From Paludisphaera borealis (lineage in GTDB: Bacteria; Planctomycetota; Planctomycetia; Isosphaerales; Isosphaeraceae), in assembly GCF_001956985.1 (NCBI RefSeq), contig NZ_CP019082.1, positions 496,001 through 560,000 on the forward strand: a stretch of DNA of 64,000 nt. The letters run 5' to 3'. A program made the translations under genes and the position numbers. The stretch's first letter is position 1. The number at the start of each line of letters is the position of its first letter. This document shows positions 1 to 64,000 of this stretch, in pieces. Under the pieces are notes generated by a model. It was not told where the DNA came from, ran no database searches, and saw nothing but the letters and a program-made list of their open reading frames with translations.

Positions 1-3000
1 CGGGTTCGACGACGTGATCGCCCAGGCGACCGGCGATCGCCTTCAAGTCGGTCGGGTGGGGCCTGGCGTCGAGGTTCGAGAACACCGGCCGCCCCGGCGC
101 GGCGATCAGTCGATCGGCGGCGAGCCGGGTCAAGGGCTCGCGGGCGGCGTCCATCCGTTCCGTGTGAAAGGCGCAGGCCACGGGCAGGCGTCGGCCGCGA
201 ACGTTTCGCCCTTGGGCGCGGTCGACGACGGCCTGGACCGACGCCTCCGAGCCGGCGACGACGGTTTGAAGCGGGCCGTTGAAGTTCACGGCCGCGACGT
301 CTTTCAGGTCGCCGATCAAGGAACGGACGGTCTTCGCGTCGGCCGCGAGGGCGGCCATCGCGCCGGGGTTTCGGCCGGCGGCGTCGCGGAGCAATCGCCC
401 TCGCGTCAGCGAAAGCTCGACCAGGCCGCGGACGTCGAGCGCGCCGGCCTCGTGCAGCGCGACGAGTTCGCCGTAGCTGTGACCGGCGACGACGTCGGCG
501 GCGAGTCCCAGGCTTGCCAGCAGCCGCGAGAGCCCGAGGCTCGCCGCGCCGAGGGCCGGCTGAGCGATCTCGGTGGCTCGCAACGCGTCGGTCTGGGCGC
601 GGCGGGCGTCGTCGTTGAAGGCGGGGGGCGGGAAGATCTTCGGGCCGATCGGCTCGCCGCCGAGGTCGCGGACGGCGGCGTCGAACTCGTCGAAGGCGCC
701 GAGCACTTCCTCGAACGCGACCGCCAGGTCGCCGAGCATGCCGACCGCCTGAGAGCCCTGCCCCGGGAACACGAACGCGACATTGCCCCCCGCGTGCCGC
801 GGACGCTCGGCGTAGCGGACGCCGCGCGGGTCGTCGAACGCGGCGTCCCCCTTGCGAATCGCCGACCGGGCGGTTTCCAGCTTTGTGGCCAGATCGTCGA
901 GGCCGGTTGCGACGATCGCCAGCGTGGGGCCGTTGCCGTCGATGGGCTTCCGGCTCGCCAACGTGTGGGCGACGTCGCGGAGCGCGGGCCGCGCGCCGGC
1001 GTTCAGGCGATCGGCGAGTTGATCGAGGTCGCCAAGCAGCGACTCGCGATCGGCGGCCGACCAGACGAGCAACTCGGCGGGCCATTCGCGATCGGCGGCC
1101 CGAGTCGTCGGGATCGGATCTCGCTCATAGGCTTCCATGACGACGTGAAAATTCGTGCCGCCGAATCCGAACGCGCTGACGCCGGCGCGGCGCGGGCGTT
1201 CGAGCGAGGCGTGCAGCCAGGGGCGGGCCTCGGTGTTGAGACGAAGCGGGCCGTCGTGGAGATCGAGCTGGAGGTTCGGGGTCGTCACGCCGATCGTCGG
1301 CGGCAAGACCCGGTTGTGCAGCGCGAGCGTGGCGTGGATCAGTCCGGCCAGTCCCGCGGCGCACTTGGTGTGGCCGATCTGCGACTTGACGGAACCGACG
1401 GTGCACGAGCCTCGCTCGGCGCCCGCCTCGCGCATCAGCCGGCTCAGGGCGGCGATTTCGACGACGTCGCCGACGGCGGTCCCGGTGCCGTGGGCTTCAA
1501 CGTAGCCGACGGTCGCCGGATCGACGGCCGCCTCGGCGTAGGCGCGTTCGAGGGCTCGGGTCTGGCCTTCGATTCCGGGCGCGGTCAGACCCCGGCTGCG
1601 GCCGTCGCTGGAGGAGCCCACGCCCTGGATCACGGCGTAGATGCGGTCGCCGTCGCGCTCGGCGTCGGCCAGCCGCTTGAGAATCACCGCCGTCGCGCCC
1701 TCGCTGATCACGATGCCGTCGGCGGTCGCGTCGAACGGGCGGCAGCGGCCGCGCGGCGAGAACGCTTGCGTCTTGCTGAACGCCAGATACGTGAACGGAT
1801 TTTGAACCGTGTCGACGCCCCCCAGCACGACGACGTCGGCCGCCCTGCTCCGAAGCTCGCGGACCGCCAGGTTGAGCGCGGCGAGCGACGACCCGCAGGC
1901 GGCGTCGACCGTGTAGTTGGCCCCGCCGAGGTTCAGCCGGTTGGCGATCCGGCCGGCGGTGACGTTCAGGAGGAAGCCGGGGAACGAGTCCTCGGTCCAC
2001 TCGGGCAAGAGCCCATCGCAGCTTTCGAGGGCCGCCGCGCCCGAGCCGGGGACGACGCCGTCGAGCATCGGCAGGTACGACTTGAAAGCGTAGCCCATCG
2101 CCACCTGCGCCGCGCCTCCGCCCATCCCGAGCACGACGGCCGTACGCTCGCGGGGGAACGGGCGGTCGGCGTAGCCGGCGTCGGCAAGCGCCGCTCGCGC
2201 TACTTCCAGGGCGAGCAACTGCGCGGGCTCGATGCTCGGCAGGCTGGACGGCGGCATGCCATAGCGGAGCGGATCGAACGGGACGTCGGGAACGAAGCCG
2301 CCCCACTTCGAGTAGATCTTGTCCGGCGCCTTGGGGTCGGCGTCGTAGTAGAGCCGCCAGTCCCAGCGGTCGGGCGGAACCTCGGTGATCGCGTCGCGGC
2401 CGTTCAGCGAGTTCGCCCAGAACGTCGCGAGATCCGGGGCGCCGGGCAGGACGGCCGACATCCCCACGATCGCGACGGCCGCGGGATCGGGCTGGCGTTC
2501 CGTCGCCTCGACGACGCCTGAGGCGAGCCGTTCGATCCAGGCGGTCGCGCCGAGGGCGACGTCTTCGTGCAGCTCGCGCATCGTCACCACGCGATCGCGC
2601 AGCGCGGCGGCCTGGCCGAGCATGTAAAGGCCGTTCGCCGCCTGCACGGATTCGGCGACGGGCGCGAGCGAGGCTTCGGAGCCGTTCTTGCGCTCTACGC
2701 CCTTGGCCGCGATCCGCAGCCGGCCGAGGTTGAGGGTCTCCAGCGACTCGCGGATCTCGTCGTGCGACTTGCGCTGGGCGATCAGCCCCGCGCGCTCGGC
2801 GGAGAAACGATCGACGAACGGCGTCTTGCCGACCCGGACGAGGTGTCCTGGGCCGGTTTCCAGCAGCACGGTCTCCCGGCACTCGGCGGCCTCGTGCTGA
2901 TAGCGCGCGACGATCGCGCCGGTGGAGACGGCCTCGCGGGTGAACAGGTAGGCCGTGCCCATGAGGACGCCGATCCGAACCCCTCGCGCGGCCAAGTCGC

Positions 3001-4543
3001 CGGCCAGGGCCGCGACGGCCGCCGCGGATCGCGCGTCATGGATTCCGCCGGCGAACACGAGGCTGAACGACTCGGCCGCCGCGCCCGCGTCGATCGCTTT
3101 CTCGATGACGCGGCAGCCTTGCTCCCAGAGCACGAAGCTCGATCGCGGGCCGACGTGCCCGCCGCATTCCCGGCCTTCCAGGACGAACCGCCGCGACCCA
3201 GCCCGCAAGAACTGGTCGAGCAGGCCCGGGGACGGGACGTGGAGGTATGTGGCGATCCCTTCCCGCTCCAACTCGGCCGCCTGGTCGGGTCGGCCTCCCG
3301 CGATCAGGGCGAACGGCGGCTTCACCGCGAGCACGACCGCAAGCTGCTCGCGACGCAGTTCGGAAGGGACGAACCCAAGCAGGCCGACTCCCCACGATCG
3401 GCCTTCGAGCCGCCGGGCCGATTCGTTCAAGAGCCGCTCGACTTCCGCCTTTCGCAGGAGAGCCAATGCGACGAAGGGCAAGGCCCCTTCCTCGGCGACG
3501 GCCGCCGCGAACAGCGGCACGTCGCTGACCCTCGTCATCGGTCCCTGAAGGATCGGAAACCGACAACCGTGCGACTTGGCCAGGGCCGCGCTTTCGGCCA
3601 TCGGTCGCGCCTTGAAGGCCCCTTGGAGTCCCGCGTCGATCGCCTTCTCAATCGTCTGGACAACGCCGCCGAGCGTGACATGGGTCGCCGCCAGCTCCGT
3701 CGCGAAGGCGGCGTCCTGGCCGATCGGCCACGCCTGTCCGGCCTTCCAGCCCACGTCGCAAGCGACGGCCCGCGTCCAGACGTCGCCGCCTCGCCGGGCC
3801 GCGTCGCGCAATCTCGAGAGGACGGGGGACGTCGGGGGGGCGTAAACGCGGATCGCGCCGTCAGCGGCCTCGATAAGTTGCGTCTCGCCGCCGTCCCAGT
3901 GCCGCAACACGTCGCGAAACGAGGCCGTCAGAGGAGATTCGCGAACCAGTAGAGCCGCCCCGTCGAGCACCACGCCCGCCGCGCCCGCCGCCACGCAGCC
4001 CGCGGCGACCCTCGGTCCGACACCGCCGCGAACCCATACGGGGAGATCGGTCCGCGCGAGGACGGCCTGAAGCAGGATGAACGCCGAATCCAGGCCGACG
4101 CGTCCGCCCGCCTCGTTGCCGACCACGATCAGACCATCGACCCCGGCCGAAACCGCCGCCTCCGCTTCCGTCGCCGATACGATCTCGCCGACGATCCGAC
4201 GACCCGAGTCGTGAATCCTGGCGCATACCTCGGTCAGCATGTCGCCGTCCCAGGGGCCGGTGCAGACGACCACGGCCAGACCCGGGCCCGCCGCGTCGAC
4301 CCACGGTTCGGCGATCTGATCGGCGCGCAGGCGAACCGCGTACTCGCTGTCGGCGAACCGCGTCAACGAGTCGATCGCCTTCGAGGCGTCGTCGTCGCCC
4401 GTCACGTCGAGGACGCCCAGCGCGCCACCGCGCCCGGCAGCGATCACGAACGATGCGCCGCCAGCGATTCGAGGGGCCAGGGCGAATACACGGCGTTGAT
4501 TCCACAGCATCGCGTTGGCTCTCAATGAATGCGGGTCATCCAT
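1..4543 (-). CDS. PKS-like multidomain enzyme: NMO/PfaD-like domains + ketosynthase + acyltransferase (3' part outside window)
   Basis: The reading frame is open from 4543 to the left edge (about 1514 residues), so the C-terminal part is missing. Residues 1-230 look like a first nitronate-monooxygenase-type barrel (GNEAGGRVG). Residues about 320-560 are a second one (FPILQGPM, then ECGGHVGP), of the 2-nitropropane dioxygenase/PfaD enoyl-reductase type. A ketosynthase begins near 686 (AIVGMSAVLPG), with the active Cys in DAACGSSLAAL near 883, and His in EAHGTGT near 1016 and IGHTKCAAG near 1053. An acyltransferase follows (FPGQGSQAVGM near 1259, GHSYGE near 1355). The combination suggests iterative polyketide or unusual lipid synthesis with built-in enoyl reduction. 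Downstream ACP and reductive domains would lie beyond the edge. The first ATG is at 4543. ATG 4510 has a better GAGAG ribosome site, and a TATAGT box at 4549-4554 lies too close to 4543, so 4510 is a real alternative. Confidence 0.85.
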   Translation of the reverse strand, partial: MDDPHSLRANAMLWNQRRVFALAPRIAGGASFVIAAGRGGALGVLDVTGDDDASKAIDSLTRFADSEYAVRLRADQIAEPWVDAAGPGLAVVVCTGPWDGDMLTEVCARIHDSGRRIVGEIVSATEAEAAVSAGVDGLIVVGNEAGGRVGLDSAFILLQAVLARTDLPVWVRGGVGPRVAAGCVAAGAAGVVLDGAALLVRESPLTASFRDVLRHWDGGETQLIEAADGAIRVYAPPTSPVLSRLRDAARRGGDVWTRAVACDVGWKAGQAWPIGQDAAFATELAATHVTLGGVVQTIEKAIDAGLQGAFKARPMAESAALAKSHGCRFPILQGPMTRVSDVPLFAAAVAEEGALPFVALALLRKAEVERLLNESARRLEGRSWGVGLLGFVPSELRREQLAVVLAVKPPFALIAGGRPDQAAELEREGIATYLHVPSPGLLDQFLRAGSRRFVLEGRECGGHVGPRSSFVLWEQGCRVIEKAIDAGAAAESFSLVFAGGIHDARSAAAVAALAGDLAARGVRIGVLMGTAYLFTREAVSTGAIVARYQHEAAECRETVLLETGPGHLVRVGKTPFVDRFSAERAGLIAQRKSHDEIRESLETLNLGRLRIAAKGVERKNGSEASLAPVAESVQAANGLYMLGQAAALRDRVVTMRELHEDVALGATAWIERLASGVVEATERQPDPAAVAIVGMSAVLPGAPDLATFWANSLNGRDAITEVPPDRWDWRLYYDADPKAPDKIYSKWGGFVPDVPFDPLRYGMPPSSLPSIEPAQLLALEVARAALADAGYADRPFPRERTAVVLGMGGGAAQVAMGYAFKSYLPMLDGVVPGSGAAALESCDGLLPEWTEDSFPGFLLNVTAGRIANRLNLGGANYTVDAACGSSLAALNLAVRELRSRAADVVVLGGVDTVQNPFTYLAFSKTQAFSPRGRCRPFDATADGIVISEGATAVILKRLADAERDGDRIYAVIQGVGSSSDGRSRGLTAPGIEGQTRALERAYAEAAVDPATVGYVEAHGTGTAVGDVVEIAALSRLMREAGAERGSCTVGSVKSQIGHTKCAAGLAGLIHATLALHNRVLPPTIGVTTPNLQLDLHDGPLRLNTEARPWLHASLERPRRAGVSAFGFGGTNFHVVMEAYERDPIPTTRAADREWPAELLVWSAADRESLLGDLDQLADRLNAGARPALRDVAHTLASRKPIDGNGPTLAIVATGLDDLATKLETARSAIRKGDAAFDDPRGVRYAERPRHAGGNVAFVFPGQGSQAVGMLGDLAVAFEEVLGAFDEFDAAVRDLGGEPIGPKIFPPPAFNDDARRAQTDALRATEIAQPALGAASLGLSRLLASLGLAADVVAGHSYGELVALHEAGALDVRGLVELSLTRGRLLRDAAGRNPGAMAALAADAKTVRSLIGDLKDVAAVNFNGPLQTVVAGSEASVQAVVDRAQGRNVRGRRLPVACAFHTERMDAAREPLTRLAADRLIAAPGRPVFSNLDARPHPTDLKAIAGRLGDHVVEP

Positions 4544-4704
4544 AGAGGACTATAACACCCGAAGTGAAGATGGACGTTTTGGGGCGAGTGCGAAATTTGG
4601 GTCAACGATTCATGGTGCACGATCTTTGGATCGATCGTACTGTGCGCGGTGTGGCGCATTTAAGGAATACGTTGGCTGGGATGTCGGGGTTGGGTGGGCG
4701 GGGG

Positions 4705-5610
4705 TCAGGGGGGGCTCGATTTCGGTCGGTTCTTGAGAAGTTCGCGGCGGAGCCGTCGGACCTGGTCCTGGGCGACGGGGGCGAATTTCGATCGCAGGAT
4801 CGGGGCCCCTCGGAACCAGGCTTCGGGCTCGGCGAAGGCCGCGTGCATCTCGACGAAGAGGGCGTCAGCGGCTTCCTTCGACTTCAACCGGCTGACTTTG
4901 ACGTAGCTGACGCCCCCCTGGAACGGGTTCGCGGGACCGTTTTCCGCGAGGTTCTTCCAGTGGTTGGTCGGCTCGCCCGGGGGGTTGAAGGCGGGATCGA
5001 CGCGCGCGGCGATCACCATCGAGTCGTCGGTCCGGGTCGCCATGACTTCGTCGACGGCTTCGAACGCGATCCGATCCAGGAGCCGGCCTTTCAGGTGGAC
5101 GAACCAGTGCGGGGCGTCGCCTTCGAGCTGGGCGACGCGATTCCGGGGCTTCGGGTCGTCGGCGGTGAGCAGGCGCTGCTCAAACCGCATGTTGCCGACC
5201 TCAACGGCCTTCGCGTCGGCTTGCGTGATCAGCTTCACCGGGTCGAGCTGGCTCAGATCGGCCCGGACGACGAACCAGAGGTCGACCGAACGGATGATCG
5301 AGTCGGCCGTCTTGGCGTCGTGGAGCTTGAGGATGTACGGGGCGGTCACCGAATCGCGGAGCAAGTCATTCACCGCTTGCTCGGAGCCGCAAAGGTCGAG
5401 CAAGGCGGCGCGTCGGCCTTTGTCGTCCAATCCGTCGTGGAAGGTCGGCGCGGGAAGGGCGACGGTCGTTCCACCGGCCTTGAGGCCGTCGCGCAACGCC
5501 ACCTCGTAAACCGGGTTGCGCTGGTGGGCGGGCTCCGGGCTCGGGTCGGGCTGCTGGGGAGGTAAGAAAAGGATCGGCGCGAGCACGATCGCTGCGAGAT
5601 GGTTCAGCAT
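4705..5610 (-). CDS. secreted hypothetical protein
   Basis: A 301-residue protein starting at ATG 5610. Residues 1-17 form a short hydrophobic leader (MLNHLAAIVLAPILFLP), followed by a proline-rich stretch, which suggests export. I do not recognise the remainder. It is soluble-looking, mixed alpha/beta, with no cysteine cluster or catalytic motif I can name. The frame stays open far upstream of 5610, but the leader places the start here. It is divergent from the sppA-like gene (5752) and lies 161 bases upstream of the PKS-like gene on the same strand. Co-transcription with the PKS is possible but not shown. Confidence 0.7.
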   Translation of the reverse strand: MLNHLAAIVLAPILFLPPQQPDPSPEPAHQRNPVYEVALRDGLKAGGTTVALPAPTFHDGLDDKGRRAALLDLCGSEQAVNDLLRDSVTAPYILKLHDAKTADSIIRSVDLWFVVRADLSQLDPVKLITQADAKAVEVGNMRFEQRLLTADDPKPRNRVAQLEGDAPHWFVHLKGRLLDRIAFEAVDEVMATRTDDSMVIAARVDPAFNPPGEPTNHWKNLAENGPANPFQGGVSYVKVSRLKSKEAADALFVEMHAAFAEPEAWFRGAPILRSKFAPVAQDQVRRLRRELLKNRPKSSPP

Positions 5611-5751
5611 GGCCGGATTGTAGCAGTTTCGCGGCTCGCGTCGATCGAAGTGGCAAGTTTCGCCGCCGCGCGTCCGATGAACCGAGTGAGGAGTGAAATC
5701 CACTCCGACGATCGCGTGACGGAATTCGAATCGAGACTTGGCGAGACAGGC

Positions 5752-6861
5752 ATGGGTCGCGTGTATTCCCACAACCGACATTCGAGCGCATGGCTGACGC
5801 TGCTGATCGTCGTGATGCTGACGTTCGTGAGTGGCTGCCATCATGCCATTCCGATTGTCGGGCAGTTCCAGGGGGCCGCGCAGGTCGACGCCCGGGCGGA
5901 CGTTCGGGGCGAGATGGCCGTCAAGCTTCCGGCGGCGATCGATCCCGGGCCGATGGTCGTGGCGACCGTCGAGGCGTCTCCCAGCGGCGATTCTTCGCAC
6001 CGGGTCGCGGTGATCGACGTGGACGGCTTGATCCTGAACCAGAACGTCGAAGGGATTTACGACTCGGGCGAGAACCCGGTGGCCGGCTTTCGCGAGAAGC
6101 TGGAAGCGGCTGCGGGGGACGCGAAGGTCGTGGCGGTGGTCTTGCGGATTCACAGCCCCGGGGGGGGCGTCACCGCCTGCGACATCCTGGCCGACGAGCT
6201 GGGACGCTTCAAGGCCGCGACCCACAAGCCGGTGGTCGCCTGCCTGATGGACGTCGCCGCTTCGGGCGCCTATTACCTGGCGGTCGGAGCCGACCGGATC
6301 GTGGCCCATCCGACGACCCTCACCGGCGGCGTCGGCGCGATCTTCAATCATGTGAATCTGGAAGACGCCATGGCGCAGCTCAACGTCACGGTCGAGCCGA
6401 TCAAGTCGGGGCCGCTGATCGACATGGGGAGCGTCACCAAGCCGCTCGACCCCCAATCACGTGAGATCCTCGTCGAGATGGCCGACGGTTTTCGCCAGCG
6501 GTTCCTGGGAAGAATCGCGCAGCTACGGCCCGTCGTGAGCGACGCCGACCTCAAGGCGATTTCCGACGGCCGCATCCTCGCTGCTCCCAAGGCTCTTTCG
6601 CTGCACCTGGTGGACCAGATCGGCTATCTCCCCGACGCCGTCGGCGAGGCCCGGCGCCTGGCCGGCGCGCCGGGGGCCGAGGTGGTCCTCTACCATCGCG
6701 ACGGGGCGCCCGCGCGGTCGCTGTACGCGATCGCTCCGAAGCCCCCCCGCATGGGCGAGGTGTTGCCGTTCAGTTACCCCGGACTCGACCGGGCCAAGCT
6801 GCCGACGTTCCTCTATCTCTGGCAGCCCGACCCGACCCTGCCCCGGACCACGGCCCGGTGA
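5752..6861 (+). CDS. sppA: signal peptide peptidase SppA-like S49 serine protease, lipoprotein
   Basis: A 369-residue single-domain (SppA 36K type) membrane-anchored protease that would degrade cleaved signal peptides. The N-terminus is a lipoprotein signal, hydrophobic (WLTLLIVVMLTFVSGC) and ending in a lipobox cysteine. The S49 core follows: VIDVDGLI, the oxyanion region RIHSPGGGV, the nucleophile Ser171 in DVAASGAYYLA and the general-base Lys218 in EPIKSGPL, 47 residues later as expected for the Ser/Lys dyad. Start ATG 5752 was chosen because it places the signal at the N-terminus and has GACAGG upstream. Longer in-frame starts exist but would bury the signal. The stop overlaps the next gene's GTG by four bases, so the two are probably translationally coupled. 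Confidence 0.88.
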   Translation: MGRVYSHNRHSSAWLTLLIVVMLTFVSGCHHAIPIVGQFQGAAQVDARADVRGEMAVKLPAAIDPGPMVVATVEASPSGDSSHRVAVIDVDGLILNQNVEGIYDSGENPVAGFREKLEAAAGDAKVVAVVLRIHSPGGGVTACDILADELGRFKAATHKPVVACLMDVAASGAYYLAVGADRIVAHPTTLTGGVGAIFNHVNLEDAMAQLNVTVEPIKSGPLIDMGSVTKPLDPQSREILVEMADGFRQRFLGRIAQLRPVVSDADLKAISDGRILAAPKALSLHLVDQIGYLPDAVGEARRLAGAPGAEVVLYHRDGAPARSLYAIAPKPPRMGEVLPFSYPGLDRAKLPTFLYLWQPDPTLPRTTAR

Positions 6862-7880
6862 GCCAGGACATCCCTCGTCCGCTCGACCCCGATCCCGCGG
6901 AATGGCCCGTGCTCGTGACCGGCGCCGGCGGCTTCGTCGGCGGACACATTGCGCGGAGGCTGGCCGAAGCGGGACATCGCGTGCGAGGACTGGTGAGACG
7001 ACCGCCCGTCGAACGGGCCGGCGATCCGGCCATCGAATGGATCGTGGGCGAATTGTGTGATTCGGAGCGGGTCCGACGCGCCCTGACCGGCGTGCGCGGG
7101 GTGATCCATTCGGCGGCTTGGGTCAGCCTGGGCCGCGACCGCCTCGGCGTCAGCCGCGCCGTGAACGTCGATGCGACCCGCCAGTTGCTGGACGAGGCTC
7201 GACGCGTCGGGGTCGAGCGGTTCGTCTTCACCTCGACCTTGCACACCCTGGCCGCGGGAACTCCCGAGACGCCGGCCGACGAGGACGCGCCGTGGAACCT
7301 GGAATGCGTCGAATCGCCTTACGGGCGCTCCAAGCGCGAGGCCGAGGTTTTCGTTCGCGCGGCGAGCGAGGGCGGGTTCACGACGATCGTGCTCTGCCCC
7401 GGGATGGTCCTCGGCGCGCGCGACCTCAAGCCGACTTCGACGCTGCTCGTTCGCATCATGGCCCGCCATCCCGTGGTTGTGGTGTCGGGGGGCGGCATCC
7501 CGATCGTCGACGCTTCGATCGTCGCTCTGGCCCACCGTCGGGCCCTGGTCCTCGGCGAGCCCGGCGCGCGTTATGCGGTTGTCGGAGAGTACCTTGGCTT
7601 CCCGGCCCTCGCTCGATTGGTGGCTGAAGTCGGGGGCTGGCCGCTGATGGTCTTCGTCTTGCCGAACTTTCTGGAGCGTCCCTTGAAGGCGACGGCCGAT
7701 ATCTTCACCTGGCTGCGCCTCACCGCCGAGTTTTCGGGGCCGACCGTCGCGGGGGGCTTCCTCCATCACCACGTTTCGGGCGTCCGGGCGGATCGGTGTT
7801 TCGGTCTGGTGCATCCGCCTGCCGTCGAGTCGGTCCGCGCGGCCCTCGTTTCGGTTGGAGGCGGACGTCAGGGCCTATAA
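6858..7880 (+). CDS. NAD(P)-dependent epimerase/dehydratase, extended SDR family
   Basis: A 340-residue extended short-chain dehydrogenase/reductase. The N-terminal Rossmann dinucleotide site is VTGAGGFVGGHIARRL (residues about 17-32), and the YGRSKREAE stretch carries the catalytic YxxxK. The FTSTLHTLA strand supplies the Ser/Thr of the triad. The protein resembles dihydroflavonol-4-reductase-like or nucleoside-sugar epimerase members; the substrate cannot be told from sequence. The start is GTG 6858 inside the sppA stop (GTGA overlap), which argues for one operon. No membrane segment is evident. Its partnership with SppA has no obvious biochemical logic and may be only positional. Confidence 0.85.
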   Translation: MSQDIPRPLDPDPAEWPVLVTGAGGFVGGHIARRLAEAGHRVRGLVRRPPVERAGDPAIEWIVGELCDSERVRRALTGVRGVIHSAAWVSLGRDRLGVSRAVNVDATRQLLDEARRVGVERFVFTSTLHTLAAGTPETPADEDAPWNLECVESPYGRSKREAEVFVRAASEGGFTTIVLCPGMVLGARDLKPTSTLLVRIMARHPVVVVSGGGIPIVDASIVALAHRRALVLGEPGARYAVVGEYLGFPALARLVAEVGGWPLMVFVLPNFLERPLKATADIFTWLRLTAEFSGPTVAGGFLHHHVSGVRADRCFGLVHPPAVESVRAALVSVGGGRQGL

Positions 7881-7881
7881 T
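7855..7881 (+). promoter_or_regulatory. candidate sigma70-type promoter for the yqgE gene
   Basis: A perfect TATAAT at 7876-7881 overlaps the stop codon of the SDR gene. A TTGGAG hexamer sits 15 bases upstream (7855-7860), shorter than the ideal 17. The yqgE start codon is 58 bases further on. In such GC-rich surroundings a perfect -10 box stands out, but the short spacer keeps confidence moderate. Confidence 0.35.
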
Positions 7882-7938
7882 GAGATGAGACCGGGTTATT
7901 TTGCGATTCGACCTCGATCCTGACGGGCTCGAAAACCG

Positions 7939-8502
7939 ATGGCCATTCAATCGCTCAAAGGACATCTGCTGATCGCCACGCCCGAGGTTCACTCCTCTTT
8001 GTTCGCTCGTTCCGTCGTTTTGATGGTCGAGCACACGGAGGACGAGGGGGCCAAGGGGATCATCCTCAATCTCCCCACAAGCGCCACCATGACCGACCTG
8101 GCGGGCAAATTGTTCGACGAGGACTTCGTGTGGGACAAGCCGCTGCATCTCGGCGGCCCCGTCGCCGGTCCATTGCTGGTCCTGCACACCGACCAAGGGC
8201 TGGCCGACCTGGAAGTCGTCTCGGGCGTTTACATGGCGCTCGACGCCGTGAAGTCGCAGCACCTCATCAGCATGGAGGTCGAGCCGTCGCTGGTCGTCGC
8301 CAACTTCTCGTGTTGGGCCCCTGGTCAGCTCGAAGACGAGTTGAGCAACGACGTCTGGCTGACGACGCCGGCCGACACGGCGCACATTTTCCTGCGAGGC
8401 GATCAGGATCTCTGGCAGACCGCGATCCGCCAGATCCGGGCCGACAAGCTCAAGGAAATCATGCGGCTCCGCGAACCTCTGGGCGATCCCAGCCTCAACT
8501 GA
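7939..8502 (+). CDS. YqgE/AlgH family protein
   Basis: A 187-residue protein that matches the YqgE/AlgH (DUF179) family from end to end. Visible marks are the opening GHLLIATP, the SVVLMVEHTEDEGAKGIILN core, LHLGGPV, and the C-terminal ANFSCWAPGQLEDEL motif followed by a helix. Family members are small single-domain cytoplasmic proteins of unclear role; AlgH was named for alginate regulation in Pseudomonas. Length is normal. Start ATG 7939 has only a weak ribosome site. The gene probably has its own promoter (TATAAT at 7876-7881). Confidence 0.93.
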   Translation: MAIQSLKGHLLIATPEVHSSLFARSVVLMVEHTEDEGAKGIILNLPTSATMTDLAGKLFDEDFVWDKPLHLGGPVAGPLLVLHTDQGLADLEVVSGVYMALDAVKSQHLISMEVEPSLVVANFSCWAPGQLEDELSNDVWLTTPADTAHIFLRGDQDLWQTAIRQIRADKLKEIMRLREPLGDPSLN

Positions 8503-8616
8503 GGCGGGAATCTCGCGCCGGTGGCGTCCTGTAAAGCTCGCGCGAAATCCCTATCCTGGTTGGCGAGCCCTTCCGATTCGGGAGGCGGCCGCAACGGACG
8601 TGGGAGATCAGCGAAC

Positions 8617-9966
8617 GTGTCTAGCTTGGACGGCGAGGCGAAGCGGGGGGCGGCGACGCAAGGTTTGCATCGCGTCGTGGTGATCGGCGCCGGGTTCGGC
8701 GGCCTGGCGGCGATTCAGACGCTGCGGCGGGCTCCGGTGCGGCTCTCGGTCGTCGACCGACAGAACTACCATCTGTTCCAGCCGCTCCTGTACCAGGTGG
8801 CGACCGCCGGGCTGAACCCGAGCGACATCTCGGGGCCGATCCGTCGCATCCTCCGCCAGCAACGGAACGCCGACATCCTCCTCGCCGACGTGGTCGGGAT
8901 CGACCTGGCTCGAAGAACCGTGATCCTGGCCGACGGCGAGTTGGGTTACGACAGTCTGATCATAGCGGCCGGGGCGACTCACTCGTATTTCGACCATCCG
9001 GAGTGGGAAGAGTTCGCGCCGGGGTTGAAGTCGATCGAGGATGCGCTGGTGATCCGCCGCAAGGTCCTCCTGGCCTTCGAGATCGCCGAGCGCGAGACCG
9101 ACGAGGCGCGGCGCCGGGAGTGGCTGACCTTTGTGATCGTGGGGGGCGGACCGACGGGCGTCGAACTGGCGGGCACGCTCCGCGACGTCGCCCGGATGAC
9201 GCTGGCGCGCGACTTCCGGCACATCGACCCGGCCTCGGCCCGGGTGATTCTGATCGAAGGCTCCCCCCGCGTATTACCGTCGTACGTCGAACAGCTTTCC
9301 GAGAGTGCGAAGCGTCAACTCGAAACGCTGGGCGTGGAAGTACGCTCCGGCGTCCACGTCACGGGCATCGACGCCGAAGGGGTGTGGATCGGTTCCGAGC
9401 GGATCAAGGCGCGGACCGTTCTATGGGCGGCCGGCGTCTCGGCGTCTCCCCTGGGGAGGATGATGGGCGTGCCGCTGGATCGAGCGGGCCGCGTCATCGT
9501 CGAGCCCGATTTGACCATCGCCGGCTATCCCGAAGTCTACGTGATCGGCGATCTGGCCCATGCCGAGCAAGACGGCCGGCCGGTGCCGGGAGTCGCGCCG
9601 GCGGCCGCGCAGATGGGCAAGCACGCGGCCCGGAGCATCCTCCGCGCTCTCGGAGGCAAGCCGCGCGAGCCGTTCCGCTACGTCGACAAGGGGTCGCTGG
9701 CGACGATCGGCCGCGGCGCCGCCGTCGCCCAGATCGGCCGCCTGAAGATCTCGGGCTTCTTCGCATGGCTACTCTGGCTGTTCGTCCACATCTTCTTTCT
9801 GATCGGCTTTCGCAACCGGCTGTTCGTCATGATCCAGTGGGCCTGGTCGTACATCAGTTACGATCGCGGCGCGCGGTTGATCACCGGCCGGGCCGAAGGC
9901 CCTCTGGTCCATGGCCTGACCGAAAGCCGGCTGCCGTCCACAACGCAAGCCGAGGCGATCAAGTGA
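8617..9966 (+). CDS. ndh: type II NADH dehydrogenase (NDH-2), NAD(P)/FAD-dependent oxidoreductase
   Basis: A single-subunit, non-proton-pumping NADH:quinone oxidoreductase, 449 residues from GTG 8617. The FAD site is VVVIGAGFGGLAAI, followed by the family's YHLFQPLLYQVATAGL. The NAD site is VIVGGGPTGVELAG. Later come VLWAAGVSASPLG and the FAD-flavin contact VYVIGDLAHAEQ. The C-terminus has the hydrophobic/amphipathic segment WLLWLFVHIFFLIGF used for membrane attachment. GTG 8617 has GGGAGA upstream and gives a normal N-terminus; the frame extends back to a GTG at 8521 with unlikely sequence. An inverted repeat follows the stop (9981-10018). Confidence 0.9.
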   Translation: MSSLDGEAKRGAATQGLHRVVVIGAGFGGLAAIQTLRRAPVRLSVVDRQNYHLFQPLLYQVATAGLNPSDISGPIRRILRQQRNADILLADVVGIDLARRTVILADGELGYDSLIIAAGATHSYFDHPEWEEFAPGLKSIEDALVIRRKVLLAFEIAERETDEARRREWLTFVIVGGGPTGVELAGTLRDVARMTLARDFRHIDPASARVILIEGSPRVLPSYVEQLSESAKRQLETLGVEVRSGVHVTGIDAEGVWIGSERIKARTVLWAAGVSASPLGRMMGVPLDRAGRVIVEPDLTIAGYPEVYVIGDLAHAEQDGRPVPGVAPAAAQMGKHAARSILRALGGKPREPFRYVDKGSLATIGRGAAVAQIGRLKISGFFAWLLWLFVHIFFLIGFRNRLFVMIQWAWSYISYDRGARLITGRAEGPLVHGLTESRLPSTTQAEAIK

Positions 9967-9980
9967 ACGGCTGAGCCGTC

Positions 9981-10018
9981 GATTCTCGTGGAAATCCCCC
10001 GCCCGAGCGGCGAGAATC
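9981..10018 (+). terminator. weak candidate hairpin after ndh
   Basis: GATTCTCG at 9981-9988 pairs with CGAGAATC at 10011-10018, eight perfect base pairs around a 22-base loop, starting 15 bases after the ndh stop. There is no T-run afterwards, and the large loop makes it a weak terminator candidate. Confidence 0.2.
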
Positions 10019-10114
10019 CTATCCCCGCGTCGATCGCAGGGCGGACCGTGTTCCCGAACGTCTCCATGGCATGAAGCGAGGTTGCGTGGGCGATGTCGCC
10101 CATGCGGAGTAAGC

Positions 10115-11578
10115 ATGATGAATGTTGGAAGTTCCACGATCCGTTGCACGTTTCTCGTCCTGCTGACGGCGGCCGTCGGCTGTGGTTCATCGAGCCATAG
10201 CCAGGCGGAGACCAACCCGGCCGGCGCGTTCGTCGTCAAGCCCTACATCCAGCTCGGCGATCCTGCAGACCCTCGCAAGATCGACGGCCTGGACGTCGTC
10301 TGGCACGCCGCCGACGTCGACGCCGGCTGGAAAGTCGAGTACCGGGCGGCCGACGACCAGCCCTGGCGGTCGACGGACGCGCCTCGGAGCCAGAGGATCG
10401 CCGTCGTGGGACAGCCGCCGCACCGGGTCTATCGAGCCGGTCTCCGCGACCTGACGCCCGGCGGCGTTTGCTCGTACCGCGTCATTCGAGGGGACGAGGT
10501 CGTTTTCTCGTCGACCGTGAAATCACCGAAGGCCAAAGAGCAGCCGCATCGCTTCGTGGTCTTCGGCGACTGCGGGGCCGGGACCCCTGGCGAGAAAGCC
10601 GTCGCCTATCAGGTCCACAGTGCGAACCCCGACTACGTGATGATCACCGGGGACATCGTCTACAGCCGAGGACGGGTTTCCGAGTACCGCGACAAGTTCT
10701 GGCCGGTCTACAACGCCGACGAGGCCTCGCGCGACGTCGGCGCTCCGCTGCTCCGTTCGACGCTGTTTCTGGCCGCGGCCGGCAACCACGACATCGCGGA
10801 TCGAGACCTGGGCAAGAACCCCGACGGACTGGCGTTCTTCTTCTACTGGGACCAGCCGCGCAACGGTCCCGCGCTCCGGGACGGCGGCCCCCACGTGCCG
10901 CCGCTCAGGGGCCCCGAGGAGAACCAGAAGGCGTTTCGCGAGTCAGCCGGCGACGCCTATCCGGGGGCCGGAAACTTCTCGTTCGACTACGGGAACGCCC
11001 ACTGGACCGTCCTCGACACCAACGCGTACGTCAACTGGACGGCCCGCGAAATGCGCGCCTGGGTTGAACGCGACCTCGCCGCCGCCCGTGACGCCGATTG
11101 GCGGTTCGTCTCGTTCCACCAGCCCCCCTTCAACTCGTCGAAGGCCCACTTCGCCGACCAGTTGACGCGCGTGCTCGCCGATGTCTTCGAAGCCGGCAAG
11201 GTCGACGTCGTCTTCAGCGGCCACGTCCACAACTATCAGCGTACCTACCCGCTCCGGTTTACCCTGGCCGTCGACGCCGCCGGCCGCGCCGTCAAGCCGG
11301 GCGAACTGCTGGGCGGCTCGTTCGTCCTCGATCGCGCGTTCGACGGCCGGACCATGACGCGCCCCCAGGGCGTCATCTACCTGGTCACCGGCGCGGGAGG
11401 CGCGACCCTCTACGATCCAAGCCAGCAGGACGACCCCGATTCATGGCAGGAGTTCACGTGCAAGTTCGTTTCCAAGATCCACTCCCTGACCGTCGCCGAC
11501 GTCCAGGGCAAGACCCTGACCGTCCGCCAGATCTCGGCCGACGGCAACGAGCTGGATAAGTTTAGTGTGACTAAATAA
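10115..11578 (+). CDS. metallophosphoesterase lipoprotein (purple acid phosphatase-like)
   Basis: A 487-residue exported calcineurin-like phosphoesterase. The leader ends in a lipobox (LLTAAVGC), so it is probably anchored outside the cytoplasm. Residues about 35-130 form a beta-rich N-terminal domain like the FN3-like domain of purple acid phosphatases (KPYIQLGDP near its start). The metal-binding motifs follow in order: FGDCGAG, GDIVYSRG, GNHDIAD and GHVHNYQRTYPL. These are the usual di-metal Asp/Asn/His ligands. ATG 10115 was chosen because of GGAG eight bases upstream and the leader it produces. A short perfect dyad, TGGGCGA-TG-TCGCCCA, lies just upstream (10087-10102). A GC-rich hairpin follows the stop. 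The substrate is unknown. Confidence 0.88.
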   Translation: MMNVGSSTIRCTFLVLLTAAVGCGSSSHSQAETNPAGAFVVKPYIQLGDPADPRKIDGLDVVWHAADVDAGWKVEYRAADDQPWRSTDAPRSQRIAVVGQPPHRVYRAGLRDLTPGGVCSYRVIRGDEVVFSSTVKSPKAKEQPHRFVVFGDCGAGTPGEKAVAYQVHSANPDYVMITGDIVYSRGRVSEYRDKFWPVYNADEASRDVGAPLLRSTLFLAAAGNHDIADRDLGKNPDGLAFFFYWDQPRNGPALRDGGPHVPPLRGPEENQKAFRESAGDAYPGAGNFSFDYGNAHWTVLDTNAYVNWTAREMRAWVERDLAAARDADWRFVSFHQPPFNSSKAHFADQLTRVLADVFEAGKVDVVFSGHVHNYQRTYPLRFTLAVDAAGRAVKPGELLGGSFVLDRAFDGRTMTRPQGVIYLVTGAGGATLYDPSQQDDPDSWQEFTCKFVSKIHSLTVADVQGKTLTVRQISADGNELDKFSVTK

Positions 11579-11608
11579 GCTCGGCCGGCTCTCGGCGCGA
11601 CGAACGAT

Positions 11609-11626
11609 CGGGACCGCGCGGTCCCG
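11609..11626 (+). terminator. GC-rich hairpin after the phosphoesterase gene
   Basis: CGGGACC-GCGC-GGTCCCG is a perfect seven-base-pair stem with a four-base loop, 30 bases after the stop. No strong T-run follows. It probably works as a terminator or 3' end stabiliser. Confidence 0.4.
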
Positions 11627-11684
11627 ACGGTGGTCGATTTCTTCGTCGCTAGTCCGTCTCGCCCGGGGATTTTTGTTGCTTACG

Positions 11685-11699
11685 ACCTGACGATCAGGT
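11685..11699 (+). promoter_or_regulatory. operator-like dyad in the promoter region of the methyltransferase-kinase-GT4 unit
   Basis: ACCTGA-CGA-TCAGGT is a perfect six-base inverted repeat with a three-base centre. It lies between a TTGCTT (11676-11681) and an AT-rich GGATAT (11701-11706), a layout that would fit a repressor site inside a promoter spacer. The spacer of 19 bases is long, so the promoter itself is uncertain. Confidence 0.25.
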
Positions 11700-11771
11700 G
11701 GGATATTACGGAGGAAATCCTGCTTGGGATGGGGCTTGCATTGCACGTCGAGTCGACGCGAGGCGGTCGGG

Positions 11772-12482
11772 ATGATCGAGAGTTCGGAAAAACATGAGGG
11801 GTTCGCGTACAGTCGCGCGCGCTGGGACTGGGCGAGTTCGGCCGATCATGCGTACTGGATCACGGGCACGAGCTCGGTCGACCATTTCGACCGGTCGGGC
11901 TGGGCCGACGCCTGTAATCTCGCGACGTTGTGTCCGGGCTACCGCGACCAGACGATTCTGGAGTGGGGCAGCGGCAGCGGCCGCGTGACCCAGTATCTCT
12001 GCCGGATGTTCCGGCGCACTCATGCGGTCGACATCTCCAGCGGCATGCTCGGCTTGCTCGCCCAGCGAGGCTTTCCGGATCTCTCGCTACACCATACGGA
12101 TGGGGCGGAACTGCCGCCGGGGATCGCGGTGGACGTCGTTTATTCGTATATTTGCTGGATGCACAACCGCAAGGAGGATCTGCCGGCGATCATGCGAGCC
12201 TGTCGCGCGGTCTTGAAGCCGACCGGCAAGTTGGTGTTTCAGCTCCCCGTCTACGACGAGCCGCGATCGCCTCGGACGTTCATCGATACGGCGTGCTGGA
12301 CGCCTCGAGAATTCCTGGAGCTGGCCGAGGAGACGGGTTTCGCCGTCACGCGGATGACGGCCAGCGTCGGTGCGTTCGCGCCTGAGTCGATGGGAGCCAA
12401 CCACTTCGATCTGCACGAATGGCGGCCCCGGCCGTGCGCGTCGTCGAATCACGATGCCAACGGGCGGCCGGCGTCGATCTGA
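11772..12482 (+). CDS. class I SAM-dependent methyltransferase
   Basis: A 236-residue Rossmann methyltransferase. Motif I is ILEWGSGSGRVTQYL, followed by an acidic/ribose contact in HAVDISSGML, and DVVYSYICWMHN as the post-II region. The late segment LKPTGKLVFQLPVYD matches motif III. The substrate is unknown. Start ATG 11772 has GAGG upstream. An in-frame TTG at 11724 has an even better GGAGGA nine bases upstream and would add 16 residues, so the true N-terminus is open. It is the first gene of a unit with the kinase (16-base gap) and the GT4 enzyme, hinting at glycan or surface modification. Confidence 0.85.
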   Translation: MIESSEKHEGFAYSRARWDWASSADHAYWITGTSSVDHFDRSGWADACNLATLCPGYRDQTILEWGSGSGRVTQYLCRMFRRTHAVDISSGMLGLLAQRGFPDLSLHHTDGAELPPGIAVDVVYSYICWMHNRKEDLPAIMRACRAVLKPTGKLVFQLPVYDEPRSPRTFIDTACWTPREFLELAEETGFAVTRMTASVGAFAPESMGANHFDLHEWRPRPCASSNHDANGRPASI

Positions 12483-12498
12483 GTCGGAGAGGGAGGTT

Positions 12499-14856
12499 AT
12501 GAGTCAACCCGCTGACTGTCCTGATGACGATCAACTGCGCGAGTACGCCGCGGGACGGCTGCGCGCCGAGTCGTTTTCGACCGTCGCCGCGCATTTGCGC
12601 TCGTGCACGAAGTGTCGATTGCAGGTCTTCGCCGGAGAGCCGACGATCGAGGACGAGGGGCCGCACAGTTTCCGTTTCGATTTGACGGGCGACACTCTGA
12701 ACGACGCCGAGAGGGTCAACCCTCGCACCGACTACGACGCCAAGCTCAATCGAGACGACGCCGACAGCGCGGTCCGCTATCTGTTCCCCGATCGTCAGGG
12801 GAGCAGCCTGGGCTGGCTCGGCAACTACGAGGTCGAATACGAACTCGGTCGCGGCGGCATGGGGATCGTCTTCAAGGGGTTCGATCCGCTGTTGCATCGC
12901 GTCGTCGCGATCAAGGTCATGGCGCCGCCGCTGGCGGTCAACGAACGCGCCCGGCTGCGGTTCTCACGCGAAGCGCGCGCGGTAGCGGCGATCAACCATC
13001 CCAACGTCGTCACGATCCACGCCGTCAGCGAGCACAAGGACGTGCCCTACCTGGTCATGGAATACGTGGCCGGCGAGTCGCTCGAGGATCGGATTCGCCA
13101 TCGTCGCCCGCTGCCTACTCTGGAGATCGTGCGGATCAGCGCGCAGATCGCCGACGGCCTGGCCGCGGCCCACGCGGTGGGGACCATCCATCGCGACGTC
13201 AAGCCGGCGAACGTCATGCTGGAGAACTCGGTCGACCGGGTCAAGATCGGCGATTTCGGCCTGGCGCAGGTCGCCCTCGACTGCGCCGATCTGACCCCGA
13301 CCAACCAGGTCCTCGGCACCCCCTCGTACATGTCTCCCGAGCTGGTCGAGGGTAAGGAAGTCGATGCGCGCAGCGACCTCTTCAGCCTCGGATGCGTCAT
13401 CTACGCGATGGTCGTCGGCCACTCTCCGTTCATCGGCAGTCACATGCTCGACGTCGTTCGCCGGGTGAGCGACTTCGACCCCCTCCCGCTCGACGAGGTC
13501 GACCCGAGCATCCCCAAGTCGCTCGCGGCCTTGGTTAGCCGCCTCCTGGAGAAGGAACCGAAGAACCGCATCCAGTCCGCGAACGAAGTCGCCGACGAAT
13601 TGCGGCGGCTGTTGACCACCGAGAGCCTCGAACCGTCGCGGGACGTCACTCCGTTGCTCTCGCAGCCCAGGAGCCTGTTCTCGCAACCCGAGAGGCGCGG
13701 CCTCCTGAAGCGCGGTGCCGTCGTGGGGTTGCTTGGGGTGGTCGCGGTCGCGGCGATCGCCTCGGCGTGGTGGTGGCGGCCCTCTTTGTCGTCGTGGTTT
13801 CGGCCGCAGCCGGTCGCGCGGTCGGGGAACCAGCCTTTGACGGTCTCGCACGATGGGGCCGCCGATTTCACGGACCTTCGCAAGGCCGTCGAACAAGCGA
13901 AGCCCGGCGCGACCATTCAGATTCTCGACGACGGCCGCTACGAGGGGCCGATCATTATCACCCCGTTGCAGCGGTTGAGCGGCCTGACCATCGAATCGCC
14001 GCGTGGCGCGACGCTTTTCGCATCGGAGAAGGAGATCACTCTCCTGGAGGTCCGTGACACGCCCGGCATAACGGTGCGCGGGCTGAGGCTCGAGTGCGGC
14101 CGTGAGCAGCACGGCGTCGTGCTTTACAAGAACGTCTCGGGGATGGTTCTCGACAAGCTCCAGATCGATCAGCCGGCGGGTTCGCGAAAAGCGGCGGTCT
14201 ACTTGACCAACGGGACGCGCGGGTCCGCCGAGAGCCCCGCGCGATTGAGTGAGCTTGACGTGACGGCCGGAGGGTTGGGGATCGTGCTGGGCGGCGAGAC
14301 GCTGGGGGCCGCCATTTCTTCGGTCCGGATCGAGCGTTGTCGGATTCGCGGCTCGGGCTTGCTCATCATCTTGGAGAACGACATCCACGACGTGACGGTT
14401 TCCGAGTGCATTCTCTCCGATGGGCAGATCGGCGTGACCTTGGACGTCACTGGCGAGGATCCGGTCGCCAACATGATGATCAGGAACAACACGTTCTTCG
14501 GTCTCAATTCCTGGATCAGCCTCGGCAAGTCGCGGGACGACTTAACGAACCTGTCCATCGCCCGCAACTTGATCATCGATTGTGACGGGACCAATCCTTC
14601 GAGGCACGACTTGTCGGTCGCCGGCCCGCGCTGGTTCGAGGGTAATGTGTGGCGAGGAGGCCGCGGCGTCGCCGGCGCCGGCTTCGTCGCTCAAGTGGTC
14701 GACGACGTACCGTTACTCTCGCTCGACCCGGCGAGCCCCGATTACCTCCGCCCCGCCGAACCGGCGACGATATCGGTGAAGGACGCCGCGACGGGCGGTT
14801 CCGCCTTCGCGGGCGCGGTCCTTCCCAGGCACGAGGCGCCTCCAACACATCCTTGA
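12499..14856 (+). CDS. Ser/Thr protein kinase with N-terminal zinc finger and C-terminal right-handed beta-helix
   Basis: A 785-residue membrane kinase. Residues 3-45 form an anti-sigma-like zinc finger (HLRSCTKC, the H-x3-C-x2-C pattern). The kinase spans about 110-370: glycine loop ELGRGGMGIVFKG, VAIKVM lysine, catalytic IHRDVKPANVM near 230, DFGLAQ near 252 and the SYMSPE activation end. A single transmembrane helix lies around 408-425 (VVGLLGVVAVAAIASAWW). Residues 430-770 are outside the cytoplasm and read as a parallel beta-helix of the pectate-lyase/carbohydrate-binding type, beginning DFTDLRKAVEQAKPGA. Start ATG 12499 follows GGGAGG. The layout suggests an external polysaccharide sensor coupled to internal phosphorylation; that is inference. 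Confidence 0.9.
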   Translation: MSQPADCPDDDQLREYAAGRLRAESFSTVAAHLRSCTKCRLQVFAGEPTIEDEGPHSFRFDLTGDTLNDAERVNPRTDYDAKLNRDDADSAVRYLFPDRQGSSLGWLGNYEVEYELGRGGMGIVFKGFDPLLHRVVAIKVMAPPLAVNERARLRFSREARAVAAINHPNVVTIHAVSEHKDVPYLVMEYVAGESLEDRIRHRRPLPTLEIVRISAQIADGLAAAHAVGTIHRDVKPANVMLENSVDRVKIGDFGLAQVALDCADLTPTNQVLGTPSYMSPELVEGKEVDARSDLFSLGCVIYAMVVGHSPFIGSHMLDVVRRVSDFDPLPLDEVDPSIPKSLAALVSRLLEKEPKNRIQSANEVADELRRLLTTESLEPSRDVTPLLSQPRSLFSQPERRGLLKRGAVVGLLGVVAVAAIASAWWWRPSLSSWFRPQPVARSGNQPLTVSHDGAADFTDLRKAVEQAKPGATIQILDDGRYEGPIIITPLQRLSGLTIESPRGATLFASEKEITLLEVRDTPGITVRGLRLECGREQHGVVLYKNVSGMVLDKLQIDQPAGSRKAAVYLTNGTRGSAESPARLSELDVTAGGLGIVLGGETLGAAISSVRIERCRIRGSGLLIILENDIHDVTVSECILSDGQIGVTLDVTGEDPVANMMIRNNTFFGLNSWISLGKSRDDLTNLSIARNLIIDCDGTNPSRHDLSVAGPRWFEGNVWRGGRGVAGAGFVAQVVDDVPLLSLDPASPDYLRPAEPATISVKDAATGGSAFAGAVLPRHEAPPTHP

Positions 14857-14893
14857 CCGCCGCTCACGTCCACAACGAGACGGAATCCCCCCC

Positions 14894-16498
14894 ATGAAGT
14901 ACGACGAAGACCACGATCTTTCTTCGATCGACGACCCCTCCTCCACGACTGGCGCCTCGCCGCCGGCGGGCTTCCCGTCTCGCCTGTCGACCGCCGAGCT
15001 GCGTCGTTCGCTCGAAGCCGGTTGGCCGCATCCCGAGGCGACCTCGGCCGCGTCGCCCGTCGTCCATCTTTCGGGCGCGGCGCCGGCCGGAGCTCACGTC
15101 GCGTTCGGCGCGTCGCCCGTCGTCCATCTCTCGGGCGCGGCGCCGGCCGGGGCCCACGTGGCGTTCGGCGCGTCGCCGTCCGTTCATTTATCAGGCTCAG
15201 CGCCGACTGGCGCTCATGTTTCGTACTCGGGGTCGCCCGCCGTCCACCTTTCGGGCGCTGCGCCGATTGTGGGGTCGCATCAAGTGGGCGCTGTCTCGGG
15301 GGGCGTACCGAGCTGGCAGGGCTTTCAGGTAGGCGGGGTTTCGAAGGCGGCGATCTCGGGCGCGGGCGGCGTTTACGACGAATCCGAATCGTCGGCGACG
15401 ACGCCGCTGAAGATGACTCACATCGGCCCTTCGCTGGTGCGGGCGGGGGTGGAGGTCTGGCTTAAAGGGCTGTCCCGGTTTCTCGACCCCGGCCGGCTTC
15501 AGTTCACCCGCTGCCTGGTCACGATGCCGGAATTCTTCGATCCGGAGTTCGCGGCCGAGCTGTCGATTCCCACCGAGGTCGGCGGCCGCGAGGCCGTCCG
15601 TCGGGCCGCGGCGGAAAGCGACGTCTTGATGATCTGGGGGCCGAGCGAACTGGGCGACTGGCTCGGAGACTGCCGCCCCGCCCTGACCGTCTTCGTCGCT
15701 CACGGCGAGGGGAGCTACACGCGCGGTTATCTCGACGGCTGCGGGCCCGTCGTGGATCATGTGGTGGCGGTCAGTCGGAGGGTTCAAGAGCGAGTGACCG
15801 ACGGTTATCCGACCACGGTCATTCCCAACGGCGTCGATTCGTCGCATCTGGCCAGGAGCCTCTCGCGTTCGGAGTCGCGCGCACGGTTCAGCTTCGGGCC
15901 GGACGACTTCGTCGTCGGCTACGTCGGCCGGTTCTCGCCCGAGAAGCGCGCCCACCGCGTCATCGAAGCGGTCGCGAAATTGCCTCAGAATTTCAAGGCG
16001 CTCCTGGTGGGCTGGGGGCCGTTGCATCCTCAACTCCTCGATCTGGCCAACCGCCTCATTCCAGGACGGTTCGCCATGACGGTCGGGAAAGGCTGCTTCG
16101 GCGACTACTACGAGGCGATGGACGCGCTCTGCATGGTCTCCGCCGAGGAGGGCTACCCCTTGGTGGTCCTCGAAGCCATGATGTGCGGGCGTCCCGTCAT
16201 CGCCACCGACGTCGGCGGCGTCCCCGATCTCCTGATCGATCGGGTCAACGGCGTCGTCGTTCCGGGCGACGTGGAGTCGATCCGCTCGGCGGTCCTGCTG
16301 CTCCAGAAGCATCCGGAATGGGCCCGCGGTCTCGCGGCCGAAGCCAAGAAGGTCGCCGACGAGCGCGGCCACGCTCGCCGGATGGCCCGCGGCTATGAAG
16401 ACCTCGTCCATCGGCTCTGGCGCGAGAAGAAACAATCCGCCGTCGGCTCCCGAAACGGCCGCGAAACCAACGGAGCCCTCTCGCACGGAGTTCGATGA
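14894..16498 (+). CDS. GT4-family glycosyltransferase with N-terminal tandem repeats
   Basis: A 534-residue GT-B retaining glycosyltransferase, cytoplasmic in form with no signal peptide. Residues 1-52 are acidic and Ser/Pro-rich. Residues 53-132 are four tandem 20-residue units (core SPVVHLSGAAPAGAHV). The catalytic part starts near 175 (KMTHIGPSLVRAGVEVW). The GT4 C-terminal half carries VIPNGVDSSHL, VVGYVGRFSPEKRAHRVIEA and EEGYPLVVLEAMMCGRPVIA, which contains the nucleotide-sugar-binding E-x7-E. It follows the kinase gene after 37 bases and probably shares its transcript. The repeat region is unusual for the family and may be a linker, a protein-binding region or a phosphorylation platform. 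Sugar donor and acceptor are unknown. Confidence 0.88.
   Translation: MKYDEDHDLSSIDDPSSTTGASPPAGFPSRLSTAELRRSLEAGWPHPEATSAASPVVHLSGAAPAGAHVAFGASPVVHLSGAAPAGAHVAFGASPSVHLSGSAPTGAHVSYSGSPAVHLSGAAPIVGSHQVGAVSGGVPSWQGFQVGGVSKAAISGAGGVYDESESSATTPLKMTHIGPSLVRAGVEVWLKGLSRFLDPGRLQFTRCLVTMPEFFDPEFAAELSIPTEVGGREAVRRAAAESDVLMIWGPSELGDWLGDCRPALTVFVAHGEGSYTRGYLDGCGPVVDHVVAVSRRVQERVTDGYPTTVIPNGVDSSHLARSLSRSESRARFSFGPDDFVVGYVGRFSPEKRAHRVIEAVAKLPQNFKALLVGWGPLHPQLLDLANRLIPGRFAMTVGKGCFGDYYEAMDALCMVSAEEGYPLVVLEAMMCGRPVIATDVGGVPDLLIDRVNGVVVPGDVESIRSAVLLLQKHPEWARGLAAEAKKVADERGHARRMARGYEDLVHRLWREKKQSAVGSRNGRETNGALSHGVR
15050..15289 (+). repeat. four 60-bp tandem repeats inside the GT4 gene
   Basis: Four in-register 60-base units at 15050, 15110, 15170 and 15230 encode 20 residues each. 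Units 1 and 2 encode identical protein and differ at four bases, all synonymous. Unit 3 uses TTA and TCA codons rarely seen nearby and carries conservative changes. Unit 4 drifts after its first 14 residues. The pattern is an old duplication kept under protein-level selection. Confidence 0.9.
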
Positions 16499-16839
16499 AC
16501 CCCCGGGGCCGACGCCCAGGACGTTCCGGCGATCAGTCGAGGAGAGCCCAAGCCCGAAGGGCGGGAATCGAGGCGGCCGAGGTCATGCAGTCGTGACCTC
16601 GGCTCGTTGCGATCCGGGGGCGGGGCGCTGGGTTTATTGGTAAGCCTTAAGAATTTCTCCCGTAGGCATTCCTGGAGTTCGTCCCGGCGTGTACATTGAA
16701 GCATCCGAGTCGCGCCGAGGGTCGTCGGTGAGCGTTTGGAGAGGGCCTTCCCCGCGCTCTGTCCGCGCGGGAAGGCCGAAGGCGGATCGAGTCCACGTGC
16801 AGCCGGCAGGCGAGCGCTTCGAGAAACGAGTGACACGTC
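16499..16839 (+). other. gene-free region upstream of the RND efflux operon
   Basis: 341 bases between the GT4 stop and the pump start. I see no credible coding frame. It contains a locally AT-richer stretch at about 16632-16660 (TTTATTGG...TTAAGAATTTC), where a promoter could lie, and one strong hairpin at 16744-16777. The last 60 bases have no further structure that I can see, and the ribosome site before ATG 16840 is weak. Confidence 0.5.
16744..16777 (+). promoter_or_regulatory. strong hairpin in the leader of the RND efflux operon
   Basis: GGCCTTCCCCGCGC (16744-16757) pairs with GCGCGGGAAGGCC (16765-16777), a 13-pair stem with one bulged C and a 7-base loop, ending 62 bases before the pump start codon. 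No T-run follows. It could be a leader attenuator, an mRNA-stability element or the terminator of the preceding transcript. Confidence 0.4.
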
Positions 16840-19800
16840 ATGGTCCGCGCGCTGATCTCCTGGAGCCTGCACAATAGGCTGATCGTGATTCTGGGCACGA
16901 TCTTGCTGATCGGGGTCGGGCTGCATTCCGCGCGGAATCTCAACGTGGAGGCGTACCCCGATCCGACGCCCCCGCTGGTGGAGGTGATCACCCAGAATCC
17001 GGGCGCCAGCCCCGAGGAGATGGAGCGCCTGATCGGCATCCCCTTGGAGACGGTGCTCAACGGCATGCCCGGGCTCCAGTATCTGCGGAGCATCTCCCTG
17101 GCCGGCCTCAACGACATCAAGTGCCAGTTCGAGTACGGCACCGACTACTGGCTGGCCCGCCAGGAAGTCATCAACCGCATCAGCATGATAAACGGCCTTC
17201 CGCCGGGCGTCACCCCCGGCCTGTCACCCTGGAGCCCCACCGGCGAGATCGTCCGTTACGTGCTCGAAGGCCCCGGATACACGCTCAACCAGATCAAGGC
17301 GGTGCAGGACTGGGTGCTTGAGCGGCAGTTCCGGACGGTGCCGGGAGTGATCGACGTGACCGGCTTCGGGGGGACGGTCAAGCAGTACCAGGTGCTGCTC
17401 GACGGTCAGCTCATGAAGCGATACGACGTGACCCTGCAAATGGTCACCGACGCGATCAGCCAATCGAACGCCAACGTCGGCGGCGACATCCTGCCGTTGG
17501 GGCCCCAGTCGCACAACGTCCGGGCGATCGGCTATCTCGGCGAGGGCGTTGATCCGCTCGATCCCGCCCACGCTGACCGGGCCTATGCGATCGAGGTGGA
17601 GAAGCTCGAGGATCTTCAGGACGTCGTCGTCACCACCCACAAGAACATGCCGGTCTACATCCGCCAGCTCGCCAAGGTGGTCATCGGCTATGAGCCTCGC
17701 CTGGGGGTCGTCGGCCGCGACGGCGAGAACGACGTCGTCGAAGGCATCATCCTGATGCGCAAGTACGAGAAGTCGCTGCCGACCTCCAACGCCGTTCAGG
17801 AGAAGATCGACGCGATCAACAGCGGCGGCATCCTCCCCGCGGGCATGCGGATCGTGCCGTTCAACAGGCGAACCGATCTGGTCAACGTCACGACCCACAA
17901 CGTGCTGCACAACATGCTGGTGGGCATGGGGCTGGTGACGCTCATCCTGTTCGTCTTCCTGGGCGACCTGACGAGCGCGGGGATCGTGGCGCTGATTATC
18001 CCGCTGGCGATCTTGTTCTCGATCTCGGTGCTTTACATGCAGGGCAAGTCGGCCAATCTGCTGTCGATCGGCGCAGTCGACTTCGGCATCATCGTGGACA
18101 GTTCGGTCATCATCGTCGAGAACATCTATCGCCACGTGACGGCGCGCGGGGCCGACCGCAGCCGTCCCTTGATCGACCGCATCGCCGAAGCCTCGCACGA
18201 GATCGAGCGGGCGCTTTTCTTCTCGACCTTGATCATCGTCTGCGCCTTCATCCCCCTCTTTTCGATGACCGGCCCGGAGGGCGCGCTGTTCGGCCCGATG
18301 GCGAACACCTACGCCTTCGCGATCTTCGGGGCGCTCTTGCTCGCGGTGACGCTCACGCCGGTGCTCTGCTCGTTCTTCTTCCACAACAAGAAGGAAGAGA
18401 AGGACACCTTCGTCGACCGGCTGATGAAGGTCCGCTATCTGACGATGCTCAACCGGGTGCTGGATCATCGCTTCCTGGTGCTCGCGGCGATGGTCGGGCT
18501 GTTGATCTTCACGGCCACGCTCGTCCCGCGGCTCGGCGGCGAGTTCATGCCTCCGTTGGAGGAAGGGAACCTCTGGATCCGCGCCCTCCTGCCGCGGACG
18601 GTCACGCTTCAGGAAGCCGCGCGGGTGGCCCCTCGCCTCCGCTCGGTGATCGGCTCGATCCCCGAGATCCGCGGCGTGATGTCGCACGTCGGCCGCCCCG
18701 ACGACGGCACCGACGTGACCAGCTATTTCAATCTCGAGTTCAACGCTCCTCTGATTCCCATGGAGCAATGGCGGACGAAGCCCGTCATGTTCCTGGGCCG
18801 CAAGATCTGGGACCGAGCGATCACGCGCGAGGAGATCCAGGAGGAGTTGGGCGAGAAGTTTCGGGAATTCCCCTCGGTCAATTTCAACTTTTCGCAGCTT
18901 ATTCGCGACAACGTCGAGGAAGCGCTCTCAGGCGTCAAGGGCGCCAATTCGATCAAACTGTTCGGCAACGACCTGAACGTGCTGGAGGAAGAGGGCCAAC
19001 GGATCGTCACGATCCTCAACCAGGTTCGGGGCATCGACAACGCGGGCCTCTTCCACATCATCGGTCAACCCAACCTTGAGATCCAGATCGACCGGCATGA
19101 ATGCGCCCGCTACGGGATCAACGTGGCCGACGTCGAGTCGGTGGTGCAGGTCGCCGTGGGAGGGCGTGCGTTCACGCAGATGGTCGAGGGAGAGAAGCGA
19201 TTCGACATCGTGCTTCGGCTCCCCAAGGACCAGCGCGACGATCCCGAGGTGATCGGACGGATCTTGGTGGACACGCCGGGGGACGACGGCAAACCGGGCG
19301 CGCGGATTCCGCTCAAGCAACTGGTCAAGATCGATCCACACAAGCCAGGCGCTTCGTACATCTATCGCGAAAACAATCGTCGTTACATACCCATCAAGTT
19401 CAGCGTCCACGGACGCGACCTGGCCTCGGCGATCGCCGAGGCCCAGCGCAGGATCAACGATCCGATCACCGGGGTGAAGCGCCCGGAGGGCTACCAGATC
19501 GAGTGGGCGGGGGAGTTCGCGCAGATGGAGCAGGCGAACAGTCGCCTGATGTTCATCGTGCCCCTGTCGATCAGTCTGATTTTGATCTTGTTGTACACGA
19601 CGTTCAAGTCGGTGAAGGACGCGTTGCTGGTCATGTGCAACGTGCTCGAGGCGGCGATGGGAGGCGTGCTGGCCCTGTGGGTGACCGGAACGCCGTTCAG
19701 CATCTCGGCGGCGGTCGGGTTCATCTCGGTCTTCGGCGTGGCGGTGCAGGACGGCGTCTTGCTGATCTCGTACTTCAACCAGATGCGCGCCGCGGGCCTG

Positions 19801-20199
19801 CCGGTTCGCGAGGCCGTGATGCGCGGGGCCGAGCTGCGGGTTCGGCCGGTGGTGATGACCTCGCTGACGGCGGCCTTGGGCCTGCTCCCCGCCGCCCTGG
19901 CGACCTCGATCGGCTCGCAGGCCCAAAAGCCCCTGGCGATCGTCGTGGTCGGGGCCATGCTTTGCACCTTGTTCCTGACGCGTTATTTGATGCCGATCCT
20001 TTATAGTTTCTTCCCGGCCCCGGCCGGAACCGCACCCTGCGGCGAAGATCTGATTGAAGGTTCGCACTACAGCGACCGCTTCTTCCCTCACAAGCACCGC
20101 TCCGCCTCGCCGGACGGCCGCCGTGAAGCCGCCATCGATTCCGACGAGGGCGACGCGACCGACTTTGGCGCTGAAGATCACGAAGGAAGCTCGTCATGA
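16840..20199 (+). CDS. czcA: heavy-metal efflux RND pump, CzcA type
   Basis: A 1119-residue inner-membrane proton-driven exporter of the HME-RND family. The N-terminus begins with a hydrophobic helix (IVILGTILLIGVG) after a short cytoplasmic lead. The periplasmic porter domain follows with the HME signature VEAYPDPTPPLVEVITQ. The proton relay of CzcA is present in full: D414, D420 and E427 in DFGIIVDSSVIIVENIY. This DFGxxxD pattern is typical of CzcA-like (Zn/Co/Cd/Ni) rather than CusA-like (Cu/Ag) members. Two blocks of six helices flank two large periplasmic loops. The C-terminus carries an extra acidic/His-containing tail of about 50 residues. The stop overlaps the adaptor's ATG by four bases. 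Substrate assignment is inference. Confidence 0.93.
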   Translation: MVRALISWSLHNRLIVILGTILLIGVGLHSARNLNVEAYPDPTPPLVEVITQNPGASPEEMERLIGIPLETVLNGMPGLQYLRSISLAGLNDIKCQFEYGTDYWLARQEVINRISMINGLPPGVTPGLSPWSPTGEIVRYVLEGPGYTLNQIKAVQDWVLERQFRTVPGVIDVTGFGGTVKQYQVLLDGQLMKRYDVTLQMVTDAISQSNANVGGDILPLGPQSHNVRAIGYLGEGVDPLDPAHADRAYAIEVEKLEDLQDVVVTTHKNMPVYIRQLAKVVIGYEPRLGVVGRDGENDVVEGIILMRKYEKSLPTSNAVQEKIDAINSGGILPAGMRIVPFNRRTDLVNVTTHNVLHNMLVGMGLVTLILFVFLGDLTSAGIVALIIPLAILFSISVLYMQGKSANLLSIGAVDFGIIVDSSVIIVENIYRHVTARGADRSRPLIDRIAEASHEIERALFFSTLIIVCAFIPLFSMTGPEGALFGPMANTYAFAIFGALLLAVTLTPVLCSFFFHNKKEEKDTFVDRLMKVRYLTMLNRVLDHRFLVLAAMVGLLIFTATLVPRLGGEFMPPLEEGNLWIRALLPRTVTLQEAARVAPRLRSVIGSIPEIRGVMSHVGRPDDGTDVTSYFNLEFNAPLIPMEQWRTKPVMFLGRKIWDRAITREEIQEELGEKFREFPSVNFNFSQLIRDNVEEALSGVKGANSIKLFGNDLNVLEEEGQRIVTILNQVRGIDNAGLFHIIGQPNLEIQIDRHECARYGINVADVESVVQVAVGGRAFTQMVEGEKRFDIVLRLPKDQRDDPEVIGRILVDTPGDDGKPGARIPLKQLVKIDPHKPGASYIYRENNRRYIPIKFSVHGRDLASAIAEAQRRINDPITGVKRPEGYQIEWAGEFAQMEQANSRLMFIVPLSISLILILLYTTFKSVKDALLVMCNVLEAAMGGVLALWVTGTPFSISAAVGFISVFGVAVQDGVLLISYFNQMRAAGLPVREAVMRGAELRVRPVVMTSLTAALGLLPAALATSIGSQAQKPLAIVVVGAMLCTLFLTRYLMPILYSFFPAPAGTAPCGEDLIEGSHYSDRFFPHKHRSASPDGRREAAIDSDEGDATDFGAEDHEGSSS

Positions 20200-21545
20200 G
20201 AATCGGCTGGAAAATCCTGGTCGTCGCGCTGGCCGCGGCGGGCCTCGCCGGCTGGCTGGCCGTCGATCACCAAAGCCGGGCGCGCGCGCTCTCGGCCTGG
20301 CATCAGCTCTCGGGATCCGCGCACCACGCCGACGAGCCGCCGCGGAAGGACTGGGTCAAATCGCCGGGCGAGGCGACGTCGACCCTGCCGCGCGGCGTGG
20401 TCGAGCTGACCGACGCCCAGGTTCAAGCGATCGGCCTGAGGACCACCACGGTCAAGACCCAGACCGAGCCGGTCATCCTCCGGCTCACCGGCGTCACCGA
20501 TTACGATCCGGCCACGCTGACCTTGATCCGGTCGATGTTCGATTGCCGGATCGACAAGGTGCTCGTCGGTTTCGGCGCGGTGGTCAAGGCCGGCGACCCC
20601 CTGCTCGAAGTGTTCAGCACCGACCTGGCGCAGACCAAGAGCGACTACGAGACGGCGCGCAGCCAGTGGATCCGCGACAAGAAGGTTCTCGACTACAAGG
20701 CTCCCCTGGCAAAGAGCGAGACGATCCCCCGCAAGGAACTGATCGAGATCGAGAACGACGAGAGCAAGAGCCGGCTCCTAATGAAGCTCGCCAGGGACAA
20801 ACTGCTCGTCTATGGCCTGACCGAGAAGGAAGTCGAAGACGTGGAGAACGAGGACGGCGTGCAGAAGGCCCGGCTGATCCTCCGCTCGCGGGCCGACGGC
20901 ATCGTCATCAAGCGGTCGGTCGTGCCGGGCAACTACTACGACGCCAAGGACGAGCTGATGGAGATCGCGCCGCTCGACCACCTGTGGGTGCGGGGCAGCG
21001 TCAGCGAGCTCGACGCCGACAAGGTCGAGATCGGCCAGACCCTCCGGATCATCTTCCCGTACTCCGATCAGACGATCACCGACGAGGTCGAAGGCATCGA
21101 CAAGGCCATCGACCCCGAGACCCGCTCGGCCAAGTTCCGGACGTCGATCCCCAATCCCGAGAAACGGTTCAAGGCGGGCATGTTCGTCCGCGTCCTCCTG
21201 GAGATCCCACCCAAACCCGGTGAGACCGTCATCCCACGCGAGTCGATGGTCTCGGTCGACCGCCTCGATTTCGTCTTCGTCCAGCAGCCGGGGCCCGGCC
21301 ATCGATTCGAGCGCCGCAAGATCCTGGTCAGCAAGGAGACCAGCGACTGGGTGATCGTCGCCAGAGCGACCACGGAGCACGCCGGCTTGAAAGTCGGCGA
21401 GACGCTCGCCGTCACCGGTAGTCTGATCCTCGAGCAAATGCACGAAGATCGGCTCACCATCGAAGGCAAGAAGTCGTCCGATCGCCCCAGGGACGACGAG
21501 TCGTTCGGCAGGCCCGAAAAGTCGGTGACCATCAAGCTGCACTGA
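20196..21545 (+). CDS. czcB: RND efflux periplasmic adaptor (HlyD/CzcB family)
   Basis: A 449-residue membrane fusion protein that links the pump to the outer-membrane channel. The N-terminal helix (ILVVALAAAGLAGWLAV) is a signal anchor. A barrel-sandwich part follows (FDCRIDKVLVGFGAVVKAGD, residues about 110-135). A helical hairpin with DLAQTKSDYETARSQWIRDK comes next. The second lipoyl half is ILRSRADGIVIKRSVVPGNY. The beta-barrel and membrane-proximal domains contain DKVEIGQTLRI and IPRESMV. The gene starts inside the pump's stop (ATGA), so translation is coupled. Residues near the N-terminus include a HH pair that could touch metal, which is weak evidence. Confidence 0.9.
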   Translation: MRIGWKILVVALAAAGLAGWLAVDHQSRARALSAWHQLSGSAHHADEPPRKDWVKSPGEATSTLPRGVVELTDAQVQAIGLRTTTVKTQTEPVILRLTGVTDYDPATLTLIRSMFDCRIDKVLVGFGAVVKAGDPLLEVFSTDLAQTKSDYETARSQWIRDKKVLDYKAPLAKSETIPRKELIEIENDESKSRLLMKLARDKLLVYGLTEKEVEDVENEDGVQKARLILRSRADGIVIKRSVVPGNYYDAKDELMEIAPLDHLWVRGSVSELDADKVEIGQTLRIIFPYSDQTITDEVEGIDKAIDPETRSAKFRTSIPNPEKRFKAGMFVRVLLEIPPKPGETVIPRESMVSVDRLDFVFVQQPGPGHRFERRKILVSKETSDWVIVARATTEHAGLKVGETLAVTGSLILEQMHEDRLTIEGKKSSDRPRDDESFGRPEKSVTIKLH

Positions 21546-21753
21546 TCCGAGCCGGGCCGGACCGTCGCGGCGATCGCTCCGCGGTCGCGGTTTGGCTCCA
21601 GTCGGCCGCGCGGCCGGTCGATCTAAGAAAGGCGTCGATCGTATGGATTCGATCGATCGCGAGACGCCCGCCCCGGCGATCCCGGCGGCCAAGCCGCGTC
21701 GCGCTCAGGCCGGGATACGGCCTCGCCGTGCCTGGGAAGGAGCCTGCGAGACG

Positions 21754-23349
21754 ATGAACCCGTTCTTGGTTCGACCGAGCCCCCTGCTCTTACTCGCCGT
21801 CGTCCTGTTGGTCGCCGCCGTTCGCGCCCCGGCCCAGGGGACCTCCGACTCGGAGGGATCGGCCGCCGGCTCGTCGGTGTCGCGACTCGGCCGGGCGCCG
21901 GGCAGCGGCGGCGGCTCGCTCGGGAACTCGCCGAACACCGGCCAGATCATCGGTGGACGCCCGGGGATCTCGACGCCCAAGGGGATTCCGACTTCGGTCT
22001 CGACGCCCGAGGCGATCTCTCCGACCCTGATGCAGCAGCCGATCGCCCCGCCGGAGTCGGCGCCGATTTCGGGCGCGTCCGTGCCGCTTTTCGGCGTGAT
22101 CTCCATCCCCGAGGGCGCTGAGGACGACGGGCCGGCCGACGGCGTGACTCTGGACGCCGCCATCGCGACCACCTTGAACCGAAGCCTGGATCTCCGCTCG
22201 AAATTCTTCGAGATCCCCCAAGCCAAGGCCGACACCCTCCAGGCCAGCCTCAGAGCCAACCCGGTCTTCTACGCCGACGCTCAGCTCGTCCCGTTCGGCC
22301 AGTTCAACCGGGCGGCGCCGGGGGGCCCCACGCAGTACGACGTGAACGTCACCTACCCGCTCGACGTCACCCGCAAGCGACAGGCGCGCACCCAGGTCGC
22401 CATGCGGGCCGAACGCGTCCTCGAGGCGCAATATCAGGAGGCGGTTCGACAGCGGATCGACGACGTCTACGACGCCTTCGTGTTCGGCGTCCTCGCCGCG
22501 CGTCAGACGGTCCGCTACGCTCAGTCGAGCGTCAAGGGGCTGCAAGACCTGACCGCGAGGACCGAGCAGCTCCACCAGAAAGGCGGGGTCTCGCTCGGCG
22601 ATCTGAATCGGATCAAGAACCAGTACCGCACCGCCCGGCTCGGATTGATCGACGCCCAGGCGTCGTATCGCAAGGCCAAGCTGGAGATGGGTTCGCTCAT
22701 GAACCTCACCCGGCCCGAGATCGAGGCGATGAGCGTTCGGGGGACGATCCAGGACGATGCGCCCCCGCCGCCGCCGGTGGAGGAGATGGTCAAGATCGCC
22801 TTGGCCGAGCGTCCCGACATCGTCTCGTTCCGTCTGGGACTTCACCGGGCCGAAGCCGACGTCCGACTCGCCCGCGCCAACCGCTTGAACGACGTCTTCG
22901 TCCTGGCCCAGCCTTTCACGTATCAGGACAACACGCCCTACGGCCTCAAGAGCGCGTACTCCTGGGCGCTCGGCGTCACCGTCCCCTTGCCCGTCTACAA
23001 TCGCAATCAGGGGGGCATCCAGCGCGCGGTGCTGAACGTCGATCAGACCAAGACCGAGATCGCCGAGCTTGAGCGGCAGATCGCCATCGACGTCGAGAAG
23101 GCCGCCCAGGAGTACGCCGTCACCCGCCAGGAGGTCGACGAGCTGAAGTCCGAGGTCATCCCGGCCGCCCGCCAGGTGCAGCAGGAGGCCTACCGGCTCT
23201 ACCTGTCGGGCGAGACCAGTATCGTCAACTATATCAACGCACAGCTTGATTTCAACCAAGTGGCCAAGCAATACCTCGACACCGCGATCCGCCACCGCCG
23301 CAGCATGCTGGATTTGAACACCGTCACGGGCAAACGGATCATGCCCTGA
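21754..23349 (+). CDS. TolC-family outer-membrane channel of the RND system
   Basis: A 531-residue outer-membrane efflux protein completing the tripartite pump. ATG 21754 gives a clean signal peptide (LLLLAVVLLVAAVRAPAQ) and has AAGGAG 11 bases upstream. The frame opens earlier, with an alternative ATG at 21643 that would bury the signal. A low-complexity Ser/Gly/Pro stretch covers about 30-130. The body has the two OEP repeats: DAAIATTLNRSLDLRSKFFE, long helices such as QRIDDVYDAFVFGVLAARQT, and a second repeat ending AVTRQEVDELKSEVIPAARQ. Closing helices show the NYINAQLDFNQ and MLDLNTVTG motifs typical of the family. It lies 208 bases after the adaptor on the same strand. Confidence 0.88.
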   Translation: MNPFLVRPSPLLLLAVVLLVAAVRAPAQGTSDSEGSAAGSSVSRLGRAPGSGGGSLGNSPNTGQIIGGRPGISTPKGIPTSVSTPEAISPTLMQQPIAPPESAPISGASVPLFGVISIPEGAEDDGPADGVTLDAAIATTLNRSLDLRSKFFEIPQAKADTLQASLRANPVFYADAQLVPFGQFNRAAPGGPTQYDVNVTYPLDVTRKRQARTQVAMRAERVLEAQYQEAVRQRIDDVYDAFVFGVLAARQTVRYAQSSVKGLQDLTARTEQLHQKGGVSLGDLNRIKNQYRTARLGLIDAQASYRKAKLEMGSLMNLTRPEIEAMSVRGTIQDDAPPPPPVEEMVKIALAERPDIVSFRLGLHRAEADVRLARANRLNDVFVLAQPFTYQDNTPYGLKSAYSWALGVTVPLPVYNRNQGGIQRAVLNVDQTKTEIAELERQIAIDVEKAAQEYAVTRQEVDELKSEVIPAARQVQQEAYRLYLSGETSIVNYINAQLDFNQVAKQYLDTAIRHRRSMLDLNTVTGKRIMP

Positions 23350-23405
23350 GTGGGATTCGGCCGAAGATCGGTTCGGAGATTCCCGAGACTCTGTGGGAGG
23401 GACTG

Positions 23406-24185
23406 ATGTCGCGTCGAAGATCCCGAAGCTGGAAGCCGGTCGTCGAGGCCGTCGAAGAGCGCCAGCTCCTCTCCCTGGTGACCAACATCATGATGAGCAA
23501 CCACCAGAGCTTCATGAACTCGGTCAAGGCTCGCTCCATGCTGGGCGATTCCTCGTCCGCCGCCGCCTCCGCGGCCTCGACGAGCGGACAAAAAGGTTTC
23601 GCCCCCTCGCAGTCGTCGATCGCCCTGCCCGAGAATCAAGGGCCTCAGGGGATCAACCTGATGCTCTCTCCGAGGGGCGCGATGACCCCGCTCCAGTACA
23701 AGAAATCGCTCTACACGGCGAAGTTCGTCGGCAATTACACGATCGGCCCCGGCCGGTTCGACAGCGAGGCCCTCCAGGTGGCCATCCAGGGCGTCGGCAG
23801 CACCACCAACATCCTCCACGCCGACATCCAGCTCGGCCTGATCGTGGCCAAAGACCCGAGCATCCAGAACAGCGGCGCCAGCGTGATCTTCGACCGCAAC
23901 ATCAACTCGAACAGCTCGCTCGGCTTCAACCTGGCGTCGCCCAGCAGCGACGTCGACGACCACGGCAGACCCAATCGCTTCGTGAGCGTCTCGCTCGACA
24001 CCAACACCAGCGCGGGGAACTTCGTCGAGGGCTACTCTCAGGGGGTCCTTGAGATCAAGTACAAGCCCAACGGCAAACGCACGCGCGGCGTGCTCGAACA
24101 GGGGACGGCCGTCGTCACCTTCAAGGGACAGGTCTACGCGCCCAACATCGCGTTCATCCTCCGCAACGCCAATATCAATCCGTAA
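23406..24185 (+). CDS. exported hypothetical protein with planctomycete LEPR-XLL-like leader
   Basis: A 259-residue protein. The N-terminus, RRRSRSWKPVVEAVEERQLL, is a variant of the arginine-rich LEPR-XLL leader that planctomycetes place on exported or surface proteins; the usual form is close to LEPRxLLS. Next comes a low-complexity Ser/Ala segment, then about 150 residues of beta-rich sequence (YTIGPGRFDSEALQVAIQG onward) with many Asn and Ser. I do not recognise a named domain. The gene begins 56 bases after the TolC-like gene and could be in the same transcript, but its product looks like a surface component rather than part of the pump. Confidence 0.7.
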   Translation: MSRRRSRSWKPVVEAVEERQLLSLVTNIMMSNHQSFMNSVKARSMLGDSSSAAASAASTSGQKGFAPSQSSIALPENQGPQGINLMLSPRGAMTPLQYKKSLYTAKFVGNYTIGPGRFDSEALQVAIQGVGSTTNILHADIQLGLIVAKDPSIQNSGASVIFDRNINSNSSLGFNLASPSSDVDDHGRPNRFVSVSLDTNTSAGNFVEGYSQGVLEIKYKPNGKRTRGVLEQGTAVVTFKGQVYAPNIAFILRNANINP

Positions 24186-24256
24186 ACTCCGCGACCGGCC
24201 GGGGCGCGGTACGACCGACACCCGCCCCGTCCTGGCGTGGTCCCTCCGCGACAGGC

Positions 24257-24262
24257 TAGAAT
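24257..24262 (+). promoter_or_regulatory. candidate -10 box upstream of the GH127 gene
   Basis: TAGAAT at 24257-24262 lies 55 bases before the GH127 start codon in a GC-rich stretch. The only -35-like hexamer is CTGGCG, 19 bases upstream, which is weak. Evidence is limited to the -10 match. Confidence 0.2.
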
Positions 24263-24317
24263 GGACGTGTTGGACGCGGCGCTCGACCGTTCAGCACGAC
24301 ACCACGGACGCCTACTC

Positions 24318-26309
24318 ATGATTCGCAGCCAGGGACGCCATGTCTGGATCGCCGCACTCGGGTTGATCCTGGGAACGCCGCATTCGGGATTCGCCGAACC
24401 CCCAAGGGCCGGGCGGATCGAGGCGAACGCCCTGGAGCCGCTCCCCCTGGGGCGGATCAAGCCGACCGGCTGGCTGAAGCGTCAATTGGAAATCCAGGCG
24501 GCCGGTCTGGGCGGCTGCCTCGACGAGTTCTGGCCCGACATCAAGTCGAGCGCCTGGATCGGCGGCAAGGCCGAAGGCTGGGAGCGCGTACCGTACTGGC
24601 TTGACGGCCTCGTGCCGTTGGCTTACCTCAACGACGAGCCGGCGCTCAAGGCCAAGGTCAAGCGGTTCGTCGACACCATCCTCGAACACCAGCAGCCCGA
24701 CGGCTGGCTCGGACCGATCGGCGACGCGGCGGGCCACCAGCCTTACGATCCCTGGCCCCTGTTCCCTCTCTTCAAGGCGTTCCTCCAGTACGAGCAGGCC
24801 ACGGCCGACCCTCGCGTGATTCCCGCGCTGCTGAGGTGCGCCCGCAAGCTCGACAAGGTTCTCGATCAGACGCCGCTGTCGAACTGGGGTAAGATGCGCG
24901 CGGCCGATCTCTCGACGGCCCTCTACGCGCTGCACGACCGCGTCCGCGAGCCCTGGCTGATCGACCTGGCGCGGAAAGCCTTCGCGCAGAGCTACGACTG
25001 GCGCGCCCATTTCGACGACTTCAAGTTCACCGGCAAGACGCAGGGCAAGTTCGAACTCGACACTCACGGAGTCAACACCGCCATGGGGCTCAAGTACGGG
25101 CCGGTCCGTTACCGGATCTCGGGAGACCCCAAGGACCGCGACTCCGTCTTCTCGATGCTCGAAATCCTCGACAAATACCACGGCCAGGCCACGGGGATGT
25201 TCACCTGCGACGAACACCTCGCCGGCCGCAGCCCGTCGCAGGGCACCGAGCTTTGCACGGTGGTCGAGGCCATGTACTCGCTGGAAACGGCGATCGCGAT
25301 CACCGGCGACGCCCGGCTGGGCGATCGGCTTGAGAAGATCACATTCAACGCCCTGCCCGCCACCTTCAAGAAAGATATGACTGCTCATCAGTACGATCAG
25401 CAGTGCAACCAGGTCGTATGTAAGCGGGAGGGCGAGCACGTTTACGTCGACAACGGACCGGATTCCAACCTCTACGGCCTCGAGCCCAACTTCGGCTGCT
25501 GCACGGCGAACTTCCATCAGGGCTGGCCCAAGTTCGCCTCCAACCTGTGGATGAAGACGCCCGGCGGAGGACTGGCCGTCGTCGCCTACGCGCCTTGCAT
25601 CGTCGAAACCGAGATCCAGGGCAAGCCGGTCAAGGTCGAGGTGAGGACCGATTACCCGTTCCGCGATGCGATCGAGATCGTCGTGACGGTCCCCGAGCCG
25701 ATGACGTTTCCGCTGGAACTTCGCGTGCCGGAGTGGTCGCCCCCCCTCATGATCGAGGGAACGAACGTAACCGTTCAACGAGTCGGTCCCCCGAGGAACG
25801 AAGGCGCTGGCTACCAGGCGATGAACGCCCGGTGGAGCGGCTCGACGGTCGTCCGGTTCGCCCTGCCGTCCGAGTTCCGGCTCTATCGCGGCGATCACGA
25901 TTCCGTCGCCGTCGAGCGCGGCCCGCTCGTCTTCGCCCTGCCGATCGGCGCCGAGTGGAAGAAGCTGAAAGACAATCCGATATTCGCCGACTGGGAGGTC
26001 TACCCGACGACTCCCTGGAACTACGCATTGGAGATCGACCCGGCGAATCTCGCAAAGTCCCTGAGCCTGGAACAGAGCCCGCTGAACGCGAGCGGCTCGC
26101 TGTTCTCGGTGGACGCCGCTCCGATCTCGCTACAGGTCAAGGGGCGGCGCCTTGAAAGCTGGAAGATCGAACGAGGGGCCGCCGCGCCTCCGCCGCGAAG
26201 TCCCGCGCGGAGCGACGCGCCTCTGGAAGAGTTGAGGCTCATCCCTTACGGCTGCACCGATCTTCGGATCACCGAATTTCCGATGCTGGTCCGCTCGTCC
26301 GGACGCTGA
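24318..26309 (+). CDS. glycoside hydrolase family 127 (beta-L-arabinofuranosidase-like, former DUF1680), secreted
   Basis: A 663-residue exported enzyme. ATG 24318 gives a signal peptide (HVWIAALGLILGTPHSGFA). An alpha/alpha-barrel catalytic domain follows (GWERVPYWLDGLVPLAYL). The GH127 zinc/cysteine active site is visible: E311 and C313 in TELCTVVEAM, and C394-C395 in FGCCTANFHQG. These match the Glu-x-Cys and Cys-Cys zinc ligands and the nucleophilic Cys known from the Bifidobacterium enzyme HypBA1. The C-terminal 230 residues are beta-rich. The likely role is trimming L-arabinofuranose or related sugars from plant or algal glycans, outside the cytoplasm. Substrate identity is inference from the family. 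Confidence 0.88.
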   Translation: MIRSQGRHVWIAALGLILGTPHSGFAEPPRAGRIEANALEPLPLGRIKPTGWLKRQLEIQAAGLGGCLDEFWPDIKSSAWIGGKAEGWERVPYWLDGLVPLAYLNDEPALKAKVKRFVDTILEHQQPDGWLGPIGDAAGHQPYDPWPLFPLFKAFLQYEQATADPRVIPALLRCARKLDKVLDQTPLSNWGKMRAADLSTALYALHDRVREPWLIDLARKAFAQSYDWRAHFDDFKFTGKTQGKFELDTHGVNTAMGLKYGPVRYRISGDPKDRDSVFSMLEILDKYHGQATGMFTCDEHLAGRSPSQGTELCTVVEAMYSLETAIAITGDARLGDRLEKITFNALPATFKKDMTAHQYDQQCNQVVCKREGEHVYVDNGPDSNLYGLEPNFGCCTANFHQGWPKFASNLWMKTPGGGLAVVAYAPCIVETEIQGKPVKVEVRTDYPFRDAIEIVVTVPEPMTFPLELRVPEWSPPLMIEGTNVTVQRVGPPRNEGAGYQAMNARWSGSTVVRFALPSEFRLYRGDHDSVAVERGPLVFALPIGAEWKKLKDNPIFADWEVYPTTPWNYALEIDPANLAKSLSLEQSPLNASGSLFSVDAAPISLQVKGRRLESWKIERGAAAPPPRSPARSDAPLEELRLIPYGCTDLRITEFPMLVRSSGR

Positions 26310-26345
26310 CGGAATCCGTGATCCGGCAGCAACCCGGATTTCCCC

Positions 26346-29300
26346 ATGGTGATCGCCTCCAAGCCGACTCCGGAGTCCTCCCCGCCCAGGGTGAAGCCTC
26401 AGGGATCGATCGTCGCCAAGCTGACCCTGTTCGTCGGCTTCCTGGTCGCGCTCACGGCCGGGGTGCTGATCACGGTCGGGTATCTTTACGTCAGCGCGAT
26501 GGTCAGCTCTCAGATCGATGCGCAGCTCTCGGTGATCGCCGACGACCGACAGGCCCTGCTCTTGACGACGATGCAGCAGGAAGAGGAACGCGTCCGCCAG
26601 CTCGCGACCCGCACGCGGCTGCGGATCTTGCTTGAGCAGTTGAAGCGCGGATCGCTGAGCGAGGCGCAGTTCGGCAAGGACGTCGAGGACGTGCTGGACG
26701 ACGTCCGCGAGAGCGCCAAGGATTTCCTGGCGATCTGGCTCGAAGACGTTCAGGGCAAAGTACTGGCCTCCAGCGGCCCCGCCGAGATTACTGAGAAGTT
26801 TCCGATCGGACGTTGGAGCGCGCGCGAGCCGAGCCGAGGCGAGACGCTCGTCGCGGTTCCCGAGCAAGTCGGCACGACGCCGACCGCGCTGTTCTCGGCG
26901 CCTGTCCGAGATCGAGCGAGAAGCGAGATCGGCAGGATTCTTTTGCTCGTGGATCTCGGCCGCATCGCGGCGGAGCTTTCCAATTCGGAGTGGTTGGGCC
27001 GGACGGGCGAGGTCTTGCTCGGCATTCACGAAGACGGCGGCATTCGCTACCTGTTCCCTCCCCGCCACAGTCCGGAGCGGACCCGGTTCCCCATCGACAA
27101 GTCGGCGTCCATGAACCTGGCGATCATGGGCCGCCGTGGCCTCTTGCGGTCGCCCGATCGACTGGGGCGGGACGTGCTCGCGGCTTACCGGCCGGTGGGT
27201 TACGGCGGTTGGGGAATGGTGGCCAAGATCGACGTCGCCGAGGCTTACGCGCCCGTGACGCGGCTGCGATGGCTGCTGATGGCGATCGGCGGATCGATCC
27301 TGACCTTCGGTCTGGCGGCCTCGTATGTGTTGGCCCGCCAGCACACGCGGCCGATCCGTCGCCTCGCCGAGGCGGCCGAGGCGGTTGCGTCCGGCGATCT
27401 GAACGCCCCGATCCACGTCTCCTCGAACGACGAGATCGGCGTCCTCGGCCTCGCCTTCTCGAAAATGACCGAACAGCTCGCGCTGTCGCACGCCGACCTC
27501 GAACTGCGGATTTCCGAACGCACGCGCGATCTGGAAGCCGTCCGCGACCTGCTCGACGCCTTCTTCCGGATCTCCACGTCCCAGGCGGATTCCCAGACCA
27601 TCGATCGCACCTTCGACTCGGTGCTCCAGTTCTGCTCGCGGCTGGGCTACGACCTGGCGATGATCTCGCTGGTGGATCGCGAGGCCGGCGTGATCCGGGG
27701 AGTCCGGGGCGCGGGCTCCATGACCGGCGTGGTCGAGCAAACGGTTCGGCCTCTCGACGGCCGAGACGTCCTGGCGGATGTGGTCCGCGAGGGCCGGATC
27801 GAGATCATCCCCGATTCGCTGGCCGATCCTCGATGCGATCACGAGGCCGTGGCCCAGGCGGGCATCCGGGGGCAGATCATCCTGCCCCTGGTCGGCGAGG
27901 ACGTGCTCGGGACGCTTCAGGTCGCGGTGCGTGGCGTACTCGACCCGGCCGCCATTGATCTTCGACCGCTGGAGACGCTGGCCAGCCACGCCGCCCGGAC
28001 CCTCTCGCGACTCAATCAGGTCGAAGAAATCCGCCGCCTCAACCAGCGGTTGGGGAGGCACGCCGGCGAGCTGGCGCGGTCGGAGGCCGCGCTCCGCGAG
28101 CAGACCGGCATCCTGCGGTCGGTCCTCGACTGCATGAGCGAGGGCGTCGTGGTCGCCGACAAGCAGGCGCGGCTGCTGGTCATCAATCCGGCCGCCGAAC
28201 GCATCTTCGGCCGTCGGCCGGTTGCGGAAGCCTGGCACCCCCTGGCGTCGGTTTATCCCCCCAACGTCGGCATTCCGTACAAGACTGCGGAATTGCCCCT
28301 TCATCGCTCGATCGGGGGAGAGTCGGTTGATCAGATCGAGTTGATGATCGGGCATCCCAGCCTTCAGCAAGGGCGGTGCATGCTCGTCAACGGGCGCCCT
28401 CTCGTCGACGACCGGGGGGCGATCCAGGGGGGCCTGGTCGTCTTCCACGACATCACCCGGAGGAAGCGTTTCGAGCAGCGACTTGCCGTCGAATACGCGA
28501 CGGCCCGCGTCTTGGCCGAGGCCGACTCGCTGGTCGAGGCCGCCCCCCGAATCCTCCAGATCGTCGGCGAGCGTCTGGAGTGGGATTTCGGGATTCTCTG
28601 GAGGACTGACTCAGGCTCCCAGCAGATCCGCTGTCTGACCGTCTGGCGCACCGGCGACGACGCGTCGTCCAGCTTCGAGGAGCAGCTTCGCGCGCACGAC
28701 TTCCGATCGGGCGAAGCCCTGCCGGGTCGGGTGTGGGCGAACTGCGACGCGGTCTGGATTCCCGATCTCTCTCAGGACCCGGATCGCCGTCTGGCCGACA
28801 CCCTTGCGGCCGAAGGACTGCGCACCGCGTTCGGGACGCCCGTCTTGCTGCGCGGCGAATGTCTGGGCGTGCTCGGGTTCTTCAGCCGCCAGTCTCGGTC
28901 CCAAGACTCCGAGCTGATCGCGATGATGAAGATCCTGGGCAATCAGATCGGACAGTTCATCGATCGCACTCAGATGCACGCCCGCGTCGTCCAGTCGGAA
29001 AAACTCGCATCGCTCGGCATGCTCAGCGCCAGCGTGGCTCACGAGATCAACAACCCGCTGGCCTACGTCGCCAACAACCTCGCCAGCCTCGACCGCGACG
29101 CGCGGGCGCTGATGGGCATCCTCGTCTGCTACGAGCAGAGTATCGACCTCATCGCCTCGGCACGTCCCGACCTCGCGATCGAGATCCGACGGCTCGATGA
29201 AGAATGCGACCTGGCTTACGTCAAGGAACACCTCGGCAAGATGCTCGGCAGCACGCGTCAGGGGGTCAAGCGCGTCGCCGACATCGTCCACAACCTTCGC

Positions 29301-29798
29301 GGCTTCGCTCGATTCGACCGCAAGGCCGCCGACCAGGTCGACCTTCACGAGACGATCGACGCGGCTCTCGAAATGATCCGAGGTCGACTCGACCGACGGG
29401 GGATCGCCGTCTCGCAGCGCTGGGGAACCGTCCCGCTGGTCGCCGCATCGCCCGCGCAGCTCAATCAGGTCTTCCTGAATCTTCTCGTCAACGCGATGCA
29501 AGCCATCGACTCCACCCATCGTCAGGACGGCGAGATCGTCATCGAAACGAAACTTCGAGACGACGACGTCTGCGTCGCGATCCGCGACAACGGCTGCGGC
29601 ATGCCCGTCGACGTGCAGTCGCAGATCTTCGACCCCTTCTTCACCACCAAGGCTTCAGGCGAAGGGACGGGGCTGGGGCTGAGCATCAGCCATGGCATCG
29701 TCCTGGACCACGGCGGGCGTATCGAGGTCGAGAGCGCGACCGGCGAGGGGACCTGCTTCCGCGTCGTCCTGCCCATTTCGCGCAAATCGGATTCGTGA
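26346..29798 (+). CDS. large membrane hybrid-sensing histidine kinase (periplasmic sensor-HAMP-GAF-PAS-GAF-HisKA-HATPase)
   Basis: A 1150-residue sensor kinase. Helix 1 (residues about 24-50, LFVGFLVALTAGVLITVGY) and helix 2 (about 313-332, LLMAIGGSILTFGLAASYVL) bracket a sensor domain of about 260 residues outside the membrane. Then come HAMP (about 335-385), a GAF-like domain (about 405-560), a coiled-coil linker, PAS (about 590-700, SVLDCMSEGVVVADKQARLL), and a second GAF (about 715-870). HisKA has the phospho-acceptor His899 in SVAHEINNPLAYV. The ATPase carries the N box NLLVNAMQA, DNGCGM and GEGTGLGLSIS. No receiver domain is fused and no response regulator gene lies next to it, so its partner is elsewhere. 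The gene starts 36 bases after GH127, so a shared transcript is possible. Confidence 0.9.
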   Translation: MVIASKPTPESSPPRVKPQGSIVAKLTLFVGFLVALTAGVLITVGYLYVSAMVSSQIDAQLSVIADDRQALLLTTMQQEEERVRQLATRTRLRILLEQLKRGSLSEAQFGKDVEDVLDDVRESAKDFLAIWLEDVQGKVLASSGPAEITEKFPIGRWSAREPSRGETLVAVPEQVGTTPTALFSAPVRDRARSEIGRILLLVDLGRIAAELSNSEWLGRTGEVLLGIHEDGGIRYLFPPRHSPERTRFPIDKSASMNLAIMGRRGLLRSPDRLGRDVLAAYRPVGYGGWGMVAKIDVAEAYAPVTRLRWLLMAIGGSILTFGLAASYVLARQHTRPIRRLAEAAEAVASGDLNAPIHVSSNDEIGVLGLAFSKMTEQLALSHADLELRISERTRDLEAVRDLLDAFFRISTSQADSQTIDRTFDSVLQFCSRLGYDLAMISLVDREAGVIRGVRGAGSMTGVVEQTVRPLDGRDVLADVVREGRIEIIPDSLADPRCDHEAVAQAGIRGQIILPLVGEDVLGTLQVAVRGVLDPAAIDLRPLETLASHAARTLSRLNQVEEIRRLNQRLGRHAGELARSEAALREQTGILRSVLDCMSEGVVVADKQARLLVINPAAERIFGRRPVAEAWHPLASVYPPNVGIPYKTAELPLHRSIGGESVDQIELMIGHPSLQQGRCMLVNGRPLVDDRGAIQGGLVVFHDITRRKRFEQRLAVEYATARVLAEADSLVEAAPRILQIVGERLEWDFGILWRTDSGSQQIRCLTVWRTGDDASSSFEEQLRAHDFRSGEALPGRVWANCDAVWIPDLSQDPDRRLADTLAAEGLRTAFGTPVLLRGECLGVLGFFSRQSRSQDSELIAMMKILGNQIGQFIDRTQMHARVVQSEKLASLGMLSASVAHEINNPLAYVANNLASLDRDARALMGILVCYEQSIDLIASARPDLAIEIRRLDEECDLAYVKEHLGKMLGSTRQGVKRVADIVHNLRGFARFDRKAADQVDLHETIDAALEMIRGRLDRRGIAVSQRWGTVPLVAASPAQLNQVFLNLLVNAMQAIDSTHRQDGEIVIETKLRDDDVCVAIRDNGCGMPVDVQSQIFDPFFTTKASGEGTGLGLSISHGIVLDHGGRIEVESATGEGTCFRVVLPISRKSDS

Positions 29799-29969
29799 GG
29801 GCCGCGCGGCTTCTTGGTATCGAGAGGTCGACATGGGTTGGGGCGACTGGGATTTTTCTTGTGCCCGGGCTCGGTGGGCTCTTATCCTGGGATCGCGCCT
29901 CCACGATGTGTTGCATTCGGGTCGAGGTGTTTTGGTGATTTCGGATCCCGACGGACCAGGGGTTTCTTT

Positions 29970-32474
29970 ATGAATCGCTCGTGTCGCGCCTCGTCGAATC
30001 GATCGGCTCGTCGGCCCTCGTGGCTTGCGGCGGGATCAGCGTTGTGTCTGATGTTGATCGGATCGAGGTTCACTTCGGCCCAGGCCGTCGCGCCCGCCGC
30101 GACGGAGAAGGCCGCCTCGTCGCTCGCGCGTTACGTGCCGGGCGAGAAGGTGATCGCCCTGTTCGAGTTCGGCGGGATCGACGCCCACCGCGAGGCCTGG
30201 AAGAAGACGGCGGCTCAGAAGGCCCTCAACGACACGCCGCTTGGAGCACTGCTGCGCGACCTGGCAGGCCAAGGGTTTGATCTCGCCCAGAAGGCGAATC
30301 CCGGCTTCAAGAAGGTCGCCAAGGCCGACGTCGTCCTGCTGTTCGATCAGATCACGGCCAAGGGGTTTGCGGCGGGGCTCTTCGGCGACCCCGACAAGCC
30401 GAGCGGCGTGTTCGTCCTGCGCGACGCCGACCGGCCCGAAGTCGTCCGACTCGTGGAGGCGGCCGTCGCGGCCGGTCGGGCGAAAGACGCTCCCAGGCCC
30501 GAGCCGATCCAGAAGTCCGGCCGATCGATTCATCCCAACGGGGACGGGGGCTGGTGGATCGAGGGCCATGACCTCGTCTTCGCCGACAAGGGGGGCGTCG
30601 ACGCCGTGCTCGCGGCCCTCGACGGCAAGGGGGCGAACGCCGAGTCGCATCCCAGACGGGTCGCCCTCGCGAAGCCAGGCGACGGCTACGAGCCCGTGGC
30701 CCTCGGCTTCTTCGACATCACCGCCGCGCCGGCCCTGCCCCCCAAAGCCGTGAAGCTCGGACTGGACGGCGCGAAGGCGGTCGAGTTCCAGTGGGGCTTC
30801 CAGGCCGAGGCCCTGACGACCGTCTTGCGGCTTGTCGCTCCCTCGCCCCGACGCGGGGCGCTGAAGTTGATCGATCAGCCGACGTTCGACGTCGGCTCGC
30901 TGCCCCCGATCCCGGCCGGTCTGACCGGCTTCAACCTGTTCTCGATCGATCCACTCAAGACCTACGATCAGGTCGTCGCGCTGGTCAAGGAGAACGCTCC
31001 CGAGAACATCAAGGAGTTCGAGACGTTCGAGGCGAGGGTTCGCGACCGGATCGGCCTGGACCTTCGCGGCGACGTGCTCAAGCTGCTGGGCCCCCAACTC
31101 GCGATCTACCTGCTCCCCGTCGAACTGCCTCAGGTCAACCTCCCCGACCCGAGGATCGCGACCTTCTTCGCGTACGGCGGCCTGGTGGTCAGCGCGCGGA
31201 CGACGGACGAGGCGGCGCTGGGCGCGAAGCTGGAAGGGGTCGTCAAGATCATCAACCAGGCCGTCGCCGAACAGGCCAAGGGGGTTCCCAAGCCTCCCCG
31301 GTTCGTCCGTGAGGACGGAGCGGGCGTCGAGTACGTGATGGATCTTTCCGAGATCGGCCCGCCGGGGCTGCTGGGCGCCGCCTTCTCGCCCACGATCACG
31401 CTCGCCAAGGGACAGCTCATGGTCGCCGCGTCTCGCGATGCGGCGCGCAAGGCCGTCGCCGCCGCCGGCGCGGGCCCGGACGGCCGATGGAAGCCGACCG
31501 AGGCGTTCATCCCCCTGGCCGAGCGGCTGCCGCGCGGCATGGTCATGCTGTCGGTCTCCGACATCCGCGAGACCCTGCCGGCGATCATCGAGAGCCTCCC
31601 TCAACTCGTTCCGATGCTCAACGCTCAGATCTCCCAGGCGTCGCGCGCCAACGGAGGGCCGGCCGTCGCGATCAACATCGACCCCGCCAAGGTCCCCCCG
31701 GCTGATCAGCTTCGGGCGCTGCTCTTCCCCGCGTCGTTCGCCCTGGCGGTCGACGATCAGGGGATTTTCTTCGTCCAGCGCGAGTCGCTCCCGAGCGTGA
31801 CTTCGCCGGCGTCCTCGGGCGTGCTGGTCGCGCTCTTGCTGCCGGCCGTGCAGGCGGCCCGCGAGGCCGCCCGCCGCGCCCAGTGCGTCAACAACCTCAA
31901 GCAGATCGGCCTCGCATTCCACAACCACGACGCGGTCACCGGGGCGTTCCCGGGCGACATCGTCGACAAGGACGGCAAGCCGCTCTTGAGCTGGCGCGTG
32001 GCCATCCTGCCGTTTATAGAGCAGCAGGAACTCTACAACCAGTTCAAGCTCGACGAGCCCTGGGACAGCCCGCACAACAAGCCGCTGCTGAGTCAGATCC
32101 CGACGATCTATCGCTGCCCGAGCGACCCCCGGCCGGACTCCACCCTGACGAGCTACCTCGGTTTCGATGGACCCGGCGGCTTTCTGGAGAAGGGGCGGAA
32201 GGTCCAGTTCGAGGACGTCACCGACGGCGCCTCGAAGACGTTCGCGGTCGTCGAAGCCGCCGAGGGCGTTCCCTGGACCAAGCCCGCGGATCTTCCCTTC
32301 GATCCCAAGGCTCCGTCCTCCCTGTTCGGCGCCGGCTCCAAGCACCCCGGCGGCTTCAATGCTCTGTTCGTCGACGGTTCGGTCCGGTTCATGAACAGGG
32401 CGACCGACGCCAAGACGCTCAAGGCCCTGATCACACGCAACGGAGGCGAAGCCATCGACCCCGGGTCCTATTGA
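29970..32474 (+). CDS. DUF1559-family protein with long N-terminal extracytoplasmic region
   Basis: An 834-residue protein. ATG 29970 gives a signal peptide (AAGSALCLMLIGSRFTSAQA) and follows AGGGG. Residues about 30-600 form an unrecognised extracytoplasmic region. Near 610 comes VLVALLLPAVQAAREAARRA, which in typical planctomycete DUF1559 proteins is the hydrophobic N-terminus just after a prepilin-like leader. Here it sits internally. The DUF1559 domain (about 630-830) contains QCVNNLKQIGLAFHNH and ends with the H-X9-DG signature (HPGGFNALFVDG). The domain is known in very many planctomycete paralogues and its function is not established. This example is a fusion of a separate secreted region to a DUF1559 core. 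Confidence 0.85.
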   Translation: MNRSCRASSNRSARRPSWLAAGSALCLMLIGSRFTSAQAVAPAATEKAASSLARYVPGEKVIALFEFGGIDAHREAWKKTAAQKALNDTPLGALLRDLAGQGFDLAQKANPGFKKVAKADVVLLFDQITAKGFAAGLFGDPDKPSGVFVLRDADRPEVVRLVEAAVAAGRAKDAPRPEPIQKSGRSIHPNGDGGWWIEGHDLVFADKGGVDAVLAALDGKGANAESHPRRVALAKPGDGYEPVALGFFDITAAPALPPKAVKLGLDGAKAVEFQWGFQAEALTTVLRLVAPSPRRGALKLIDQPTFDVGSLPPIPAGLTGFNLFSIDPLKTYDQVVALVKENAPENIKEFETFEARVRDRIGLDLRGDVLKLLGPQLAIYLLPVELPQVNLPDPRIATFFAYGGLVVSARTTDEAALGAKLEGVVKIINQAVAEQAKGVPKPPRFVREDGAGVEYVMDLSEIGPPGLLGAAFSPTITLAKGQLMVAASRDAARKAVAAAGAGPDGRWKPTEAFIPLAERLPRGMVMLSVSDIRETLPAIIESLPQLVPMLNAQISQASRANGGPAVAINIDPAKVPPADQLRALLFPASFALAVDDQGIFFVQRESLPSVTSPASSGVLVALLLPAVQAAREAARRAQCVNNLKQIGLAFHNHDAVTGAFPGDIVDKDGKPLLSWRVAILPFIEQQELYNQFKLDEPWDSPHNKPLLSQIPTIYRCPSDPRPDSTLTSYLGFDGPGGFLEKGRKVQFEDVTDGASKTFAVVEAAEGVPWTKPADLPFDPKAPSSLFGAGSKHPGGFNALFVDGSVRFMNRATDAKTLKALITRNGGEAIDPGSY

Positions 32475-32640
32475 AACCTCGATCCCGGGCGACTCCGATG
32501 GAATTCGGAGAAAAGTCTTGCCTCCGGCGGAGCCGCCCGGCTAAATCGTAGAGCGAGGACATGGTCTGATGTCATGGTCTGATCCCGGGGAAGCCCCGAA
32601 GCGGGCGCCTTCCCCCCGATTGGTCGAGCGAGGCGAACGG

Positions 32641-32913
32641 ATGACGCCCTTTGGGAAAGACGATTGGCGGCTTCACGATCAGGAGCGTTACCTCCACGGG
32701 GCGACGCTGCATCCGGCTCCGCGACGGCTCGCCGTCCCGGACGCCTGCTACGACGGTCATTGCGAGTTCTGCTGGGAGCCGATCGCCGGCGGCGACCGCC
32801 TCGACGCCGCGAGCGAAGCGTACGCCACGCATCGCGGCGACCGCTGGGTCTGCTCTCGCTGTTTCGAGGATTTCAAGAGCCTGTTCGCCTGGGTCGTGGC
32901 CAACGCGGTTTAA
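32641..32913 (+). CDS. small zinc-ribbon-like protein
   Basis: A 90-residue protein with two Cys pairs, HCEFCWEPI (residues about 42-45) and WVCSRCFEDF (about 72-75), spaced as in a small treble-clef or zinc-ribbon fold. The N-terminus (DDWRLHDQERYLHGATLH) resembles a widespread family of uncharacterised small bacterial proteins with a C-x2-C pair. ATG 32641 is preceded by GAGG; the frame continues upstream to 32569. No partner is evident. An 11-base direct repeat (CATGGTCTGAT at 32560-32570 and 32573-32583) lies just upstream. Confidence 0.7.
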   Translation: MTPFGKDDWRLHDQERYLHGATLHPAPRRLAVPDACYDGHCEFCWEPIAGGDRLDAASEAYATHRGDRWVCSRCFEDFKSLFAWVVANAV

Positions 32914-32954
32914 CGCGGTGGACTTTTGGGATGTAGGCGGGCCGGGGCCGAACT

Positions 32955-32982
32955 CCCTTCTCCCCGCGCGAGGGGAGAAGGG
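32955..32982. repeat. palindromic repeat, copy 1
   Basis: CCCTTCTCCCC (32955-32965) and GGGGAGAAGGG (32972-32982) form a perfect 11-pair stem around GCGCGA. The same core recurs at 58756-58778 inside a coding sequence, so this looks like a dispersed palindromic element rather than only a terminator. It stands between the convergent zinc-ribbon and DUF488 genes, where it could also end transcription in both directions. Confidence 0.6.
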
Positions 32983-33045
32983 ATGTTCGCGATGGTCTGC
33001 TTTGATCGCTGCATGCAACCCAAATGCAAAGGCGAGGAGCGTCGC

Positions 33046-33399
33046 TCACTTCGTGTGATGACGGTCGAGATACGTCTTCAAGACCAGCGCCCCGTTGTGC
33101 TCCTCGTCATGGGAGGCGTACAGCAGCGTCACGGTTCCTTCCTTCCCTTTCTGCTTCAGCACGTCCAGGGCCGCTTCGTCATCCTTGAGTTCCGCGGCGT
33201 AGCGCTCTTGAAACTCCCGCCACTTGGCCGGGTCGTGGCTGAACCATTTTCGCAGCTCAGGGCTCGGGGCGACGTCCTTGAGCCAGAGGTCGAGTTCCGC
33301 TCGCTCCTTGCTGACGCCGCGCGGCCAGAGCCGTTCCACCAGCACCCGGAAACCGTCATCCGGTGACGTCTGTTCGTAAACCCGTTTGAGTTTGAACAT
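33046..33399 (-). CDS. DUF488 family protein (YeaO-like)
   Basis: A 117-residue cytoplasmic protein matching the short DUF488/YeaO family over its whole length: KLKRVYEQTSPDDGFRVLVE, the LWPRGVSKE turn, LWLKDVAPSPELRKWFSHDP and the C-terminal TLLYASHDEEHNGALVLK. The family's function is unknown. ATG 33399 has AAAGGAGG at a suitable distance, one of the best ribosome sites in the window. It is the last gene of the gnd-zwf-HAD run on this strand, 68 bases after the HAD gene. Confidence 0.9.
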   Translation of the reverse strand: MFKLKRVYEQTSPDDGFRVLVERLWPRGVSKERAELDLWLKDVAPSPELRKWFSHDPAKWREFQERYAAELKDDEAALDVLKQKGKEGTVTLLYASHDEEHNGALVLKTYLDRHHTK

Positions 33400-33467
33400 G
33401 GCGGAAGAGCCTCCTTTGAGTGTTCGGCAAGGCGGCGGTCGAGGGCGTTCGTCCTCCGACCAACGCC

Positions 33468-34178
33468 CTACCCCGAGGAGCCGAGAGCGCCGCCGCCGGC
33501 CTGGGCGGCCGCAAGCAGCGTGGAGAGGTCGTACAGGAGCAGGTCTTCGATTCGCTCGACCGTGACGTCCGCGGGCGGGTACGCGGTCAACAGCTTCGGG
33601 TCGTGCGCGTAATGCCCCTGACGCGGGAAGACGGTCGTCACGCGCGGCCCCCAGACTTTCTTCACGGCGTTCAGCAGTCGCAGCTTGTCGTCCACCAGCA
33701 CGTAGTGTCGAGCGGGGTAACGCATCTCGACGTCGTCCAGTTGCTGCTCTTTATGGACGTAGATGAGTGCGCGCTCATCGACCGCACTGTACAGGCCCGA
33801 ACGCTCGATCTTCCGGGGCTGAAAGACGACGTCGCCGTCGGACAGGATGACCGACTGGCCCCAGGAATTGAATCGCGCGATCACCTCGAGGGCGCCGGGG
33901 AAGAGGCGATCGGCGAACGGATACTCCAGCAGGAAGTAAGACAGTTTGAGTATGTGCGGGTTGTGTGGGTTCTCGATCCGATAGCGCTGCAAGGCGCTGA
34001 GGTAGTCCGCATAGCCCACGGCCGCGCGGTTCTCCTCGAAGATCGCCCAGTAGCGCTTCTCGCACTCGGACCCGAACGCCTCCGTCAAGTGGCGTTTCAG
34101 GTCGACGACGATCTGGTCGTTGTCGAGCAACGTGTTGTCGACGTCCAGCAGAAACACGACGGGATGAGCTTGCGGCAC
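33468..34178 (-). CDS. HAD-family hydrolase
   Basis: A 236-residue haloacid-dehalogenase-type phosphatase. Motif I is FLLDVDNTLLDND, with the nucleophile Asp and the acid/base Asp two residues on. Motif II is SVILSDGD. A later VLVDDKL supplies the motif IV acidic pair. A helical cap lies between motifs I and II. GTG 34178 was chosen because GGAGA stands eight bases upstream and it places motif I near the N-terminus; the frame stays open back to 34367 but reads as an improbable Arg-rich extension. It follows zwf by 67 bases, so it is probably in the same operon. A sugar-phosphate substrate would fit, but that is inference. Confidence 0.82.
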   Translation of the reverse strand: MPQAHPVVFLLDVDNTLLDNDQIVVDLKRHLTEAFGSECEKRYWAIFEENRAAVGYADYLSALQRYRIENPHNPHILKLSYFLLEYPFADRLFPGALEVIARFNSWGQSVILSDGDVVFQPRKIERSGLYSAVDERALIYVHKEQQLDDVEMRYPARHYVLVDDKLRLLNAVKKVWGPRVTTVFPRQGHYAHDPKLLTAYPPADVTVERIEDLLLYDLSTLLAAAQAGGGALGSSG

Positions 34179-34245
34179 GCGATCGTCTCCATAGAGTCTC
34201 TCAGGGGAATCTCGGCGGATCTCGGCTTCGCATCGCCGGTCTGAC

Positions 34246-35619
34246 TCACGACGTCGTCGGATTATGCCAGCCGGCAGCGTCGGTGATGATCCGATCGGCC
34301 TGACTCGGTCCCCAGGTGTTCGGCTCGTATTCGTGAACGGGGGTGGCCGAATCCAGGACCGGATCAACGATGCGCCACTCTTCCTCGACGTAGTCTTCGC
34401 GGGCGAAGAGGCCGTGGTCGCCGTTCATGGCTTCACCGAGGAGCCGCTCGTAGGCGTCCATCTCGTCGGCGTCGGGGTGGTGGCACGCCATCAACTCGAC
34501 CGGACGGCCGGCCATGGTTTCGCCCGACCCCATGATCATCACGCCGATCGCGATCGAGGCCTCGGGGCTGATCCGGAATCGGAGGTGGTTCGGTAGCGGC
34601 GAGTCGAAGTGATGACGGCTTCGCGACGGTCGGAGCTTGACGATCACCTCGGTGCACGTCACGGGCAGGCGCTTCCCGGCCCGGATGAAGAAGGGGACGC
34701 CCCGCCAGCGCGGTGAATCGATCTCCAGCCGCATGGCGGCGAACGTCTCGACCTGGGAGTCGGGCGCCACGCCCGGTTCGTCGTGGTAGCCGCGGAACTG
34801 GCCGCGGACGACGTTTCGCGCGTCGAGCGGGCGGACCTCCTTGACGAGCTTCACCTTGGCGTCGCGAATCGACTCGCCGTCCGTCCCGGCCGGCGGCTCC
34901 ATCGCCACGTAGGCCAGCACCTGGAGCAGGTGGTTCTGGATCACGTCCCGGATGGCGCCGGTCTTGTCGTAAAACGCGCCACGGCCCTGAATTCCGAACT
35001 GCTCGGCCATGGTGATCTGCACGTCTTCCACGTGCTCATGGTTCCAGATCGGCTCGAGGAACCTGTTGGCGAAGCGGAAGTAGTGAAGATTTTGAACCGG
35101 GCGCTTCCCCAGGTAATGGTCGATCCGGAAGATCGCCTTTTCGTCGAACGCGCTCAGGAGAATCGCATTGAGCCTCTTGGCGGATTCGAGGTCGTGGCCG
35201 AACGGCTTCTCGACGATGACCCGGGCCCCTTGGGCGCAGCCCGACCTGCCGAGTTGCTCGACGACCAGTCCGAAAAGACTCGGTGGGATGGCGAGGTAGT
35301 GCGTCGGGTGTCCGGCGTCGCCAAGTTCCCCGCGCAGAGCCTGGAAGGTCGCCGGATCTTGGTAGTCGCCGTCGATGTAACGAAGCAATCCGCACAGCTT
35401 GGCGAATGCGGCCTCATCGACGCCGCCGTGTCGTTCGAGGCCGTCGCGCGCCCGGGCCTTGAGTTGGTCGAGGTTCCATCCGGCCTTGGCCACGCCCACG
35501 ACCGGCGCGGTGAGACGGCCGTGTTTGACCATCGCCTGAAGCGCCGGGAAGATCTTCTTGTGGGCGAGGTCGCCGGTCGCGCCGAAGAAGACCAGCGCGT
35601 CGGAGCGGGGAGCGATCAT
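34246..35619 (-). CDS. zwf: glucose-6-phosphate 1-dehydrogenase
   Basis: A 457-residue enzyme catalysing glucose-6-phosphate to 6-phosphogluconolactone with NADP+ (or NAD+). The Rossmann start is VFFGATGDLAHKKIFPAL. The active-site signature RIDHYLGK, with the catalytic His, lies near residue 170. The conserved EKPFG motif is present, as are FIRAGKRLP and VQITMAEQFGI. It is slightly shorter than typical family members (about 480-510), with no missing motif that I can see. ATG 35619 is preceded by AGGAGGA. It lies 52 bases downstream of gnd on the same strand, forming the oxidative pentose phosphate pair. Confidence 0.95.
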   Translation of the reverse strand: MIAPRSDALVFFGATGDLAHKKIFPALQAMVKHGRLTAPVVGVAKAGWNLDQLKARARDGLERHGGVDEAAFAKLCGLLRYIDGDYQDPATFQALRGELGDAGHPTHYLAIPPSLFGLVVEQLGRSGCAQGARVIVEKPFGHDLESAKRLNAILLSAFDEKAIFRIDHYLGKRPVQNLHYFRFANRFLEPIWNHEHVEDVQITMAEQFGIQGRGAFYDKTGAIRDVIQNHLLQVLAYVAMEPPAGTDGESIRDAKVKLVKEVRPLDARNVVRGQFRGYHDEPGVAPDSQVETFAAMRLEIDSPRWRGVPFFIRAGKRLPVTCTEVIVKLRPSRSRHHFDSPLPNHLRFRISPEASIAIGVMIMGSGETMAGRPVELMACHHPDADEMDAYERLLGEAMNGDHGLFAREDYVEEEWRIVDPVLDSATPVHEYEPNTWGPSQADRIITDAAGWHNPTTS

Positions 35620-35671
35620 TCAATCCTCCTGAACCCGAGGTCCCAGCCCATGCCGCGAGCCTGCCGGCGAG

Positions 35672-36691
35672 TCATTTCTCGACGGTCTTTTCGTGGTGCC
35701 CGCCGAACTGGCGGCGCATCGCCGAGAGCAGCTTGTCGGCGAAGGTGGCCTCGCCCCGCGAGGCGAACCGCTCGTAGAGCGCCGTGGTGAGCACGGGCGC
35801 CGGCACGGCCTCGTCGATCGCCGCCTTGATCGTCCATCGCCCTTCGCCTGAATCGGCGACCCGTCCCGAGAAACTCGACAGCTCGGGCTCTTCGAGCAGG
35901 GCCGCCGCCGTCAGATCCAGGAGCCACGACGCGATCACGCTGCCACGCCGCCAGACCTCGGCGACGTCGCGCAGATCGAGATCGTATTGATAAAGCTCGG
36001 GGTCGCGCAGCGGGGTCGTCTCGGCGTCGACCAGGTGCGACTTCTTGCCGACGTCGGCGTGGTGGAGGATGTCCAGCCCCTCGGCGTAGGCGGCCATGAC
36101 GCCGTACTCGATGCCGTTGTGGACCATTTTGACGAAGTGGCCCGCGCCGCTCGGCCCGCAGCGCAAGTAGCCGTGCTCCGCGGTGCCGCCGAGCCGCTCT
36201 CGCCCCGGGGTCCGCGACGCGGCGTCGATCCCCGGCGCGAGGGTCGCGAAGATCGGATCGAGGCGTTTCACCACGTCCGCCGGCCCGCCGATCATCAAAC
36301 AGTATCCCCGCTCGAGCCCCCAAACGCCGCCGCTGGTGCCGACGTCGAGGTACTCCAGCCCCCTGCTCTTGAGTTGGCCGGCGCGGCGGAGGTCGTCGAT
36401 GTAGTACGAGTTGCCGCCGTCGATGACGACGTCGCCCTCGTCGAGCCTGGGCGCGAGGTCGTCGAGGATCGGATCGACGAGGGCGGCGGGGACCATCAGC
36501 CAGACGGCTCGCGGTTTCTCCAGTTTCTTCACGAGATCGTCCAGCGACGACGCGCCCGTCGCGCCCTCTTTGACCAGAGCCTGCACCGGACCGGGTTGCA
36601 CATCGAACACGACGCACTGATGGCCGCCCTTGATCAAACGCCGCACCAGGTTGGCCCCCATCCGGCCCAGGCCGATCATTCCGAGCTGCAT
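35672..36691 (-). CDS. gnd: 6-phosphogluconate dehydrogenase, decarboxylating, short (Gnd/GntZ) form
   Basis: A 339-residue enzyme of the shorter class (about 300-340 residues), often NAD-preferring, converting 6-phosphogluconate to ribulose-5-phosphate and CO2. The N-terminal nucleotide site is [15 protein letters not shown]. The substrate loops are [31 protein letters not shown] and the catalytic-lysine region [17 protein letters not shown] 36691 follows AGGAGTCAGGA, a strong ribosome site. Longer in-frame starts lack one. It is the first gene of a four-gene run (gnd, zwf, HAD, DUF488). Confidence 0.93.
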
Positions 36692-37150
36692 TCCTGACTC
36701 CTGTTTCCTAGCTGTCGTGGGGCATGACGATCGTTTCGTGAGGCCGCGACGACGGCGGTTCAGCGGGGTCGTGAAGCCTCGACTCGCCAACTCCCCTCCT
36801 GAAGCGAAATCCTCCTCGAACCCAATCGGTGACGCCGCTCGCGTGGCGCTGAGGTTAAAGACTTTTAATAGTGAGTCTAGCGGGCTTTCGCCTGGTTCGC
36901 CATCCTCGCGACGCAACCGGCGTTCTTGCTGGTCATCGTCGTCGGGGCCGCGCTGGCGGCCGTCGGGCATGTCGTGGGACCGCTCTCGTTGCGATCCGCC
37001 AGAGCCCGGCGCGACAAGAACGGCTTCGACTGGCGCTGATGCGGGGCATTCCGACCGCCGGAAGCGCTTGCCGTCGTCGCGTCGCGGAGGTTAAGGTTGG
37101 AATCGAACCTCGGACCCTGATTCCTGGCACCTTGATGGTAGACGCCCACC
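36692..37150. other. gene-free region between gnd and the cytochrome c gene
   Basis: 459 bases with no complete gene that I trust. An AT-rich island at 36853-36880 (TTAAAGACTTTTAATAGTG) is the likely promoter zone for gnd on the minus strand, but I cannot fix the hexamers. A coding-like membrane segment without a start lies at 36881-37039. A hairpin that resembles a tRNA T-arm (AGGTTGGAATCGAACCT) lies at about 37094-37110 and was rejected as a tRNA. Confidence 0.5.
36881..37039 (+). pseudogene. orphan coding-like fragment: one membrane helix plus basic tail, no start codon
   Basis: After a TAG at 36878-36880 the frame encodes 52 residues ending in TGA 37037-37039. They contain a clear membrane helix ([19 protein letters not shown]) followed by a basic end ([15 protein letters not shown]). 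The sequence looks protein-like, with GC-rich third positions, yet no ATG or GTG precedes the helix. A GTG at 36871 lies in another frame and would join it by a one-base shift. It may be the remnant of a small membrane protein gene, or use an unusual start. Confidence 0.35.
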
Positions 37151-37651
37151 TTGTCGACTGCTGACCGTTCACCGGACCAAGACGCCCCCGCGGCATTCGA
37201 CCCCGCCGCCGGCAAGTGGGTGTTCATGGGCATGCTGCTCCTGATGACCACGGGCGTCGTCGGGTTCTACGCGTTCCGTCCCCGTCCCGTCCCGGTTCCC
37301 GTCGAGGTCTTGAACGATCCGACGCTGCTCCTGGGACGAACCGTCTACATGGCGCGTTGCGTCGGTTGCCATGGGGTCGAGGGCCGGGGCGACGGCCCGA
37401 TCGCGGGGAGCCTGACCGGACCGCCGGTCGGCGACCTGGCCGACGGCAAGTGGAAGCACGGCGACCGGCCCGAAGACGTGGTCGCCGTGATCTCCCGAGG
37501 CGTTCCCGACACCAGGATGTCCGGCTGGGGCCAGTTGCTCGAAGACGACGAGCTCAAGGCCGTGGCCGCCTATTGCTATTACTTGTCGAAAGCGCCGATC
37601 CCTGAGTCGTTGAGGGGCTCCGGCGGTTTCGGCCCGGTCGCGCCGCGCTGA
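37151..37651 (+). CDS. membrane-anchored class I cytochrome c
   Basis: A 166-residue c-type cytochrome. An N-terminal anchor (VFMGMLLLMTTGVVGFYAF, residues about 25-43) leaves the heme domain on the outer face of the membrane. The heme site is RCVGCHGVEGRGDG (CxxCH), the distal methionine is probably in DTRMSGWG, and the fold closes with ELKAVAAYCYYLSK. Electron transfer to a terminal oxidase or other partner is expected; none is encoded nearby. The start is uncertain. TTG 37151 gives a plausible 24-residue lead, while an in-frame ATG just before the anchor is the alternative. It ends 11 bases before the convergent RidA gene. Confidence 0.82.
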   Translation: MSTADRSPDQDAPAAFDPAAGKWVFMGMLLLMTTGVVGFYAFRPRPVPVPVEVLNDPTLLLGRTVYMARCVGCHGVEGRGDGPIAGSLTGPPVGDLADGKWKHGDRPEDVVAVISRGVPDTRMSGWGQLLEDDELKAVAAYCYYLSKAPIPESLRGSGGFGPVAPR

Positions 37652-37662
37652 TCGCCGCCGGT

Positions 37663-38103
37663 TCAGGCCATGCGGTTGACGAGGTCGTCGTGAATCAAGG
37701 CGTCGACCTCGATCTCGATCTGGGCGTCGGCGTCGATCAGGCCCGAGACTTGAACCATCGTCAACGCGGGGCGGATCTCGCCGAACAACTCGCCGTGGAC
37801 CGCGCCGACCTCTTTCCACTTCTTGATGTCGGTGACGAAGATCCGCGTGCGAACGACGTCGGCCGCCTTGCCGTCGAGCGCTTCGAGGGCCGCGAAGATG
37901 ATCTCGAACGCGCGTCGGGTCTGGCCTTCGAGCGTCGGCGAATAGTGGCCGTCGGCCTCGACGCCGACCGTGCCCGTCACGAAGATCGCGTCCTTCACGC
38001 GAATGGCGCGCGAGTAGCCGATGGTCGCTTCCCAGGCCGATCCGCTGGAGGCGCAGAGACGTTCGTTGCGTTCGCTCGTCGTGATCTTGACCTTGGGCGT
38101 CAT
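37663..38103 (-). CDS. RidA/YjgF/YER057c family protein
   Basis: A 146-residue Rid-family protein. RidA members hydrolyse reactive enamine/imine intermediates, although many paralogues have other roles. The fold's marks are present: GYSRAIRVKDAIFVTGTVG, EGQTRRAFEIIFAALEA, the Arg-containing DVVRTRIFVTDIKKWKEV, and PALTMVQVSGLI with acidic residues ending IEIEVDALI. It is slightly longer than archetypal RidA (about 128) because of the N-terminus. ATG 38103 has AGGAG upstream. The exact subgroup is not assigned. Confidence 0.85.
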   Translation of the reverse strand: MTPKVKITTSERNERLCASSGSAWEATIGYSRAIRVKDAIFVTGTVGVEADGHYSPTLEGQTRRAFEIIFAALEALDGKAADVVRTRIFVTDIKKWKEVGAVHGELFGEIRPALTMVQVSGLIDADAQIEIEVDALIHDDLVNRMA

Positions 38104-38353
38104 ATCTTGCGTCGCTCCTGTTTTCAAAGGGGGGCTGGCGGTGGACTGGAAACGTCGAACGGGTGGGGCCGAGTGGCACGTCTTCACCCCGTCGTTCGAC
38201 TCGCCTCAGCGTAGCGCGCCGCAATCGAGCGGGCAAGGGCGTCCAGCGGTTGGTCCACGATCGAACCGGCTTCTCCCTTCGCCGGGATTGCAGGCGGAAG
38301 CCGTTTATGCCAAGCTTTTTATGGTTGCCCACTCACTCCCGCTGGAACCGTCA

Positions 38354-38995
38354 ATGGCTACGACCCGTCTCGCCGGCGACGACACCGAGGTCCTCCTCCT
38401 CCGCCACGCCGCGGACGGGGATGCGGTCGCATTGCAAAAACTCCTGGGACGGCATCGGGATCGGTTGAGGCGCATGGTGGCCTTGCGGTTGAGTTCGCAC
38501 CAGGCGGCGCAGATCGACGCCTCGGACGTCGTCCGGGAGGCGTTGGTCGAAGCCGAGAGCAAGCTGGCCGACTATGTGCGCGATCGGCCGATGGCTTTTT
38601 ACCCCTGGCTGCACCGGTTGGCCGCCGAGCGGCTGACCTTGACGCGTCGGCGACACATGCCGACCGAGGCCGACGGCGGCTTCCTCAACGAAGACGACAC
38701 CATCGTCAAGACCGCCGGATCGCGCCAGCTCCTGGCCGCCCTCCGGAACGACGACGAGACCACGCCCGGTCAGGCGCACGTCCTGAAGGAGAGCCATCCT
38801 CGGACTCGGGCCGCTCTTGAGCGTCTGAATCCGCCCGACCGCGAGATTCTGGTCATGCACTACCTGGAGGAGCTGAATTTCTCCGACATCGCCGCGATTC
38901 TGGGCGTCGACGAAACGACGGCCAAGATGCAGCACCTCCGCGCCTTGCAACGGATTCGCGTGCTCATCAACATCCGCGACCCCGAGGGCGGATGA
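38354..38995 (+). CDS. ECF-type RNA polymerase sigma factor, kinase-associated
   Basis: A 213-residue sigma-70-family protein of extracytoplasmic-function type. The region 2 part (DAVALQKLLGRHRDRLRRMV to YPWLHRLAAERLTLTRRR) is followed by a linker. Region 4 has the helix-turn-helix (ALERLNPPDREILVMHYLEE, then FSDIAAILGVDETTAKMQHL). Its stop overlaps the start of a Ser/Thr kinase-WD40 gene by four bases, an arrangement known in planctomycetes, where such sigma factors are thought to be controlled by phosphorylation instead of a classical anti-sigma. ATG 38354 gives a normal N-terminus; ATG 38321 in the same frame is the alternative, with no better ribosome site. Confidence 0.88.
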   Translation: MATTRLAGDDTEVLLLRHAADGDAVALQKLLGRHRDRLRRMVALRLSSHQAAQIDASDVVREALVEAESKLADYVRDRPMAFYPWLHRLAAERLTLTRRRHMPTEADGGFLNEDDTIVKTAGSRQLLAALRNDDETTPGQAHVLKESHPRTRAALERLNPPDREILVMHYLEELNFSDIAAILGVDETTAKMQHLRALQRIRVLINIRDPEGG

Positions 38996-41900
38996 TGAGC
39001 GGATTCGACCACCCGTCCGATCCGTTCGATTCCGATTCCACGGAGACCGCGTTCGCCGAGGTGGTCGCCGAGGTTGGAGAGCGGCTTCGCCGCGGCGAAG
39101 CCGTCGACCCGCTGGATTATCCCGACTTCGAGGCTCCACTCCGTGAGATCCTGCCCACGCTGCGGATGGTGACCGAACTTCGAGGGCCGACGACCCCGCA
39201 CGTCGACCTCGGCCGCCTGGGCGACTTTCGGATTATCCGCGAGGTGGGCCGCGGCGGCATGGGGGTCGTCTATGAAGCGATCCAGCTCTCTCTCGATCGT
39301 CGAGTCGCCCTGAAGGTCTTGCCCAACGCGTCGGCCCTCGATTCCAAGCAACTGCGCCGGTTCCAGCTCGAAGCCCAGGCCGCCGCGGGCTTGCAACACC
39401 CGCATATCGTGGAGGTTTACTCCACGGGAACGGCTGAAGGAACCCCGTACTACGCCATGCGGTTCATCGAGGGACGCGACCTGGCGCAGGTCGTCCGCGA
39501 TCGCCGGGCTCAGAACGAGCGGCGCGACACCGGCGCGTCGCCTCAGGCGGCCTCGGGAGGCTCGCGATCCTTCAGCCGGGGCGTGGCGTTCGCGCGCGAG
39601 GTCGCCCGGATGGCCCTTCAGGCCGCCGAGGCGCTGGAGCACGCCCACGCGTGCGACGTCGTGCATCGCGACATCAAGCCGTCGAACCTCCTCGTCGACG
39701 AGGCCGGCCACGTCTGGATCACGGATTTCGGTCTGGCCCGGATCATGGGGGGCCTCGACCTGACCTTGACGGGAGACCTTCTCGGGACGCCTCGCTACAT
39801 GAGCCCCGAGCAGGCGCTCGGCCGTCGCGGACCGTTCGACGGCCGCGCCGACGTCTACTCGCTGGGCGTGACGATTTACGAGCTCTTGACGTTGCATCCC
39901 GCGTTCCCCGGCGACGACCGCATCGACGTGCTGCGGCGGATCGCCGAGGAGGAGCCGACGGCCCCCCGGAAGCTCGATCCGACGATTCCGGTCGACCTTG
40001 AGACGATCGTCCTCAAGGCGATGGCCAAGGCTCCGGCCGACCGCTACGCGACGGCCGGCGACCTGGCCGCCGACCTCGCCCGGTTCCTCGACGATCGGCC
40101 GATCCGGGCCCGCAGGCCGACCCTCGTCGACCACGCCTGGAAATGGACCCGGCGACACCGAAGGCTGGTGACGGCCGGCCTCGCGGCGACGGTCTGCGTC
40201 GCCGTCTGTCTGGCCCTGGCCGCGTTCCAATACACCGTGTGGCTTCAGAAATACACCGCCGTGTTGCGGACCGCGGTCGCCCGGGCCGATCAGTCCACCC
40301 GGCTCGCCGAACGCCGCGCCTACGTATTGAGCCTCCGTCTGGCCGCCCAGGCCGTCGACGACAAGCGCTGGGAGCGGGCCCAGGAGTCGCTCGACGCGAT
40401 CGAGCCCAGCCCGGACGGCGACGACCCTCGCGATTTCTCCTGGTACTACCTCCGTCGCCTGGCTCGCCGCGAGATCGTGCTCCTCCCCGGCCCCGCCGTC
40501 CCCACTCACGAGATTCTGCTCACCCGCGACGGCTCGAAGCTGTTCTCGCGAGGCGTCGATCAAATACTCACGTTCTGGAGCTTTCCGCGGGTCGCCGCTC
40601 CTGGAAGGAGCGGGCCCTTCGACGCGCAGGACGTCGTGTTCAGCTCCGACGGCCGGATCGTCGTCGGCGATCGCCTCGGCTCGGGCGGCCGGCGCGACGA
40701 GCTCGCCGTCTGGGAGACGAAGGGGGGCGAGATCCGGATGCGGTTTCCGCTCGAAGCTTCGGCGGAGAAGCTGGACCGGTTTTTCCACCACGCGCTCCTT
40801 GCGGACGGCCGCCTGTTGGCTTGCGCCTGGGAGACCGGCGGTGCATGGCCGTCGGTCTCGTTGCGGATCTGGAACCTCCACGACACCGGCCCCGAGCCGA
40901 AGCCGCTGGTGGCCCTCGACGGGCTCGCGTACCCCGTTTTCGCTCCCTCGGGCGAGCGCTTCGTCACGCTCGAAAACGAGGGGGTCTTCGTGCGCGACGT
41001 GTCGACCGGCGAGGTCCTGTCGAAGCTCTCGGATCGAGGCGACGCGACGCCGGCGATCGTCCTCTCGGCCGACGGCCGCTGGGTGGCGGTGGGCTTTCCC
41101 GACGGCCTGATAATCATCTACGACACATCCAACGGAACCGAGCGGGAACGGCGTCGGCTTGACGTCAAGCTCACGAGCCTCTGGTTCGGCCCGGGGGGCG
41201 ACCTGATCGCGGCGTCCGATGCGACCGGCGCGGTTCATGTCTGGGATCGTGCTTCGGTTCCGTACCACAAGTTCGACTCGCGCGACCCGCTCGATCCGAA
41301 CGAATCGGACGGCGTTCGCGCGATCGCCTTCTCTCCCGACCGCAGGTTTCTGGCGGTTTCGCCGAAGCGCAAGCCTCAAGGCCTCCTTTCCGCGGCCGTC
41401 TGGGAGCTGGCCACCGGCCGTCGCTTCGGTCCGCCGCCGAGTCCGGACCCCGCGACCGACTCGCTGGTCTTCACGCCCGACAGCCGCGCCTTGGTGATGG
41501 GTGGGCTCCGGTCGCCGCGGATCTGGCGGTTCGACCCACCCCCAGATCCTCCGCCGCTGGCCGGGCACAAGGATGAAGCCTGGTCGGTCGCCTTCTCCCC
41601 CGACGGCAAGTTGCTGGCCACCGGCAGTGACGACACCGACGAGCCGCAGACGATCAAGATCTGGGACCCGGCGTCGAGCGCTCTCCTTCGGGGGTGGTCG
41701 GGGGGGGTGGGGACGGTCGCGTCGATCGCCTTCTCTCCCGACGGTCGCATGCTCGCCACGGGCCATCTGGCGTCGACCGGCAACGTCCGGCTCTGGAACG
41801 TCGCCGACGGCAAGCTGCTTGCCGAACTCTCCGGTCACGACGACATGGTTCGGACGGTCGCTTTCTCCCCCAACGGCGCCGTGCTCGCCTCGGGCGGCCG

Positions 41901-42471
41901 CGACCAGACGATCCGGCTCTGGGACGTCGCCGCGCGACGCTGCATCCAGCGGCTCGTCGGCCACTCCAGTACGGTCCGCAGCGTGGCGTTCTCACCCGAC
42001 GGCCGCCGGCTGGCCTCGGCCAGCACCTCGGGAGCCGTGCGACTCTGGGACCCGGTTCAAGGCTCGCTCCTGCATCGAGAAAAAATCCCGACGAAGCTGG
42101 TGGCGGTCGCCTTCTCTCCTGACGGAGCCCTGCTCGCGACCGCTGACGAGGACGGCGTCGTCGTGCTTCGCGATGCGACGACCCTCGCCCTGCTCCGATC
42201 CATCCGCGGCGACATTGATCCGTTCCTCGACCTCGCCTTCGCCACCGACGGTCGTTCGCTGGCCACCTCCAGCAAGTCCGGGACGATCCGGGTCTGGGAC
42301 ACGCTCGCCGGTCAGGAATTGCTGACCTTGAGAGGACACGCCGCCCAGGTCAACGACATCGCCTTCTCGCCCGACGGCCGCCTTCTCGCCTCGTGCGCTC
42401 ACGACGGCTCGGTCCAGCTCTGGCGAGCCTTGTCCGACGACCCGTTTTCACTGCGGAAGTCGTCGGAATAA
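38992..42471 (+). CDS. Ser/Thr protein kinase with transmembrane helix and C-terminal WD40 repeats
   Basis: A 1159-residue protein. Residues 1-75 are the acidic lead typical of planctomycete kinases (EAVDPLDYPDFEAPLREILP). The kinase spans about 80-365: GRGGMGVVYEAIQ, VALKVL, VHRDIKPSNLLVDE near 223, DFGLARI near 245, PRYMSPEQALG. A transmembrane helix lies at about 395-418 (TAGLAATVCVAVCLALAAF). Residues about 480-1155 are a WD40 propeller array, with repeats such as VAFSPDGKLLATGSDD, IRLWDVAARRCIQ and IRVWDTLAGQELLTLRGH. The start lies inside the sigma-factor stop, so the two are coupled. A reasonable reading is that the kinase senses through the propeller and phosphorylates the sigma factor; the direct evidence is only the overlap. 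Confidence 0.93.
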   Translation: MMSGFDHPSDPFDSDSTETAFAEVVAEVGERLRRGEAVDPLDYPDFEAPLREILPTLRMVTELRGPTTPHVDLGRLGDFRIIREVGRGGMGVVYEAIQLSLDRRVALKVLPNASALDSKQLRRFQLEAQAAAGLQHPHIVEVYSTGTAEGTPYYAMRFIEGRDLAQVVRDRRAQNERRDTGASPQAASGGSRSFSRGVAFAREVARMALQAAEALEHAHACDVVHRDIKPSNLLVDEAGHVWITDFGLARIMGGLDLTLTGDLLGTPRYMSPEQALGRRGPFDGRADVYSLGVTIYELLTLHPAFPGDDRIDVLRRIAEEEPTAPRKLDPTIPVDLETIVLKAMAKAPADRYATAGDLAADLARFLDDRPIRARRPTLVDHAWKWTRRHRRLVTAGLAATVCVAVCLALAAFQYTVWLQKYTAVLRTAVARADQSTRLAERRAYVLSLRLAAQAVDDKRWERAQESLDAIEPSPDGDDPRDFSWYYLRRLARREIVLLPGPAVPTHEILLTRDGSKLFSRGVDQILTFWSFPRVAAPGRSGPFDAQDVVFSSDGRIVVGDRLGSGGRRDELAVWETKGGEIRMRFPLEASAEKLDRFFHHALLADGRLLACAWETGGAWPSVSLRIWNLHDTGPEPKPLVALDGLAYPVFAPSGERFVTLENEGVFVRDVSTGEVLSKLSDRGDATPAIVLSADGRWVAVGFPDGLIIIYDTSNGTERERRRLDVKLTSLWFGPGGDLIAASDATGAVHVWDRASVPYHKFDSRDPLDPNESDGVRAIAFSPDRRFLAVSPKRKPQGLLSAAVWELATGRRFGPPPSPDPATDSLVFTPDSRALVMGGLRSPRIWRFDPPPDPPPLAGHKDEAWSVAFSPDGKLLATGSDDTDEPQTIKIWDPASSALLRGWSGGVGTVASIAFSPDGRMLATGHLASTGNVRLWNVADGKLLAELSGHDDMVRTVAFSPNGAVLASGGRDQTIRLWDVAARRCIQRLVGHSSTVRSVAFSPDGRRLASASTSGAVRLWDPVQGSLLHREKIPTKLVAVAFSPDGALLATADEDGVVVLRDATTLALLRSIRGDIDPFLDLAFATDGRSLATSSKSGTIRVWDTLAGQELLTLRGHAAQVNDIAFSPDGRLLASCAHDGSVQLWRALSDDPFSLRKSSE

Positions 42472-42569
42472 TCGGAAGAATCCGGATTTTTTTCTGGAAG
42501 TGGCGATCCGGATACATCCTCTCGGTAGCGGCCTCATCGACGACGCCCCCACCGAGGAGATTTCCCGCG

Positions 42570-43859
42570 ATGTCCACCGACGCCCAGCTCCAGGCCAACC
42601 GCGCCAACGCCAAGAAAAGCTGCGGACCGAAATCCGACGAGGGCAAGGCTCGATCGCGGCTGAACGCCCTTAAACACGGAATGCGCGCCAAAACCGTCAA
42701 CCCGATCCTGCCCCACGAAGACCCGGCCGAGCTGGAAGCCAAGATCCAGGAGTGGGTCGACGACTACCAGCCGACCAACGCCGTCGAACGCGAGCTGGTC
42801 GTCCGGGCGGCGCGGATCTCGTGGACTCTCGACCGGGCCGAGCGGTACGAGACCGCCCTCCTCGCGCGCAAAGTGCGCAAGGCCATGCTCCGCTCGCGCG
42901 CCAAGCGGACGGAGAAGGTCTGCGAACTCGGCCGCAAATTGTTTTACATGGCGGGGAAGCGGTTGTTGCCGATCTCCGGCCCGGCCTGGACCGACGACCC
43001 CTCGGCCTTCGTCGCCCGGCTCGAAGAATCGCCCGAAGGCGCGCAATGGCTGCTCGATCGCTGGGTCGAGATGCGCTGTTTGATCATCTCGAATGAGAAC
43101 TGGACCTTCCTCGACCAGTTCCGATTCGTCCGCCTGCTCGGCAAACAGCCGCTGGCCGCGATCGACGATCCGGAGTTGAACGAGATCTTCCTCGCCTGGG
43201 AGACAATCGAGGAGAAGTGGGGCACCCGGTTCTGGCTCCAGATGCAGGAGATGACGCCGTACGAAGATCCGGCATTCAGCGCCTGGCGGGTCTGGCGCGA
43301 GATCGTGCCACGCCCCGAATCTCCCGAGGCCGGCGTCGCGTTCCTGCGCGGGATCGCCGAGCGCGAAATCGAACGGCTTCAGGATCTGCTCGTGGACCTC
43401 GAAGAGATCGAGGGCGAAGACGCGATGGAACTCGCCGAGCAAGCCTCGTTCTCGGCCAGCGACACTTTCGAGCGGCTCCGACGGTTCCAGACCGCCCGGA
43501 CCCGCGACCTCCTCCGCACCATCGACTTGCTGACGAAGATCCGCAAGGCCGAGGCCCACGCGTCGAAACCGGAGAAAAAGCGACGAAGGAACCCAATCCG
43601 ACGGCCCCCCGGAAGCCGGTCGCCCGCCCCTCGTCGTACCGGTCCGACCCGATCGAAACCCTGGTCGCTGAGGGCATGGCCGATTACCTGGCGAAGCTGC
43701 TGGAGGCGGGGGAAAGGCCCTCCAGAACACCCAGAAACAGCGCGAACGAAGCCGATGGACGAAATTCCGAAGCCTCTGTACCGCTTCAGGTTAAATCGCT
43801 GGAGACCGGGTTCCCCGCGAGCGAAGGAAGCCAATCCGGCGCGGGGCTCACGGGGGTGA
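42570..43859 (+). CDS. planctomycete STDAQ-type hypothetical protein, frameshifted near its 3' end
   Basis: The protein begins STDAQLQANRANAKKSCGP and continues DEGKARSRLNALKHGMRAK, a lead recurring in a multi-copy planctomycete family of unknown function. It is soluble and helix-rich (about 430 residues). ATG 42570 has GAGGAGA upstream. At the A5 run 43575-43579 the frame changes character. In the annotated frame the tail becomes Arg/Pro/Trp-rich. In the +1 frame the sequence continues sensibly (SYRSDPIETLVAEGMADYLA and onward) to TGA 43871-43873. One extra A would restore a 434-residue protein. This is a real frameshift mutation, a base-calling error or ribosomal slippage. Confidence 0.75.
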   Translation: MSTDAQLQANRANAKKSCGPKSDEGKARSRLNALKHGMRAKTVNPILPHEDPAELEAKIQEWVDDYQPTNAVERELVVRAARISWTLDRAERYETALLARKVRKAMLRSRAKRTEKVCELGRKLFYMAGKRLLPISGPAWTDDPSAFVARLEESPEGAQWLLDRWVEMRCLIISNENWTFLDQFRFVRLLGKQPLAAIDDPELNEIFLAWETIEEKWGTRFWLQMQEMTPYEDPAFSAWRVWREIVPRPESPEAGVAFLRGIAEREIERLQDLLVDLEEIEGEDAMELAEQASFSASDTFERLRRFQTARTRDLLRTIDLLTKIRKAEAHASKPEKKRRRNPIRRPPGSRSPAPRRTGPTRSKPWSLRAWPITWRSCWRRGKGPPEHPETARTKPMDEIPKPLYRFRLNRWRPGSPRAKEANPARGSRG

Positions 43860-44051
43860 GGCCGCCCGCGTGACTTCTCGTCAACTCATTGCCCCGGGCG
43901 TCGTCAAGTCCGGCTGAGTGGTGCGAACCGGGACGGGCTCGCACTGGACGGCTCCACGCGAGGACTCGACAATATCCAAACAGGATCGGTGGGATGGCCG
44001 ATCGACTCGATCAGGGAGGCGCCACGCACGGCGAGAAGTGACGCAACAAGC

Positions 44052-47000
44052 ATGGTTCCCGACTATTACGAGAGACTGGGCGTCGACCCGGCCGCCACGG
44101 CCGCCGAGATCGACGCCGCGCTCCGGAAGAAGCAGCCGGCGTGGTCGATGGGGACGCGAAATCCCAAGACCCGACATGCCAACCAGCTCTTTCTCGACGA
44201 GATCCCCGCGCTCCGCCGCGCCCTCATGGGCAGCGCCGAGACCCGCGCCGCCTACGACGCCGAGCTTGCCGCTGCGCAGATCGCGGACCGCGACGAGAAG
44301 CTCGACGACCTTCAGCGGCTGATCCGCATCCGGGCCGCCAAGGGAGGACTCGGCGCGCCGGACTTCGCCCTGCTCCGCGCCGAGGCGAGCCGGCTGGGCC
44401 TCGAACCGGACGTGCTCGACCGCTTGACCCGGCTCATTCCCAAGCTCACGGATGACGCCGTCCACGACGCCGAGCCGGAGAAAGACGCCGAGCCCCCCGC
44501 CGACGTGCTCGATCCCTCGACTCGTCGGCAGATCCGGTTGGCCCTTGAGCACCTGGGGCGCCGCGACCTCTACGACGCTCTCGGGCTGTTTCGCGACGCG
44601 CCGCTCTCGGTGATCGCCGCCCGCGCCGACGAGGAGCGCCAGCGGTGGATGAAGAAGGCCCAAGTGACCGCCGAGAAGACCGCCTGGCTCGAAGCGATCT
44701 CGCACGCGCAGTCGCATCTCGGCGCGGCCAAGTCGAGGGCGCGCTACGACCGGACGCTGATGCTGGAAGCCGAGGAGCGTTTCGACCAGACTGCCGACTT
44801 CGCGCTCCAGGGGCGCGATCGTCTCGACGCCGGCACGCGGGCGATCCTCATCGACGAGGCCGGCGCATTGGGGATCTTGCCCGACCGCGCGAGTCGGCTG
44901 CTCCAGCGCGCGTGCCGGCGCTGCGGCGCGGCTCTCGACTTGTCGGCCGCCCACGCCGCGACGCCGTCGGTCGCGGGCCAGCCGAAGTCCGCGGCGGCCT
45001 CGGCCGGAAGCAACGGCGCTTACAAGGTCGTCCGCTGCCGCAACTGCGCGGGGGTGAGCGAGGTCAGCCCGGTCGCCCGCCGAGCCGGCCCCGCCCGCTG
45101 CAAGCACTGCGGCGCCTCGCTCAAGTGGGAGTGCCCCGTCTGCCGGCGTTCAAGCTGGGTCGACCAGCCGCGCTGCGCCTGCGGCTTTCGGCTGGTTCTT
45201 CGCGAGGCGCTCGTCCGTCATTTCTCCGCGGCGTTGCATGCGTTTCGGTCGCACGACCTGGAGACCGCCCGCCGCCATCTGGAGAAGGTTCAGTCGTTCG
45301 CGCCGCACCACGTCGGCGCGCGCAACGGAATGGCCAAGATTCAGGAGCGCCGGGTCGAGATCGAGCAAGCCCGGATGGTTTTCGAACTCGCCGAGGCTGG
45401 CGGCCGGATGACGGCGGCCCTCAAGGCCCTCGAAGCGTGGCGGCGGATCGACGATCCCGGCTCGGCCGAGATCCGCAAGGCGCGCGAACTCGTCGCCGAT
45501 CGGGTGCGGCGGGCCGAAGGGCTGGCGGCGAAGGCTCGCAAGCTGGAGCGCGTCGACCCGCCGCAAGCCCGGAGAATCTACCGCATGAGTTTGGAGCTGG
45601 CCGCCGACCTGCCGAACGCCCTCGACGGCCTGAGCCGCTGCCCTCCCGACGCGCCGACGAACCTGGAGGCCCGAGCGCTCGGCGACCGGGTCCAGCTCTC
45701 CTGGACTCCTCCCGAGGCCGACGGCCTGGGCCCACTGACCTTCGCGATCATCCGCAAGCGGGGCGAGCTGCCGAAGCACCCTGGCGACGGCACGCGGATC
45801 GCCGAGGTCTCGACGGCCGAGTTCGACGACCGCCGCGTCGAGCCGGCCGAGACGGTCAGCTACGCCGTGCTCAGCAAGCGGGGGGCCGCCGAGTCGCTGG
45901 CCGCGGTGGCGGCCGGACCGATCCTCTTCCTGCCCGACGTGGAGGACCTCCGGGTCGCGACCCGCGAGGGCGAGGTGTCGCTGTCGTGGGTGGTCCCGCG
46001 AGGCGCCACCGAGGTTCGCGTCGTCCGCAATCAGGAGGCCGCGCCCAAGAACCCGCGCGACGGCGCGCGCGTGCCGGCCGCGCGCGACCAGGCCGTCGAT
46101 CGCGACGTCGCCGACGACAAGGTTTACCACTACGGCGTCTTCGCGATCTATGCGACGCCCGACGGCCGCCGCTTCCCGTCGCCGGGGGTGACGGTCTCGG
46201 CCCGCCCGAGCCCGCCGGTCCCGCCTCCGGGACCTCCCCGGATCATGCTCGCGCCCGGCGGCCAGGTTCGCCTCGATTGGATCGAGCCCGCGCGCGGTTC
46301 GGTGCGGCTGCTGCGCTCTCTCGAACCTGTCCCGCACGCCCCGGGCGCGATTCTCTCCCTCGCCGAGGCCGAATCGCTGGCGGGAGAGTGGGTCGAGCTG
46401 ACCGGCCCGAATCGGGCCGAGGACTTCGATCCGCCGGCCGCCGGCTCGTGCCGGTACACGCTGTTTGCGTCGCTGGGACACAGCCTGGTCGTCGGCCACG
46501 GGGCCAGCCTGAGCCGGGTCGCCGACCCGTCGGGCCTCCGCGCGATCCGGCTCGGCAACGCCCCCGGAGAAGCCGCCGGCGGTCGGGTCCAACTTCGATG
46601 GAACTGGGCCGCCGACACCGTCTCGGCCCGGATCGTCGCGCGCCAGGGGACGTCGCCGATCGGCCCGGACGATCCCGCCGCCCTGGGGGTCGCGGTCTCG
46701 CGCGCCGAGTACGACCGGTTCGGCTCGTGGCTTTTCCACCTGCCGGCCTCGTCGCCGGACGAGCCGAGCGACTTCGAGCTTCATCCGGCCGACGGCGGCG
46801 GCCCCGTCCCGCCTCGCCTGGCCCACTGGCACGTTCGGGTCTACAGCGTCGCCGAGCTCGACGGCGCGACGTGCCTCTCGCCGGGCCTGGAGCCGTCGGC
46901 CGAGACCGTCGTTCCCGGCCCGCACCCCGAAATCACGGTCGCCTACCAGTTGAAGCGTCCCTGGCTCCCCGGCCGTCCCTGGTCGGTCTCGATGCGGACC

Positions 47001-47249
47001 GACCCCCCCGGCGCGAACGTGCCGCCGATGGTCGTCGTCGCCAACGCCCGCGCCGTGCCGCTCTCGGCCGAGGACGGCGACGTCGTCGCCCGCCTCCCCG
47101 CCGGCCGCGACGGCGCCAGCCACCCGATCCCCGCCGACCCCCGCCTGGCGTTCCTCGGCCTCCGCGCCTTCGTCGACCCCGGCTACGATCCCGACGCGCT
47201 TTTCCCCATCCGTCTTCGCCACCCCGAGGCCGGCGCGACCCGCGTTTGA
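44052..47249 (+). CDS. large protein with two degenerate J-like domains, zinc ribbons and FN3-like repeats
   Basis: A 1065-residue protein with no membrane segment that I can see. Residues 4-75 look like a J domain (DYYERLGVDPAATAAEIDAA ... AETRAAYDAEL) but lack the HPD tripeptide. Residues about 172-245 are a second J-like copy (DLYDALGLFRDAPLSVIAAR ... KSRARYDRTLM). Residues about 288-380 carry zinc-ribbon Cys pairs (CRRCG, CRNC, CKHCG, CPVC, CACG). A helical TPR-like part follows (FSAALHAFRSHDLETARRHL). Residues about 530-1000 are several FN3-like beta-sandwiches (RVQLSWTPPEADGLGPLTF and others). ATG 44052 fits; the frame extends to 43989. The build suggests a scaffold, possibly for an Hsp70 system, but the missing HPD argues against normal J activity. 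Confidence 0.75.
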   Translation: MVPDYYERLGVDPAATAAEIDAALRKKQPAWSMGTRNPKTRHANQLFLDEIPALRRALMGSAETRAAYDAELAAAQIADRDEKLDDLQRLIRIRAAKGGLGAPDFALLRAEASRLGLEPDVLDRLTRLIPKLTDDAVHDAEPEKDAEPPADVLDPSTRRQIRLALEHLGRRDLYDALGLFRDAPLSVIAARADEERQRWMKKAQVTAEKTAWLEAISHAQSHLGAAKSRARYDRTLMLEAEERFDQTADFALQGRDRLDAGTRAILIDEAGALGILPDRASRLLQRACRRCGAALDLSAAHAATPSVAGQPKSAAASAGSNGAYKVVRCRNCAGVSEVSPVARRAGPARCKHCGASLKWECPVCRRSSWVDQPRCACGFRLVLREALVRHFSAALHAFRSHDLETARRHLEKVQSFAPHHVGARNGMAKIQERRVEIEQARMVFELAEAGGRMTAALKALEAWRRIDDPGSAEIRKARELVADRVRRAEGLAAKARKLERVDPPQARRIYRMSLELAADLPNALDGLSRCPPDAPTNLEARALGDRVQLSWTPPEADGLGPLTFAIIRKRGELPKHPGDGTRIAEVSTAEFDDRRVEPAETVSYAVLSKRGAAESLAAVAAGPILFLPDVEDLRVATREGEVSLSWVVPRGATEVRVVRNQEAAPKNPRDGARVPAARDQAVDRDVADDKVYHYGVFAIYATPDGRRFPSPGVTVSARPSPPVPPPGPPRIMLAPGGQVRLDWIEPARGSVRLLRSLEPVPHAPGAILSLAEAESLAGEWVELTGPNRAEDFDPPAAGSCRYTLFASLGHSLVVGHGASLSRVADPSGLRAIRLGNAPGEAAGGRVQLRWNWAADTVSARIVARQGTSPIGPDDPAALGVAVSRAEYDRFGSWLFHLPASSPDEPSDFELHPADGGGPVPPRLAHWHVRVYSVAELDGATCLSPGLEPSAETVVPGPHPEITVAYQLKRPWLPGRPWSVSMRTDPPGANVPPMVVVANARAVPLSAEDGDVVARLPAGRDGASHPIPADPRLAFLGLRAFVDPGYDPDALFPIRLRHPEAGATRV

Positions 47250-47470
47250 ACAGGTCGCGGCGCAAACCCTATTGAGACAAGGAGATGCGGATCATGGCGA
47301 CGCCGATCAAGCTGAGTTCGTTTCCTCGATTGCCGCGTTCTGGTAGGATGGTGGTTTCACGAAATCGGGTGTGAGAAGCAAGAAATCCGTTGATAAAACA
47401 GGCGCTTTCGGAAGACTCCGGCGCGTCGTGGTCGATGGTGATGGAAGCGGCAGACGACGAGGGCACCAGG

Positions 47471-48214
47471 ATGAACCGATACAGCGGCGACGCCGACGAT
47501 TATTACGTCAATGTGAATCTGAACACCGAGATGGAGCTTCCCAGCAATCGCGATACGGTCCTCCACTTCTTCGAGCAGATGCGGAAGGGCTTTCCCGAGA
47601 TGAGCAACTTCCACACCAGGGAGAACGGCGACCTGGTGCTGGAAGGCGACAAGGAGGAAGACTCGTACCGTTGGGTTTCCATCGAGCCGCGGCGACTGGG
47701 CTCGGGCCATACCAATCCCGAGTCGACCGAGGACGCCTACCGCCAGCACGAATTGCTGCTTGAGCTGGCCCCGCCGCTCTTGACCATCAGCCTGCTCGAC
47801 TGCGAAGCCCTCGACGTCATGTACGGTTTCGACTTCACGTACGACGGCAACCATGACGAGGTGGTCGCCGAGGCGCTCGGCGTCGGCGGCGCACTCGAAG
47901 GTCTGCTCGAAATGCCGCGCGCGAAGGTCGTCAACTTCGAGCCGTCGCTGACGATGGCCCTCGACGAGTCGTGCCAGCTTCAGTGCCGGCTGTCTATCGA
48001 GACCCGGACGAGCGCCCATCAGATCCGCACGGGCGACTTCGCCGAAGACCAGATCAGCCTCTACTTCACGGTCCGGCAGTACTGGGGGAACGGCCCCGAC
48101 CTCTCGTTCCTGGAGTCGTTCCGTCGCCAGCGCGAGATCGGCGAGGAACTCCTCAATCGCTCGGTGATCCCCCGGATCGTGCGACCGCTGGCCCAGGTCA
48201 TCGCCTCACGGTAA
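47471..48214 (+). CDS. conserved planctomycete hypothetical protein
   Basis: A 247-residue soluble protein, acidic, with no signal peptide. The opening MNRYSGDADDYYVNVNLNTE is familiar to me from planctomycete genomes as an uncharacterised conserved protein. The core includes DTVLHFFEQMRKGFPEMSNF and DFTYDGNHDEVVAEALG. No catalytic motif is recognised. ATG 47471 was preferred over the TTG at 47390 because the conserved sequence begins there. A GC-rich hairpin (48265-48291) follows. Confidence 0.75.
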   Translation: MNRYSGDADDYYVNVNLNTEMELPSNRDTVLHFFEQMRKGFPEMSNFHTRENGDLVLEGDKEEDSYRWVSIEPRRLGSGHTNPESTEDAYRQHELLLELAPPLLTISLLDCEALDVMYGFDFTYDGNHDEVVAEALGVGGALEGLLEMPRAKVVNFEPSLTMALDESCQLQCRLSIETRTSAHQIRTGDFAEDQISLYFTVRQYWGNGPDLSFLESFRRQREIGEELLNRSVIPRIVRPLAQVIASR

Positions 48215-48264
48215 GCATTCGCGAAACAATAAACTTGAGCAAACCTGGGCCGCCGTCTGGGTGC

Positions 48265-48291
48265 CACGCGGTTCGGTACTCCGAACCCGTG
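48265..48291 (+). terminator. GC-rich hairpin upstream of the aminotransferase
   Basis: CACG-C-GGTTCGG pairs with CCGAACC-CGTG across a TACT loop: eleven pairs with one bulged C. It lies 50 bases after one gene and 85 before the next. No T-run follows. It is either a terminator of the upstream gene or a leader structure of the aminotransferase. Confidence 0.35.
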
Positions 48292-48376
48292 CGGAACGGC
48301 CGAGGGCTCTCGGGGCACGGGGCGAGTACGACCCGTGGCACACTGGCTCCTTTGGGTTGGATTCGGGGATGTCACG

Positions 48377-49639
48377 ATGATTCGGTTGAGCAAGTTGGCG
48401 CGGAACCTGACGCCCGAGATCGCCTTCACCGTGCTGGCCCAGGCACGGGCTCTCAAGAGCCGGGGCAAGGACGTGGTCGAGCTGGAGATCGGCGACAGCC
48501 CGTTCGCCACCACACCGCACGCCAAGGAGGCGGGCGTCCGGGCGATTCGCGACAACCAGACCGGCTACGGCCCGAGCCTCGGCCTGCCGAGCTTTCGAGA
48601 GGCCGCCGCCCGCTTCGTCTCGACCGAGTTCGGCTATCCGGCGACCGCCGAGAACATCGTCGTCGCCTCCGGGGCCAAGCCGTTCGAGCAGTACTTCGCC
48701 GAGGCTCTGATCGATCCCGGCGACGGCGTCTTGCTGTTCAGCCCGCACTTCCCGACCTACATTCCCAATCTTGAGCGCCGGGGGGCTCGCGCCGTGCTGG
48801 CCCCGCTCCGCGTCGAGCAGGCGTTTCGACCCCAGGCCGAGGACGTCCGCAAGTTCCTGGCGACCGACCCCCGCCCCCGCGCCATCTTCCTGAACTCGCC
48901 GCACAACCCCACCGGCGGCGTGGCGACGCACGACGACCTCGCCGCGATCGCCGACGTCGTCCGCGGCACCGATACGATGGTCTTCTCCGACGAGCCGTAC
49001 TGCCACATGGTCTGGAGCGGCCGGCACGCCTCGATCTTGTCTCAGCCGGGCATGCTCGATCACTGCGTCGCCGCCTACACGTTCTCGAAATCGTACAGCA
49101 TGAGCGGCTGGCGGATGGGGTTCGCCGTCGCCCACCCGGACGTGGTCGCGGCGATCGGCAAGCTGATCAACACGGCCGTCTCGTGTAGTCCTCCGTTCGT
49201 CCAGGAGGCAGCGCGGGCGGCTCTCGAACATGACGCGGCCACGCGCGACGAGTATATGGAGCGGTTTCGCAAGAAGGTCGACCGCCTCTGCGACGGCCTG
49301 GAGAAGGTCGAGGGCGTGGGCGTCGTCCGCCCGGCCGGCACGTTCTACGTCTTTCCCGACGTCCGGCCGATCTGCAACCGGCTGGGGATCGTCTCGCACG
49401 GCCTGGCGATGTATCTGCTCGAAGGGGCCGACGACGGGTTCGGCGTCGCCTGCCTGGGGGGCGAGTGCTTCGGCGAAGCCGGCCAGGGGTTCCTCCGCTT
49501 CAGTTGCGCCGAGCCCGACGAGCGCATCGACCAGGCCATGGCCTTCCTGCCCGACGCACTCGGTCGCCGCGACCGCATCGCGAAGTACCTGGAAGCGAAT
49601 CCCCAGTACGTCTTGAAGCAGCCTTACCCCGAGGCGTAG
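48377..49639 (+). CDS. PLP-dependent aminotransferase, class I/II
   Basis: A 420-residue fold-type I aminotransferase. Family marks in order are VVELEIGDSPFATTPH, YGPSLGLPSFREA, the Asn-containing LNSPHNPTGG, the PLP-pyridine Asp region VFSDEPYCHM, and the Schiff-base Lys in FSKSYSMSGWRMGF (near residue 238). The C-terminal Arg lies in GFLRFSCAEP. The closest functional groups are aspartate/alanine-type aminotransferases; substrate specificity is not determinable here. ATG 48377 is preceded by a GGGG-rich stretch. The AlkA-like gene begins directly after its stop codon, so the two form an operon. Confidence 0.88.
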   Translation: MIRLSKLARNLTPEIAFTVLAQARALKSRGKDVVELEIGDSPFATTPHAKEAGVRAIRDNQTGYGPSLGLPSFREAAARFVSTEFGYPATAENIVVASGAKPFEQYFAEALIDPGDGVLLFSPHFPTYIPNLERRGARAVLAPLRVEQAFRPQAEDVRKFLATDPRPRAIFLNSPHNPTGGVATHDDLAAIADVVRGTDTMVFSDEPYCHMVWSGRHASILSQPGMLDHCVAAYTFSKSYSMSGWRMGFAVAHPDVVAAIGKLINTAVSCSPPFVQEAARAALEHDAATRDEYMERFRKKVDRLCDGLEKVEGVGVVRPAGTFYVFPDVRPICNRLGIVSHGLAMYLLEGADDGFGVACLGGECFGEAGQGFLRFSCAEPDERIDQAMAFLPDALGRRDRIAKYLEANPQYVLKQPYPEA

Positions 49640-50284
49640 ATGAGCCCGAAAGCCGCGCCGAAGCTTGAGAAGCCCGTCGATCCCTGGGCAAAGGCGATCC
49701 GCCACCTCAAGCGAGTTGATCCTCAATTCAAGGCGGTCATCCAGCGGGTCGGCCCATGCGGCCTGGCGCCTCGGGAAGACCGGTTCGGGGCGCTCGTGAC
49801 GGCGATCGTATCTCAGCAGATCTCGACCAAGGCCGCCGCGTCGATCAACGAGCGGCTGCACGTTCTGGCCGGTCGTCCCCACGACCCGCGGCGGCTGCTC
49901 GAACTCGACGAGACGGCGCTGCGCGGCGTCGGACTGTCGGGGAGCAAGGCGCGGTACGTGCTCAACGTGGCGACGGCCGTGGCCGACGGCTCGGTCCCCG
50001 TCGATCGCTTCGACGAATCATGGGATGACGATAGGATCATCGAAGCGTTGACGTCGATCAAGGGCGTGGGCGTGTGGACCGCTCATATGTTCCTGATCTT
50101 CGTGCTCAACCGCCCCGACGTCCTCCCCGTCGGCGACCTGGGCGTTCGGGCGGGGCTCCGCGACTGGCACGGCCTGGCGGAACTGCCCAAGCCCAGCGAC
50201 TGCCACGCGCTGGCCGAGCCCTGGCGGCCCTACCGATCGGTGGCGAGTTGGTATCTCTGGAGGAACGGCGACGCGCCTTCTTAG
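49640..50284 (+). CDS. DNA-3-methyladenine glycosylase, AlkA-like (HhH-GPD superfamily)
   Basis: A 214-residue base-excision repair glycosylase that would remove alkylated purines. The core helix SQQISTKAAASINERL is typical of AlkA/MAG relatives. The helix-hairpin-helix is IKGVGVWTAHMFLIFVL, followed by the catalytic Asp in PVGDLGVR (near residue 165). There is no iron-sulfur Cys cluster, consistent with AlkA rather than Nth/MutY. The N-terminal domain of E. coli AlkA is absent, so this is the short form. ATG 49640 directly follows the aminotransferase TAG, so translation is probably coupled. The functional link to the aminotransferase is unclear. Confidence 0.88.
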   Translation: MSPKAAPKLEKPVDPWAKAIRHLKRVDPQFKAVIQRVGPCGLAPREDRFGALVTAIVSQQISTKAAASINERLHVLAGRPHDPRRLLELDETALRGVGLSGSKARYVLNVATAVADGSVPVDRFDESWDDDRIIEALTSIKGVGVWTAHMFLIFVLNRPDVLPVGDLGVRAGLRDWHGLAELPKPSDCHALAEPWRPYRSVASWYLWRNGDAPS

Positions 50285-50347
50285 TGAGGCGCCAGCCGCC
50301 GGGTCGGCCGTTTTCTCGACCGACCCGGGCGGGCAGGACGGATTCGC

Positions 50348-50698
50348 TCACCACCAGCCGCGACGGCCATAGCCGTAAGCTCGCGGGCCGTAGACGCCGT
50401 AAGGACGCGGTCCCCAGCCCGGGCGATAGACTCCGTAGGGAACAGGCCTCATCATGGGCACCATGGGCGCCGGCCTGACGATCACACCAGGGGCCGCCGC
50501 GACGTACGAGTAGGGGGCCATCGGCGCGACGATGGGCCCTGGAGCGATCATCGGCCCGTTGGCGACGGTCACGAAGCCCGACGGACCACCGACGCCGATG
50601 TAACTTCCGCCGCCGTAAAACTGAGCTTTGGCCGGTGCCGAGCCGACGCACAAGATGATCGCCAGGGTCGATGCAAACAAGAACGGCTTCGTGCGCAT
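50348..50698 (-). CDS. small secreted Gly/Pro/Tyr-rich protein
   Basis: A 116-residue protein with a clear signal peptide (FLFASTLAIILCVGSAPAKA). The mature part is low-complexity: a Gly/Val/Pro/Ala section, then repeating PYGVY and YGPRAYGYG motifs ending in RRGWW. I recognise no enzymatic domain; it may be a structural or surface protein. ATG 50698 has AAGGAG nine bases upstream and gives the signal directly. The frame extends to 50740 without purpose. Confidence 0.72.
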   Translation of the reverse strand: MRTKPFLFASTLAIILCVGSAPAKAQFYGGGSYIGVGGPSGFVTVANGPMIAPGPIVAPMAPYSYVAAAPGVIVRPAPMVPMMRPVPYGVYRPGWGPRPYGVYGPRAYGYGRRGWW

Positions 50699-50879
50699 TC
50701 CACTCACTCCTTCATCGAGCCAAAAGGCACCCATCCGCAAAGGCCGATGGGACGCGTTGAACCACGAGGGTCTTCGTTCCGGCGCTTCTTCTTATTGGTA
50801 CGAACAACGGTCTCGTTTGGTGGGTCGGATGATCAAGAAACCCTGCGGATCGATCCCTGCCGTTGTTCGCGACGGAACG

Positions 50880-52046
50880 TCAGTTGAGGATTTCGAGCTT
50901 CGGCATCTTGGGGTTTTTGATGTTCTGGATGCTGATCTGGGCGGCGAGCCGCTCGACGACTTGCAGCAGATACGGGCGAGAGGGGGAGCCTTCTCGCAGG
51001 GCCTCCTCGATCTTGCCGTCGTCGCCGCTCTCGCGAAGGAACAGGTTGAGCGGAACCTCGCCGAGGAAGGGGACTTGCAGCTCCTCCGCCTTGCGCCGGG
51101 CCCCCCCCTGACCGAAGATGTGGACCCGCTCGTCGCCCGGCGCGTCGAAGCAGGCCTTGTTCTCGGCCAGCTTCTTCGCCTCCGGTCCGCCGCGCTCCTT
51201 GAGGTACGCGAGAACGTCGAAGAACGCCATGTTCTCGACCATGCCCAGCACCGGCACGCGCAACTGGCGGAACATCGCGATGGCTCGCACGGCGTCGAGC
51301 AGGGCGACTTCCTGAGGCGTGCAGATCACCACCGCCCCGGTCAGGGGCAAGGTCTGGGCCAGGGTCAGGGGGACGTCGCCGGTTCCCGGCGGCAGGTCGA
51401 TCACCAGGTAGTCGAGCGGTCCCCAATCGACCTGTCGGAGGAACTGCTGCATGATGCCGTGAAGCATCGGCCCGCGCATGATGACGGCGCGGTCGGGTTC
51501 GAGGAGGAAGCCCATCGACATCAGCTTCAGGCCGTTGGTCTCGATCGGCTGGATACGCTCGCCGCGCGCCATCGGGCGGCCGGTAGCCCCGACCAGGTGG
51601 GGGATCGACGGTCCGTAGACGTCGGCGTCCATCAGACCGACCGACGCGCCGTACGACTTCAGCCCGAAGGCGATCGTCGCGGCCATCGTCGACTTGCCGA
51701 CGCCCCCCTTGCCCGAGCCGACGGCGATCACGTTCTTGATGCCGGGGATGTCGCCGGTCTCGGCGGCGCCCTTGCCCCGGACCTCGGCGGTCATCGCGAT
51801 TTCGATCTTCCAGTCGCCCGACAGCCGGTTCGTGAGAGCCTGGCGGACGTCGCCTTCAATCTTCGCCTTCATCGGACAGGCGGGGGTCGTCAGGTTGACC
51901 GTCAGCGCGACGACGCCGTCGCCGATCTTGACGTTCTTGATCATCCCCAGGTCCACGAGGTCGCGGCCCAGGTCGGGGTCCTTGACCCCCTTGAGCGCCT
52001 CGAGAACGTCCTTCTCGGTGAGCGCGGAATGGGTCTTGCCGAACAT
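50880..52046 (-). CDS. mrp: Mrp/NBP35-family P-loop ATPase (iron-sulfur carrier type)
   Basis: A 388-residue protein. Residues 1-90 are a MIP18/DUF59-like domain (DVLEALKGVKDPDLGRDLVD). The deviant Walker A is VGSGKGGVGKST near residue 115. Further marks are GLMDADVYGPSIPHLVG, LDYLVIDLPPGTGD and VPVLGMVENMAFF. Family members load or carry Fe-S clusters. The C-x2-C pair that normally follows the VENM segment is missing; the region reads VLAYLKERGGPEAKKLAENK, with a single Cys. ATG 52046 was chosen; TTG 52049 in frame is possible. The next upstream gene on this strand is a receiver-like protein 100 bases away. Confidence 0.9.
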   Translation of the reverse strand: MFGKTHSALTEKDVLEALKGVKDPDLGRDLVDLGMIKNVKIGDGVVALTVNLTTPACPMKAKIEGDVRQALTNRLSGDWKIEIAMTAEVRGKGAAETGDIPGIKNVIAVGSGKGGVGKSTMAATIAFGLKSYGASVGLMDADVYGPSIPHLVGATGRPMARGERIQPIETNGLKLMSMGFLLEPDRAVIMRGPMLHGIMQQFLRQVDWGPLDYLVIDLPPGTGDVPLTLAQTLPLTGAVVICTPQEVALLDAVRAIAMFRQLRVPVLGMVENMAFFDVLAYLKERGGPEAKKLAENKACFDAPGDERVHIFGQGGARRKAEELQVPFLGEVPLNLFLRESGDDGKIEEALREGSPSRPYLLQVVERLAAQISIQNIKNPKMPKLEILN

Positions 52047-52146
52047 CAAGCATGGTCCCCGGATCGTGACGGTTTCGCCACAAGGTTGATTGGGTGGGCC
52101 AGAGTGATCCCTTTCAATCCATTGTAGGGAATCCCCCTCGAAGCGA

Positions 52147-52689
52147 CTAGGAGTCGTCCGGGGGCGGCTCGTCCGGCTGCGCCGGCGCGAGGGCGTTTCC
52201 GGCCTCGGCGATCAGCCCGTCGATCCACTCCATCGGGTGCTTCACCGGGTCGACGGGCAAGGGGCGCGACCAGCCCGCGCGCTCGATCTCGACCGCCGCC
52301 AGCGTCACCCATCGCGCAATCAGCTCGGCGACCTCGGGAGGAGCGGCGAAGCCTGATACGACGTGCGTGGCGCCCAGCTCGCGAGCCAGCTCCTTGACCC
52401 CTTCGCGGGCCTCGGGATCGATCACCAGGACCCGCGCCGACGACTCCCGGGCGATGATCCCGACCAGGTCTTCCAGCGGGCCGGCCGGGTCTTTTCCCAG
52501 GTCGATGACGACCACCGGCGCGGCCAGCCCGTCGATCGCCCCGGTCAGATCGGCCGCCGACCGGGTCTCGAACCAGCGGACGGGCAAGTCTTGCAACCGA
52601 GGCCGCAACTGCCTCGCCCAGTTCCCCCGCCGCTCGTGCAAGATGACGGCGACCGGCGATCCCTCATGGACGCCGCTCGAATCGGTCAT
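52147..52689 (-). CDS. hypothetical protein with receiver-like fold
   Basis: A 180-residue soluble protein. The pattern of strands and helices (PVAVILHERRGNWARQLRPR, PVVVIDLGKDPAGPL, ARVLVIDPE, ATHVVSGF) resembles a CheY-type receiver domain with an Asp in VVVIDLG at the expected phospho-acceptor place. The acidic pair and the Lys of true receivers are not clear, so it may be a pseudo-receiver. No output domain follows, only an acidic, Pro-rich tail. ATG 52689 has GAGAGGA upstream. It precedes the Mrp gene on the same strand. Confidence 0.6.
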   Translation of the reverse strand: MTDSSGVHEGSPVAVILHERRGNWARQLRPRLQDLPVRWFETRSAADLTGAIDGLAAPVVVIDLGKDPAGPLEDLVGIIARESSARVLVIDPEAREGVKELARELGATHVVSGFAAPPEVAELIARWVTLAAVEIERAGWSRPLPVDPVKHPMEWIDGLIAEAGNALAPAQPDEPPPDDS

Positions 52690-52741
52690 GACGCTCGGTC
52701 CTCTCGGCTTCGTCTCGGCGGCCTGGGCGGTTTTTTTGGAA

Positions 52742-52758
52742 TTTGGTGTTATACCAAA
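52742..52758. promoter_or_regulatory. operator-like dyad in a divergent promoter region
   Basis: TTTGGT-GTTAT-ACCAAA is a perfect six-pair inverted repeat with a five-base centre, AT-rich in a GC-rich genome and next to a T7 run (52731-52737). It lies in the 258-base divergent gap between the receiver-like gene and the DUF362 gene, where a regulator could control either. Confidence 0.35.
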
Positions 52759-52947
52759 CGCCAGGCGGTCGTGTGACGCGGGGAACTTGGACGGATCAAC
52801 GCAATTGGCGATGGGTACTGGATGGACCATGGGTGGTGGACCGAGGTAGAATCCGGGTCCGCCGGAGATCTATTGCAGTATTCGGAATTGCGGACGCGAT
52901 AGAGATCATGCGGTCATTTCCTTGTACCCGAGACGGGGGCCTGCGCC

Positions 52948-54213
52948 ATGAGCGACCGTTATCCTTGCGGTTCCTTGAAGCGTCGTGGTTTTTTGGGGGC
53001 CGCGGCGTCGTGGCCGTTCGCCGCGTCGCTGCTTTCGTCGTCTTCGTCATCGGCCGCCGACGAGGCCCAATCGCGGGTGGTCGGCAGCGCGTCGCATCAC
53101 GGGCCCAAGGTCGACGCCCTCGGGAAATTCGCCGCGCCCGGCCTGTACCCGGGGCGAGTCGTCGAGGTGAAGAATCCGGCGATGATCCGCAACGGCGCCC
53201 GCAGTCGCGAAGCCGTCAAGGCGACGCTCGACCGGGGCCTGAAGGAGCTGACCGGCGCCGGCGACGCGACGGCCGCCTGGCGAACCTTCTTCGAGCCCGG
53301 CGACGTGGTCGGGATCAAGGTCGTGCCCAACGGCCAGCCCTACGCGCATTCCTCGTTCGAGCTGGTCCTGGAGACGATCGAGGGGCTGAAAGCCGCGGGG
53401 GTGAAGCCCGGCGACATCTTCGTCTACGATCGCTATCGCCAGGAGTTGCTGGCCGCCGGGTATGACAAGATCCTCCCCGCCGGCATCCGCTTCGGGGGAC
53501 TCACGGCCGACGGCGGCGATCAGCTTGCGCTCGACTTCGAGGGCTTTCGCGACGACCCGATCGCCGGCTACGACCGGGACGCCTTCGTCTGGATGGACCT
53601 GGTCAACTACGGCGACAACCCCAAGGACGACCGGGCGTACCGGTCGCATCTGGGGAAGTTCGTGACGAAGGTCGTCAACAAGATCGTGGCGATTCCGGTC
53701 CTCAAGGACCACGGTTCGGCGGGGGTGACGGGCGCCCTGAAGAACATGAGCCACGGGTCGGTCAACAACGTGGCTCGGTCGCACACCAACACGTTCACGA
53801 ACGTCTGCAACCAGTTCATCCCCCAGGTCGTCACCCACCCGGTGATTCGCTCGAAGTTCGTCCTCCAGATTATGGACGGCATCCGGGGCGTCTACCAGGG
53901 AGGCCCGTTCGCCCATGCCCATGAAAACGGCAAGTGGACGTGGGAGTACAACGGCCTCCTGCTCGCCACCGACCCCGTCGCCCTTGACCACATCGAGTGG
54001 GGGATCATCGACGCCAAGCGCGCGCTTGCGAAGCTGCCCCCCGTCGCCGCTTCGGGCAAATCGGCCCTTGACCCGCTCGGGACCGAGGGGTTCGACGTCC
54101 GCCAGCCGCAGCACATCGCGCTCGCCGGCGCGCTTGGCATGGGCAACTTCGACCTCACGTCGTCGCCCCGAGGACGCCGCTACCTCGTCAAGCATTCGGT
54201 CGTCAACCTTTGA
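52948..54213 (+). CDS. DUF362 domain-containing protein with Tat-type signal
   Basis: A 421-residue exported protein. The N-terminus has a twin-Arg segment (LKRRGFLGAAASWPFAASLL), suggesting Tat export. The DUF362 body contains WRTFFEPGDVVGIKVVPNG, PVLKDHGSAGVTGALKNMSH and IMDGIRGVYQGGP. No ferredoxin-type Cys motif is present, so this is the form without Fe-S clusters. Function of the family is not settled. ATG 52948 was used. It is divergent from the receiver-like gene and convergent with the decayed WD40 gene. Confidence 0.85.
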   Translation: MSDRYPCGSLKRRGFLGAAASWPFAASLLSSSSSSAADEAQSRVVGSASHHGPKVDALGKFAAPGLYPGRVVEVKNPAMIRNGARSREAVKATLDRGLKELTGAGDATAAWRTFFEPGDVVGIKVVPNGQPYAHSSFELVLETIEGLKAAGVKPGDIFVYDRYRQELLAAGYDKILPAGIRFGGLTADGGDQLALDFEGFRDDPIAGYDRDAFVWMDLVNYGDNPKDDRAYRSHLGKFVTKVVNKIVAIPVLKDHGSAGVTGALKNMSHGSVNNVARSHTNTFTNVCNQFIPQVVTHPVIRSKFVLQIMDGIRGVYQGGPFAHAHENGKWTWEYNGLLLATDPVALDHIEWGIIDAKRALAKLPPVAASGKSALDPLGTEGFDVRQPQHIALAGALGMGNFDLTSSPRGRRYLVKHSVVNL

Positions 54214-54237
54214 GAACTCGGTAGTGACGAATTCCGG

Positions 54238-54251
54238 GACCGAATCCGGTC
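54238..54251. terminator. short hairpin between convergent genes
   Basis: GACCG-AATC-CGGTC forms a five-pair stem with an AATC loop, 25 bases after the DUF362 stop and before the convergent WD40 remnant. The same AATC loop occurs in the longer hairpin at 57622-57647. It is a weak terminator candidate. Confidence 0.25.
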
Positions 54252-54294
54252 GCGCTTTGACGGAGTCATCGCAGCGAGTTGATGCCTTTTGGGG

Positions 54295-55099
54295 TTACGG
54301 GCCGGCTTTCTTCTTCCACCGGACGATCGTCACGGTGCCGTCTCGGCTGCCGACGGTCACCATAGGCTGCCTTCGCGCCACGGCGAGACTGTCGATCTCG
54401 CCGTGGCTTATTTTGATGCGATTCTCCTCCTCATAGAGCGGAGGAAACGAACTCCGCAACACCACTTCGCCGTTCTCGAGGGCCGCGACGATGTGATCGT
54501 CAGACGAAAGGGTCACGCACTGGGGACCGCTGGCCGAGCCCACCGGGAGAGTCGCCTCCACGCTCCGTGTATCGAGGTTCCATATTTTGATTGTTCTATC
54601 GGAGCCTGCCGTCAGGAGTCGACTCCGAGTCGGGAAGAAGTTCAAGCTCTGAATCGCCCTCGTCTGGTCCTCAAGGATCGCATGCAGCTTGCCGGATTTC
54701 AGATCCCAAAGTCGAACGTCGGAGCCAAAGCCGGCGCGGGCGAGAACGCGATCACCGTACCCGTCGTCAGTCTGGCTCTCTTGTCAAATGCAAATCTCTG
54801 CTCGCCCGAGGCGACGTCCCAGATCCGGATGATGGTTTCAACCCGGTCGAGGCGAGCATCGTCCCGTCGTGGGAAAAGACGACGCCGTCAACCACGTCTT
54901 CGTGCTGTGCAATCGGCGACGTCCCAGAGCCTACCGAGCCGTCGCGGCTTCCGGAGGCCAGGAGCGTCCCGTCGGGGGAGAACGCGACGTAATTGCTCCT
55001 GTCCTCATGCCCGACGAGGTCGACGGATTCAAGCGTGTAATCGGCCTGTGGAGCCATGCACAGGTAGATGGTCGCGAGACGCAGCAGGATCGTGTGCAT
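54295..55099 (-). pseudogene. decayed WD40-repeat gene (several frameshifts)
   Basis: Read from ATG 55099, the product starts with a signal-like leader (ILLRLATIYLCMAP) and one WD40 repeat (VAFSPDGTLLASGSRDG). It then leaves frame: the expected RLWDVA lies in another frame and soon stops. HEDVVDGVVFSHDGTMLAST returns in the first frame. IIRIWDVASGEQRFAFDKRA is in a second frame, and VRLWDLKSGKLHAILEDQTR in a third, which runs on to the end (GSDRTIKIWNLDTRSVEATL) and stops at 54295. At least three to four indels are needed to join them. The gene is intact nowhere; only the last 116 residues form a clean open frame. Confidence 0.8.
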
Positions 55100-55336
55100 G
55101 GGGCGTTCCTGATGATTGGGACGTTCGACACCTTCGCCCCGCATCATGCAGGATGCACATCGAATCGGAACGCCCTGTCCGCGAATCCCGATTGCGGTCG
55201 GAAAAAAAATGCGCCGATTGGTGAATGATGTCATAGGTTTGAACTGCAGGAAATTGGTGACGCTCCCGGACGCCCGGGATCGTGATCGCGTCGATGCGAA
55301 TGACGACCCGGCTTTAAACTTCTCGGAGCCACAACG

Positions 55337-56746
55337 ATGGCGGGCGAAACCTCGGCGATTCGCGGCATGTTCTTCGATTTCGTGGACGATCCTTGGAAGC
55401 ATGTCGGGCGCGAGCAGGAGTCCGCCCGATTCATCTTCGATGGGCTGATGGTGGTCGAGGACGGCCTCATCGCCGACTTCGGCGACTACGCCGAGGTGTC
55501 GAAGCGTCATCCGGGCGTCCAGGCCACCCACATCACCAACCGCCTGATCCTCCCCGGTTTCATCGACGGGCACGTCCACTTCCCGCAGGTGCGCGTCCTC
55601 GGCGCCTACGGGAACCAGCTCCTCGACTGGCTCCAGAACTGGATCTTCCCCGAGGAAGAGAAATATAGCGATCGCAACTACGCCCGCGACGCGGCCGGCC
55701 GGTTCTTCGACGCCCTGCTCGCCGGCGGCACCACGACCTGCCAGGCGTTCACCACGAGCAACCCCGTCTCGACCGAGGAGCTGTTCGGCGAGGCCGCCCG
55801 GCGCAACCTGCGTCTCATCGCGGGCCTCACCGGCATCGATCGCTTCGCCCCCCAGACCACTGTCATCAGCCCGGAGTACTTCTACAGCGAGTCCAAGCGG
55901 CTGATCGAGCACTACCACCGCAAGGGCCGGAATCTCTACGCGATCACGCCCCGGTTCGCCGTCGGCTGCACCGACGAGATGATGGAAGCCTGCCGGAGGC
56001 TCAAGGAAGAACATCCCGACTGCTGGATCAACACCCACATCTCGGAGAACCCGTCCGAGCTGCGGACGTCCCGGAACGAGTTCCCCGACTGCCAGGACTA
56101 CACCCAGGTCCATGAGAAGCACAAGCTGCTCGGGCCGAAGTTCACGGCCGGCCACGGCATCTGGCTCTCGGACGACGAACTGCAGCGGTTCTCGAAGGCC
56201 GGCGCCGCCATCGCGTTCTGCCCGCTCTCGAACCTGTTCCTGGGCAGCGGCCTGTTCCGGATCGGCCGCGCCACCGACCCCGAGCACCCGGTCCGGGTCG
56301 CGCTCGGCTGCGACGTGGGCGGCGGCAACGCCTTCAGCCTCATCCGCGTGCTGGAGGAAGCCTACAAGATCGGCATGTGCAACAACACGATGCTCGACGG
56401 TTCGGTCGACCCCCGCTTCCAAAACGGGGCCGAGGCCGAGCGGAACAAGCTCAATCCGTATCGCGGCTTCTACCTAGCCACGCTCGGCGGCGCCCGGGCC
56501 CTCTACCTCGACGACCTGATCGGCAACTTCGACAAGGGCAAGGAGGCCGACTTCGTCGCGCTCGACTGGAACGCCGGCCAGGCGGCCATGAGCTGGCACC
56601 AGTCGCTCATCACCGGCGGCAACGCCCCCGAGACCATGGACCAGGCGTCGCAGCTCCTCTTCGGGATCATGGCCTGCGGCGACGACCGCAACGTCGACGA
56701 GACCTGGATCGCCGGCCGTCGCGCGTACAAGAAGGCCGGAGCCTGA
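55337..56746 (+). CDS. guaD: guanine deaminase
   Basis: A 469-residue amidohydrolase converting guanine to xanthine and ammonia. The metal-binding opening is GFIDGHVHFPQ (HxH). NQLLDWLQNWIFPEE is a hallmark of guanine deaminases. NTHISEN supplies the next His, and GCDVGGGNAFSL the metal Asp. Further family segments are AFCPLSNLFLGSGLF and GKEADFVALDW. Length is normal for the family (about 440-470). ATG 55337 has GGAG ten bases upstream. A perfect nine-pair hairpin follows the stop. The gene stands alone, divergent from the WD40 remnant. Confidence 0.93.
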   Translation: MAGETSAIRGMFFDFVDDPWKHVGREQESARFIFDGLMVVEDGLIADFGDYAEVSKRHPGVQATHITNRLILPGFIDGHVHFPQVRVLGAYGNQLLDWLQNWIFPEEEKYSDRNYARDAAGRFFDALLAGGTTTCQAFTTSNPVSTEELFGEAARRNLRLIAGLTGIDRFAPQTTVISPEYFYSESKRLIEHYHRKGRNLYAITPRFAVGCTDEMMEACRRLKEEHPDCWINTHISENPSELRTSRNEFPDCQDYTQVHEKHKLLGPKFTAGHGIWLSDDELQRFSKAGAAIAFCPLSNLFLGSGLFRIGRATDPEHPVRVALGCDVGGGNAFSLIRVLEEAYKIGMCNNTMLDGSVDPRFQNGAEAERNKLNPYRGFYLATLGGARALYLDDLIGNFDKGKEADFVALDWNAGQAAMSWHQSLITGGNAPETMDQASQLLFGIMACGDDRNVDETWIAGRRAYKKAGA

Positions 56747-56761
56747 TCCGCCTCGGGCGGC

Positions 56762-56783
56762 CGGGGTTCGCACGCGAACCCCG
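56762..56783 (+). terminator. GC-rich hairpin after guaD
   Basis: CGGGGTTCG-CACG-CGAACCCCG is a perfect nine-pair stem with a four-base loop, starting 16 bases after the guaD stop. No T-run follows. Position and stability make it the likely end of the guaD transcript. Confidence 0.5.
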
Positions 56784-56918
56784 CGTCGGCTCCCGCAACC
56801 GTACCCGTCGGGATCTCGAGGGCCCGGGTCGTCCCGCGGCCCCCCTGTCGCCCGATCGCGTCGTCGCCGAGAGGAATGAACGAGTCTTCGAAACCGTCCG
56901 GTTGGATGAAAGGCCCCG

Positions 56919-57575
56919 ATGGCGACCATGAACAGCCCGACCCTGGACCTACACGCGTCGCGATCCTCGGCGGTCGTGGTTCAGCGCGTCCCCCCCAAGG
57001 CCGCGGCGGCCTTCGTCGAGTGGCAGCGCGAGTCCGTCCGCGTCGCCGAGGGGTTCGCCGGCTACAGCGGCACGGACATCTATCCCCCGGCCGCGGGCCG
57101 AGGTGACGAGTGGGTCGTCCTTCTCCACTTCCTCGACGAGGAGTCCCTGACACGCTGGCTCGACTCTCCCGAGCGGGCCCGACGAGTCGAGGAACTCCGG
57201 GCGAAAATCGGCGATTTCGACCTGAAGACCTTGGGTGACGGCTTCGGCCCGTGGTTCGCCCGGCAAGGTCGGACCGAAGCTGCGGCCCCGGACTCTTGGA
57301 AGATGGCCCTGACCGTCCTCCTGGCCCTCTTCCCGATCGTCATGCTCCTGAATATTCTCGTCGGACCGCTGACGTCGCCCCTGGGCCTCGCCGCCTCGAT
57401 GCTCATCGGCAACGCCTTGAGCATCTCGATTCTCCAGTGGGCCGTGATGCCCCTGCTGACGAAGGGGCTCGATCCCTGGCTCTCCGGGAAGCGATCGGCC
57501 TGGCGTTGGACCCCGTTCCTGATCCTTCTGGCGTTGGCCGTCCTGACGGCCCTCTTCCGCCAGGTCACCGGCTGA
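56919..57575 (+). CDS. antibiotic-biosynthesis-monooxygenase (ABM) domain fused to a membrane domain
   Basis: A 218-residue protein. Residues about 15-110 read as an ABM-type ferredoxin-like domain (VVVQRVPPKAAAAFVEWQRE, then WVVLLHFLDEESLTRWLDSP). Residues about 125-215 hold three hydrophobic helices (MALTVLLALFPIVMLLNILV, LAASMLIGNALSISILQWAV, FLILLALAVLTALF). ABM domains bind small molecules or heme-like substrates and occasionally oxidise them; here the domain would sit on the cytoplasmic face of the membrane. ATG 56919 has AAAGG upstream. The gene is convergent with the vWA gene, with a strong hairpin between. Confidence 0.8.
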   Translation: MATMNSPTLDLHASRSSAVVVQRVPPKAAAAFVEWQRESVRVAEGFAGYSGTDIYPPAAGRGDEWVVLLHFLDEESLTRWLDSPERARRVEELRAKIGDFDLKTLGDGFGPWFARQGRTEAAAPDSWKMALTVLLALFPIVMLLNILVGPLTSPLGLAASMLIGNALSISILQWAVMPLLTKGLDPWLSGKRSAWRWTPFLILLALAVLTALFRQVTG

Positions 57576-57621
57576 GCCACACGTCGGAGCATCCCCGCAC
57601 GTCTCGCACGCGGACTTCGAA

Positions 57622-57647
57622 GGACCAGGGCGAATCCGCCCTGGTCC
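57622..57647. terminator. perfect 11-pair hairpin between convergent genes
   Basis: GGACCAGGGCG (57622-57632) and CGCCCTGGTCC (57637-57647) pair without mismatch around AATC. It sits between the stop of the ABM-membrane gene (57575) and the stop of the vWA gene (57718), so it can serve both strands. There is no T-run on either side. Confidence 0.55.
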
Positions 57648-57717
57648 ACGGCAGCGACCGCAGGAACTCCATGAGAGAGGATCATGCCGGAATTGTAGAA
57701 GAACCTCGGCCACACGC

Positions 57718-58818
57718 TTAGGCCTGGGCGGGTCGCCGCCTCAGCAACGAGGGCAAGAACATCAGGAGGCCGAGGCAGGCGGTCAGCGCCAGGAAGAGGG
57801 GAGACCAGCCCGAGGCCGGCACGACCATGCCGGGGATGAACACGGCGGTTTCGCCCGCCTTCCGGCTGCTCTGGTGGAAGACCTGAACCGGCCGGAGCGT
57901 ACCGTCGGGAAGCCGGCGGTCGCTCTGGTAGACGAGCGAATAGCTGGCGCCGAGCCGTTCGGCGATCGTCGTGTAGACGGCTTTCAACTCCTCGGCTCGC
58001 TGGGCGGGATAGTATTGACCCCGGGTCGACTCGGCCAGCGCCTTGAGGGCGTCGCCGGCGATCGCCTCTTCGGTTCCCAGGCCGAGCGTGTAGACCGGCA
58101 GGCCGAGGCGCCGGGCCGCGGCGATGTCGGCCGGCAGGTTGGCCTCCTGACTGGACGTGTCGTGGCCGTCGGTCAGGGCGAGCACGGCGCGTCGGCCGTG
58201 CTCGTGGTCGAGCATCGCGAGCGCCTCGGCCACCGCGTCGTAGAACCGGGTGGCGCCGCCGGGGTGAAGCCGATCGACGGCGGCGCGAACGCGGTCGCGG
58301 TCGGTCGTGAACGGGCAGATCAGATCCACCTCCGAGCCGAACGCGACCACCGCCACCCGCGAGCCCTCGGGCGTCTTCTCCAGGAACGTCGCGACCGCCT
58401 CCTTGAGCGATCCCATCCGATCCTCTTCCTGCATGCTCAGGCTGCGATCGACGACCAGCACGATCGTCGTGGCGACCGACTCGGTCGTCAACGGGGCCTG
58501 GAATTCGAGGATCGGCAGCTCCTTGCCGTCCTCGGCGACCCGGAACTCGTCCTTCCTGGCGTCGCGGAGGAACGTGCCGTCGGGCCGTCGCAGCTCGAAC
58601 TGCACGGCGATCCGGGGGAACTCCTGCTGACTGGCTCCGGTGACGACGACCGTGTTCCCGGCCTCGGGCGGGGGAGGCGCCTCCTCGGCCTCCAGCGTAC
58701 TCGACAGCGCGAGGAACAACAGCAATGCCGATGCAGACAGGCCGGGTTGCAACACCCTTCTCCCGCAAGGGGAGAAGGCAGGATCGCGACGGCCCGTGTT
58801 GCAGACGATGCGGCTCAT
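57718..58818 (-). CDS. membrane-anchored vWA-domain protein of the Hsp70-FHA cluster
   Basis: A 366-residue protein. ATG 58818 overlaps the FHA gene's stop (ATGA). A hydrophobic leader (LSASALLLFLALSSTLEAEE) lies at about 25-45. A beta-rich lead follows, then the vWA domain at about 120-310 with MIDAS residues DRSLS (DxSxS), the Thr in GGATRFYDAVA and the Asp in LALTDGHDTS. A C-terminal helix (GWSPLFLALTACLGLLMFLP) gives a second anchor, so the vWA domain probably faces outward. The N-terminal 20 residues are encoded by a dispersed palindrome (58756-58778). A GTG just after it is an alternative start, with the palindrome's GGAGAAGG as its ribosome site. It is the last gene of the cluster. Confidence 0.85.
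   Translation of the reverse strand: MSRIVCNTGRRDPAFSPCGRRVLQPGLSASALLLFLALSSTLEAEEAPPPPEAGNTVVVTGASQQEFPRIAVQFELRRPDGTFLRDARKDEFRVAEDGKELPILEFQAPLTTESVATTIVLVVDRSLSMQEEDRMGSLKEAVATFLEKTPEGSRVAVVAFGSEVDLICPFTTDRDRVRAAVDRLHPGGATRFYDAVAEALAMLDHEHGRRAVLALTDGHDTSSQEANLPADIAAARRLGLPVYTLGLGTEEAIAGDALKALAESTRGQYYPAQRAEELKAVYTTIAERLGASYSLVYQSDRRLPDGTLRPVQVFHQSSRKAGETAVFIPGMVVPASGWSPLFLALTACLGLLMFLPSLLRRRPAQA
58756..58778. repeat. palindromic repeat, copy 2, inside the vWA gene
   Basis: CCTTCTCCC (58756-58764) and GGGAGAAGG (58770-58778) form a nine-pair stem around GCAAG. It shares the core of the intergenic palindrome at 32955-32982. Here it lies in the N-terminal coding part of the vWA protein, ahead of its hydrophobic leader. 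Confidence 0.6.
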
Positions 58819-60260
58819 GACCCGTCCCCCTTGCGAACGACGTTCCGGCGCGGGAACGCGACCCACGACGCCGCCGCGAGCGCCGCGCCGAGCAGCCCCC
58901 AGACGATCAGCAGCATCGGTGCGGACAATGGGGAACCGACGACCCCCTCAACGCTCCGAATCGCCGCGAAACCCAGGGCCGAGGCCAGCAACCCGACGGC
59001 CGCGCCGGCGAATCCGGAAGCCGCGACGTCGAGCCGATCGCCTCCCCGGCTCCCCAGCACCGCGCCGATCAGAAAGCCCAGCGCGCTCATCACGACCGCC
59101 GTGGCCGGCAGGCCGGGCTCTCCCGTCCCGCTCGGCGGCAGACCCAGGGGAAGCCGATCCGCGAACCCGACGAGCAGGCGAAAGCTGATCAGGACGCTTG
59201 GAAACAGCCAGAACCTTCGCTCCAGCGGCAGCGAGGCCAGCCGGGAGCCGAACGAAACGCCCGCGATGTTTGCGTCGACCGGCTCGTCGGGGAATGCGAC
59301 CGCCATCGGGCGTTCGACGCGGACCTCGATTCGCTTCGTGCCGCCGTTGCTGGCGACCACGATCGTCCCCAGTTTCGTCGAGGTCGCGGCTTCGGGAACC
59401 TCGATCTCCACCCCGATATCGCTCTGGTCGATCGTCAGCAGCGGCTTTCCGTTCAGGTCGGGGGACAGCCGCAGACCGCCGGGGGTCGACGATTCGATCT
59501 GGATGGTCGAGCGCAGCAAACGGTAGCCGACGTTGGTGATCCGCAGCGATTGGCGAATGACTCCACCCGTCGCGCCGGTGCGGACGACGAGCGTCTCGGG
59601 GTGGACGTCCAGCTCCGGGGCACTCGACCGGGTCGAGGGAAGTCGGCCCAGCCAGGCGTCGAGAGCCTCGTCGGGCGTCTGCCCGGGCTCGTGGCGAGGG
59701 ATAAGATCGGTTCGCTGAATCCGCCGCAGGTGTTCGGTCAGCCGACCCGACGCCAGCTCGTCGCGAACCAGCGGCCAGCGCTGGGCGGCCAGGGTCAGAA
59801 AATCGTCCCAGGTCCGACAAACCGCGCCGCCGGGGAACGTGTAGGTGGCGTTCGGTGGCGTCGTCGACGGGGGCTTCGGTCTGACGGGCTCGGCGACGAC
59901 AGCTTCGCCCCCTTCCGGCTCGCGCTGGACCAGGAGCTGGACGCCGCCGACCTGTATCACGTCGCCCGGCTGGAGCTTCCGCTCCTGGCCGCTCAGCAGG
60001 CGCTGCCGATTCACGAAGGTGCCGCCGGGGCTTTCAAGGTCGCGGACGGCGAGGCTTTCAGCGGTCGCGACGAGGCAGGCTTGCCGGCCGGACATCCGCC
60101 GCGGCGACGCTCCTTCCTGGTCGCCGAGATCGACGTGGGCGGTCGTCGCCTGCTCGTTGCCGATGGTCGTCTCGCCCGCGCCGAGGGCGTAGCGACGCCC
60201 GACGTCGCGCCCGCGAACGACTTCCAACGCCCATCGTTTCCGCGTCGTGGTGGTCGCCAT
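58815..60260 (-). CDS. FHA-domain membrane protein of the Hsp70-vWA cluster
   Basis: A 481-residue protein. The FHA domain spans about 12-112: RYALGAGETTIGNEQ, the MSGRQACLV segment, and LESPGGTFVNRQRLLSGQER, then LQPGDVIQVGGVQLLVQRE. A helical segment follows (TWDDFLTLAAQRWPLVRDEL, about 155-200). A beta-sandwich of about 100 residues comes next (TLVVRTGATGGVIRQSLRIT). The last 130 residues hold four hydrophobic helices (for example VVMSALGFLIGAVLGSRGG). The FHA domain is therefore on the cytoplasmic side and should bind phosphothreonine. It starts five bases after the preceding FHA gene, and its stop overlaps the vWA start. Confidence 0.88.
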   Translation of the reverse strand: MATTTTRKRWALEVVRGRDVGRRYALGAGETTIGNEQATTAHVDLGDQEGASPRRMSGRQACLVATAESLAVRDLESPGGTFVNRQRLLSGQERKLQPGDVIQVGGVQLLVQREPEGGEAVVAEPVRPKPPSTTPPNATYTFPGGAVCRTWDDFLTLAAQRWPLVRDELASGRLTEHLRRIQRTDLIPRHEPGQTPDEALDAWLGRLPSTRSSAPELDVHPETLVVRTGATGGVIRQSLRITNVGYRLLRSTIQIESSTPGGLRLSPDLNGKPLLTIDQSDIGVEIEVPEAATSTKLGTIVVASNGGTKRIEVRVERPMAVAFPDEPVDANIAGVSFGSRLASLPLERRFWLFPSVLISFRLLVGFADRLPLGLPPSGTGEPGLPATAVVMSALGFLIGAVLGSRGGDRLDVAASGFAGAAVGLLASALGFAAIRSVEGVVGSPLSAPMLLIVWGLLGAALAAASWVAFPRRNVVRKGDGS

Positions 60261-60265
60261 GATCC

Positions 60266-61186
60266 CTATCGTCGTCGGAAGACCAAGGAAGTTCGTCCCA
60301 GCTCGATTCGATCACCGTCGTTGAGAACCCGCGCCGAGGAACAGACGACGCCGTTGACCTTGGTGGCGCCCGACTTGGCCAGGTTCCGCAGCATGTAGCC
60401 TTGCGATGTCCGTTCGATCTCGGCGTGCTCGCGCTCGACGGCGGCGTCGCCGAAGACGCCTACCTCGGCGCGCTCGTCGAGTCCCAACCGGCATCGCGGG
60501 CGAGCCAGCAGGTAGATCCGGCCCTCTTGCCGACCGCTGGCGATCTGCACCCAGGCCTGCCGCAGCGCCTGCTCCACCAGGGCCAGGAAGAGGCCGAGCC
60601 CGCCCCCCAGGATCACGATCCCGAGCGCCTGGCTGAGGTCGTAGCGGTTGCCGAGCGCGACCCGCAGGGCTTCGAAGCAAAGGCCGCCGACGAACCCTCC
60701 CAGACCGCCGCCGATCAAGCCGAAGGTGAGCCGCTGCCACGAGCGGTCGGCGAGCCCCTGCCCCAGCCCGATCCCCAGGCCGAGCACGGCCCACGACGCC
60801 GCCCGTCCGAGCAGCCCGCCCTGGAACACGCCGATCACCACCTCGCCGAGCACCAGGCCGAGCGCCCCGCCCAACGCCGCGGCGGGCGTTCCCCAGGCGA
60901 CGGCCCGTGCCAGCTTCCGCCAGGCGCCGTCGCGCCACGGCCCCCAGGCGTTCAGGAAGAACCCGATCGAGCCGCCGAGGATCGCGCCGGCCAGCGCGTC
61001 GCGGACGTACACCGAATCGGTCCGCACCAGCTCGACGTAGAGATACAGGCCGAAGAGCCCGCCCAGGGCGCCGGCCAGAGCCAGGTCGTACGCCTGCCGC
61101 AGGCTCGCCCAGCTTCGCCGGGGTCGCGGCGACGCGGAGGGGGGCTCGATCGTCGATTGGATCGAAGTGGTGGTCGTGATGGTCAT
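60266..61186 (-). CDS. glycine-rich polytopic membrane protein with C-terminal FHA domain
   Basis: A 306-residue protein. The start ATG 61186 lies inside the Hsp70-vWA stop (ATGA). Residues about 28-205 form a series of Gly-rich hydrophobic helices (LALAGALGGLFGLYLYVEL, DALAGAILGGSIGFFLNAWG, LTFGLIGGGLGGFVGGLCFE, LGIVILGGGLGLFLALVEQA), a glycine-zipper-like build. Residues about 215-305 are an FHA domain (RCRLGLDERAEVGVFGDAAV, EREHAEIERTSQGYMLRNLA, KSGATKVNGVVCSS, LNDGDRIELGRTSLVFRRR). The two tandem FHA genes have opposite domain order, FHA-then-membrane against membrane-then-FHA. Confidence 0.87.
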   Translation of the reverse strand: MTITTTTSIQSTIEPPSASPRPRRSWASLRQAYDLALAGALGGLFGLYLYVELVRTDSVYVRDALAGAILGGSIGFFLNAWGPWRDGAWRKLARAVAWGTPAAALGGALGLVLGEVVIGVFQGGLLGRAASWAVLGLGIGLGQGLADRSWQRLTFGLIGGGLGGFVGGLCFEALRVALGNRYDLSQALGIVILGGGLGLFLALVEQALRQAWVQIASGRQEGRIYLLARPRCRLGLDERAEVGVFGDAAVEREHAEIERTSQGYMLRNLAKSGATKVNGVVCSSARVLNDGDRIELGRTSLVFRRR

Positions 61187-63276
61187 ACTTTGTTCATCAC
61201 CCGCAGCGAGCGGCCTCCCTCGGCGATGACGCGGGCGATATGGCCGAAGGTCTGGACCAGCTCGCCCCCCTTGACGAAGATCGACGCCGCCTCGCTGCTG
61301 GCCAGCCGGCTCAGGTACTCGCGGTCGGCGGCGCCCGTGCCGATCGCGACGACGTCGATCCCCTGCCCTCGCGCCCCTTGCGCCTGTTCGACCGCGCTCT
61401 CGGGGGCGTCCGGGAAGCCGTCGGTCAGGATCACGACGTATCGCTTCCAGTCGTCGGCGACGAGCTGGCCGCGGGCCATCTCCAGGGCGTCGGTCAGGTT
61501 GGTGCTCCCCTCGGCTTCCAGGCGGTGGATCGCGGCGTGCAGCCGGCGGACGTTGCTGGTGGGGGGCGACTGCAAGTTCACGACGCTGGAGAACGAGATC
61601 AAGCCGACCTCGGTCGTCGTGAAGTCGCAACGGTCGAGGAACTCGCGCGCGGCGGTCTGGGCTTCGATGAGCGGCGCGCCCATAATGCTCGACGAGACGT
61701 CCATCAAGAGCATCACCCGAATCCGCTCGGGACCGCCGACGGCCACCATCTCGGGGGGCTCGCCCATCCACGAGAGATCGTCGGGGACGGCCTCGACCGT
61801 CATGGCCAGCCGATGTCCGCTGTCGCGCTGGGTCGCCCGCACCTGAACCACGCCGTTGGCGTCGTACGACAGGCCGACGTCGATTTTCACCTCCGCGTCG
61901 CTCGGGTGGATACCCGTGAAGACGTACTTGCCCAGGACCGTGCAGTCGAGCGGCGAGGGGCTCTCCCCCTGGGTCAGATAGACTTCGAGCCTTGTATTCG
62001 CCCCGCCGTGGGTGGCGTGGATGTAAGACCGGACGTTCTCGGCCGGGATCGCCACGTTGCGGCGGATCACGACGTCGTTGACGTAGGCCGTCCCCTCGGG
62101 GTTGACCGCGACCACCCCCAGGCTGTGCGACATCACGTCGGTCACCCGTCGCGCCGTCGTCGCCGTGCCGGTCCCGCCTCCTCCGAGCGTGAATTTGGGC
62201 GTGGCGTCGCCGATCGACTGGCCGGCTTCCATCGCGGCCTGGACCGCCGCGCCGAGCGCCACGACCTCGTCGACGTTGACCCCGGTGCGTGGGGCCTTGC
62301 CGGCCGTCCTGGTCACGTACGACCGGACCATCGGCATCCGGGTCGAGCCGCCGACGAGCAAGACGCCGTCGAGCCTGTGCCACGAGAGACCGGCCTCGTC
62401 GAGCGCCTCCTCGGTCAGCCTTCGGGTCCGATCCATCAGCGGGGAGGTCATGGCCTCGAACTCTTCGCGCGAGATCTCATAGGTCTTGCGCTGGGCGCCG
62501 AGTTGAAGGGTGACGCGGGTCGAGGATCGTTCCGAGAGCGCCCACTTGGCCTGTTCGCTGCGGACGAGGACTTCGTTCAAGGCGACGGGGTCGTCGAGCG
62601 GGTCGAAGCCGGTCTCGGCCGCGAACTGCTCGGCCAGGAAGGTGGCGATGCGGTCGTCCCAGTTCTTGCCTCCCAGGTCGTGGTCGCCGGCCGTGGCCAG
62701 CACGGCGATGTCGTCGGCCGTGATCCGGGCGACGGTGACGTCGAACGTGCCGCCGCCGAGGTCGTAGATCAGGACCGTCTCGTCCTCGGCGCCAGGCTTG
62801 TTCAGACCGTAGGCGAGGGTCGCCGCGGTGGGCTCGTTGATGATCCGCAGCACTTCGAGCCCGGCGGCGTTCCCGGCGGCGATGGTCGCCTTCCGCTGGG
62901 CGTCGCCGAAGTACGCCGGCACGGTGATCACGGCCCGGTCGATCTCGTCGCCGATCGCCGCTTCCGCGTCGTCCTTGAGCTTCTTGAGCACGATCGCCGC
63001 GAGGTCGGCCGCCGAGTAAGTCTTGCCGTGGAACTCAAGCTGGTAGAGCGGGCTCCCCATGTGCGGCTTGAAGAAGCTGGCGATCTCGGCGTCCCCCAGC
63101 CGCGCCCATTCCTTGGCCTCCTGCCCGACCACCGGCGGATCGACGCCGAAGTAGATCACCGACGGCGTGATGTTCGCCCCCTCGCGATTGGCGATCACCT
63201 CCGGCCTGCCATACGCATTCCGACGCGCCACCACCGAGTTGGTCGTCCCCAGGTCGATCCCGACGAAGCTCGCCAT
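61183..63276 (-). CDS. Hsp70 (DnaK-like) - von Willebrand factor A chimera
   Basis: A 697-residue soluble protein. Residues 1-375 are an Hsp70 ATPase domain: [14 protein letters not shown], the [17 protein letters not shown] block, [27 protein letters not shown] and [13 protein letters not shown]. Residues about 385-510 are a beta-type substrate-binding domain ([40 protein letters not shown]). The helical lid and C-terminal tail of DnaK are absent. In their place residues about 518-697 form a vWA domain with full MIDAS: DVSSS near 525, the Thr in [11 protein letters not shown] and the Asp in [12 protein letters not shown] 63276 lies nine bases after the Uma2 gene; the stop overlaps the next gene. 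It is first of the four-gene cluster and not a replacement for housekeeping DnaK. Confidence 0.92.
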
Positions 63277-63285
63277 GTCGCGTCC

Positions 63286-63960
63286 TCACTCGCCCTCGCG
63301 GTCGTTTTGAACACGCGGCAGAATCGTCTCGCGGAACCACTCTTGGAAGGCTACGGCCCAAGGGGTGTCGTCGCCGATCGAATATTGACGGAGGAATCGC
63401 CCGATTTCCTCCATGGGCACGAACGGGAAGATCCCGCTTCGCGGAACGACCTGGTAAGTCCCTGGATCTTGAAGCTGGAGCACGTCCTGGCGGTCGCCGT
63501 CGAATCGCCAGACTTCGGGGATCTTCAAGGCGGCGCAAATGCCAAGGCGATGCCGCGAGTCGCTGGTGACGTCGATCTCGATCGCCAGGTCGGGAGGCGG
63601 GTCGACGTCGAGATCGACCCGCGCCCAGTCGGCGACTTTGCCGGCGTTGGAAAAGTAATAGCACTGATCGGGCTCTAGACCGCGCTTCAATCGCTTGCGG
63701 TTGAGCGTCGTTGACCCCACACCTACAACGCTTGTTCTCGATTCCAAGGTCATGATATCGATCATCCGACCGATCAAGGTTTTGTAGCGTTCGTGAAGGG
63801 AGAGGGGCGTCATCAGTTCCAACGTCCCTTGATCGTAAGTCAGGCGGATCGGGCGATCTTCCAGGACTTTCAAGAAGGTCTGATAGTCCTCCCAGGAAAT
63901 GTCATGAAGCACGAATCTCTGGGCGGTTCCCTGAAGCTTCGCAGGTGCGGCCGTGGTCAT
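63286..63960 (-). CDS. Uma2 family (DUF820) endonuclease-fold protein
   Basis: A 224-residue protein of the Uma2/DUF820 family, which has a PD-(D/E)XK nuclease fold and is found in many copies in planctomycetes and cyanobacteria. Family marks are DISWEDYQTFLKVLEDRPIR, YDQGTLELMTPLSLHE (with the first acidic residue), and PPDLAIEIDVTSDSRHRL, containing the D...ExD core. IPEVWRFDG follows. No nuclease activity has been generally shown. ATG 63960 lies inside the stop of another Uma2 gene; it ends nine bases before the Hsp70-vWA start, so all are probably co-transcribed. Confidence 0.9.
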   Translation of the reverse strand: MTTAAPAKLQGTAQRFVLHDISWEDYQTFLKVLEDRPIRLTYDQGTLELMTPLSLHERYKTLIGRMIDIMTLESRTSVVGVGSTTLNRKRLKRGLEPDQCYYFSNAGKVADWARVDLDVDPPPDLAIEIDVTSDSRHRLGICAALKIPEVWRFDGDRQDVLQLQDPGTYQVVPRSGIFPFVPMEEIGRFLRQYSIGDDTPWAVAFQEWFRETILPRVQNDREGE

Positions 63961-64000
63961 GTCGCATCCTCCTCGCGATCGTTCGGAACCCGTGGCAGAA
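63957..64000 (-). CDS. second Uma2-family gene, C-terminal end only (runs off the right edge)
   Basis: The last codons before the edge encode LPRVPNDREEDAT and a TGA that overlaps the next gene's ATG by four bases. The complete Uma2 gene downstream ends LPRVQNDREGE, so this is the tail of a tandem paralogue. Only 13 residues are visible. Confidence 0.7.
   Translation of the reverse strand, partial: LPRVPNDREEDAT

Follow-up and report, generated by a model that had tools for sequence, protein, structure and literature searches.

The window analysed here (64,000 nt of the Paludisphaera borealis genome) contains the gene for a multidomain protein, P0001, and, towards its end, a gene cluster with an Hsp70-vWA gene; the gene for a second Hsp70, Hsp70A, follows just outside (Table 1). 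The P0001 ORF is a real gene, with full-length homologs that are restricted to Isosphaeraceae among the genomes searched. An NCBIfam search gave nothing specific for it, and a comparison with plasmids gave four uninformative matches (E 1 to 10).

Table 1. Features of the P0001 gene and of the Hsp70 cluster (nucleotide positions in the window, except for Hsp70A; residue numbers are those of P0001).
Feature	Position	Strand	Basis or remark
CDS of P0001, HPD-less tandem-J / zinc-ribbon / TPR-like / FN3 protein, 1065 aa	44052..47249	+	ORF with full-length homologs
J1, residues 4-75 (helices 5-9, 17-34, 41-59, then helix to 95)	44061..44276	+	profiles and predicted structure
Loop replacing HPD in J1, residues 31-39, W-[SA]-x-G-[TA]-R-N-P-K	44142..44168	+	25/25 rows of each alignment
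Helical module 3′ of J1, residues 97-126	44340..44429	+	alignment and model
J2, residues 172-240	44565..44771	+	model; 3ucs Z 8.7 on 155-240; profile match 2yua, E 0.29
Loop replacing HPD in J2, residues 199-213, W..K.QVTAEKTAWL in window copy	44646..44690	+	AE[KM]T.WL in 25/25 rows of each alignment
Second helical module, residues 258-291	44823..44924	+	alignment and model
Two zinc ribbons, residues 329-379	45036..45188	+	invariant Cys pairs; weak DZR match; absent from G012 ortholog
TPR-like helical block, residues 381-530	45192..45641	+	sub-threshold TPR_19; predicted helices
About four FN3-like domains, residues 531-957	45642..46922	+	profile, Pfam and fold matches
C-terminal beta-rich domain, residues 960-1060	46929..47231	+	predicted secondary structure only
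vWA protein of Hsp70 cluster	57718..58866	-	matched in 7/9 compared Hsp70-vWA loci
FHA protein of Hsp70 cluster	58815..60260	-	matched in 7/9 compared Hsp70-vWA loci
Small conserved ORF of Hsp70 cluster	60312..60938	-	no Pfam match on window ORF
Hsp70-vWA, co-inherited gene	61183..63276	-	profile matches, co-occurrence
Hsp70A, second Hsp70, just past window end	C1:560652-562439		inherited with Hsp70-vWA

The original prediction described P0001 as a protein with two HPD-less J-like segments, several zinc ribbons and FN3 repeats, and no membrane helix, and most of this stands. FN3 repeats are found at three levels: the family profile matches titin and fibronectin structures, Pfam fn3 matches 10 of the 25 family members, and fold matches cover residues 530-724 and beyond. 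There are indeed ribbons, but just two are conserved (C329/C332 with C350/C353, and C361/C364 with C375/C377); the C288/C291 pair is not, according to the family alignment. No membrane helix was found, the highest 19-residue hydropathy mean being 1.39, and by its sequence P0001 is a soluble protein. The TPR-like helical block (residues 381-530) had been missed.

The J-like segments have the start and end signatures of J-domains alongside weak sequence homology. On the window copy, PF00226 stays under its Pfam cut-off (18.1 bits against 27.8, over residues 4-28), and across the 25 aligned family members, among them the window copy, all but one give a match at E ≤ 0.1, the best having 2.5e-9. 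A phmmer search of PDB with P0001 alone found only titin and unrelated matches, and it took a profile of the 25 family members to reach DnaJ J-domain structures, over residues 3-71 with E 2e-4 to 9e-4 in the best rows. With BLASTP, residues 1-301 score 33.5 and 33.1 bits against two operonic HPD-less J proteins and 25.0 against E. coli DnaJ. The J-likeness of P0001 is above chance.

Structure prediction gave a J-fold for both segments (AlphaFold2, residues 1-301, pLDDT 89.5), where the original prediction had named the lack of one as a refutation; in the model each segment has four helices with the helix II/III hairpin. By title, 39 of the 50 VIA-align matches listed for this model are J-domains or DnaJ/Hsp40-type, the best being 6rzy for J1 (Z 9.3, residues 1-76) and 3ucs for J2 (Z 8.7, residues 155-240). 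Foldseek E-values for the P0001 model were weak (none below 0.001; best 0.19, with probability 1.00), and the fold assignment rests on the VIA-align Z list together with the profiles. P0001 is not an Hsp40 in the strict sense: it has no HPD between helices II and III, and it does not reach the Pfam cut-off.

The HPD motif has been described as conserved in all J-domains and as critical to the way they act (PMC13012618, in part). It occurs nowhere in the window copy of P0001, scanned over its whole length; one homolog (in G027) does contain the tripeptide by chance, at residue 225, but this lies between helices III and IV and outside the HPD loop. Nine other PF00226 matches in the same genome, eight of them over the cut-off, all have HPD. 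Both replacement loops are present in every row of both 25-row alignments, the J2 loop ranking first in conservation among 1050 fifteen-column windows and the J1 loop sixth among 1056 nine-column windows. Since the loops are among the most conserved stretches of the family, the absence of HPD is not decay.

The original prediction suggested the Hsp70-vWA about 14 kb away as the partner of P0001 and named co-occurrence of the two genes as a check. It holds in a set of 45 genomes, 35 with Hsp70-vWA and 10 without. All 35 of the former have a P0001 gene; in 34 the J region is readable, always with both loops, and G019 has C-terminal pieces only. Eight of the latter have no P0001 (one being a fragmentary genome), and the other two, G004 and G005, retain copies in which the J1 and J2 loops are eroded or J1 is deleted. 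In these two copies, respectively, 30/30 and 28/30 of the invariant columns of the ribbons and TPR-like block survive, 24/34 and 29/34 of those of FN3, and 9/15 and 11/15 of the C-terminal ones. Because the two genomes are apparently sisters (support 88), the J erosion may be a single event. The 14-kb proximity, on the other hand, has little meaning and is peculiar to this genome: on shared contigs elsewhere (G011, G039, G040, G012, G037, G031, and G001) the distance between the two genes ranges from 0.15 to 4.5 Mb.

Some of the absences can be read from the neighborhood. G003 and G022 have the 274-aa gene that lies directly downstream of P0001 in their same-genus relatives, and two further neighbors are in place; upstream the contig continues for 8.0 and 4.6 kb, and nothing there matches P0001. 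Of the 45 genomes, 44 have kept this downstream gene. Flanking genes are also intact without P0001 in G015, G033, and G034, whose ancestors may not have had these genes linked to P0001. The co-losses are few, five events on an rpoB tree; well supported branches give three independent pairs (sign test p 0.25), and no genome without the genes is larger than 6.9 Mb.

This distribution bears on the idea that P0001 is a decoy or inhibitor, which like Tim16/Pam16 would occupy its chaperone, here canonical DnaK, and leave it unstimulated. Mitochondrial HPD-less J-like regulators are known, which gives the idea a precedent, yet Hsp70 matches were found in 45/45 genomes while P0001 is absent or eroded in the genomes that lack the divergent Hsp70 pair, making such a role very improbable.

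Hsp70A and Hsp70-vWA themselves co-occur, so that presence and absence do not separate them as partners; their sequences do suggest a choice. In DnaK, D35 of the HPD motif contacts R167 and Q378 (PMC8215388, in part), and H33 contacts the LLL linker (PMC8215388 and PMC13012618, in part). DnaJ D35N suppresses DnaK R167A (PMC13012618, in part), so function can persist when both sides change together. Among Hsp70A orthologs, the R167 position is never R in the 34 readable (32 with A, 2 with S), and the Q378 position never Q in the 36 readable (22 with Y, 14 with F). R and Q are both retained in the DnaK of the same genome and in E. coli DnaK, HscA, and HscC, whose J partners have HPD (DnaJ, HscB) or HPE (DjlC). 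The Hsp70s that a quick tree groups closest with Hsp70A (support 92, subject to a warning about long branches) adjoin HPD-less tandem-J genes in other planctomycetes.

That Hsp70-vWA is nonetheless the J partner, as originally proposed, would agree with the 35/35 co-occurrence and with its replacement of the LLL linker that H33 contacts in DnaK. However, it keeps R167 in 31/35 and Q378 in 32/34 and branches with R167 Hsp70s in the tree, and we consider this assignment unlikely. The link to an Hsp70 is supported by co-occurrence, with the partner changed: loss of R167 and Q378 in every readable ortholog, and relatives beside HPD-less tandem-J genes, make Hsp70A the better candidate. It lies 17 kb from P0001 in the window's genome; in the others the two are on separate contigs or over 0.15 Mb apart.

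The J-like segments might instead be plain protein-protein modules for the FHA or vWA proteins of the cluster rather than for an Hsp70. HPD is absent, and in seven of nine compared loci Hsp70-vWA keeps the genes for the FHA and vWA proteins in synteny (for the vWA protein, an eighth match is to Hsp70-vWA itself). By position only, the small ORF of the cluster has a G037 counterpart (L083:12228-13133) that carries FHA/Yop-YscD. A survey of the phylum argues against such modules, pointing to Hsp70 itself: HPD-less J genes stand beside R167/Q378-less Hsp70s in eight family groups, with GrpE in 12 of 31 such loci (and in 8/31 R167-less loci without a J gene). We therefore regard the plain-module explanation as quite improbable.

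For this survey, 80 Hsp70 loci were taken, the first 80 search rows starting at residue ≤5 and reaching ≥478 (G000 and partial rows excluded), a sample which favors rows close to the query and in which 15 stretches are truncated where a contig ends. The phylum searches scored the best two (one search) or best three (the other) candidates per genome, and family tallies use group codes. R167 and Q378 are both missing in 62 of the 80. Beside these 62, an adjacent same-strand J gene without HPD was found in 31 cases, with none detected in 30; in the single remaining case, L218, the Hsp70 has two J-like neighbors, both with HPD. Among R167/Q378 Hsp70s, 0/17 have a J gene in range. The J profile was trained on the J segments of L163-L166, which recur as L217, L225, L228, and L191; these make up 4 of the 31 cases, while 27 were new to the profile. 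L163-L166 also served as seeds for the GrpE profile. L237, which is among the J-bearing loci, contains a 1131-base gap with a 100-aa ORF. Against plasmids, none of the matches listed for an operonic Hsp70 exceeds 40% identity, and many are annotated DnaK.

In the tree, the R167-less Hsp70s fall in one clade, with the Hsp70-vWA of G040 the sole exception, and the 31 pairs are therefore not 31 independent losses. The survey suggests a matched, HPD-independent J/Hsp70 pairing that stems largely from one Hsp70 clade. P0001 is like these pairs in having a co-inherited R167/Q378-less Hsp70, but not in adjacency to it.

Another possibility is that P0001 is the FNIII component of an Hsp70-theme GAP1-N2/DO-GTPase conflict system (Kaur et al., 2020; PMC7159879, in part), whose reported architecture (FNIII, typically fused to DnaJ or TPR, HSP70, second HSP70, GrpE) agrees with what is seen here. 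In G041, G037, and G010 the Hsp70 pair has DO-GTPase2-like genes 3.3 to 8.3 kb upstream, and in G016 another, with a match under the cut-off, lies about 1.5 kb from an Hsp70-vWA fragment. GAP1-N2 is also commoner in genomes with P0001 (26/35 against 3/10; Fisher p 0.021, phylogeny ignored), but it was not matched in 9 of the 35, four same-genus relatives included, and none lies within 200 kb of P0001 on a shared contig (in drafts they are mostly on different contigs, with distance undefined). DO-GTPase2, found in 45/45 genomes, does not track P0001, and none of the places listed for it is near the P0001 gene. P0001 thus has the FNIII fused to DnaJ or TPR (the TPR being sub-threshold), without the GAP1-N2 and DO-GTPase neighbors. 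After these genome searches GAP1-N2 membership was demoted from main reading, and we now think it doubtful.

The reading that we favor, if by a little, is that P0001 is a soluble J co-chaperone or scaffold for a dedicated set of Hsp70A and Hsp70-vWA, docking via rewired J loops. The predicted J-folds, loop conservation, shared presence and absence, loss of R167 and Q378 in Hsp70A, and the same combination adjacent elsewhere in the phylum all back it. P0001 would dock the chaperone through its two J-folds, the loops W-x5-NPK (J1) and W..K.QVTAEKTAWL (J2) replacing HPD, while the zinc ribbons, TPR-like helices and FN3 domains might recruit a client or partner. Binding would be direct, with Hsp70A rather than Hsp70-vWA as the putative J partner, and docking or ATPase control would presumably proceed without the Asp35-R167 contact. 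The docking scaffold of the original prediction is, in this form, what we infer for P0001.

More tentatively, and with some doubt on our part, an old planctomycete Hsp70 subfamily and its J-proteins may have dropped the HPD-Asp/R167-Gln378 trigger for an orthogonal interface with its own motifs. P0001 would then be the Isosphaeraceae member, expanded to a multidomain scaffold whose J loops are erased where the Hsp70 pair is missing. If so, nature would hold an equivalent of the R167/D35 suppressor pairs made in the laboratory. Current models give the D35-R167 salt bridge a central place, and natural double-loss pairs would reveal what the mechanism can do without, besides providing mechanistic studies with an orthogonal J/Hsp70 pair; many "degenerate" J-like planctomycete proteins would become candidate working co-chaperones. 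A limited check of the literature, covering non-subscription sources, found no description of a paired natural loss of HPD and R167/Q378.

Among known systems, the canonical J proteins (DnaJ, CbpA, HscB; PF00226) share with P0001 the J-fold, predicted twice in the latter, the start and end signatures, and weak homology. P0001 differs in having strictly conserved replacement loops and no loop HPD, a tandem of J segments each with a helical module, and an FN3 tail. Tim16/Pam16 is a mitochondrial J-fold without HPD that acts as a regulator, and a J-fold without HPD is common to it and P0001; it pairs with an HPD-bearing J-protein, and we know of no matching change in its Hsp70. The FNIII-DnaJ component of the GAP1-N2/DO-GTPase systems (PMC7159879, in part) shares the fusion of FN3 to DnaJ or TPR and an Hsp70 with a second Hsp70, whereas P0001 has no linked GAP1 or GTPase and its genes are scattered; HPD loss is not mentioned for that component in section 29 of that paper. 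Closest in sequence to P0001 are the HPD-less J proteins encoded beside Hsp70s without R167/Q378 in other Planctomycetota (L163-L165, L166), tandem in L163-L165. The second J of such tandem proteins has a W-x5-NPK loop in four of five, and HPK in the fifth. Unlike P0001, their genes adjoin the Hsp70 gene, and they have no ribbons or FN3: they carry instead a C-terminal PDZ (L164, by Pfam; L163 and L165, by eye) or a coiled coil and hydrophobic end (L166).

P0001, the 1065-residue product of the gene studied here, was originally predicted to have two J-domain-like segments (J1 and J2) without the HPD tripeptide of canonical J-domains, and to lack a membrane helix. Both points held: in a VIA-align comparison of the N-terminal 301 residues modelled alone (pLDDT 89.5), 39 of the 50 listed entries were J-domains or DnaJ/Hsp40-type proteins by title, matching both segments and predicting a J-fold for each, and a hydropathy scan of the whole protein found no stretch hydrophobic enough for a membrane helix. 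The domain limits in the Table are from a full-length model (pLDDT 83.3, pTM 0.47); the FN3 part has titin and fibronectin profile matches as well as fold matches. The genome holding the window (C1:496001-560000) has three contigs and 7,651,896 bases; Paludisphaera borealis PX4 is described, in an excerpt of PMC5352709, as having a 7.498 Mb chromosome and plasmids of 111.833 and 42.519 kb. Very long antisense ORFs run over real genes in this high-GC window, and a similar one is found at rpoB loci.

Table. Features discussed (window nucleotides unless a locus, contig or residue is named; residues are those of P0001 in the full-length model)
Feature	Position	Strand	Remark
P0001 gene	44052-47249	+	
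J1	to residue 95		long last helix
First helical module	residues 97-126		
J2	residues 172-252		
Second helical module	residues 258-291		
Two zinc ribbons	residues 329-379		
TPR-like helical block	residues 381-530		
FN3-like domains	residues 531-957		about four
Beta-rich end	residues 960-1060		
Antisense ORF	45150-47222	-	very long
Gene downstream of P0001	47390-48214		conserved, 274 aa
G004 P0001	L076 5010-8121		two overlapping open frames
G012 P0001	L077 5405-8452		
Hsp70 between two J-like proteins	L218 (G179) 1-5043		
J-MshEN gene	L202:5657-6718		Pfam E 4.8e-17
J-MshEN gene	L233:5536-6555		Pfam E 8.2e-19
DO-GTPase2-like gene	G037:C1:2249753		near Hsp70 pair
DO-GTPase2-like gene	G010:C317:10329		near Hsp70 pair
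DO-GTPase2-like gene	G041:C19:112772		near Hsp70 pair
DO-GTPase2-like gene	G016:C1174:1948		near Hsp70 pair

In two 25-row alignments of P0001 homologs, no row has HPD in its J loops; every row has W-[SA]-x-G-[TA]-R-N-P-K in the J1 loop and AE[KM]T.WL at the core of J2 (in one homolog, an HPD occurs by chance beyond helix III). By mean column identity, the J2 loop ranks first of 1050 fifteen-column windows across the protein, and the J1 loop sixth of 1056 nine-column windows. The other PF00226 matches in the same genome all have HPD (9/9). Judged by sequence, the J segments of P0001 are not decayed J-domains.

The DnaK-DnaJ contacts given in an excerpt of PMC8215388 are H33-L391 (linker), P34-P419, and D35 with R167 and Q378. 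In an alignment to E. coli DnaK, position 167 of Hsp70A (a second Hsp70 just past the window end) is occupied by A (32 orthologs) or S (2) where readable (34), and position 378 by Y (22) or F (14) among 36. Hsp70-vWA, the non-standard Hsp70 inherited with it, keeps R167 in 31/35 and Q378 in 32/34, with the DnaK LLL linker replaced; in four orthologs of one genus (G039, G040, G041, G042) it has G at R167, and in two of these also R at Q378. Both residues are kept in E. coli DnaK, HscA and HscC, where the J partners have HPD (DnaJ, HscB) or HPE (DjlC), and in the P0001 genome's own DnaK. There is experimental precedent for a joint change on both sides, since DnaJ D35N rescues DnaK R167A (PMC13012618) and R167H rescues D35N (PMC5519331; both in excerpt).

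The same combination occurs as neighbouring genes elsewhere in the phylum, where a search found HPD-less J genes adjoining Hsp70 genes. Three loci (L163-L165) have the order GrpE-like (Pfam GrpE 4.6e-15 in L163), Hsp70, tandem HPD-less J protein, although in L165 an additional ORF separates GrpE from Hsp70; in L166, GrpE (1.7e-15) and Hsp70 are accompanied by a single HPD-less J protein. R167 and Q378 are missing from all four Hsp70s. Among 80 complete Hsp70 places, surveyed in phylum-search order with flanks of up to 4 kb each (15 of the 80 stretches end at contig ends), no J gene was in range of the 17 Hsp70s with R167/Q378, or of the single one with K167/Q378. The 62 without R167/Q378 comprise 31 beside a same-strand HPD-less J gene, one (L218) with HPD-bearing J-like neighbours, and 30 with no J detected (J presence 32/62 vs. 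0/17; Fisher p 4e-5, phylogeny ignored). These 31 pairs, with gaps of 0-1131 bases, come from eight family groups and 30 genomes; GrpE is found at 12/31 J-bearing loci, 8/31 R167-less loci without J, and 1/17 R167 loci.

In a quick FastTree tree of 98 Hsp70s, 70 R167-less rows including Hsp70A form one clade (support 98), the sole R167-less row outside it being the Hsp70-vWA of G040. Hsp70-vWA branches among the Hsp70s with R167, whereas Hsp70A clusters (support 92, subject to a long-branch warning) with those Hsp70s that adjoin tandem HPD-less J genes. The P0001 N-terminus scores 33.5 and 33.1 bits against two HPD-less operonic J proteins, vs. 25.0 against E. coli DnaJ, and the W-x5-NPK spacing of J1 recurs in the second J of four of five tandem J proteins, the fifth having HPK.

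Both J-like proteins that flank the L218 Hsp70 (D167/H378) have HPD in their loop regions, and one of the two is a fusion with an FGE-sulfatase domain; L218 is the only HPD exception among the 32 J-bearing loci. In L202 and L233, a D167/H378 Hsp70 adjoins an HPD-less J gene fused to MshEN, a c-di-GMP binder, an arrangement that suggests nucleotide-controlled Hsp70 recruitment.

In the family group to which the window belongs, 37 of 45 genomes have a P0001 match. With the best two or three candidates scored per genome, 293 other genomes of the phylum yielded no full-length match, and none to Hsp70-vWA among the matches listed (the best, at 41%, covers the Hsp70 part). When 84,980 species genomes were scanned with a pattern, 24 loci matched, each with a planctomycete title. 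Of the 45 family genomes, 35 have an Hsp70-vWA ortholog (64-100% identity; in pieces in some) and 36 an Hsp70A ortholog (72-100%); in the 36th, G013, the presence of Hsp70-vWA cannot be judged because a contig edge falls inside Hsp70A. The proposed co-occurrence was upheld: P0001 is present in 35/35 genomes with Hsp70-vWA (in 34 of them the J region is readable and has both loops; G019 has C-terminal pieces only), while of the ten without it, eight lack P0001 (G003, G013, G015, G022, G033-G036) and two (G004, G005) have a copy with a damaged J part.

G005 has lost J1 entirely and G004 the J loop residues. Invariant columns kept in G004 and G005, respectively, are 13/18 and 2/18 for J1, 13/22 and 12/22 for J2, 17/17 and 15/17 for the zinc ribbons, 13/13 in both for the TPR-like block, 24/34 and 29/34 for FN3, and 9/15 and 11/15 for the C-terminal part; the J part and far end have therefore eroded more than the middle. 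The two overlapping open frames into which the gene is split in G004, a genome without the Hsp70 pair, correspond to the J part and the ribbon-FN3 part. G012, with both Hsp70s, is the converse case (J1 18/18, J2 20/22, ribbons 2/17): both J loops are intact and the two zinc ribbons gone. Its Hsp70A and Hsp70-vWA are unlinked.

The gene downstream of P0001, which has no Pfam or NCBIfam match, is found in 44/45 family genomes. G003 and G022 retain it together with two more neighbours, on contigs that extend 8.0 and 4.6 kb upstream, P0001 being unmatched; in same-genus relatives, P0001 lies directly upstream of this gene's counterpart. G015, G033 and G034 keep this gene and an aminotransferase without P0001; in their ancestors, P0001 may or may not have been linked to these genes. 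An rpoB tree of 42 genomes shows five changes of the Hsp70 pair and six of intact-J P0001, the extra change being G013. Well supported branches carry only three independent pairs of changes, too few for the sign test to reach significance (p 0.25); the Fisher values for the P0001/Hsp70 counts (3e-10 and 1e-8) ignore phylogeny. All genomes without P0001 and the Hsp70 pair are ≤6.9 Mb. The loss of P0001 is real, yet the events are few.

P0001 would be a co-chaperone scaffold, with J1 and/or J2 holding Hsp70A, and perhaps Hsp70-vWA too, through rewired loops, and with the ribbon, TPR-like and FN3 parts binding client or partner. The putative role of the loops could be stimulation of ATP hydrolysis, mere anchoring, or blocking. 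The Hsp70 link in the original prediction is supported, with Hsp70A a better candidate partner than the Hsp70-vWA it had named; the 14-kb proximity to the latter is incidental. FHA and vWA genes are syntenic with Hsp70-vWA in 7/9 compared loci, from which one might speculate on a phospho-dependent assembly. Of wider interest is that HPD and the Hsp70 residues it contacts have been lost in a matched way.

The set resembles in parts the GAP1-N2/DO-GTPase neighbourhoods, described in the excerpted Kaur et al. (2020, PMC7159879) as including HSP70, GrpE, a second HSP70, and an FNIII protein fused to DnaJ or TPR. It differs in that no shared contig has a GAP1-N2 place closer than 200 kb to P0001, and GAP1-N2 is missing from 9/35 genomes with P0001. 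In G037, a GAP1-N2 gene lies ~24 kb from Hsp70A. Through the four genomes with DO-GTPase2-like genes near the Hsp70 pair, the P0001 set may be partially linked to DO-GTPase systems.
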